DNA from: an uncultured Pseudomonadota bacterium
GTDB taxonomy: Bacteria > Desulfobacterota > Syntrophorhabdia > Syntrophorhabdales > Syntrophorhabdaceae
Length of the DNA stretch: 32,439 nt
Assembly: GCA_937862865.1 (NCBI GenBank)
Contig: CALMFJ010000092.1
Span: 1-32,439, forward strand
Reading direction: 5' to 3'
The notes beneath the pieces were generated by a model. That model ran no database searches. It was given only the letters and a program-made list of their open reading frames with translations, and was not told where the DNA came from. The stretch's first letter is position 1; each line of letters opens with the position of its first letter. Position numbers and translations under genes: made by a program. Shown here one piece after another: positions 1 to 32,439 of this stretch.

Positions 1-39
1 CTGTTCAGAATGACAATAGTAACAAACTGCAAGAAAAAC

Positions 40-90
40 AAAGCCTTGGGTCCCGAACACCCCGAGGGTGCCCGGCGCCGGGATGACGGT
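40..90 (-). repeat. REP-like palindromic repeat, copy 1
   Basis: The segment carries the CCTTGGGTCCCG start and the CCGGGATGACGG end that recur in this window at 10581-10618, 10666-10702 and 28844-28882. It is self-complementary around its GC-rich centre. It is somewhat longer and more diverged than the other copies. Confidence 0.5.
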
Positions 91-239
91 GAGAGTGTTA
101 AGCCGGCACCCGGGATACCGCCGCTTTGGATGCTGTCAAAGAATTTCTACACAACAGCCCGGCGCGCCGGATCGGCCGTAAACTCCCGGCCCGGCCGGGC
201 ATTTGGAACGGACAATTATGTATTTTGAGACATAAAAAG

Positions 240-253
240 GAACAAAATTGTTC
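240..253. promoter_or_regulatory. Putative enhancer (upstream activator) site
   Basis: GAACAAAATTGTTC is a perfect inverted repeat of 6+6 bases with a 2-base centre. It lies about 110-120 bp upstream of the -24 element of the sigma-54 promoter at 361, the usual distance for an enhancer-binding protein. Its core ACAAAATTG recurs twice (minus strand) in the promoter region of the sigma-54 activator gene at 12369-12420. Binding by that activator is inference. Confidence 0.5.
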
Positions 254-360
254 AATGTCCGTGTTCTCTTTTGTGTGCGTTTGCGGGACCGAATTGCTTG
301 AACTCCGAAAATACCCCTCATTTTGCCGCGAAAAACCCGTTTTTGCAGGTCAGGCCCCAT

Positions 361-376
361 TGGCATCTCTTTTGCT
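361..376 (+). promoter_or_regulatory. Sigma-54 (-24/-12) promoter
   Basis: TGGCATCTCTTTTGCT fits the consensus TGGCAYRNNNNTTGCW at all defined positions but one. The invariant GG and GC are 12 bp apart. A transcript starting near 387 would have a leader of about 50 nt before the ATG at 439. No competing sigma-70 pair was obvious in the same stretch. Confidence 0.72.
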
Positions 377-438
377 ATTATAGAGGGCATGAGTTACTAC
401 TGCAGCCATCGACAGCGTTACTAAATGGATAGGTAAAT

Positions 439-2271
439 ATGAGACTTTCAGAGAAATTCAAGCAAACCGCACCGGACGTCAGGATAATCGAACAAGAGGA
501 AAAAAAGGAAATGTACAGTCATGATATCGGGGACGTCCCCACGATCATGACGAACAGCCTTTTCAAGGTCCAGCCGGACTTTGTCGTCCAGCCGAAGACC
601 GTGGACGAGATAAAGCAGGTCCTCGCGTTCGCCAATGAGAACAGGGTCCCGGTCATACCGCGGGGCGCGGCGTCCTGGGGTTTCGGCGGGGTCATCCCGA
701 CCAATTCCGGCATCGTCGTCGACCTGTCCCCGTTCCGGAAGGTCCTGTACCTCAACAGGGGCCAGAAAACGGTCACCGTCGAGGCGGGCGCCCGCTGGGC
801 CGATATCGATATCCTTGCCAAGAAGGAAGGGCTGTGCCTGATGACGTACCCTTCCAGCAAGTTCTCGACGGTCGGCGGCTGGATCGCCACGGGCGGCTAC
901 GGGATAAACAGCCTCCGGTACGGCCACCTGTCGGCCCAGATCGTGTCGATGACGGTCGTGACAGCGCTCGGGGAAGCGAAGAAGCTCACGCCTACCGATC
1001 CTGAATTTGCGTACTACGTTTCCACAGAAGGCCTTTTCGGCATCATCGTCGAGGTCAACCTGAAACTGCGCGACGTGCCGGATGCGTCCTGCCCGCACCT
1101 CTTTTATTTCGGGACCGACACGGATGCCTTTGCGTTTATCGAAAAATTCATGGCTTCCGGGCAGGCCGACAGGCTTCGCCCGAACGTGATAAGGTTCCTC
1201 GACGCAAATCACCTGGACGATATCAATAAGATCATGCATCTTCAGGAATTCAAGAAAAGCCCGGCCGTTCTCATCGAGTTCGGCAGCACCGTGGACGACG
1301 CGGCGTTCATGAAGCTCGTCCGGGAAAACTTTGAGGTCGAAGAGGCCCCGAAATACGTGGCGAGCTATCTCTGGAACGAGCGCCTCTTCGGGATGAAGAC
1401 GAAGCGGCTCGGCCCCACGATCCTGGCGAGCGAGAACATCATCCCGATCGGCTCCGCAGCGAAATTCATCGAAAGGGCGAAAAAGCTCGGGTCTCATTTC
1501 GGCGTTGAGATATTTGTGGATTCGTATATACTCGATGCAAAAAAAGCGCTCATCATGACGAACTTCCTGTGCGATTCGCGCAAGTTCAAGTACTATATAG
1601 ATCTGCCCCTCACGATGATCCTGACGAAGGCGGCCGTCGCCAGCGGTGCGGAACCTTACGGCCTCGGCATCTGGAACGCGGGGTTTATCAATTACCTCTA
1701 CAGCGGCAAACAGAAGAAAGAATTACAGGCCTACAAGACCAGGGTCGACCCGAACAGCATCATGAACCCCGGCAAGTTCTTCCGGGTCAAGTCAATTTTG
1801 TTCAACCCGTTCATCCTGAATTTCGGGGTCGGCACGCTCAGCTTTTTCTCGCCTGTTCTCGGGAAGCTGGCAACCGCTTTCTTCGGTAAGGTGAAAAAGG
1901 TTGACGACCTCGATTTCGAGCTGATGACCCACGCCTGCGCGAAGTGCGGGAACTGCATCGCTGTTTGCCCGGCATATCTCGTGACCGGCAATGAAGAAAT
2001 GACAGCCAAGGGAAAGATAGCGCTGGCAAAGAAGCTGATCGAGGGCAAACCGATAACGAAAGAGGAGGCGGAAAAGGTCTTCATGTGCATGCATTGCCGG
2101 GCATGTGAGGAGATCTGCCAGACGAACCTCGAGCTCATGAACCTCTGGGACGCCCTGGAAAAAAGGATAGAAGCTATTACCGGCGGGCGGCCGGCGGAGA
2201 AGATCGACGAGTTCATCAAGAAGGTCGACGCGAGCTCGGATTACTGGGAAATGGTCGAAAGGAACAATTGA
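439..2271 (+). CDS. FAD-linked oxidase fused to a 2x[4Fe-4S] C-terminal domain (GlcD/GlcF-like)
   Basis: The 610-aa protein begins with a PCMH-type FAD-binding fold (about residues 45-220, with PRGAASWGFGGV and STVGGWIATGGYG), followed by a FAD-oxidase C-terminal domain ending near SIMNPGKFF. Residues 500-510 (CAKCGNCIAVC) and 550-560 (CMHCRACEEIC) are two ferredoxin-type cluster motifs. The family oxidises 2-hydroxy acids such as glycolate, D-lactate or D-2-hydroxyglutarate and passes electrons through Fe-S clusters. The substrate cannot be read from sequence. It is first in a tight + strand operon with three glutamate-synthase-type genes, so it may feed or accept electrons for that complex (inference). 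The ATG at 439 has only a weak ribosome site. Confidence 0.85.
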   Translation: MRLSEKFKQTAPDVRIIEQEEKKEMYSHDIGDVPTIMTNSLFKVQPDFVVQPKTVDEIKQVLAFANENRVPVIPRGAASWGFGGVIPTNSGIVVDLSPFRKVLYLNRGQKTVTVEAGARWADIDILAKKEGLCLMTYPSSKFSTVGGWIATGGYGINSLRYGHLSAQIVSMTVVTALGEAKKLTPTDPEFAYYVSTEGLFGIIVEVNLKLRDVPDASCPHLFYFGTDTDAFAFIEKFMASGQADRLRPNVIRFLDANHLDDINKIMHLQEFKKSPAVLIEFGSTVDDAAFMKLVRENFEVEEAPKYVASYLWNERLFGMKTKRLGPTILASENIIPIGSAAKFIERAKKLGSHFGVEIFVDSYILDAKKALIMTNFLCDSRKFKYYIDLPLTMILTKAAVASGAEPYGLGIWNAGFINYLYSGKQKKELQAYKTRVDPNSIMNPGKFFRVKSILFNPFILNFGVGTLSFFSPVLGKLATAFFGKVKKVDDLDFELMTHACAKCGNCIAVCPAYLVTGNEEMTAKGKIALAKKLIEGKPITKEEAEKVFMCMHCRACEEICQTNLELMNLWDALEKRIEAITGGRPAEKIDEFIKKVDASSDYWEMVERNN

Positions 2272-2295
2272 AAATACATAAGGTCGGGAACGGAC

Positions 2296-3708
2296 ATGCC
2301 AAAAAAATATCACATCGAGACAAAGATCACACCCCTCGAACTGGATTTCATTTATAAGTTCAGGATAGAACGGGGGGAGAACTGCATCAATTGCGGAAAG
2401 TGCACGAAGGTTTGCATCTATGAGGTGCACAGGCGCGGGCGTGACGGCGATCCCCGCAAGATGGCGCAGCCGGGCACGGTGAGCTGCCGCAACTGCTTCC
2501 GGTGCATCCAGGAGTGCCCCCGCGGCGCGCTCGAGAAGTCCCTCGACCGGGACTTCCTCAACATCGGCGGGTCCTACTGGAAGCCGGACATGTTCGTAAC
2601 CCTCTGGAAGCAGGCGGAGGACGGCAAGGTGCCGGTCACCGGTGCCGGTTACCGCGGCCCGTTCACGGGGCCCGGGTTCGACGGGATGTGGACGGACATG
2701 TCCGAGATCGTCCGCCCGACACGCGACGGCATCCATGGCAGGGAGTATATCAGCACGTCCGTTGAACTGGGCAGGAAACTCAACCACCTCGTTTTTGACG
2801 AGAATGCGCAGCTGGTGTCGAAGACGCACCCGACGGTCGACATCCCCATACCCATCGTTTTCGACTTCGTGCACGAAAAGCTGGCCCCCAACGTGAAGGC
2901 CGGTATCGTCAAGGCGGCGGCAAAATTGAACACGTTCGTCGTACTGTCGGCAAACGACATCACGCCCGACATGAAAGGCGACATAAAGAACATCATTCCC
3001 GTTGTACCGTATAAGGACATCGACGCGAACCAGGACCTTGTCCGGTCGGTCAGGGCCGTGGCCTTCGAGCATGACGGGGAGCTCGAAAAATCGCTCCCGG
3101 CTGTTATAGAAAAGGTCAAGAAACTCGGAAATGTCCTGACGATCGTCCGTATCCCCGCGACACGCTCCGTGGAGGATACGGTCCTTAAGCTTGCACAGAC
3201 CGGCGCGGAGATCATACACGTAATCGCCGACTACCGTGGTACGGAGATAAACACGGCCGGCGGAGAAAAACCCCTTCTTTCACGTGATGTGATCCGCGCC
3301 GTCCATCTCAAACTCGTCGACGAAAGGGTCCGCGATGAAGTGACCATACTTTTCTCGGGCGGGATCGCGATGGCGGAGCATGTGCCCAAGGCGATGATAT
3401 GCGGCGCGGACCTTACGGCCATCGATATTCCCCTCCTGATCGCGATCGGTACGAGGCTGTACGAAGAGCCGGAAAAGATCCTTGTCTTTGCCGAAGGGGT
3501 CGAGTCCCTGAGCGTGAACACGGTGACACAGAGGATGGTCAACCTGATGGGGGCCTGGCACTCCCAGCTTCTCGAGGTCATGGGCGCCATGGGGATCCGC
3601 GAGGCGCGGCGCCTGCGCGGGGAGACGGGCAGGGCCATCTTTTATGAAGAGATAGATGCCGATACATTCGGAAAATTATTTAAAAAAAGTGAGACGGTAA
3701 GCCTATGA
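2296..3708 (+). CDS. Ferredoxin-domain protein with degenerate glutamate synthase barrel
   Basis: The 470-aa protein starts with two cluster motifs (CINCGKCTKVC and CRNCFRCIQEC, about residues 32-75). The rest aligns in order with the FMN barrel of the next gene: both have RDxMTLIASGG-like strands (here RDEVTILFSGG) and a similar C-terminal MVNLMGAWHSQLLEVMGAMG helix. The FMN loop (GGYGGTGAAP in the paralog) is absent, as is the cysteine cluster after it, so this copy probably cannot bind FMN or the 3Fe-4S centre. It looks like a catalytically dead paralog kept as an electron-transfer or structural subunit (inference). It lies 24 bp after the oxidase gene and overlaps the next gene by 4 bp (ATGA), implying translational coupling. 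Confidence 0.75.
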   Translation: MPKKYHIETKITPLELDFIYKFRIERGENCINCGKCTKVCIYEVHRRGRDGDPRKMAQPGTVSCRNCFRCIQECPRGALEKSLDRDFLNIGGSYWKPDMFVTLWKQAEDGKVPVTGAGYRGPFTGPGFDGMWTDMSEIVRPTRDGIHGREYISTSVELGRKLNHLVFDENAQLVSKTHPTVDIPIPIVFDFVHEKLAPNVKAGIVKAAAKLNTFVVLSANDITPDMKGDIKNIIPVVPYKDIDANQDLVRSVRAVAFEHDGELEKSLPAVIEKVKKLGNVLTIVRIPATRSVEDTVLKLAQTGAEIIHVIADYRGTEINTAGGEKPLLSRDVIRAVHLKLVDERVRDEVTILFSGGIAMAEHVPKAMICGADLTAIDIPLLIAIGTRLYEEPEKILVFAEGVESLSVNTVTQRMVNLMGAWHSQLLEVMGAMGIREARRLRGETGRAIFYEEIDADTFGKLFKKSETVSL

Positions 3709-5186
3709 AACCATCAACCGTACAGATCAAACCCATGCCGTCCCGGTTCAAACACCAGGTGCCGAAGTACAAGGTGACGCGGTCGAACGCGTGCATCAAC
3801 TGCAGCACATGCGCAAAGTCATGCCCGTACGGGGTCCATGAAAGGCTCGAGGGCCACAACAAGGTGCGCCCCCCGATCGATTACAGGTGCATCGGCTTTG
3901 AATGCGCGAAGAACGATTTCTACTGCGTCGACAAATGCCCGCGGAACGCCCTTTCCGTTTCGCTCAACCCGATGTACGAGACGCTGGGCGATTACCGCTG
4001 GACCGCGGACATGATCACGGGAACGTGGATCATGGCGGAGACGGGGTACCCCCCGGAACGCACCGACCTTGAATATAACGTGGGCAATTCGGGCGGGGGT
4101 TTTGACAAGCTCCGGCTCAAACTCCCGGCGGGCCGCCCAAAGATCGACAGGTTCGAGGTATCCACCGAGATACCGCTCAACAGGCGTAACGACGGCCGTG
4201 CCGATATCGTGATATCGACGCCCGTCTACGGGGGCGGAATGTCGTTCGGCTCGGTGAGCCTCGCCACGATGGTCTCCAAGGCGCACAACGCCGCGATCTG
4301 GAACACGTTCACGTGCACGGGCGAAGGCGGCTATCCCGAGATGCTCAAACCCTATGACGACCATGTCATAACGCAGGTGGCGACCGGGCTCTTCGGCGTG
4401 CGCGAAGAGACGATACAGCGCGTCAACATCGTTGAGTTCAAATATGCCCAGGGCGCAAAACCGGGCCTCGGCGGGCACCTGCTCGGCGAGAAGAACACCG
4501 AGAGCGTCGCCCGGATGCGCGAGGCGGTGAAGGGCTCGCCGCTCTTTTCCCCCTTCCCGTTCCACAGCGTCTATTCGATCGAAGACCACAAGAAGCACAT
4601 CGACTGGATCAAGGAGATCAACCCGAAGGCCCTCATATCGGTCAAGGTTTCGACCCCGAACGACGTGGACATGGTCGCTGTCGGTTCCTACTACGCCGGC
4701 GCCCATATCATCCACATCGACGGCGGGTACGGCGGCACGGGCGCGGCGCCGGACATCGCGAAGAAGAACATCGCGATGCCGATCGAGTACGCGATCACGA
4801 AGGTCCACAATTTCCTGAAAGAGGAAGGTGTGCGTGATCAGATGACACTCATTGCATCGGGAGGCGTCAGGTCTGCCCACGACCTCGCGAAAGCAATTTG
4901 CCTCGGTGCGGACGGCTGCGTCATCGGCACCGCCGAAATGGTCTCCCTGGAATGCGTCCGGTGCGGGAATTGCGAATCCGGGCGCGGGTGCGCGCGGGGC
5001 ATCGCGTCGACGGACTCGGTCCTTGCCGACCTCTTCAACGAGGAATGGGCGACCCAGCGGCTCACAAACATGTACCATGCCTGGAATGTCCAGCTCGTGG
5101 AGATATTGCAGAAGTTCGGGATGAGGAGCGTGCGCGAGCTTGTCGGGCGCACCGACCTTTTGGAACACATAGACTACAGCAAATAA
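3705..5186 (+). CDS. Glutamate synthase FMN/Fe-S subunit (archaeal-type, stand-alone)
   Basis: The 493-aa protein has an N-terminal ferredoxin-like region (CINCSTCAKSC, then a second Cys set ending in VDKCPRNAL), then the glutamate synthase barrel. Visible family features are GGMSFGSVS, GEGGYPEM, KPGLGGHLLG, the FMN-binding HIDGGYGGTGAAPD and LIASGGVRSAHD, and a C-x2-C-x2-C-x5-C cluster (CVRCGNCESGRGC) where classical GltB has its 3Fe-4S ligands. This barrel converts 2-oxoglutarate and ammonia, channelled from the glutaminase, to glutamate. The domain is about a third of the length of classical GltB because the glutaminase and GXGXG parts are on the next gene. The ATG overlaps the previous stop as ATGA. 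No GltD-type NAD(P)H subunit is in the window. Confidence 0.88.
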   Translation: MKPSTVQIKPMPSRFKHQVPKYKVTRSNACINCSTCAKSCPYGVHERLEGHNKVRPPIDYRCIGFECAKNDFYCVDKCPRNALSVSLNPMYETLGDYRWTADMITGTWIMAETGYPPERTDLEYNVGNSGGGFDKLRLKLPAGRPKIDRFEVSTEIPLNRRNDGRADIVISTPVYGGGMSFGSVSLATMVSKAHNAAIWNTFTCTGEGGYPEMLKPYDDHVITQVATGLFGVREETIQRVNIVEFKYAQGAKPGLGGHLLGEKNTESVARMREAVKGSPLFSPFPFHSVYSIEDHKKHIDWIKEINPKALISVKVSTPNDVDMVAVGSYYAGAHIIHIDGGYGGTGAAPDIAKKNIAMPIEYAITKVHNFLKEEGVRDQMTLIASGGVRSAHDLAKAICLGADGCVIGTAEMVSLECVRCGNCESGRGCARGIASTDSVLADLFNEEWATQRLTNMYHAWNVQLVEILQKFGMRSVRELVGRTDLLEHIDYSK

Positions 5187-5200
5187 ACGGGGTAACGCCA

Positions 5201-7828
5201 ATGACGGACAATGCCGAAAAAATATTACGTTCACGGGCCGGGATATTAGCTGAGGTACCCGCGCTTGCGCCCAATACGGAAGAAGAGGGCGGGTGCGGTG
5301 TCACCGGTTTTATCAGTTCTATCCCCGTGACGGGAAAGAACATCTTCGAGCCCTCGGTGCAGATGCATAACAGGGGCAACGGAAAGGGAGGCGGGATCGG
5401 TGCTGTCGGTTTCGTCCCCGAGGCCATGGGTGTGTCGCAGCAGGTCCTTCGGGACGACTACATGCTCCACATCGCCCTTCTCGACCCGTCCGTGCGCGGC
5501 GAGATAGAGAGCGCGTTCATCAAGCCGTACTTCACGGTGGACAAGGAAGAGAAGCTCGATACCATCGACGACCACCGCGCGATCGGGCTCGATGTGAAGC
5601 CGCCCGATATCGTGCGGTACTTCGTGCGGGTCAAAGACGACGTTCTCGACCCCTTCATCGAGAAGAACGGTTTTTCGGCACTCGACCGCCGTGATGCCGA
5701 GGACGAGTTTGTCTACCAGAACAGCTTCAGGATAAACACGCAGTATTACGCGTCGCTCGGCGAGAAGAAGGCGTTCGTCATGTCCCACGGCAGGAACATG
5801 ATGATCCTGAAGATAGTCGGTTACGCAGAAAATGTTGTCAGATATTACAAGCTCGACGATTTCAAGGCGCACGCATGGCTCGCGCACCAGCGCTACCCCA
5901 CGCGCGGGCGTGTCTGGCATCCCGGCGGGTGCCACCCTTTCAGCGCCCTCAACGAGGCCCTGGTGCACAACGGCGACTTCGCGAACTATCAGTCCGTGAA
6001 CGAATACCTGAAGCAGCGCAACTACTTTCCCCTGTTCCTGACGGACACGGAAGAGGCGGCGCTTCTTCTCGACCTGTGGAGCAGGGTCTACAAATACCCC
6101 CTCGAGTACCTCATCGAGGCGATGGCGCCGACGTCGGAGATGGACTTCGACATGCTGCCCGCCGACAAGCAGGCGCTGTACAAGGCCATCCAGACCCACC
6201 ACGTCAACGCCTCGCCTGACGGGCCGTGGTTCTTCATCATCGCGCGCAACGACGTCAGGAACGGCCAGTTCCAGCTGATAGGCATCACGGACACCGCGAT
6301 GCTCCGCCCGCAGGTCTTTGCCCTGCAGGAGGGCGACGTTCAGATAGGCCTCATATGCTCGGAGAAACAGGCGATCGACGCGACGCTGATCTCGCTCGAA
6401 CGCGAGGACGCCCGCTTCCGGCCGATCGCGGACAAATACTGGAACGCCCGCGGCGGCAGCTACACGGACGGCGGCGCATTCATCTTCAGCCTGAAAGATA
6501 CCGGGAACGGGATGAAGCTTATATGCACGGATAAATTCGGCAAGGTCATCGAGACCCCGAAGGACAAGCAGATCTGCGATGTCGCGAAACCCGTCGAAAT
6601 CGGCGGCAGTTTCGCAAAAGCCGATGACCTGAGCGCGCTCTTTTCAACGAGCGACAGCTCTTTCATTCCCGAAAAGCTCTTTGCGTTCGTCAGGGACAAC
6701 ATCACCGGTTTCAGCCCCGACGACCTGCGGCGTTCAATAGAGGAGATAAGAAAATACGCCGAAAAGGGCGACGCATGCCAACAGGCGGCGATCGAGGCGT
6801 TGACGCGGCTTGCGGACCTCAGGTTCAATACCGGCTCCATAAAAAGAAGCTCACTCCAGCACCTTGTGAAGATCGCCCTGGATTCCATCCTCGACACCGT
6901 CCCGATCATAACCGGTCCGGGCAGCGGCCTTTTCAGCCGCATCGATTTCGAGACGAGGCGCGACGTCCGCGCACCGCTGGGAGATGAAAAGGTGCTCGTC
7001 ATCGACGCGGAGCATTTCGAGCCCGAGGGCGACGACTGCGACGCGGTGACCATCGTCAGGGCGTTCAAGCTCGGCTGGAGGCGGTTCATCGTCTATAAGT
7101 ACCGCGGCCAGCGTTTTACGGGCTGCGGGTTCGGGCCGTCAACCGAAGACGTGAGGATCGACGTGTACGGCTCATCCGGCGATTACCTTGCGTCCGGAAT
7201 TGACGGGATGGAGATCTACGTCCACGGCAACGCGCAGGACCAGCTCTGCCAGATCATGAAGGACGGGAAACTCGTCGTCTTCGGCGACGTCGGCCAGACA
7301 TTCATGTACGGCGCCAAGGGCGGGGCCGCCTACATCATGGGCAACGCGGCGGGCAGGCCGCTCATCAACGCGGTCGGAAGGCCCCGGGTCGTCATCAACG
7401 GAACGGCGCTCGACTACCTCGCCGAGTCCTTCATGGCGGGCGACCCGTTGAACGGCGGCGGCTTTGTTATCTTAAACGGGATCGGCTTCAACGACGAGGA
7501 CGGTTCCATTACGGAATATGACACGCCGTATCCCGGGTCGAACATCTTCTCTCTCGCGTCCGGCGGCGCGATATATGTCCGCGACCCGCGGAAAAAACTG
7601 GTCGACGAGCAGTTGAACGGCGGGGAGTACGCCCCGCTTACCGACGCGGACTGGGGACTGATCGAATCATACCTGCAAGAGAACGAAAAGCTCTTCGGCA
7701 TTACGATAGGCAGGCTGCTCACGGTCGACGGCACGAAGAAAGACCCGAAGGACGTCTACAGGAAGATACGGCCGCTGAAGGCCCCGGCCGTTAAGAAAGA
7801 CAATGACGGCTTAAGTGAAACGTGTTAG
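5201..7828 (+). CDS. Glutamate synthase glutaminase (class II) - GXGXG fusion subunit
   Basis: I place the start at ATG 5201, not 4898 as in the ORF track, because the upstream 101 codons overlap the previous gene and the homology begins after 5201. The product is 875 aa. Cys32 in EEGGCGVTGF is the expected N-terminal nucleophile after removal of a 31-residue propeptide, as in GltB. RYPTRGRVWHPGGCHPF, LVHNGDFANY and DTEEAALLLDLW follow the class II amidotransferase pattern (to about residue 400). Residues about 597-785 form the GXGXG beta-helix (IYVHGNAQDQ, GDVGQTFMYGAKGGAAYIMGN). The fusion omits the FMN barrel, which is the previous gene. It should release ammonia from glutamine and channel it to that barrel. 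The gap to the previous gene is 14 bp. Confidence 0.88.
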   Translation: MTDNAEKILRSRAGILAEVPALAPNTEEEGGCGVTGFISSIPVTGKNIFEPSVQMHNRGNGKGGGIGAVGFVPEAMGVSQQVLRDDYMLHIALLDPSVRGEIESAFIKPYFTVDKEEKLDTIDDHRAIGLDVKPPDIVRYFVRVKDDVLDPFIEKNGFSALDRRDAEDEFVYQNSFRINTQYYASLGEKKAFVMSHGRNMMILKIVGYAENVVRYYKLDDFKAHAWLAHQRYPTRGRVWHPGGCHPFSALNEALVHNGDFANYQSVNEYLKQRNYFPLFLTDTEEAALLLDLWSRVYKYPLEYLIEAMAPTSEMDFDMLPADKQALYKAIQTHHVNASPDGPWFFIIARNDVRNGQFQLIGITDTAMLRPQVFALQEGDVQIGLICSEKQAIDATLISLEREDARFRPIADKYWNARGGSYTDGGAFIFSLKDTGNGMKLICTDKFGKVIETPKDKQICDVAKPVEIGGSFAKADDLSALFSTSDSSFIPEKLFAFVRDNITGFSPDDLRRSIEEIRKYAEKGDACQQAAIEALTRLADLRFNTGSIKRSSLQHLVKIALDSILDTVPIITGPGSGLFSRIDFETRRDVRAPLGDEKVLVIDAEHFEPEGDDCDAVTIVRAFKLGWRRFIVYKYRGQRFTGCGFGPSTEDVRIDVYGSSGDYLASGIDGMEIYVHGNAQDQLCQIMKDGKLVVFGDVGQTFMYGAKGGAAYIMGNAAGRPLINAVGRPRVVINGTALDYLAESFMAGDPLNGGGFVILNGIGFNDEDGSITEYDTPYPGSNIFSLASGGAIYVRDPRKKLVDEQLNGGEYAPLTDADWGLIESYLQENEKLFGITIGRLLTVDGTKKDPKDVYRKIRPLKAPAVKKDNDGLSETC

Positions 7829-7888
7829 TATGTGTACCCTGAAAAAGCCGTCCCGGCACCGGGCCGGCCGCAGCACCGGCGGTGAGTT

Positions 7889-10471
7889 ATGAAACCTATA
7901 TCAGGGGTCTCGACCGGCATCAACGGCCTCGATAAGACGCTCAATTACCTGCAGATGGGCGACAACGTCGTCTTCCAGGTCGAGGATGTCGCCGATTACC
8001 GGCGGTTCGTCGATCCCTACATCAAGGAAGCCCTGGAACAGGGGCGGCGTGTCGTGTACATGCGGTTCGCCCAGCACCCCCCGATCGTGGAATCGAGCGG
8101 TCAGGTCGTTATCTACAAGCTCAACGCGGACATCGGTTTCGAGTCGTTCTCCACGCAGGTCCACTACATTATCAGGCAGGAAGGCCGCGACGTTTTTTAC
8201 GTGTTCGACTGCCTGTCCGACCTCCTCCTGACATGGGCCACCGACCTCATGATCGGTAACTTTTTCGTGATCACCTGCCCGTACCTTTTCGAGTTGAACA
8301 CGGTCGCGTATTTCGCCATCCTCCGCAACCGGCACTCCTTCAAGACGATCGCGCGCATCAGGGAGACGACGCAGGTCCTTCTCGACGTGTACAATTACAA
8401 CGGCAAACTGTGCGTGCACCCGATAAAGGCCTGGCAGCGCTACTCGCCGACAATGTTCCTGCCTCACCTCATGGAAGGGGATGAGTTCGTCCCCATCCTG
8501 AACAGCGCCGACGCGTCGAACATATTTTCGTATCTCAACCTGGCGGCAACCTCCGGGCCCGAAAGGAACCTCGACTCCTGGGACAGGATATTCATCGAGG
8601 CGAAGGAGATGCTTGATGCACCCGACAGCGAAGAGAGGCAGGCGATGGTCGAGCAGCTGTCCCGCGTCATGATCAGCAAGGAAAAGAGGATGCTTTCGTT
8701 GATCAGGGAGCACTTTACCCTCGAAGACCTCATCGAGATAAAGGAGCGCCTCATCGGGACGGGCTTCATCGGCGGCAAATCGACGGGCATGCTGCTCGCG
8801 CGCAACATCCTGCGCAAAGACCCGGCATTCGACTGGTCGAAGCACCTCGAGATGCACGACTCGTTCTACATCGGGTCGGACGTCTTCTACTCCTTCATCG
8901 TGCAGAACGGTCTGTGGCGGACGCTCATGCAGCACAAGACGAAGGAGAATTACTTCGAGAGCGCCGTTGAGCTGAAAGAGAAGATGCTGAAGGGGAAATT
9001 CCCGGAAGAAGTGTTGGAACCGTTTCAGCTCATGCTGGAATATTTCGGGCAGTCCCCGATAATCGTCCGGTCGAGCAGCCTTCTCGAGGACGCCTTCGGC
9101 AACGCGTTTGCCGGCAAGTATGAGAGCTATTTCTGCGCGAACCAGGGTTCGCCCGAGGAGCGTTTCGAGAAATTTGAAGAGACGGTGAAAAAAATATTCG
9201 CGAGCACCATGAACGTGGATGCCCTGACATACCGCCTCCAGAGGGGACTCGACCAGCAGGACGAGCAGATGGCGCTTCTCGTTCAGCGCGTCTCCGGTTC
9301 GCACCGCACGTATTACTTCTTTCCCGAACTGGCGGGCGTCGGCCTGTCGTACAACACGTTCGTCTGGCAGAAGGGCCTCGATCCGCGTGCGGGAATGCTC
9401 AGGCTCGTCTTCGGGCTCGGCACCCGCGCGGTCAACCGCATCGAGAACGACTACCCCCGGATCGTCGCGCTCGACAACCCTTCGATCAAGCCTTTCGTGA
9501 AACCGCAGGACACGGCGCGCTTTTCCCAGCACTACGTCGACGTCCTCAACCTCGAGGAGAACCTCTTCGAGTCGCTCCCGTCAGCCGACGTGCTGGGTGA
9601 CGGTTTTGACGCGCGTCTCGACCTCATCGCCACTCGTGACGCCGAGGCAAGCGAAAGGATGCGGGCGCTGGGGAAGTTCAAGGACATATGGGTACTTACC
9701 TTCGACGAACTGCTTTCCTCGACGGAGTTCCCCGTTCTCATGTCGAAGATGCTCAAGCGCCTTGAGTCCGTCTATGATTACCCGGTGGACATCGAGTTCA
9801 CGGCAAACTTCAACCTCGACGGCAGGGTCCAGGTCAACCTCCTGCAGTGCAGGCCGTTCCAGACAAAAGAGGATTACACCCCGGCGGAGATCCCCGCCAA
9901 CATCAAGAAGAACAAGATACTGGTCCGGCAGGAAGGCAACTTCATGGGCGGCAGCGTGCAGAAGAACATAGCGCGCGTCATCTACGTCGACCCGAAGGGG
10001 TACACGGGCCTGCAGCTCTCCCAGAAATACAGCGTCGCCCGGCTGGTCGGGAAGGTCAACAAGACGATCCCCGGCAGGGAGGAAATGCCGACCATCCTCT
10101 TCGGCCCGGGCAGATGGGGCACGACGACGCCCGCAATGGGCGTGCCCGTGACCTTCTCCGAGATCAATAACGTGGCGGCCATAGCCGAGATAGCCTACAA
10201 GGAAGGGAGCCTTATACCCGACCTCTCTTTCGGGACCCACTTCTTCCAGGACATGGTTGAAATGGACATCTTCTACATGGCCATCTACCCCGAGCAGGAG
10301 GATGTCACATTCAACATGTCCCTCTTCAAATCCCTTCCCAACGTCCTCGAAGAGATCGTCCCGGGAAGCCGGGAATTCGCCGACATCGTTCGCGTCTACG
10401 ACGTCAGCAAAAAGAAACTCGTCCTCGCCTCAACCATCGTCGATCAGAAGATGATCTGCTTTTTTAATTGA
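7889..10471 (+). CDS. KaiC-like N-terminus plus PEP synthase/PPDK ATP-grasp domain protein
   Basis: The 860-aa protein opens with STGINGLDKTL and a RecA/KaiC-like fold (about residues 1-215), but the P-loop position reads MGDNVVFQVED, so no Walker A motif remains. Residues about 290-655 match the ATP-grasp domain of PEP synthase and pyruvate phosphate dikinase (GGKSTGMLLARN, PIIVRSSSLLEDAFG, NLLQCRPFQ). The phosphohistidine swivel motif and PEP/pyruvate barrel of the full enzymes are missing. A C-terminal stretch with GPGRWGTTTPAMG and DLSFGTHFFQDMVE follows, which I know only as a feature of similar uncharacterised proteins. It is unlikely to be a complete PEP synthase; an ATP-dependent phosphotransferase or sensor role is possible. 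It lies 60 bp after the glutamate synthase genes. The GGTGAG upstream fits a ribosome site. Confidence 0.75.
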   Translation: MKPISGVSTGINGLDKTLNYLQMGDNVVFQVEDVADYRRFVDPYIKEALEQGRRVVYMRFAQHPPIVESSGQVVIYKLNADIGFESFSTQVHYIIRQEGRDVFYVFDCLSDLLLTWATDLMIGNFFVITCPYLFELNTVAYFAILRNRHSFKTIARIRETTQVLLDVYNYNGKLCVHPIKAWQRYSPTMFLPHLMEGDEFVPILNSADASNIFSYLNLAATSGPERNLDSWDRIFIEAKEMLDAPDSEERQAMVEQLSRVMISKEKRMLSLIREHFTLEDLIEIKERLIGTGFIGGKSTGMLLARNILRKDPAFDWSKHLEMHDSFYIGSDVFYSFIVQNGLWRTLMQHKTKENYFESAVELKEKMLKGKFPEEVLEPFQLMLEYFGQSPIIVRSSSLLEDAFGNAFAGKYESYFCANQGSPEERFEKFEETVKKIFASTMNVDALTYRLQRGLDQQDEQMALLVQRVSGSHRTYYFFPELAGVGLSYNTFVWQKGLDPRAGMLRLVFGLGTRAVNRIENDYPRIVALDNPSIKPFVKPQDTARFSQHYVDVLNLEENLFESLPSADVLGDGFDARLDLIATRDAEASERMRALGKFKDIWVLTFDELLSSTEFPVLMSKMLKRLESVYDYPVDIEFTANFNLDGRVQVNLLQCRPFQTKEDYTPAEIPANIKKNKILVRQEGNFMGGSVQKNIARVIYVDPKGYTGLQLSQKYSVARLVGKVNKTIPGREEMPTILFGPGRWGTTTPAMGVPVTFSEINNVAAIAEIAYKEGSLIPDLSFGTHFFQDMVEMDIFYMAIYPEQEDVTFNMSLFKSLPNVLEEIVPGSREFADIVRVYDVSKKKLVLASTIVDQKMICFFN

Positions 10472-10476
10472 AAAGA

Positions 10477-10504
10477 AGGCAACGGGCAATGGGCGATAGG
10501 GAAA
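10477..10504 (+). repeat. Heptad repeat (CNATGGG-type), copy 1
   Basis: Successive 7-mers CAACGGG, CAATGGG, CGATAGG follow the stop codon of the KaiC/PPDK-like gene. Related tracts lie at 14655-14685, 16244-16279 and 16318-16352. Confidence 0.6.
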
Positions 10505-10580
10505 TTCCTGCTGCCTCTTCCCTGCGTTCTTCGTTTCGTCCGGATACCAACTCTTCCGCGCGTGCCGGAATCAAACATAA

Positions 10581-10618
10581 CCGTCATTCCGGTGCTTGAC
10601 ACCGGAATCCAAGGTTTT
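10581..10618 (+). repeat. REP-like palindromic repeat, copy 2
   Basis: The arms ATTCCGGTG and CACCGGAAT enclose a 5-nt loop, preceded by CCGTC and followed by CCAAGGTTTT. It pairs with the inverted copy at 10666-10702 to form a BIME-like unit. Confidence 0.7.
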
Positions 10619-10665
10619 GTTTCTATACCCATTTTCCTGTTTCAGATATCCGAAAGATCGAGAAG

Positions 10666-10702
10666 AAAAACCTTGGGCCCCGGCCTTCGCCGGGGTGACG
10701 GA
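10666..10702 (-). repeat. REP-like palindromic repeat, copy 3 (inverted)
   Basis: AAAAACCTTGGGCCCCGG...CCGGGGTGACGG is the reverse orientation of the copy at 10581. The core CCCCGGCCTTCGCCGGGG is a perfect hairpin. Confidence 0.7.
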
Positions 10703-10799
10703 CAGGAATAATTGCGGCACAGTTTCCTTGCGGCCCGAATGACGATGGCGGTGGGGCTTCTTAATTTTGATGAGGGCCGTCAGAAGGGGTTTCGGGCGC

Positions 10800-12326
10800 T
10801 TATTGCCTCTTGCCCGTCTTCTTGAACGCTTTCGGGTCTATGCCGAGTTTGGATATTTTGTATTGGATGATGCGTTTGGTGGTGCCGAGCATTTTGGCGG
10901 CCTGGGTCTGGTTGCCGCCGGTTGTCTCGAGCATGTCGATGATGAGGGCCCTTTCCTGGGCCTCGACGAGGGATGAGAGTTTGTCGGGGTCTTTCCTGTC
11001 CCCGTTCGATTCCCTGACCTGCAGGGAAGGGGGCAGGTGCATGATGTCGACCGTGCCGGTGTTTGTCAGCAGGACCGCCCTCTCGATGCAGTTCTCGAGC
11101 TCGCGGACGTTTCCCGGCCACTTGTGGGCGAGGAACGCCTCTATTGCGGCGGTCGATATGTTCCGCACGTCCTTGGCCATCTCCCTGGCGTATTTCAGGA
11201 CAAAATGGTCCGCAAGGAGAATGATGTCGCTTCCCCTCTCCCTCAGGGGAGGCATGTATATCGGGAAGACATTGAGGCGATAGTACAGGTCTGCCCTGAA
11301 CCGGTCCGCATGGATGTCCTGCTCTAAGTCCCTGTTCGTTGCCGCAATGATGCGGACGTTGACCGTCACGACCCGCGACGACCCGAGCGGCTGGAACCTT
11401 TTTTCCTGCAGGACCCGAAGGAGCTTCACCTGGGCGGCGGCGGAAAGCTCGCCCACTTCATCGAGGAAGATCGTACCGTTGTTCGCCTCTTCAAAGCGTC
11501 CCCTCCGCTGGTGCAGGGCCCCCGTGAACGCCCCCTTCTCATGGCCGAAGAGCTCGCTTTCAATGAGCGTGTCGGGGATCGCGGCACAGTTGACCTGAAC
11601 GAAAGGCCCCTTCTTTCGGGGGGAATTCATGTGGATCGCCTGGGCGATCAATTCCTTTCCCGTTCCCGTTTCGCCGCCGATCAGGACCGTCGTTTTCGAG
11701 TCCGCGACCTGCGCGACAAGGGCGAAGATGTCCTGCATCACCTTGGAGTGGCCGATGATGTCAAGCGACGGCGCCCGGGGAAGGCCGACGAGTTTTTTCA
11801 GCCTCCTGTTCTCTTCCTCCAGGGCCCGTATATGAACGGATTTTGCGATGAGCTGCGCGACGGCGGCGAGCATGGCGAGCTCCTTGTCGAGGTTTTCGAC
11901 CTCGCGCGCCACCTTGTCCGCCGAGAGCACCCCGACCACCTGGTTGTCGTACATTATCGGAACGCATAAGAATGCGAGCTCGGAACGATTCAGGTGGCGG
12001 CGTGCGCCGGTCCTGTCGAGAAAATGCTTGGCGCGCCCGAGGTTGGCGACGGCCATCGGCCGCCCCGACTGGGCGACCTCGCCGGTGATGCCTTCTCCGG
12101 GTTTGTATGTCACGTCCATGCCTTCTATGTTCACGTCATGGGCTATGTCGAGCCAGACCTCGTTCTTTTCACGGTCGTAAAGGGATATCATGCCCCGCTG
12201 CATCCCGAGGCGTATGTGCATCTCGTTGAGGATCTGGTCGAGCTCTTCGCGCAGGTCGGTCGGCTGTGCGAGTATCTTCGCTATGGCATGCAGCGCTGCC
12301 AGCTCTTCATAGCTATGGATGCTCAA
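10800..12326 (-). CDS. Sigma-54-dependent activator, GAF - AAA+ - Fis (NifA-like)
   Basis: The track ORF runs to 12590, but homology begins at [17 protein letters not shown] choose the TTG at 12326, which has a GGGGG ribosome site and lies 28 nt below a plausible promoter start; the product is then 508 aa. A GAF domain (about residues 15-170) is followed by the AAA+ domain with Walker A GGETGTGK (about 215), GAFTGA (about 265, the sigma-54 contact loop) and [10 protein letters not shown], then a Fis-type helix-turn-helix ([22 protein letters not shown]). No receiver domain is present, so it is likely ligand-controlled through GAF, as in NifA, where 2-oxoglutarate or redox partners act (family knowledge). 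It stands divergently from the PAS-LuxR gene. Control of the sigma-54 promoter at 361 is inferred from shared motifs. Confidence 0.88.
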
Positions 12327-12360
12327 GGCGCCCCCGGAAGTCCATCGCGACCATAGCAAC

Positions 12361-12389
12361 AATATGTAACAATTTTGTACCAATTTCAA
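12361..12389 (-). promoter_or_regulatory. Candidate sigma-70 promoter of the sigma-54 activator gene
   Basis: On the minus strand TTGAAA (12389-12384) is followed by 17 bp and CATATT (12366-12361). A start near 12354 gives a 28-nt leader before the TTG codon. One copy of the ACAAAATTG motif sits inside the spacer, a position compatible with autorepression. Confidence 0.4.
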
Positions 12390-12420
12390 CCTGTTTTTGT
12401 ATTCCGGCCAATTTTGTACA
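12369..12420. promoter_or_regulatory. Paired operator-like repeats CAATTTTGTAC
   Basis: The 11-mer CAATTTTGTAC occurs at 12370-12380 and 12409-12419, centres 39 bp apart, between the divergent activator and PAS-LuxR genes. Read on the minus strand, they give GTACAAAATTG, sharing ACAAAATTG with the palindrome at 240-253 before the glutamate synthase operon. Confidence 0.5.
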
Positions 12421-12538
12421 ATCCTGGATTTATCCCTTCCCCACGGATATTCAGGTGTGATAGTATGGTGTTCATTCCCATGATAGCATGGGGATGCTTC
12501 CCCATAACGGGGATCGAGATCGGTATGCAAGGATGGCC

Positions 12539-14647
12539 ATGAAGAACGGCAGGGGCACACGGCAGGTCGAGATAGCAGAACTGAGGGCACAGATCGCCGC
12601 CCTCGAAGACAGGCAGACCGCGCTTACGAGAGAGGTCGGGGAATACCGTAATATCATAGACAACATGGTCGAAGGCATGTTCCGCATCACGCTCGAAGGT
12701 GATGTCCTCAATATCAACTCCGCCGGGGCAGCCATACTGGGATACGATTCCCGGGAAGATTTCTTCGCCCATGTCAAGAAGGCGGAGGATATCTGGGGAG
12801 TGCCGCAAGACCGGGCACAGGTACACGAACTTATCAAGGAGACCGGATTCCTAAAAGAATTTGTCATGCAGGGCCGATGCAAGAACGGGGAAGCCCGCTG
12901 GGTGACCGTGAACGTCCGGCTCGCGCGGAACAAGGACGGCGACATCCTGTATAACGAAGGCACGTTCCAGGATATCCACGAGCGCAAGCAGTTGGAAGAT
13001 CAGCTCACGGAAAGCAAAAAGCTCGCGCGGACCCTTCTTGACCTTCCCTTGAATAATATCATTGTTCTGATGGGTATTGACGGGACCATACTTGACTGCA
13101 ATCAGGCCGTGGCGGACCGCCTGGCTTTGAGCATACCGGAGATTATCGGGAAAAGCCTTTTTGATTTTCTGCCCCCCGACGCGGTGAAAAGAAGGAAAGA
13201 AAAGATACGGGAAATGATACAGACGAAAAAACCCATCCGTATGGAGGATATGGTATTGGGGTGCTGGTATGACAGCACGGCGTACCCGATCCCGGACGAA
13301 AACGGGAACATAACGAAGATAGCCGCTTTCTCCTACGACATAACCAGCCGGATAGTGACACAGGAAAGGCTCAAAGGGAGCGAGGCGCGCTTCCGCAGCT
13401 ATTTTGAACTGCCGCTCGTAGGCATTGTCATAGCGACGCCGGAAAAGAACTTCATCGAGGCGAACGACAGGGCGTGCGAGATCCTCGGCTATCCGCGGGA
13501 AGAACTGCTCCGCGCGCGATGGGACCGGCTGACGCATCCCGACGACCTGTCGCGGGACCTCGCGAATGTCGAGCGTGTCGTACGCGGTGAACTGCCGCAT
13601 TATTCTTCCGAAAAACGTTACCGGCGCAAGGACGGCACGTATATCTGGGCCATCGTCTCGGTGGCCGCCGTCAGGAAACCCGACGGTGATGTGGATTATA
13701 TGGTCGCGATCATTCAGGATATAGATGAGCGTAAAAAAATGGAGGAAGAGCTCATCATGCACCGCGATCACCTCGGAAAACTTGTAGCCGAACGGACCGA
13801 GGAGATGAACCGGGAGATGATGCGGCGCAAGGAAAAAGAGGAGCAGTATCAATCCCTTGTCGAATCGATCGTGGAGTGGGTCTGGGAAACGGATGAGCAC
13901 TTCGTCATTACATACAACAGCCCGAGGGTGTCTGAATACCTGGGATACGAGCCGGAGTTCTTCCTGGGCAAGACCCCTTATGACTTCATGTTGCCCGATC
14001 GTGTCCCTGAAGTCAGGAAGTATATAAGCCGCCGGAAGCCTTTCGTGTCTATGCAGATGCCGCACACGGACAAGAACGGCAACAGCGTCCTGATCGAGGG
14101 AAGCGGCACGCCGTATTTTGACAGGGATGGCCTGTTCCGGGGTTACCGCGGCAGCTGCCGTGATATAACCGAGCAGAAGCGGACAATGGACAAGCTGCAG
14201 GAGCGTGAGAAGCAGCTCATGGCACAGTCGGAGACATTGAAGGAAACGAACGCCGCGCTGCGGGTCCTGCTCAAGCAAAGGGAGGACGACAAACGTGAGA
14301 TGGAGGACATGTTCATATCCAACATAAAGGAGATGGTCCTTCCCTACGTGCACAAGATGCGGAAAGAAAAGATAGAGATGCGCCACAGGGCGTACCTCGA
14401 TATCATTAACACCAACCTCAACGAGATAATGGCCCCGTTCCTCAACAGGATACGGCAGCTGAACTTCACACCGAAAGAGATAGAGGTCGCCTCGCTCATC
14501 AGGGACGGAAAGACGACGAAGGAGATCGCCGAGATCATGGGCGTCGCCACAAGCGCCATAGACTCACACAGGAATAACATAAGAACGAAACTCGGGCTGA
14601 TAAAGAAGGATGTGAACCTGAGGTCGTATTTGATGACGTTTAAATGA
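12539..14647 (+). CDS. Multi-PAS sensor with C-terminal LuxR-type DNA-binding domain
   Basis: The track starts at 12488, but AAGGA at 12529-12533 sits 5 nt before ATG 12539, which I prefer (702 aa). Four PAS domains follow (about residues 38-155, 165-280, 285-405 and 435-555), each closing with the usual PAC ending such as [12 protein letters not shown] and [14 protein letters not shown] coiled coil then leads to a LuxR/GerE helix-turn-helix ([28 protein letters not shown], cut here as a description of about residues 640-695). No transmembrane segment or kinase domain is seen, so it appears to be a cytoplasmic one-component sensor. Ligands are unknown. It is divergent from the sigma-54 activator and may be co-regulated with it. 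Confidence 0.85.
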
Positions 14648-14654
14648 ACAAAAC

Positions 14655-14685
14655 AGGCAATAGCCCATAGCCCATATGCCCCATG
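14655..14685 (+). repeat. Heptad repeat, copy 2, overlapping a start codon
   Basis: The tract CAATAGC-CCATAGC-CCATATG-CCCC runs directly into the ATG of the helicase gene at 14683, leaving no ribosome binding site. It belongs to the same 7-bp periodic family as the tracts at 10477 and 16244. Confidence 0.55.
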
Positions 14686-16245
14686 CGCAGATCATTCATC
14701 GAGATAAATCCTGAATTTCAGAGGGCCCTCGACGTTATGGAGGGGACCAATAAGCACGTCTTTGTCACGGGGAAGGCGGGGACGGGGAAGTCGACGCTGC
14801 TTGAGTATTTTCGGAGGAACACGCAGAAGGACGTCGCTGTTCTTGCGCCGACCGGTGTTGCGGCGCTCAATGTCGAGGGGCAGACGATCCATTCGTTTTT
14901 CGGGTTCAAGCCGAGCATCACCCCGGAGAAGGTGAAAAAGATAGGCGGCCCGGACGCCGCGATCTACAAGGAATTCGACACGATCATTATCGATGAGGTC
15001 TCCATGGTGAGGGCCGACCTCCTCGACTGCGTCGAAAAGTTCATGAGGCTCAACGGGCCGTACCGGAAGCAGTGGTTCGGCGGGGTCCAGATGATCTTTG
15101 TCGGGGACCTCTACCAATTGCCGCCCGTCGTCGCGTCTGCGGAAAGGGAGATATTCAGCCACCGGTACGAGTCCCCGTATTTTTTCTCGGCCCGGGTGTT
15201 CAAGGAGCGGACCTTTTCGATGGAGTATATCGAACTGGAAAAGGTGTACCGCCAGACGGAGCAGGACTTCATCGAGCTTCTGAACGGGATACGGAACCGG
15301 ACGTGCACCGACGCCGATATCGAGCGGCTCAACACAAACCACCGGCCCGGCGCCGGTGGGCCGTCCGACGGGTTTTTCATAACGCTCACGAGCACGAACG
15401 ATCTCGCCACGGAACGCAACCTCGAGATGCTCGAGGCCCTCCCCGACCGGGCCTTTACCCTGACCGGCAAGATGAGCGGCCTCTTCGAGAGATCGTCGCT
15501 GCCGGCCGAGGAGCACCTGACCCTGAAGCCGGGCGCACAGGTCATGCTCGTCAATAATGACAGGTTCGGCCGCTGGGTGAACGGCACCCTCGGGATAGTG
15601 AAGGGCTTGAGCAAGGTGAGCGGGGAAGAGGACAGGGTGCTCGTGCGCCTCGACGACGGAAAGATGGTCGAGGTCACGCCGAACGCGTGGGAGCTCTTCG
15701 AGTACCAGTACGACCGGAAGACGAAAAAGATCTCGACACGGGCGACCGGCACCTTTACGCAGTACCCGATACGCCTCGCATGGGCGGTCACCATCCACAA
15801 GGCCCAGGGAAAGACCTTCGACCGCGTTGTGATCGACATGGGCCGGGGAGCCTTTGCCCACGGGCAGGTGTACGTCGCTTTGAGCCGGTGCACGAATTTC
15901 GACGGCATAACCCTGACGAAGATGATCACGAAGAAACACATCCGTATGGACTGGCGCGTCGCAAAATTCCTCACCATGTTCCAGTACCGGAAGGCTGACG
16001 AGCTTTCGGGCTACGATGAACGCAGCAATATCATACGCGACGCCATCCGCCGCGGCGTCAACCTCGAGATACTCTACCTCAAGCCGAACGACACGAAGTC
16101 ACGCCGCGTCATATGCCCCATAGCCATAGAACGGATGGAATTCAAAGGAAGGCCCTTCGAGGGCCTCCGCGCCCATTGCCTCATGCGCAATGAGGAACGG
16201 CATTTCCGGATAGACCGGATACTGGAGATAAATTATAGTAACTAG
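14683..16245 (+). CDS. PIF1/RecD-like SF1 helicase with WYL-like C-terminal domain
   Basis: The 520-aa protein has Walker A VTGKAGTGKSTLL (about residue 30), APTGVAALN, Walker B IIIDEVSMVR (about 101), FVGDLYQLPPVV, and the late motifs TIHKAQGKTFDRV (about 370) and VALSRCTNFDGI (about 396), a complete PIF1-type 5'-3' DNA helicase core. Residues about 455-518 (ILYLKP, SRRVICPIAIERMEF, ERHFRIDRILEI) look like a WYL domain, reported for the PIF1 of Thermotoga elfii as an accessory single-stranded DNA-binding module (recalled, not checked). The start lies inside a heptad repeat without a ribosome site; residue 9 onward (NPEFQRALDVME) matches family N-termini, so the start cannot be far off. It should act in DNA repair or replication. 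Confidence 0.85.
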   Translation: MRRSFIEINPEFQRALDVMEGTNKHVFVTGKAGTGKSTLLEYFRRNTQKDVAVLAPTGVAALNVEGQTIHSFFGFKPSITPEKVKKIGGPDAAIYKEFDTIIIDEVSMVRADLLDCVEKFMRLNGPYRKQWFGGVQMIFVGDLYQLPPVVASAEREIFSHRYESPYFFSARVFKERTFSMEYIELEKVYRQTEQDFIELLNGIRNRTCTDADIERLNTNHRPGAGGPSDGFFITLTSTNDLATERNLEMLEALPDRAFTLTGKMSGLFERSSLPAEEHLTLKPGAQVMLVNNDRFGRWVNGTLGIVKGLSKVSGEEDRVLVRLDDGKMVEVTPNAWELFEYQYDRKTKKISTRATGTFTQYPIRLAWAVTIHKAQGKTFDRVVIDMGRGAFAHGQVYVALSRCTNFDGITLTKMITKKHIRMDWRVAKFLTMFQYRKADELSGYDERSNIIRDAIRRGVNLEILYLKPNDTKSRRVICPIAIERMEFKGRPFEGLRAHCLMRNEERHFRIDRILEINYSN

Positions 16246-16352
16246 GCGATGGGCAATGGGCTATGGGCGATGGGGAAAACACCTATCGTGCCGGTTTTCA
16301 TTGCTGGATGGTACGAATTTTCCTATCGCCTATAGCCCATCGCCCATCGCCT
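16244..16352. terminator. Large inverted repeat between convergent genes (bidirectional terminator candidate)
   Basis: Left arm 16244-16279 and right arm 16318-16352 are near-complementary over about 35 bases, with a loop of about 38 nt. Both arms are built from 7-mers (CGATGGG, CAATGGG, CTATGGG and complements). The left arm overlaps the helicase stop codon, and the right arm ends just before the radical SAM stop. The arms end in AAAA/TTTT next to the loop, not at the outer edge, so this is not a textbook rho-independent terminator. Confidence 0.5.
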
Positions 16353-16356
16353 CCAA

Positions 16357-17634
16357 TCATCCCACTATCCAGTTGGGGTGTTTGGCGGCGTATTTCGCAG
16401 CCATTTCCCGTATCCATATTTCGTCGAGGTCCGGAGTTATGTAGAAGCGGGGTTCGAGGAGGTTGTCGTCGGCCTTTATGATGCCCTGCCGGCGGGCCTC
16501 GTCGGCGAGGGAGGTGTTGGGGTAGATCCTTATGCCGACCGTCACCTTGAGCATGTCGTAGTCCAGCGATCCGGCGAAAGCGAGTGTGTCCTCGACGGAT
16601 TTACGCGTATCTCCCGGGGCGCCGAGCATGAGGAAGCCCATCTGCATTATGCCGTATTTCTTAAAAAGCCCGAATGCACGGACCACGTCTTCCCGTCTGA
16701 ACCTCTTGTGCATCAGGCGAAGGACCTCATCGTCCGCGCTTTCCGAGCCCAGCGATATCTCGAAGCATCCGGCGGCCGCCATGGCGGACACGAGCTGTTC
16801 GTCGATGTGCCACGGGTAGACGATGCACCGCCATTTCAGCTGAAGCCCGGCATCCGTTATGGCGCGGCAAAGCGACAGTGCATACGACGGGGGCAGGTTG
16901 AACGTGTTATCGACAAAATAAAGCTGGCCCGCCCCCGCCTTGACCAGCCTGTCCAGCCATGCGACGACCGGGGCGATAGGCCTTTTCCTTAAGGTCCTTC
17001 CCTCGATCGAGGCCGTCGAACAATAGCTGCAATCCATCGCGCAGCCCCGCCGTGTCTGCACCGGCACCCATGTATCGGGTGTCACGGCCGGACCGATGAT
17101 ATAGCGCAGGTCAGGCAGCGGAAAATTTTCGGTGTCCCTGATCAATTCCCGTTTCCTCGCGCCGGGCCCGCCTTTTATATGAAGGCCGGGGATGCCGTCG
17201 AGGGGTTCCCTGTTCCCGAGCTTTTCGAGGACCATGCACAGCGCCGCCTCGCCTTCCCCTTCTATGCCCATATCGGCGTCGCAGTCCGCGAGAATGGCAT
17301 CGGGAAACATACTGTACCCCGCCCCTCCGAGGATGATGGGCCTGTCGGATACGCTCCTGACAAAGGCGATTATATCCCTGTCGTCCAGGTAGAGGAACCG
17401 TGTGTTCACCATCGTCTGGTCGTCGATGTTCCTGATCGATATGCCGATGACGTCCGGCCCGAAAGCGTCTATGGTTTCCTTGATATACGACTCGATGTCG
17501 CCGATCCCCACACAGTCGATCATTTTCACGCCGTGCCCCCTGTCCGACACGGCCTGCGCCACAAAAGCAAGCCCCAGCGGCATCGTCCGCATGTTGATCT
17601 CCGTCCGGTTCGCCGAGATAAGAAGGACTTTCAT
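16357..17634 (-). CDS. B12-binding-domain radical SAM protein
   Basis: I choose the ATG at 17634 (MKVLLISANRTE, 425 aa), since the track start at 17652 lies inside a short TTTCATG-type repeat. Residues 1-150 form a cobalamin-binding-like Rossmann domain (PLGLAFVAQAVSDRGHG, ILGGAGYSMFPDA, GEGEAAL), though no DxHxxG cobalt ligand motif is visible. Cys198, Cys202 and Cys205 (RRGCAMDCSYCST) are the CX3CX2C ligands of the SAM-binding [4Fe-4S] cluster. The following barrel includes ISLGSESADDEVLR and GFLMLGAPGDT. Family members perform methylations, ring contractions and similar radical chemistry; the substrate is unknown. It is convergent with the helicase and begins a long minus-strand run, but is separated from the SemiSWEET gene by about 80 bp. 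Confidence 0.85.
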   Translation of the reverse strand: MKVLLISANRTEINMRTMPLGLAFVAQAVSDRGHGVKMIDCVGIGDIESYIKETIDAFGPDVIGISIRNIDDQTMVNTRFLYLDDRDIIAFVRSVSDRPIILGGAGYSMFPDAILADCDADMGIEGEGEAALCMVLEKLGNREPLDGIPGLHIKGGPGARKRELIRDTENFPLPDLRYIIGPAVTPDTWVPVQTRRGCAMDCSYCSTASIEGRTLRKRPIAPVVAWLDRLVKAGAGQLYFVDNTFNLPPSYALSLCRAITDAGLQLKWRCIVYPWHIDEQLVSAMAAAGCFEISLGSESADDEVLRLMHKRFRREDVVRAFGLFKKYGIMQMGFLMLGAPGDTRKSVEDTLAFAGSLDYDMLKVTVGIRIYPNTSLADEARRQGIIKADDNLLEPRFYITPDLDEIWIREMAAKYAAKHPNWIVG

Positions 17635-17644
17635 AAACAGACAT

Positions 17645-17674
17645 AGTTTCATGTTTCATGTTTCAAGTTTCAAG
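17645..17674 (+). repeat. Short heptad repeat of TTTCATG/TTTCAAG units
   Basis: About four consecutive 7-mers (AGTTTCA, TGTTTCA, TGTTTCA, AGTTTCA) lie just upstream of the radical SAM gene. A two-unit relative occurs at 25045-25058. Its 7-bp period equals that of the CNATGGG tracts, although the sequence differs. Confidence 0.55.
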
Positions 17675-17717
17675 TAAAAAAGAAAAAATCCCCACTCACC
17701 TTCGGCTCTCTGCGAGC

Positions 17718-17981
17718 CTATCTGTACCTTACCGCGAAGGCCACGGTGATGAGGGCGGTGATGAGGGCGATGGTGTTGGCGGCCACTATGGGGAGGGATG
17801 CGAGGAGAAAACCGTAGACGGTCCAGAGCACCGAGCCGACGGCGACCATGAGGGGCATGAAGAGGGAGACGTCTTTTGCTTCCTTAAGCCGCCATATGCG
17901 GATTATCTGCGGCAGGAGGGAGAATGTTGTGAAGCAGGCGGCTGCATATCCGACAATATCGGCCCGCGTAATGAGATCTAT
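17718..17981 (-). CDS. SemiSWEET (MtN3/PQ-loop) transporter, apparent ATA start
   Basis: This gene is missing from the ORF track because its frame has no ATG, GTG or TTG before the homology. Translation from the ATA at 17981-17979 gives 87 aa: DLITRADIVGYAAACFTTF, then LLPQ (the PQ motif of helix 1, residues 22-25), KEAKDVSLFMPLMV, SVLWTVYGFLLAS and AANTIALITAL. This is the full three-helix SemiSWEET architecture of a dimeric inner-membrane sugar transporter. The ATA overlaps the TAG of the ADP-ribosylglycohydrolase gene as ATAG, mirroring the usual ATGA coupling, and a G-run lies upstream. ATT three codons later is an alternative rare start. The gene could instead have lost its start, or a base may be miscalled. 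Family call is firm; start is not. Confidence 0.8.
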   Translation of the reverse strand: MDLITRADIVGYAAACFTTFSLLPQIIRIWRLKEAKDVSLFMPLMVAVGSVLWTVYGFLLASLPIVAANTIALITALITVAFAVRYR

Positions 17982-18958
17982 GGCGATACCCCCCCATTCT
18001 TTTCAAGAAAGGCCCGGAAGAGCCTGCCGATGTCGTCTCTGCGCGCGATCCGGCCGAGCCACTCTTCGGGGATCGCGTTTGGTCCGTAGCACGAGCCGGC
18101 GAGGCCTCCCGTCACGATCGCCGTCGTATCGGTGTCATGCCCGAGATTAACGGCCTTTAACACGGCGTCGCGGTACGAAGAGGTGTTCATGAGGCACCAG
18201 AGGGCGGCCTCGAGCGTATGAATCACATATCCGTCCGACTCGATCTTCCTTTCGGGGTACGACCCGATGTCGCCGCCGAGGACCCGGTTGAAATGAGGCA
18301 TCTCACCAATAAAGGGCGGCGCGCTGTAGATGCCCTTTGCCTTTTCGACGGTCGACAGGTATGCGTCATAAGGCGGCTTTCCCTCAAGCAATGCCCGGTA
18401 CATGAGGCAATACATCCCGCATGACATGAGTGAGCGGGGATGTCCGTGGGTGATGGATGAGGCGCGGTGCGCATGATGGATAACGTCATCGTCTGTCATC
18501 GCCAGACAGTGGATCGCAATGGGAAGGATCCGCATAAGCGAGCCGTTGCCGTTGTTCATCTCCTCCGTGCTTCCCGCCAGTTCTGCGGCGATGCCCTGCT
18601 CGATGTGGCGTATCGCCTGGCTCGTCCCGAACCCGACGTCAAAGACGATGCCGTAAGGCGTCCAATGGGCCTCCCTGAGCCACCGGATGAAGATTTTGCC
18701 TATGCGTTCCGTATCGAACCCGTCAAGCAGGCCCTCTATCGTGCACAGCATCAGGGACGAATCGTCGGACCAGCTCCCGGCAGGGAGATCGAACGTCCCG
18801 TGCCCGCGCATATCGGTGCCCGGGTCTCTCTCCCGTTCGTGCCTGCCCTTGAACTCGACAGGGACCCCCAGCGCATCGCCCACGACGGCTCCCCACAAAC
18901 TGCCTGCAATCCTTTTTTCCACCTGGCCCCCAAGAAAGGACTTTGTTCCAAGTTCCAT
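17978..18958 (-). CDS. ADP-ribosylglycohydrolase family protein (DraG-like)
   Basis: The 326-aa protein shows the signature of the all-alpha, dinuclear-Mg ADP-ribosylhydrolases: SLWGAVVGDALGVPVEF at the N-terminus, the metal-binding SWSDDSSLML, NNGNGSLMRILP, SITHGHPRS, and the C-terminal metal site GHDTDTTAIVTGGLAG. Such enzymes remove ADP-ribose from arginine or other groups on proteins, or act on small ADP-ribosylated molecules; DraG reactivates nitrogenase reductase. No DraT-type transferase is visible, so a nitrogenase link is unsupported. A GTG about 12 codons downstream of the annotated ATG is an alternative start close to the conserved region. Its stop overlaps the SemiSWEET start, so the two are probably co-translated. 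Confidence 0.85.
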   Translation of the reverse strand: MELGTKSFLGGQVEKRIAGSLWGAVVGDALGVPVEFKGRHERERDPGTDMRGHGTFDLPAGSWSDDSSLMLCTIEGLLDGFDTERIGKIFIRWLREAHWTPYGIVFDVGFGTSQAIRHIEQGIAAELAGSTEEMNNGNGSLMRILPIAIHCLAMTDDDVIHHAHRASSITHGHPRSLMSCGMYCLMYRALLEGKPPYDAYLSTVEKAKGIYSAPPFIGEMPHFNRVLGGDIGSYPERKIESDGYVIHTLEAALWCLMNTSSYRDAVLKAVNLGHDTDTTAIVTGGLAGSCYGPNAIPEEWLGRIARRDDIGRLFRAFLEKNGGVSP

Positions 18959-19038
18959 GGATATTATCCCAAAAATATTTCATATGGGAAATGGTTTTTG
19001 CTTAAAACGTGAAATATGGAACTGTCCGCCGCAGGCGG

Positions 19039-19854
19039 CTAGGCGAGGCACGACACGGAGGGTCTGTCTGCCTGGTTCTCGCCTTTCTTCAGACGGCCGA
19101 GGAAGTCGAGAATGGTCCGGACGTAGTCGTCGGGCCGCTGTTCGTATGTGTTGTGGCCGCAACGCGGAAACACAGCCAGTTCGCCCCTCGGCAGGGCCCG
19201 GTAGAAGGCCGTGGATTGCTCGACGTAGAAGATGCTGCTGCGGTCGGGGTAGAGAACGAGGGAGGGGCACAGGACCTTTGCCAGGTTCGGCCTCAGGTCG
19301 AAATATCCGACCCCGTATTCCCCGCCGCATCGGGCGAACTGGTTGTATTTCGCCTCCGCCGTCTCGCCGTGCCAGTCGATGACCTTCGCCTGCAGGCGCG
19401 GTTCCAGGTCCCGGAAATCGATGACGAGCCTTTCGCGGTTGAGCTGTGTCATCGGGACTTCACTGTAGCATTGCGTGCTCGCCGCCGTGACGCTCGTGAC
19501 GTCATCCTGGTATTTTGCGGCATAATCGACGGCGACGACCCCGCCTTCGCACTGCCCCACGAGGTGGCAGGGGCCCAGGGAGAGGACATCCTTCATCCTG
19601 CGCAGTTCCTCCACGCTGTCAGACCTGAATTTATCGCTGACGTAGAAATCGAAAAAATCATCCCCGCCTTCCGAACGGCCGAAACCGCGGCGGTCGAACA
19701 TGACGGCCCGGTAGCCGGCCTCGACAAAACGGGGGAATATGTCCCGCCATATCTTCATGCACCCGAAGCCGTGATGCAGAAGGATGATCGTCTCTTCGGC
19801 CTCGCCGTGGATCTCATAGTAGACCCTGCGCCCGTCTATTTCCGTATAAGGCAT
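19039..19854 (-). CDS. Alpha/beta hydrolase with cysteine nucleophile
   Basis: The 271-aa protein is a compact alpha/beta hydrolase: oxyanion strand ILLHHGFGC, AVMFDRRGFGRS, the nucleophile elbow LVGQCEGG, acid LVLYPDRSS and base RCGHNTYEQRPDD. The likely triad is Cys102-Asp204-His234; Cys replaces the common Ser at the elbow, as in dienelactone hydrolase. The preceding AAGGGGG fits a ribosome site for the ATG at 19854. No signal peptide is seen, so it should be cytoplasmic. Substrate is unknown. It lies about 80 bp upstream of the ADP-ribosylglycohydrolase gene on the same strand. A CCGCC-TGC-GGCGG hairpin follows the stop codon but lacks a T-run. Confidence 0.82.
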   Translation of the reverse strand: MPYTEIDGRRVYYEIHGEAEETIILLHHGFGCMKIWRDIFPRFVEAGYRAVMFDRRGFGRSEGGDDFFDFYVSDKFRSDSVEELRRMKDVLSLGPCHLVGQCEGGVVAVDYAAKYQDDVTSVTAASTQCYSEVPMTQLNRERLVIDFRDLEPRLQAKVIDWHGETAEAKYNQFARCGGEYGVGYFDLRPNLAKVLCPSLVLYPDRSSIFYVEQSTAFYRALPRGELAVFPRCGHNTYEQRPDDYVRTILDFLGRLKKGENQADRPSVSCLA

Positions 19855-19909
19855 AAAGTGAACCCCCTTGAATACCGTAAGGCGTCGGAAAAGAATACGT
19901 TCTACGTTC

Positions 19910-20389
19910 TTATATCTTCTTCTTCGCCGGTTTCTTCGCGGCCGGTTTTTCCATTTTTACCATGAGGTTCTTGATGCCGTTCTTTGCGAACTCTTTCTGG
20001 TATTTCTGGATGAACGTTCCTTCTTCCTTGAAGAACTGCTCGTCCGTCATTGCCGTTATCTTCTTCTCCCCGTATTTCTCCAGCATGTCCTTGCCGGCCA
20101 GGTTGAAGATCAGCTTGTCGAGGAACACGCTGTCGTCGTAACGCTCGATGAACTCGTTCAGCTGCTCGTCTTCCTGGAGATCCGCGGACGGGAACGACAT
20201 CGCGGCCTCCGTGTCGTGTTCCACCATGTCCCCGAGCCCCAGGTCTTTGGCAAATCCGCATATGTACGACACAAGTTCCGTAAATTGATTGTTCTCCGGG
20301 TCTTCATCGTACGCGTTGGCCATCCAGTTTCCCAGGTACGCCAGCCTCAGCAGTGTTTCATATTGCTCCTTCGAAAACTCGATCTTCAT
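19910..20389 (-). CDS. Uncharacterised 159-aa acidic protein with lysine-rich tail
   Basis: I do not recognise this family. The protein is predicted cytoplasmic, without signal or membrane segment. It is acidic and helical through most of its length (EDEQLNEFIERYDDSVFLDKLIF, shown in part) and ends in an alanine/lysine tail, EKPAAKKPAKKKI, which might contact nucleic acid or acidic partners. A GAGGAA sits just before the ATG. The gene lies 34 bp below the ankyrin-Kunitz gene on the same strand, so co-transcription is likely. Codon use resembles the neighbours, supporting a real gene. Confidence 0.65.
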   Translation of the reverse strand: MKIEFSKEQYETLLRLAYLGNWMANAYDEDPENNQFTELVSYICGFAKDLGLGDMVEHDTEAAMSFPSADLQEDEQLNEFIERYDDSVFLDKLIFNLAGKDMLEKYGEKKITAMTDEQFFKEEGTFIQKYQKEFAKNGIKNLMVKMEKPAAKKPAKKKI

Positions 20390-20423
20390 TCTTCCTCACT
20401 TTTTACGTTTTATTTTTTGCTTT

Positions 20424-21443
20424 TTACGGTTTTTCACAAATGTTCCTGCACGCCTCGACGGATTCGAACGGGACGGTCCCTCCGCACCCGCCGTAAAGAA
20501 AAGACATGCATTTCTTCGTAAGCTTGTTGTAATACCCCCTGTAGAAAAGGGCCTTGCAGTTGCCGTCCTTTGGCTCGAGGTCACAGGGCGCTTTGATATT
20601 GACCTCTTGGCCCCTTGTTTTCTTCAATTGCTCATTGAGGCGAACGGCGGCTTCCCGGTTTCCCTTGAATACCGCGATATCAATATCTTCCCGGGAAACG
20701 GCGGCGCCTCTTTTGATCAAGGTCTCGATGATGGCGACATTGCCGGAGACCGCGGCCGCGCGGAGGAGGTCTTTCGAGTCTGCTCCTCTGGAAAGGAGAA
20801 TGTTAAAGATATCATCGTATCCTGCCATCGCCGCATTGTAGAGGGACATGTCGTCGAACGGCGCTCCTTTGTCGAGGAGGATGCGGGCGGATGCCTGGTG
20901 CCCCCTTCGGATCGATTCATTGAGCAATCCGGCATTACCGGGGTCTCCCACTTTGAAGCCGTGCCCGATGAAGAAATTGACGAGGCCGGCGGCTGCCTTC
21001 CGGTCGTCCATATAGACAATTGCAACAAGCGGCGTGTCACCGTCCTTGTTCCGGGCATTGACGTCAGCACCTTTCTCGATGAGGTAACGGGCGACAGCGT
21101 ACCGGCGGTAGCTCATCGCCTCATGGAGCGGGGTTCGCCCGTCTTTGTCCCGGGCATTGATATCGGCCCCTCTTTTTACGAGAAGGGCGGTTATGTCCTG
21201 ATATCCCCGGTTCGCGGCGTAATGGAGAAGGGCCGCCCCGCTCTTGGACCGGGCATTGACATCTTTCTGCGCATTGACGTATTCCATGAATTTTGCGGGG
21301 TCGTCGGCAGCCTTCTCTGCCTCAGACCTGTTATCCGCGAAAAACTGCGCGATGAGGTCGCCCCCCGGCTCCTTCGACAAAGCCCCGGACGATAGAGAAA
21401 CAACAGCGACGAACATCAACAACCCGATGAACCATTTTCTCAT
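20424..21443 (-). CDS. Secreted ankyrin-repeat protein with C-terminal Kunitz/BPTI domain
   Basis: The 339-aa protein starts with a clear signal peptide (MRKWFIGLLMFVAVVSLSSG). Residues about 60-275 contain six or seven ankyrin repeats (GAALLHYAANRGYQDI, GRTPLHEAMSYRRYAV, and later weaker ones). The last 53 residues are a Kunitz domain: Cys287, 296, 312, 320, 332 and 336 give spacings 9-16-8-12-4, against 9-16-8-13-4 in BPTI, with conserved YYN and FLYGGCGG. The P1 position is Lys297 followed by Ala, as in BPTI, which predicts inhibition of trypsin-like proteases. The parts are individually known, but this combination in a bacterium is unusual. GGGAGAA precedes the ATG. It is followed at 34 bp by an unknown gene. 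Confidence 0.85.
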   Translation of the reverse strand: MRKWFIGLLMFVAVVSLSSGALSKEPGGDLIAQFFADNRSEAEKAADDPAKFMEYVNAQKDVNARSKSGAALLHYAANRGYQDITALLVKRGADINARDKDGRTPLHEAMSYRRYAVARYLIEKGADVNARNKDGDTPLVAIVYMDDRKAAAGLVNFFIGHGFKVGDPGNAGLLNESIRRGHQASARILLDKGAPFDDMSLYNAAMAGYDDIFNILLSRGADSKDLLRAAAVSGNVAIIETLIKRGAAVSREDIDIAVFKGNREAAVRLNEQLKKTRGQEVNIKAPCDLEPKDGNCKALFYRGYYNKLTKKCMSFLYGGCGGTVPFESVEACRNICEKP

Positions 21444-21522
21444 TATGCTATTCTCCCGATGATCATTTTACCAGTGAATACGTGTCGACGGCCCCGATTC
21501 CGTTCCCGTCGCCTGTTATCCA

Positions 21523-22344
21523 TTACCCCTTCCCCGATCTCCTTATTTTACCGATCTCCGTTGACCAGTCCTGCGTCACCCGCCTTCCCTTCTTGTACCG
21601 GAAGTCGCAGACGCCGTCCCCCGTCGCTATCGTTTTCGTGCGGATGAGTCCCGAATCATAGGCCCTGCTTGACGGGAAATCCGCAAGGCAGATGTAGGGC
21701 GCCAGTTCCGGGACCTTTTGGGATGCCGCGTATTTTACCAGCGCGCATTCTGTATAATCGCATCCGTAATCGAAGTTCCCGCCCTGTCCTTCGACAAAGC
21801 GCGCAACCCAGTTCGCGGGGTATTCGTGCCTTTGCGTCCACGACGTCCACTCCCGGAACATGTCCTTATATTTGGGGCTGAACATCCTTTCCGACATCAT
21901 CTTTTTCTGGGCCTCGGGCATCGCCCTGAACTGGGCCTCGTCGAGGTCATACAGGAGCTTCCCCGTGTCTTCGGCGGTCTTCCCGTACTGCCGCAGGGCC
22001 CCGTACAGCGCCACGTACCAGCCTGCCACGGGTATGAGGTACGATATGAGGTTCCTGTCCCCGCCCACCGACGGCAGCCCGGGAATAAGCCGCTCAAAAT
22101 GGGCAAGGGCGTCACGCGACATCTTCGCCGTGCGTTCAGGCCCGAGCCCCGGGGCGAGAATCCGCGACGCGCCGTCGACGGTCGCCTTGAAGTCCTTCAT
22201 GAGCCGGTCTTTTTGGGCAAGATAATAGTTGTCCTGTGCCATGGCGGCGGTCCCCCCGTGAGCGAACAATAGATTACCGCATAAAAGCATGAGGGATGTA
22301 CAGCCTGTACATTTAAGAAATTGCCTTCGGTCAAGGGATGCCAC
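21523..22344 (-). CDS. Tat-exported protein of the ATC hydrolase-like family
   Basis: The 273-aa product begins at GTG 22344, with AGGAGG a few bases upstream. The N-terminus LDRRQFLKCTGCTSLMLL has the twin-arginine RRxFLK motif and a hydrophobic stretch, so export in folded form is likely. The C-terminal half has CDYTECALVKYAASQKV, YICLADF and TGDGVCDFRYKKG, resembling L-2-amino-thiazoline-4-carboxylic acid hydrolase family proteins, whose members open the thiazoline ring in cysteine synthesis. The resemblance is by motif memory only, and several cysteines might bind a metal or form disulfides. It follows the 838-aa gene on the same strand. Function outside the cytoplasm would be odd for the named reaction, so the real role may differ. 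Confidence 0.6.
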   Translation of the reverse strand: MASLDRRQFLKCTGCTSLMLLCGNLLFAHGGTAAMAQDNYYLAQKDRLMKDFKATVDGASRILAPGLGPERTAKMSRDALAHFERLIPGLPSVGGDRNLISYLIPVAGWYVALYGALRQYGKTAEDTGKLLYDLDEAQFRAMPEAQKKMMSERMFSPKYKDMFREWTSWTQRHEYPANWVARFVEGQGGNFDYGCDYTECALVKYAASQKVPELAPYICLADFPSSRAYDSGLIRTKTIATGDGVCDFRYKKGRRVTQDWSTEIGKIRRSGKG

Positions 22345-22479
22345 AGGGCCCTCCTTATTAGAGCACGTTTTCCCGGTACTACCTGGTCTTCACTCCCTTC
22401 GGGGTCGCGGGCTTCACGACCTTGACACGCCCCTGGCGGATCTGGTTCTGGAGGGACGGTGTCTGCGGTTCGTCCCGTG

Positions 22480-24996
22480 TTACCGATGCCGTCGCTCCCG
22501 GTTTTTCCTTTTTGCTTGCACACGCCTCGACAGATCGAAAACGAGGTCCCGGACATCCCGTCCTTTCAATGCGTCTTCCGGCGATTGGATGCCGTACCGG
22601 GAGGCGAGCTCGGCGAGGAACCTGTTCGCCCGGTTGCTGACAACGGGATCGACCCCGAGGCGAATAAGCTGTATTTTTTTCAATAAGGTGCTTTCTTCCC
22701 CGGCCTTCGCCGTGATCAGGGCGCGCTCGATCAGGACCTCGATGTCAAACTGCACGACGCTGCGCAGTACAACGCGGTCCCCGCCGCTATAACGCCCGAG
22801 CAGGGTGTCAAACCGCTGGAGGGCCCATCCGTCAATGTTTCCCGTATAGCCGGCCGCAACACCCCCGACCATGATGACAAAATGCGTCTGGTTCCAGTCA
22901 ACGCATTGCTCGATAAGATCGAGGACGACCTGCCTGTCTTCACGGGTGATCCTGATGTTTTTCGCAAATCCGTCGCGCTCGTCGGAGATGATCTGCGCCA
23001 GGACCAGGAGGAGCATCGCTCCCCCGAAGATCGTCTTCCCGGGAACGATGGCTTTTTGGGCCAGCCTGAGCAACTCCGGAAAATAGGAACGGACCCGTTC
23101 GGTGAATTCGTCGTCCGTGCTTCCCCAGCGATACGTCTGATGCAGGTAAAAACCGATAAGCCCGCTCGCCCGTATTGTCAGGCCGCGGATCAGCTGGTCC
23201 ACATCGCCGACCGTGCGGACGCTTAAGCGCGCGACTGTATGGCGGGGCAGGTACGACAGTGCGCCCCCGACGATCGAGCGCCACTCTTCAAGAGAAAGAC
23301 CGGCCCAGTTCAGAAGGTAACCGGTCACAGCCTCGGCCTCCAGGCACTCCAGGGGTTCCGCCACTATCTCGTAGACCTTGACGCGATCGAACACGAAAAT
23401 GTCGGAGATGAGCCGGGAAATATACCGGTTGACCGGCTCACAGCGCGCGTCGTTATTGAGGATCAAGTTCCAGATGTAGACTATCAGGCCCTTGTTGACC
23501 TTTGTGAGCACCTTTAAAAGCATTTTGTAATCGTTCCTGAACACCCTGGGAGCGTTGATCAGGTCGTATAAGAGCGTCCTGAGCATAAGCCAGTCGCTCA
23601 CATCGAGGACTTTCCTGTTATGAATGCATCCCGTGAGCAGCAGGTCGGCCAGCTGCTCATGATCGACGTTGTCATCACGCAGGACCCCGATCAATTTGCC
23701 GTGACTGATGTTGTTCCTGATCAAAGTCCTGTTCAAAGTGCGGACCGCGTCCAGTAATTGTTCATAATAGACGCCGGCACCCTCCCCGTGCCGGGCCCCC
23801 TTCAGGGCTTTGAGCCTCTCCGCGAGGGTCCCTCCGGCGGAGTAGTCCGTAAAGACCATGAAGTCATCCATGAGATCGTGACCTTCTTTGCCGGTCATGG
23901 ATTCCAGCAAAAGACGGTTATGCCGTTCGTCGGACGGCCCGGGCAGCCCGCAAAGCTCCCGCACGCTTTGCTGTTCGGTGGATTCCTCAAAGCTCAGATA
24001 ACGGCCCCATGTCTTGCTCAGTGCCAGATACATGTTTTCCTTATCTCTGTCGCCGCCCGACGACCGGAGTATGGAGAGCATGATCACATATCCCAGGCTG
24101 AGGTAAAGCGCCGGTTTCCACCCGGTCCTGCGGACCAAAGGGCGAATGTTGATGACGATGTCGTTCCCTTCGAACGCCCACATGGTCGTTTCATGCCGGC
24201 CGCTGTAAGAGACCTTGTATCGCTGGGTCCACAAATAATCCGCGTAACGGAAGGCGTAGTTTTTTACAACCTGATGGATAAAACTTCCAACCTCTTCGAG
24301 AAAGCCGGGGCCGATATGCGGGGCGGCGGACGCAGTGGAGACATCTATCTCCAGGCGGTGTTCGTCGTTCGCCGCGCTGATGCTGTTGAACCAGGCCCTC
24401 GCCGGGTGGATGTGATAGATGTTCGGCTTATTGAAAATGTCGAGCGAAGCCAGAAGGAACGGGCCCTCGCCGAGGTACGCGCGGATAACCCGTTCCCGCA
24501 ATTCGTCCCGCCCTGCCTTCGGGTCCCTTATCGCCGCAGCCGCATAACAAAAGACAGCGCCCGCAAACACGTCGAGGACCTCGGGATGGACGATGGGAAG
24601 GTCTTTGATCTGGTAAAAGTAAGGGATAAAGAGGTTCCAATGCGCCTCGATGACCACATCAGCCCCGTCCCGTTTGATCCTCAGAACAGGCCCGCGCCGG
24701 GCTACGATATTGACCGTGACATCACCATCGGCCCCTTCCGGCCGCAGCGGGGCAAGGAGCGCCGTCAGCCGTGGACCGCTCAACTCCTTCACGTTCCCGG
24801 AGATGGCCGCGTTTCTCGTAAAGGCCGCGTCCTGCAGGGTCCCGGTCAGAAGGGTAAACTCGCTCTCGCCTTTCTTCTTGCGGAAGGCGAAACCTGGCAG
24901 GCCGACGCGGTCGGCAACCGCGGGGTAGGCGATGGACCTCGCGGGCTTTGCATGTGCGGGGGAAGAGGGTTTTTTGAGCACACCTGATTTTACCAC
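22480..24996 (-). CDS. Large uncharacterised protein (838 aa), probable 3' frameshift
   Basis: I do not recognise a family. The start is GTG at 24996 with no strong ribosome site. The protein has no signal peptide; it contains an N-terminal beta-rich part (LLTGTLQDAAFTRNAAISG, DVTVNIVARRGPVLRIKRDG), a middle section with WTQRYKVSYSGRHETTMWAFEGND, and a long helical C-terminal half possibly made of HEAT-like helices. At the 3' end the A-rich AAAAAGGAAAAA precedes RERRHR-stop, while the -1 frame continues with strongly GC3-biased codons (ending VKVVKPATPKGVKTR) to a TAG at 22379. The true C-terminus may therefore be about 33 residues longer. Codon use throughout looks native. Confidence 0.6.
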   Translation of the reverse strand: MVKSGVLKKPSSPAHAKPARSIAYPAVADRVGLPGFAFRKKKGESEFTLLTGTLQDAAFTRNAAISGNVKELSGPRLTALLAPLRPEGADGDVTVNIVARRGPVLRIKRDGADVVIEAHWNLFIPYFYQIKDLPIVHPEVLDVFAGAVFCYAAAAIRDPKAGRDELRERVIRAYLGEGPFLLASLDIFNKPNIYHIHPARAWFNSISAANDEHRLEIDVSTASAAPHIGPGFLEEVGSFIHQVVKNYAFRYADYLWTQRYKVSYSGRHETTMWAFEGNDIVINIRPLVRRTGWKPALYLSLGYVIMLSILRSSGGDRDKENMYLALSKTWGRYLSFEESTEQQSVRELCGLPGPSDERHNRLLLESMTGKEGHDLMDDFMVFTDYSAGGTLAERLKALKGARHGEGAGVYYEQLLDAVRTLNRTLIRNNISHGKLIGVLRDDNVDHEQLADLLLTGCIHNRKVLDVSDWLMLRTLLYDLINAPRVFRNDYKMLLKVLTKVNKGLIVYIWNLILNNDARCEPVNRYISRLISDIFVFDRVKVYEIVAEPLECLEAEAVTGYLLNWAGLSLEEWRSIVGGALSYLPRHTVARLSVRTVGDVDQLIRGLTIRASGLIGFYLHQTYRWGSTDDEFTERVRSYFPELLRLAQKAIVPGKTIFGGAMLLLVLAQIISDERDGFAKNIRITREDRQVVLDLIEQCVDWNQTHFVIMVGGVAAGYTGNIDGWALQRFDTLLGRYSGGDRVVLRSVVQFDIEVLIERALITAKAGEESTLLKKIQLIRLGVDPVVSNRANRFLAELASRYGIQSPEDALKGRDVRDLVFDLSRRVQAKRKNRERRHR

Positions 24997-25102
24997 GAGA
25001 GCGCCCCGGGTACCAGTTGAAAACTGGGAACACCTCTGGCGGTCGTTTCAAGTTTCAGGGGAAAGACACGGTGTCCGTCAATTCGGCCGGGACGGGCCCG
25101 GG

Positions 25103-25462
25103 TTAGCCGAGCTCCGCTACGGGGTAATAGAGGGGGAGGTGCCAGGCGAGGATGGAGCCGAGGAGCCAGGCGAGGGCCAGGGTGCCGATGAACCAGAGGA
25201 ACGCGTCGGCAGACGCGGACGTCTTTTCCCCGGCGGTCTTCCTGAAGAAAAGTGCACACAGTGACGCGACCGGCAATATATAGCCCAGGAATGAATATCT
25301 ATAAAAGACGGCCGTCGGGAAAGGAAGGCACGTCAGGTCGAGCTTCAGCCCGTATTTGAGCCAGTTGGCCTGCATGACGCCATACAGCTGCACGAACATC
25401 GCCGTGAGCACGCTCATGACCGCCAGTCCGATCGTCGGAATGATACCGGGTTTCCTGCTCAT
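25103..25462 (-). CDS. Small membrane protein, three predicted helices
   Basis: I prefer ATG 25462 (MSRKPGIIPTIGLAV, 119 aa) over the track start at 25477 because a G-rich Shine-Dalgarno-like stretch lies directly before it. Three hydrophobic segments are visible: IIPTIGLAVMSVLTAMF, YSFLGYILPVASLCALFF and AFLWFIGTLALAWLLGSI. The loop between helices 1 and 2 carries LKLDLTCLPFPTAVFYRY. No family is recognised. It precedes the 838-aa gene on the same strand with about 105 bp between them. Confidence 0.55.
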   Translation of the reverse strand: MSRKPGIIPTIGLAVMSVLTAMFVQLYGVMQANWLKYGLKLDLTCLPFPTAVFYRYSFLGYILPVASLCALFFRKTAGEKTSASADAFLWFIGTLALAWLLGSILAWHLPLYYPVAELG

Positions 25463-25650
25463 GTCCCGCCCCCGCATGCAAAGTGCAATATACAGTCAAT
25501 GATATTCCGGTCAGGGAGACTTGTCAATTTTCCGGCGATGCGGCAGGGCGCTGAGGCCGGTGCCGGCCGGGAAGGAAAAGAAGAAGATGAGGCACGCCCC
25601 TTCTTTGCGCTGCGGCATGAACGCCCCGCCGGGCCCCGGATCATTTCAGG

Positions 25651-25678
25651 TTGAAAGATGACCCATCTTTGCTATACC
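25651..25678 (+). promoter_or_regulatory. Sigma-70-like promoter with embedded palindrome
   Basis: TTGAAA (25651-25656), 16 bp, TATACC (25673-25678) precede the small exported protein at 25714. The perfect inverted repeat AAAGATG-ACC-CATCTTT (25654-25670) fills the space between the two hexamers, a likely operator position. Confidence 0.45.
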
Positions 25679-25713
25679 ATGTGTGAAGCTATCGTCTCAT
25701 TCAGGAGGACGCA

Positions 25714-26013
25714 ATGTTTAGCAGGACCGTTTCCCTCGTGGTTATTATTCTTTTTCTCGCAGCCTGCGGCACGGCCTTCGCCGGCAGCACGACCGATAAA
25801 AGGGGCGCTAATCCGCCTGTCGTCATGCAGGGCAGGGTGACGGCCGTGCGGGGCAACCTCGTCACCGTGAAAGACGCGAAAGGCGTCGAGAGGCACTACG
25901 AGCTCGCATCCGCGGCGGGCGTCAAGGTAGGGCAGAACACCTGGTGCGAGGAAGACTGCGGCAGAGGGATGAGAATAGGGGACAAAAATGTGCAGGTAAA
26001 GACGGCACGGTAG
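25714..26013 (+). CDS. Small exported (probably lipo-) protein
   Basis: The 99-aa product has AGGAGG 6 nt before its ATG. The N-terminus MFSRTVSLVVIILFLAAC ends in a LAAC lipobox, so it may be lipidated at Cys18; AFA-G just after would be an alternative signal peptidase I site. The mature part (QGRVTAVRGNLVTVKDAKG) resembles a small OB-like or beta-barrel fold, and it has a second Cys pair (WCEEDCGRG). No family is recognised. It is 33 bp upstream of another exported protein on the same strand. Confidence 0.7.
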   Translation: MFSRTVSLVVIILFLAACGTAFAGSTTDKRGANPPVVMQGRVTAVRGNLVTVKDAKGVERHYELASAAGVKVGQNTWCEEDCGRGMRIGDKNVQVKTAR

Positions 26014-26046
26014 CCCCGGGCACTGCCGGTGTATTAGAGGAGAGAG

Positions 26047-26370
26047 ATGATGAAGGAACATCCGGCAAAGATCGTGCTGGCAGCTGTGATGGTTTTGATG
26101 CTGGTAATTCCCCTGATCGCAAACGCCCGCAGCCGCGGTGACGATGGAGTGGGGAACACGGGCGCCTTCGGCTTCGATCGAGGCGGAGGGCCGATGGGGG
26201 TGCCGGCGATCAACAGCCGGCAGGGCATCCAGGACGGCTCCATCGGGAACCCCGACCAGACCGGCGTTGTGGTCCCGAATTTTTCGGGCTCGAGCTCCGG
26301 CCCCGGCCTCGACAACGGGAACAGGCGCTCGAGGTTAAGGGACGAGTATAAGGGGGACGACCGTAAATAA
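26047..26370 (+). CDS. Small exported Gly/Arg-rich protein, 3' end supplied by a repeat
   Basis: The 107-aa product has a GAGGAGAG ribosome site and two adjacent ATGs (26047 or 26050). Residues 8-27 (KIVLAAVMVLMLVIPLIANA) form a signal peptide; the mature region is glycine-rich and low in complexity (GFDRGGGPMGVPA, SGSSSGPGLDNGNRR). The final codons GDDRK and the stop fall inside the 207-bp repeat that begins at 26353, so the original C-terminus was probably replaced by the repeat. Function unknown. Confidence 0.65.
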   Translation: MMKEHPAKIVLAAVMVLMLVIPLIANARSRGDDGVGNTGAFGFDRGGGPMGVPAINSRQGIQDGSIGNPDQTGVVVPNFSGSSSGPGLDNGNRRSRLRDEYKGDDRK

Positions 26371-26559
26371 ATAAATAGCTCAGAACGCGTACCCTTTTTC
26401 CCGGGCGACCCTTTCCCCCCGTTCCACCGCATACCCTGCGGCGGGCGGGGTCATGCCGAGAAATGACGCAACGCCCGCGATGGAATGCCCTCCGTAACGG
26501 ACGGCAAAGTAGCAGAAGAGGCTCCGGGCCTCCACCGGCAGGGCGCGGCGGCCCCCGTT
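26353..26559. repeat. 207-bp exact direct repeat, copy 1 (transposase end fragment)
   Basis: Bases 26353-26559 are identical, as far as I can read, to 26917-27123, offset 564 bp. The copy starts exactly at the outer terminal repeat of the RAYT element and stops abruptly within the transposase coding sequence. Confidence 0.9.
26380..26559 (-). pseudogene. 3' fragment of the RAYT transposase gene
   Basis: The last 59 or so codons (NGGRRALPVEARSLFC to EKGYAF) are the same as in the intact transposase at 26944. Upstream of 26559 the track ORF continues into unrelated sequence. There is no start or catalytic domain, so it is a dead fragment. Confidence 0.9.
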
Positions 26560-26584
26560 GCGATGTGTAAAAACAAGTCTCGTC

Positions 26585-26827
26585 TTAGCCGCCGCATTTG
26601 CTGTGGCAGGTCCCTCGCATGGTTGTGCAGTTTTCCATTTTCCTGGGATCGTTGCTGCGGCTGGCGCTCTGCTTACACTTATTATAATCGTCGTCACATC
26701 TCTTGTTGCATGCCTGAGCGGCACTGGCGCCGCCCTTTTTGTCCGCCGCATATGCAGCGCCGCCTGACAGGAATACCATACCCATAACGAAAACTACCGC
26801 GATCAAAACGACCAGAACTTTTTTCAT
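26585..26827 (-). CDS. Small exported six-cysteine protein
   Basis: The 80-aa product has GGAGGT before its ATG and a clear signal peptide (MKKVLVVLIAVVFVMGMVFLSGGAAYAA, cleavage after AYA). The mature chain has six cysteines arranged CX3C-X6-C-X15-C-X6-CX3C, a symmetric pattern expected for two antiparallel helices stapled by disulfides. It would be periplasmic or secreted. It lies between the two copies of the 207-bp repeat. A minus-strand promoter TTGATT-N17-TAATAT is at 26897-26869. Function unknown. Confidence 0.75.
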   Translation of the reverse strand: MKKVLVVLIAVVFVMGMVFLSGGAAYAADKKGGASAAQACNKRCDDDYNKCKQSASRSNDPRKMENCTTMRGTCHSKCGG

Positions 26828-26868
26828 GCAATACCTCCGGTGTAGTTTATTTGTTCAGCCTGCAAAAA

Positions 26869-26897
26869 ATATTACACATTACCGTAAAACGAATCAA
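26869..26897 (-). promoter_or_regulatory. Sigma-70-like promoter of the six-cysteine protein gene
   Basis: TTGATT (26897-26892) and TAATAT (26874-26869) are separated by 17 bp on the minus strand. The leader to the ATG at 26827 would be about 35 nt and contains GGAGGT. Confidence 0.5.
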
Positions 26898-26916
26898 TTT
26901 GTTTTAAGAATAAAAA

Positions 26917-27123
26917 GGGGACGACCGTAAATAAATAAATAGCTCAGAACGCGTACCCTTTTTCCCGGGCGACCCTTTCCCCCCGTTCCACCGCATACCC
27001 TGCGGCGGGCGGGGTCATGCCGAGAAATGACGCAACGCCCGCGATGGAATGCCCTCCGTAACGGACGGCAAAGTAGCAGAAGAGGCTCCGGGCCTCCACC
27101 GGCAGGGCGCGGCGGCCCCCGTT
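26917..27123. repeat. 207-bp exact direct repeat, copy 2
   Basis: This is the end of the intact RAYT element, covering its terminal repeat and the last 60 or so codons of the transposase. Copy 1 is at 26353-26559. Confidence 0.9.
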
Positions 27124-27903
27124 AAGAAGGTTCTCGACCGTGGTCCCGCAGAGCCCGCTAGCCCGTGCTGCCAGGGCATCGAGGGGCACCTTTTCCGCGG
27201 CCCTCCTGGGCTCCCCGGCCAGGATCCTGTCCACGAAGGCACTGTCGCCGAGAATGCGTTCATCCCCCTTGATGCGCCCTCCGGCCTTTTTGATCTCTTC
27301 CCACGACCCGTAGCTCCTGCGCAGCCCCCCGCCGGTGAGATCGGGCCTTTTCGTCTGAAGCCGCGATTCCATGGCTGATAAATAGGCCTGCCGCGCGACC
27401 TTCGCGGTCCTGCCGAAAAAGCGGAGCACGTGGTCCACATCCTGCCACGGGTGAAGCGCGTCGCCCATGAGAGCGCCGTGCCCGGAGTAACGACAGCGTT
27501 CGCCGAGATCGCGTATGATGCCCGCCCGGAGAGGGTTCAGGTGGATGTAGCAGACGAGCTCGGTAAGGTAGGCGTCCTCCTGGCACAGGATCGACTTGTA
27601 CCGGTTCTGGAAAAGCGGGCCGTGGCGGCGGTACCTTTTATTGAAGGTCACCGCATGGCCGGTAAGGATCCTGGCCATGACGGTATGGAGGGGAGACCCT
27701 CCCGTCCTCAACAGAAGATGCACGTGGTTGCCGAGGAGCGCCCATGCGTAACAGGGGGTGGAGGTGTCGGTGAAGACCCTTCCCATCCTTTCCACGAAGC
27801 GGTCCTTATCGGTATCATCCCGGAAGATCGCCCTCCGTTCTATGCCGCGCACGATGATATGGTGCAGCACTCCTTCGGCATCGAGGCGGGCATGGCGGGG
27901 CAT
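26944..27903 (-). CDS. REP-associated tyrosine transposase (RAYT, Y1/HUH type)
   Basis: I start at ATG 27903 (MPRHARLDAEGVLHHI, 319 aa); the track adds seven codons from a TTG. The N-terminal 150 residues carry the Y1 transposase pattern: HHIIVRGIERRAIFRD, the metal-binding HUH pair in GNHVHLLLRT (about residue 57), RRHGPLFQNRYKS and YLTELVCYIHLNPLRAG, which should include the catalytic Tyr. The C-terminal extension (TTVENLLNGG and ARSLFCYFAVRYGGHSI) looks like a helix-turn-helix DNA-recognition region. The enzyme would cut and join single-stranded REP or element ends. Several REP-like copies occur in the window. Confidence 0.9.
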   Translation of the reverse strand: MPRHARLDAEGVLHHIIVRGIERRAIFRDDTDKDRFVERMGRVFTDTSTPCYAWALLGNHVHLLLRTGGSPLHTVMARILTGHAVTFNKRYRRHGPLFQNRYKSILCQEDAYLTELVCYIHLNPLRAGIIRDLGERCRYSGHGALMGDALHPWQDVDHVLRFFGRTAKVARQAYLSAMESRLQTKRPDLTGGGLRRSYGSWEEIKKAGGRIKGDERILGDSAFVDRILAGEPRRAAEKVPLDALAARASGLCGTTVENLLNGGRRALPVEARSLFCYFAVRYGGHSIAGVASFLGMTPPAAGYAVERGERVAREKGYAF

Positions 27904-28031
27904 AAGGGAATGGTAGCAGCTCAAGGGCGGGCGGTCAAGAGATATTTAGTTATTTACGGACGTCCCTAATATCGGAAAAATGTTCTAAGCCTACAAATCG
28001 ATAAAGAATAGCGCTTGTCTCCCTGAACTTC

Positions 28032-28060
28032 TTGACACGGTGTAGCCACTAGGATACAAT
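28032..28060 (+). promoter_or_regulatory. Strong sigma-70 promoter of the toxin-antitoxin pair
   Basis: TTGACA (28032-28037), 17 bp, TACAAT (28055-28060). The toxin GTG begins at 28066, only 5 bases past the -10 element, so the transcript would be leaderless or nearly so. Confidence 0.7.
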
Positions 28061-28065
28061 GAAAC

Positions 28066-28362
28066 GTGTTCGAAATCCGCAAGACAGATGTTTTCGCGAG
28101 ATGGCTCGATAACTTGAGTGATGTGCGAGGCAGGGCACGTATCCTGGCGAGGATCGAACGGTTGGCTACAGGGAACCCGGGGGACGTCAAACCGGTAGGC
28201 GAAGGAGTTTGGGAATTGCGGATCGACCATGGACCCGGCTACCGGGTTTACTATAAGCAGTCAGGGATACATATGATAATCCTATTGGTGGGTGGCGGTA
28301 AAAAGACGCAGGCCAGGGATATTAGAACCGCCCTGCGCATGGCAAGGAATTTGGAGGAGTGA
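28066..28362 (+). CDS. RelE/ParE-superfamily toxin (HI1419-like addiction module killer)
   Basis: The 98-aa protein matches the short RelE/ParE-type family represented by HI1419: FEIRKTDVFARWLDNLSD, RARILARIERL, GDVKPVGEGVWELRIDHGPGYRVYY and IILLVGGGKKTQ. Such toxins usually cleave mRNA on ribosomes or poison gyrase; which applies is not readable here. The start is GTG 28066 without a ribosome site, placed right behind a strong promoter. The antitoxin gene follows after 4 bp, with its ribosome site inside the toxin's last codons. Toxin-first order fits this family. Confidence 0.88.
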   Translation: MFEIRKTDVFARWLDNLSDVRGRARILARIERLATGNPGDVKPVGEGVWELRIDHGPGYRVYYKQSGIHMIILLVGGGKKTQARDIRTALRMARNLEE

Positions 28363-28366
28363 TTTC

Positions 28367-28663
28367 ATGAAGAAAAAAACGGTCACGAGCCGCTATGACG
28401 TTTCAGAACATCTCCGCACCCCAGAGGAGATGGCGGCCTACCTTGAAGCATGCATCGAGGAAGCGAACGGCGACGCCGCGTTCATTGCGAAGGCCCTTGG
28501 CGATATCGCCCGCGCGAAGGGGATGTCCCAGGTCGCCCGCGATGCCGGGCTTTCCCGCGAAAGCCTCTACAAAGCGCTTTCGGGAGAAAGAAGCCCGGGC
28601 TTCGACACCATCCTCAAGGTCATGCACGCCCTGGGCCTGACACTGCACGCCGGAACGGTCTGA
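28367..28663 (+). CDS. HI1420-like XRE-family antitoxin
   Basis: The real start is ATG 28367, preceded by GGAGGAG, not 28292 as in the track; the product is 98 aa. MKKKTVTSRYDVSEHLRTPEEMAAYLEACIEE (shown by parts) is the typical N-terminus of the 'addiction module antidote' family, and IARAKGMSQVARDAGLSRESLYKALSG is a Cro/CI-type helix-turn-helix. It should neutralise the preceding toxin and repress the shared promoter. Translation is likely coupled to the toxin gene. The pair sits between the RAYT element and the AT-rich defence-like island. Confidence 0.9.
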   Translation: MKKKTVTSRYDVSEHLRTPEEMAAYLEACIEEANGDAAFIAKALGDIARAKGMSQVARDAGLSRESLYKALSGERSPGFDTILKVMHALGLTLHAGTV

Positions 28664-28780
28664 GACCCGCGGCGGGCAAGCCCGCGGGGATGTTCGTTAA
28701 AACGTAAGCAACCCATCCTCCGGTCTTCTTTCAGGTTATTGCCGGGGTGCCAACACCGTTTTTCCCTCTCCACCCCTTAC

Positions 28781-28820
28781 CGGAATAAAATGTCCCTTTT
28801 TCACCGGAATAGAATGTCCC
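28781..28820 (+). repeat. Twin CGGAATARAATGTCCC repeats, 24-bp period
   Basis: Copies start at 28781 and 28805 and differ at one base. Multiple spaced binding sites of this type are common at the ends of transposons such as IS21-family elements; no transposase is nearby, so this may be an orphan end (inference). Confidence 0.5.
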
Positions 28821-28843
28821 CCTATCGCCGTTATAATAATAAT

Positions 28844-28882
28844 CCGTCATCCCGGTGCCCGACACCGGGATCCAAGGTTTTT
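28844..28882 (+). repeat. REP-like palindromic repeat, copy 4
   Basis: CCGTCATCCCGGTG, a short loop, CACCGGGATCC and AAGGTTTTT match the copy at 10581-10618 in order and orientation. The arms ATCCCGGTG and CACCGGGAT are perfectly complementary. Confidence 0.75.
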
Positions 28883-28996
28883 CAGGCCCTTTCCGATAGG
28901 AGTTTTTTAACTTTTGAAGAACGTCCCCCACGGTCCTTTATGGGAATAAAGCCGAATGTTGAGGGGTTGGATTGGCGGCAAAGGCCAAGATATTCA

Positions 28997-29038
28997 CATA
29001 TTCAAGGACGTCCCCATTCCCATATTCAAGGACGTCCC
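28997..29038 (-). repeat. Tandem CATATTCAAGGACGTCCC repeats
   Basis: Two identical 18-mers begin at 28997 and 29021 (24-bp period). Their reverse complement starts GGGACGTCC, the same outer sequence as the RAYT element ends, then diverges. They look like solo ends of a related element. Confidence 0.6.
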
Positions 29039-29302
29039 AATGCCCACAGGACCTGCCGTAGGTTTTTTTGGTAAGAAGAGGCCGCAAGGTAATGTTCTGC
29101 TTACAATGACACACTGCTGTCAGTGAATGTGTGTAAGAATGAATAAGGCGCTGTTTTTCTCTTGAAAATGAAATGAGGACAGAGTAAGAATTGAATACCA
29201 GTTATTTTAACGTCAATATTTATCGATATCTTAGAATCTAACGTACCAACGAAGAATTGTATTGTATTTATTTTAATTCGTATTGAGTTATTTGGAGTTC
29301 TA

Positions 29303-31267
29303 ATGGCGCAAGTCGGGTATTCTAGTCGACTGATCGATTTTCTAAATGCTGAAAATGCGGATATTCTCAATAAGCTGAACGATTATGTTGTTGATGCGGG
29401 TAGTAGTCAAATAAAGGCTTGGCGAGATTTAATAGCGATACTTAAAAGAGCCGTTGGCGAACTTTTTTCGAAATCCCCGCATATTGATAGAAACAGTTCC
29501 ATTATTCTCGAATACACCATACCGATGGAATCTCGCAGAATAGATGCGGTTCTATTGCTAAATGGTTTGATCGTAGTGCTTGAGTTTAAGGGAAAATCCA
29601 GACCTTTGCAGGCTGACGTTGATCAAGCAGCTGCATACGCTAGAGATCTTCGCGCCTATCACAAGGTATGCTCTTCGGTCCCGGTTAAATGTTTCCTCGT
29701 GCTTGTGCAAGGAAAGCAGGAAGCGCAAGTGGTAGCAGACGTGGTGGTTGTAACACCCGAATCACTCGCGAGGTATTGCACATCCCTTATGCACCAAGAA
29801 GTTCCATCACGAAGTCTATCTGATTTCATATCTTTTGATTCATATAGACCGTTACCTTCATTAATTAGGGCGGCACGAGAGTTGTTTACATCAGGTACTT
29901 TGACGAGGATACATCGAGCGGCCATGGCGACTGAGCCGACAATAGATGAATGCTCACAAATTATTCATAAGACAGCGCAGGCTAAGCGGCGAGCCTTGAT
30001 ATTAATCTGCGGGGTTCCTGGGGCGGGCAAGACCCTTGTCGGTCTACAATTAGCACATGCGAAATACTTGGATGATCTGGCTGTAGCCCGAAGCAATGGT
30101 GAAAAACCTACTGCACCTTCAGTGTTCCTTTCGGGCAACGGTCCTTTGGTGGAAGTGCTACAATATGAACTACGTTCGGCCGGGGATGGTAAGGCATTTG
30201 TACGTGGCGTACATGAATACGTAAAAACGTTTACGCGGACCCGGGGTATTATACCGCCTCAACACGTATTGATTTATGACGAAGCACAACGTGCTTTTGA
30301 TGCCGAACAAGTGCGAGCAAAGCACAAAGACATGCCCCGGGAATTTAACGGACTTTCTGAACCCGAATTATTTATTCAATTTGCTGAACGCGTTCCCGAA
30401 TGGTGTGTTGTTGTAGGATTGATCGGTTCGGGTCAAGAGATACATATTGGTGAGGAAGCTGGTCTTGGTCAGTGGAGGACAGCAATCGAAAAGGCGGAAA
30501 AACCTAACGATTGGGATATCTATCTACCGGCAGATCAGGAAATAGAGGCCATATTTCATGGTCTGAATAATACATATTCTGGTGCTGCGCTACAATTGTC
30601 ATTGACAATACGGTTTCATTTAGCAACTCGTCTATACGAATTTGTGGAACAACTACTTGGGGATCATCCGGGAAAGGCCAAGTCGATCAGTTTGGAATTA
30701 GAACAGAATGGCTATAACCTGAGGATTACGAGAAATTTAGAGATCGCAAAACAATACCTAAAAGACAGATACAACCACAATCTCGATGCTCGATATGGCA
30801 TTGTTGCTTCTGCGAGGGACAGAGAACTCATTAAATATGGCGTTCCAAAAGGATTTAAAAGTCCGGGCGAAGTTGGTCCAGGTAAATATGGCAGATGGTA
30901 TTCAGAACCCGATGGTAAAGAAGGATCCTGCACTCGACTAGCGACTGTAGCTACAGAGTTCGGAACACAAGGATTGGAGTTAGATGCATGTCTTCTGGCC
31001 TGGGGAACGGATTTGGTCAGATTAAATGGACAATGGTCAAACCACTTGGCCGCGCGTTACCAGGAATCGTACCGCATAAGGGACGCAAAAGGACTTAGAA
31101 TTAACGCCTACCGTGTGTTACTAACGAGGGGCCGAGATGGTTGTGTAATTTTTGTACCTAACGCACAAATCCTCAATGAAACATACGAGTATCTGGTAGA
31201 TTGCGGATTTAGTCAATTACAGGATGAACAAGAATTATCATCTGTTGAATTGCCTCATGCAGGCTGA
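29303..31267 (+). CDS. PD-(D/E)XK nuclease - DUF2075 SF1 helicase fusion (defence candidate)
   Basis: The 654-aa protein has an N-terminal RecB-like nuclease: Asp81, Glu94-Phe-Lys96 (IDAVLLLNGLIVVLEFKGK) and Gln108-AAA-Tyr112, the QxxxY motif. A DUF2075-type helicase follows: Walker A GVPGAGKT (237-244), Walker B VLIYDEAQRAF, SLTIRFHLATRLYEF, FGTQGLELDACLLAWG and NAYRVLLTRGRDG. Domain order resembles single-gene anti-phage nuclease-helicases such as Nhi, as I recall; this is not verified. A GGAG lies upstream of the ATG. Composition is markedly AT-richer than surrounding genes, with A/T third positions, indicating horizontal transfer. It is flanked by element ends and stands alone. Confidence 0.82.
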   Translation: MAQVGYSSRLIDFLNAENADILNKLNDYVVDAGSSQIKAWRDLIAILKRAVGELFSKSPHIDRNSSIILEYTIPMESRRIDAVLLLNGLIVVLEFKGKSRPLQADVDQAAAYARDLRAYHKVCSSVPVKCFLVLVQGKQEAQVVADVVVVTPESLARYCTSLMHQEVPSRSLSDFISFDSYRPLPSLIRAARELFTSGTLTRIHRAAMATEPTIDECSQIIHKTAQAKRRALILICGVPGAGKTLVGLQLAHAKYLDDLAVARSNGEKPTAPSVFLSGNGPLVEVLQYELRSAGDGKAFVRGVHEYVKTFTRTRGIIPPQHVLIYDEAQRAFDAEQVRAKHKDMPREFNGLSEPELFIQFAERVPEWCVVVGLIGSGQEIHIGEEAGLGQWRTAIEKAEKPNDWDIYLPADQEIEAIFHGLNNTYSGAALQLSLTIRFHLATRLYEFVEQLLGDHPGKAKSISLELEQNGYNLRITRNLEIAKQYLKDRYNHNLDARYGIVASARDRELIKYGVPKGFKSPGEVGPGKYGRWYSEPDGKEGSCTRLATVATEFGTQGLELDACLLAWGTDLVRLNGQWSNHLAARYQESYRIRDAKGLRINAYRVLLTRGRDGCVIFVPNAQILNETYEYLVDCGFSQLQDEQELSSVELPHAG

Positions 31268-31422
31268 CCCTCCATTCCACTGCTAGAGACAACCAAACGA
31301 TGAAAGTTTTTCTCCTGAAACCTAGAATGGACCGCGGGCCTACGGACGTCCAAGTAGCCCCCCACCCGATTTTGATTTAGTATATTATAACCAGAGTAAA
31401 TATCACTCAGGAGGACCGCCCC

Positions 31423-31620
31423 ATGACCGAACTCCCTTTCCCCCTCAAAGGAAAAATCTACCGCAGCCCCATGCCCTTTGGTACCTACGACGAGAACGGA
31501 GTTGTACTCAATGAATATTTTGCCAACCAGATCTCGGTGATAGTCTCCCTGGCCAGCCCCGGGGAATGTGAAGAAAAGGCGCATAGAAACCTGTACGGGG
31601 GAGTCCAGGGACGGCCTTAA
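31423..31620 (+). pseudogene. 5' fragment of a phosphatase-like gene
   Basis: The 65-codon ORF has AGGAGG 10 nt before its ATG and begins like small tyrosine-phosphatase-type proteins (LPFPLKGKIYRSPMPFG), then NQISVIVSLASPGECEEKA. It stops at TAA shortly afterwards, with no phosphatase signature loop. The last codons overlap GGGACGGCCTTAA, which resembles the GGGACGTCC element ends, suggesting truncation by an insertion or deletion at an element end. The family assignment is by N-terminal resemblance only. Confidence 0.5.
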
Positions 31621-31679
31621 AAATGTCAAAATCCTTCCTTTCTCTTGGGCGTTGTTGTGGTTATTCCGCCAGAAAAGAG

Positions 31680-31714
31680 GTTGATATTTTACCACTTAAT
31701 GGTAAAATATCAAC
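31680..31714. promoter_or_regulatory. Perfect 15-bp palindrome containing a promoter
   Basis: GTTGATATTTTACCA (31680-31694), CTTAA, and TGGTAAAATATCAAC (31700-31714) form a perfect inverted repeat. It also contains TTGATA (31681-31686) and TAAAAT (31703-31708), 16 bp apart. The ATG of the next gene starts at 31715, directly at the palindrome edge. Confidence 0.7.
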
Positions 31715-32439
31715 ATGTATAAGCGATTCCTCTCGGAAAGTGTCCGGGCAGGCCTCTCTGACACCCCTGTGGTCTTCATCAGGGGGGCGCGGCAGACGGG
31801 GAAGACGACCCTCGCACGGGAGATCGTGTCCTCGAAGCACAAAGCGAACTATATTACGCTCGACAGTGCAGCCGTTCTTTCTGCGGCAGGTACAGACGCA
31901 GCGGGTTTTATCTCGTGCCTTAAGAAGCCCGCGACGATCGACGAGGTGCAGAGGGTCCCGGAACTGATCCTGGCCATCAAGGAGGAGGTTGACCGGAATC
32001 GTACCGCCGGAAGGTACCTCTTGACGGGCTCGGCAAATATCCTGACCATTCCGAAAGTCGCCGATTCTCTCGCCGGCCGGATGGAAATTGTGACCCTCTG
32101 GCCGCTATCCAGGGGAGAGATAGCCGGTACCAGGGAGACCTTCATCAGGAAGGTGTTCAAAGGTGGGGCAGGCAAGCTGAAGTTTTCGAAAACAGGGATC
32201 GAGGACCTCGCCGATATGATAATCACGGGCGGCTATCCCGAGCCGGTTAAGAGGGCTTCGTATGAGCGCAGGGCAAGCTGGTTCGACTCTTACCTGACAA
32301 CCGTCATCGAGCGTGATATCAGGAGCCTTGCGAACATTCACGATATCTCCCTGATGCCGAGGCTTCTTAAGCTCTTGAGCGCACGGACGGGGAGTTTAAG
32401 GGACAATTCCGAGATCTCCCGGAGCTCGGGCATCCCCAA
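31715..32439 (+). CDS. AAA+ ATPase of the DUF4143 family, 3' end beyond the window
   Basis: The frame is open from ATG 31715 to the last base (241 codons), which is why the ORF track omits it. It reads MYKRFLSESVRAGL, Walker A VVFIRGARQTGKTTLA, a Walker B-like strand PATIDEVQRVP, RYLLTGSANILTIPKVADSLAGR (in part; sensor region), LWPLSRGEI, then GGYPEPVKR and SYLTTVIERDIRSLANI, the start of the DUF4143 domain. Family members are AAA-type ATPases of unclear role, often near mobile and toxin genes. No ribosome site precedes the ATG, which directly follows a palindromic promoter, so translation may be leaderless. Composition matches the GC-rich core of the window. Confidence 0.85.
   Translation, partial: MYKRFLSESVRAGLSDTPVVFIRGARQTGKTTLAREIVSSKHKANYITLDSAAVLSAAGTDAAGFISCLKKPATIDEVQRVPELILAIKEEVDRNRTAGRYLLTGSANILTIPKVADSLAGRMEIVTLWPLSRGEIAGTRETFIRKVFKGGAGKLKFSKTGIEDLADMIITGGYPEPVKRASYERRASWFDSYLTTVIERDIRSLANIHDISLMPRLLKLLSARTGSLRDNSEISRSSGIP

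Follow-up and report, generated by a model that had tools for sequence, protein, structure and literature searches.

We found that the minus-strand frame at positions 17718-17981 of the window, i.e. the whole stretch of 32,439 nucleotides that was analyzed (contig C92; the draft assembly has 172 contigs totalling 2.64 Mb and is 96.5% complete), is probably a functional SemiSWEET gene that has lost its ancestral start codon and whose translation, which is probably weak, would begin at a near-cognate codon, most likely at the ATA in 17981-17979 (rough probability 57%). This figure and the graded wording used for the alternatives are judgements made with rough base rates in mind; well-studied bacteria are known to have a few near-cognate starts each, and by our estimate errors at starts in draft sequences are probably a little less common than these. 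The support rests on one assembly, and the find came from reading many windows, a procedure that tends to bring up unusual cases of all sorts. This instance is new but belongs to a known kind, rare ATA starts having already been described.

The frame comprises 87 codons from the ATA and is closed by a TAG. Its product matched the Pfam PQ-loop family (PF04193; E 6.8e-13, score 48.6 versus a cut-off of 22) and the NCBIfam profile SemiSWEET_2 (NF037968; 84.8 bits versus a curated cut-off of 80), and solved SemiSWEETs were matched by the protein sequence (4rng, E 1.5e-15). An AlphaFold2 model (pLDDT 84.8) contains three helices, spanning residues 3-30, 41-60, and 63-86. When this model was used in a fold search, the best eleven matches were all SemiSWEETs or SWEETs, headed by 4rng with a weak overlay (TM 0.56, E 2.6e-3). 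Residues conserved in the family are kept, namely P24 and Q25 of the PQ motif, W53 and N69 of the pocket, as well as Y56 and G57 in TM2. Profiles, the modelled three-helix architecture, and conserved residues together identify the encoded protein as a SemiSWEET, and its predicted function is that of a sugar transporter. The coding sequence lies far outside what chance would give, being present in all 12 genomes of the genus at 62-72% identity. The first-pass annotation had described an intact 87-aa SemiSWEET with a PQ motif and three helices at exactly these coordinates, and had held that standard ORF calling misses it; our analysis agrees on the protein and on its position, and the gene was indeed missed.

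The same annotation had noted the absence of a standard start codon and an ATA that overlaps an upstream stop codon as ATAG, and both are borne out by the sequence. Upstream, the frame is closed by an in-frame TGA (18005-18003, minus strand as for all features of this region). From position 18002 it reads AAA GAA TGG GGG GGT ATC GCC ATA GAT CTC ATT ACG CGG GCC GAT, and no ATG, GTG, or TTG occurs in frame between the TGA and the ATG at 17858-17856 (codon 48, counted from 0). This first standard codon follows helix 1 and the PQ motif, inside the protein, and a whole SemiSWEET cannot be made from there. The ATA at 17981-17979 shares two bases with the TAG (17980-17978) of the preceding gene. The presence of an ATA is in itself not beyond chance, as ATC, ATA, ATT, and ACG all occur within the 14 codons that precede the conserved core. 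Starts at CTC (17975-17973), ATC, or ACG are less likely on codon or spacing grounds, and a second candidate is the ATT at 17972-17970.

The preceding gene (17978-18958) encodes, according to its ORF and profile match, a 326-aa protein of the ADP-ribosylglycohydrolase family. Its last codons contain a run of seven G (G7; 17995-17989) that resembles a Shine-Dalgarno (SD) sequence and lies 5-7 nt from the ATA and 14-16 nt from the ATT. The run is thus properly spaced for the ATA, and the predicted duplex energy is -10.9 kcal/mol, calculated with an assumed standard anti-SD; a 16S gene was sought in this assembly to check the anti-SD and was not found. A match this strong occurs at ~1% of random positions and at 4 of the 776 ATA triplets in the window, and among the 16 gene starts of the window that were tested, only 2 have a stronger value. 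However, the run is not specific evidence for the ATA, because an SD-like run is shared with the GTG site of a sister species. Searches for terminators and promoters around the junction gave nothing above chance, and RNA structure at the junction was weaker than in shuffled sequences (z +1.16). A plausible mechanism is that ribosomes ending translation of the glycohydrolase would stop at the TAG lying over the ATA, that the G-run 7 nt upstream would act as the SD within the last glycohydrolase codons, and that fMet-tRNA would pair with the AUA. We infer that initiation occurs, at the ATA rather than at the ATT, coupled to the upstream gene and with low yield.

The gene for initiation factor IF3 (infC) provides a control for such initiation in this lineage. 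In all 10 genomes of the genus in which infC was found, AGGAGGTGA is followed by 5 nt and then ATA, and the stop codon of the threonyl-tRNA synthetase (ThrRS) gene falls inside the infC SD. Across the family, the start position carries ATA in 24 of the 25 genomes read and ATT in the remaining one (L097). In two genomes (L079, L085) a GTG lies inside the infC SD out of frame, leaving no standard infC start there. Thus infC appears, from these sequences, to start at ATA in the family of this genome. The conservation of this ATA, together with the two genomes lacking any standard start, makes it very likely on comparative grounds that AUA initiation occurs in the lineage. The infC loci, L071 (G000:C10:8301-8510) and L069-L098, lie directly behind the ThrRS stop.

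To trace the fate of the SemiSWEET start, orthologous start codons were aligned, a check that the first-pass annotation had proposed. Near relatives of the genome, with which it groups, are Syntrophorhabdus MAGs. Among the 12 genus genomes the other 11 all have standard starts, and this locus is the only one without such a start among 30 SemiSWEET loci read. Nine members carry an ATG two codons before a conserved Asp. The SemiSWEET protein tree was without resolution, and relationships were therefore taken from a ThrRS+IF3 tree, in which G009 and G004 are the sisters of this genome (support 100/99). In these sisters the start lies five codons before the Asp and is GTG (G009) or TTG (G004), and the aligned codon here is CTC. 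The GTG of G009 is likely to be its start; it is not certain, because another in-frame ATG lies upstream, twelve codons before the Asp. As both sisters have GTG or TTG where this genome has CTC, the alignment indicates that the ancestral GTG/TTG start has been lost in this lineage. The event was hence the loss of GTG/TTG and not a change from ATG to ATA, and no near-cognate start is conserved in the relatives, given that the standard starts of the sisters lie at another codon. The proposal of a rare start used by translational coupling nevertheless stands as the best-supported reading, although the ATG that the annotation allowed for at this position calls for correction and the ATT was not named there.

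The surroundings of the gene are similar in the sisters, where gene order is kept and SemiSWEET likewise abuts the end of the glycohydrolase. In G009 and G004 this enzyme is mostly gone, and its last 22-23 codons, including the SD region and the stop, are left before SemiSWEET (tblastn E 6e-8 and 5e-6 for the two remnants; L041:5034-5260 and L040:3685-3855). The remnant in L040 is readable as a short ATG-started leader frame. At six loci of other genus members (L002, L003, L005, L006, L008, L010) glycohydrolase and SemiSWEET are separated by a gene that, as judged by eye, looks like one for a HepT-like (MNT/HepT) toxin-antitoxin protein; this gene overlaps or abuts the SemiSWEET start.

The alternative that survives best, with a small but real chance of being correct, is that the gene is an incipient pseudogene, in which the start was lost recently, translation hardly occurs or does not occur at all, and the coding sequence has so far escaped decay. 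The change of the ancestral codon to CTC fits this explanation, and decay next to the gene is common in the clade, as both sisters have lost most of the adjacent glycohydrolase. In contrast, no stop or frameshift was found within the SemiSWEET frame of this assembly, and dN/dS, branch rates, and invariant positions gave no sign of relaxed constraint in the coding sequence. Pairwise comparison with G004 (NG86) yielded a dN of 0.17 versus a dS of 1.06. On the branch to this genome, rates at codon positions 1+2 versus position 3 were 0.054/0.656 by likelihood with fixed topology, and a three-species estimate gave 0.088/0.541 (bootstrap range of the 0.088: 0.042-0.142), i.e. positions 1+2 evolved 0.08-0.16 times as fast as position 3, similarly to the sister; the gene is short and its third positions are near saturation, and these rates therefore bound decay loosely. 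Only 1 of 40 positions invariant in the genus is changed here, no more than in other members. Decay could account for no more than about a quarter of the branch, even on the assumption that every change at first and second positions is neutral. Signs of this kind would be missing after a very recent loss, and the pseudogene that the first-pass annotation had considered thus keeps a small probability while gaining no support from the coding sequence.

An error in sequencing, assembly, or consensus that masks a standard start is unlikely, even though the sequence comes from a single draft assembly of many contigs. One base at 17970 would turn the ATT into ATG, and a length error in G7 would also shift the frames. 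Yet the ancestral codon differs from the present one by two bases and not one, and the remaining genes of the window are intact. G7 also has the expected length. The glycohydrolase stop is in the same place in the sisters (TAG here, TAA in G009 and G004), its distance to the conserved Asp is 17 bases here and in G004 and 16 in G009, and the end of the enzyme aligns without gaps to that of a sister (KNGGVSP*/KNGGGSR*); this agreement makes a length error in G7 unlikely. An ATG at 17979-17981, which had been named as a possible true reading, is likewise improbable, because ATGG would convert the upstream TAG, kept as TAA in both sisters, to TGG and extend the enzyme frame by 25 codons.

We consider it still less probable that a functional SemiSWEET starts at the ATT rather than at the ATA. 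The ATT lies one codon past the start of the sisters and would keep helix 1 whole, and E. coli infC, which starts at ATT, provides a precedent (PMC5472188). However, the SD-like run is distant from this codon, and infC of this family uses ATA, not ATT, as its near-cognate start. Finally, a -1 ribosomal frameshift or slippage in G7, which lies within 18002-17981, the only stretch where such a shift works, could fuse the glycohydrolase to SemiSWEET, but this has a negligible likelihood, since the sisters lack G7 and have separate frames, RNA structure is not unusual, and the fused cytosolic enzyme would be placed on the wrong side of the membrane: the end of TM3 in SemiSWEETs is intracellular (PMC4309421) and three helices would place the N terminus outside, with which the charges in RIWRLKEAK and RYR agree.

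Initiation at the ATA of SemiSWEET, our preferred reading, can be compared with known systems. In S. aureus, for which four near-cognate starts are known, AUA is the start codon of infC, ccpN, and citZ; the sites of the latter two gave about 10-30% of AUG in reporters, and extended SDs direct initiation of infC and ccpN (PMC13009471). These genes share with SemiSWEET the near-cognate AUA and, for infC and ccpN, a strong SD. Unlike in S. aureus, the ATA of SemiSWEET overlaps an upstream stop, and the S. aureus genes were ribosome-profiled and two of them reporter-tested, whereas SemiSWEET is known from sequence alone. In E. coli, RpoS was kept at an up to 5-fold lower level when the rpoS ATG was changed to ATA (PMC12864459), while AUA may give only up to 1% of AUG according to Hecht et al. 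2017, as cited there. A reconstruction covering 68,906 ancestral starts lists no switch to AUA (PMC5622118), although annotation bias hides such switches. The infC genes of E. coli (ATT), Streptomyces (ATC), and this family (ATA, behind the threonyl-tRNA synthetase gene) resemble SemiSWEET in having a near-cognate start near the end of an upstream gene. In contrast, the near-cognate start of infC is conserved and the E. coli gene is subject to autoregulation by IF3, whereas the ATA of SemiSWEET is found in one species only. The non-standard start of Streptomyces sigR was overlooked by annotation as in the present case, but it is a GTC, is regulatory, is repressed by IF3, and was shown experimentally (PMC5472188). 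The other SemiSWEETs of the genus belong to the same family and largely to the same neighbourhood, but have standard starts.

If the preferred reading is true, a transporter joins the short list of genes with an AUA start, and a gene can survive the loss of its start codon when it lies beside an upstream stop and an SD. It would also be a concrete example of an intact gene dropped by annotation programs. The infC control marks the family as one in which AUA initiation is testable. A rather doubtful extension is that the family uses AUA as a normal regulatory device, with infC and SemiSWEET both starting at AUA beside an upstream stop, the transporter tied both to the level of IF3 and to glycohydrolase termination, and more AUA genes hidden in these genomes.

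Two further features of the window were observed. The gene at 20424-21443 (minus strand) encodes a bacterial protein that combines ankyrin repeats with a Kunitz/BPTI domain at its C terminus (Pfam E 3e-11), and relatives of this protein occur at the same locus in other members of the genus. Positions 26344-26559 and 26908-27123 form a 216-bp direct repeat with 99% identity, the duplicated segment being the 3' end of a gene for an IS200-like transposase.
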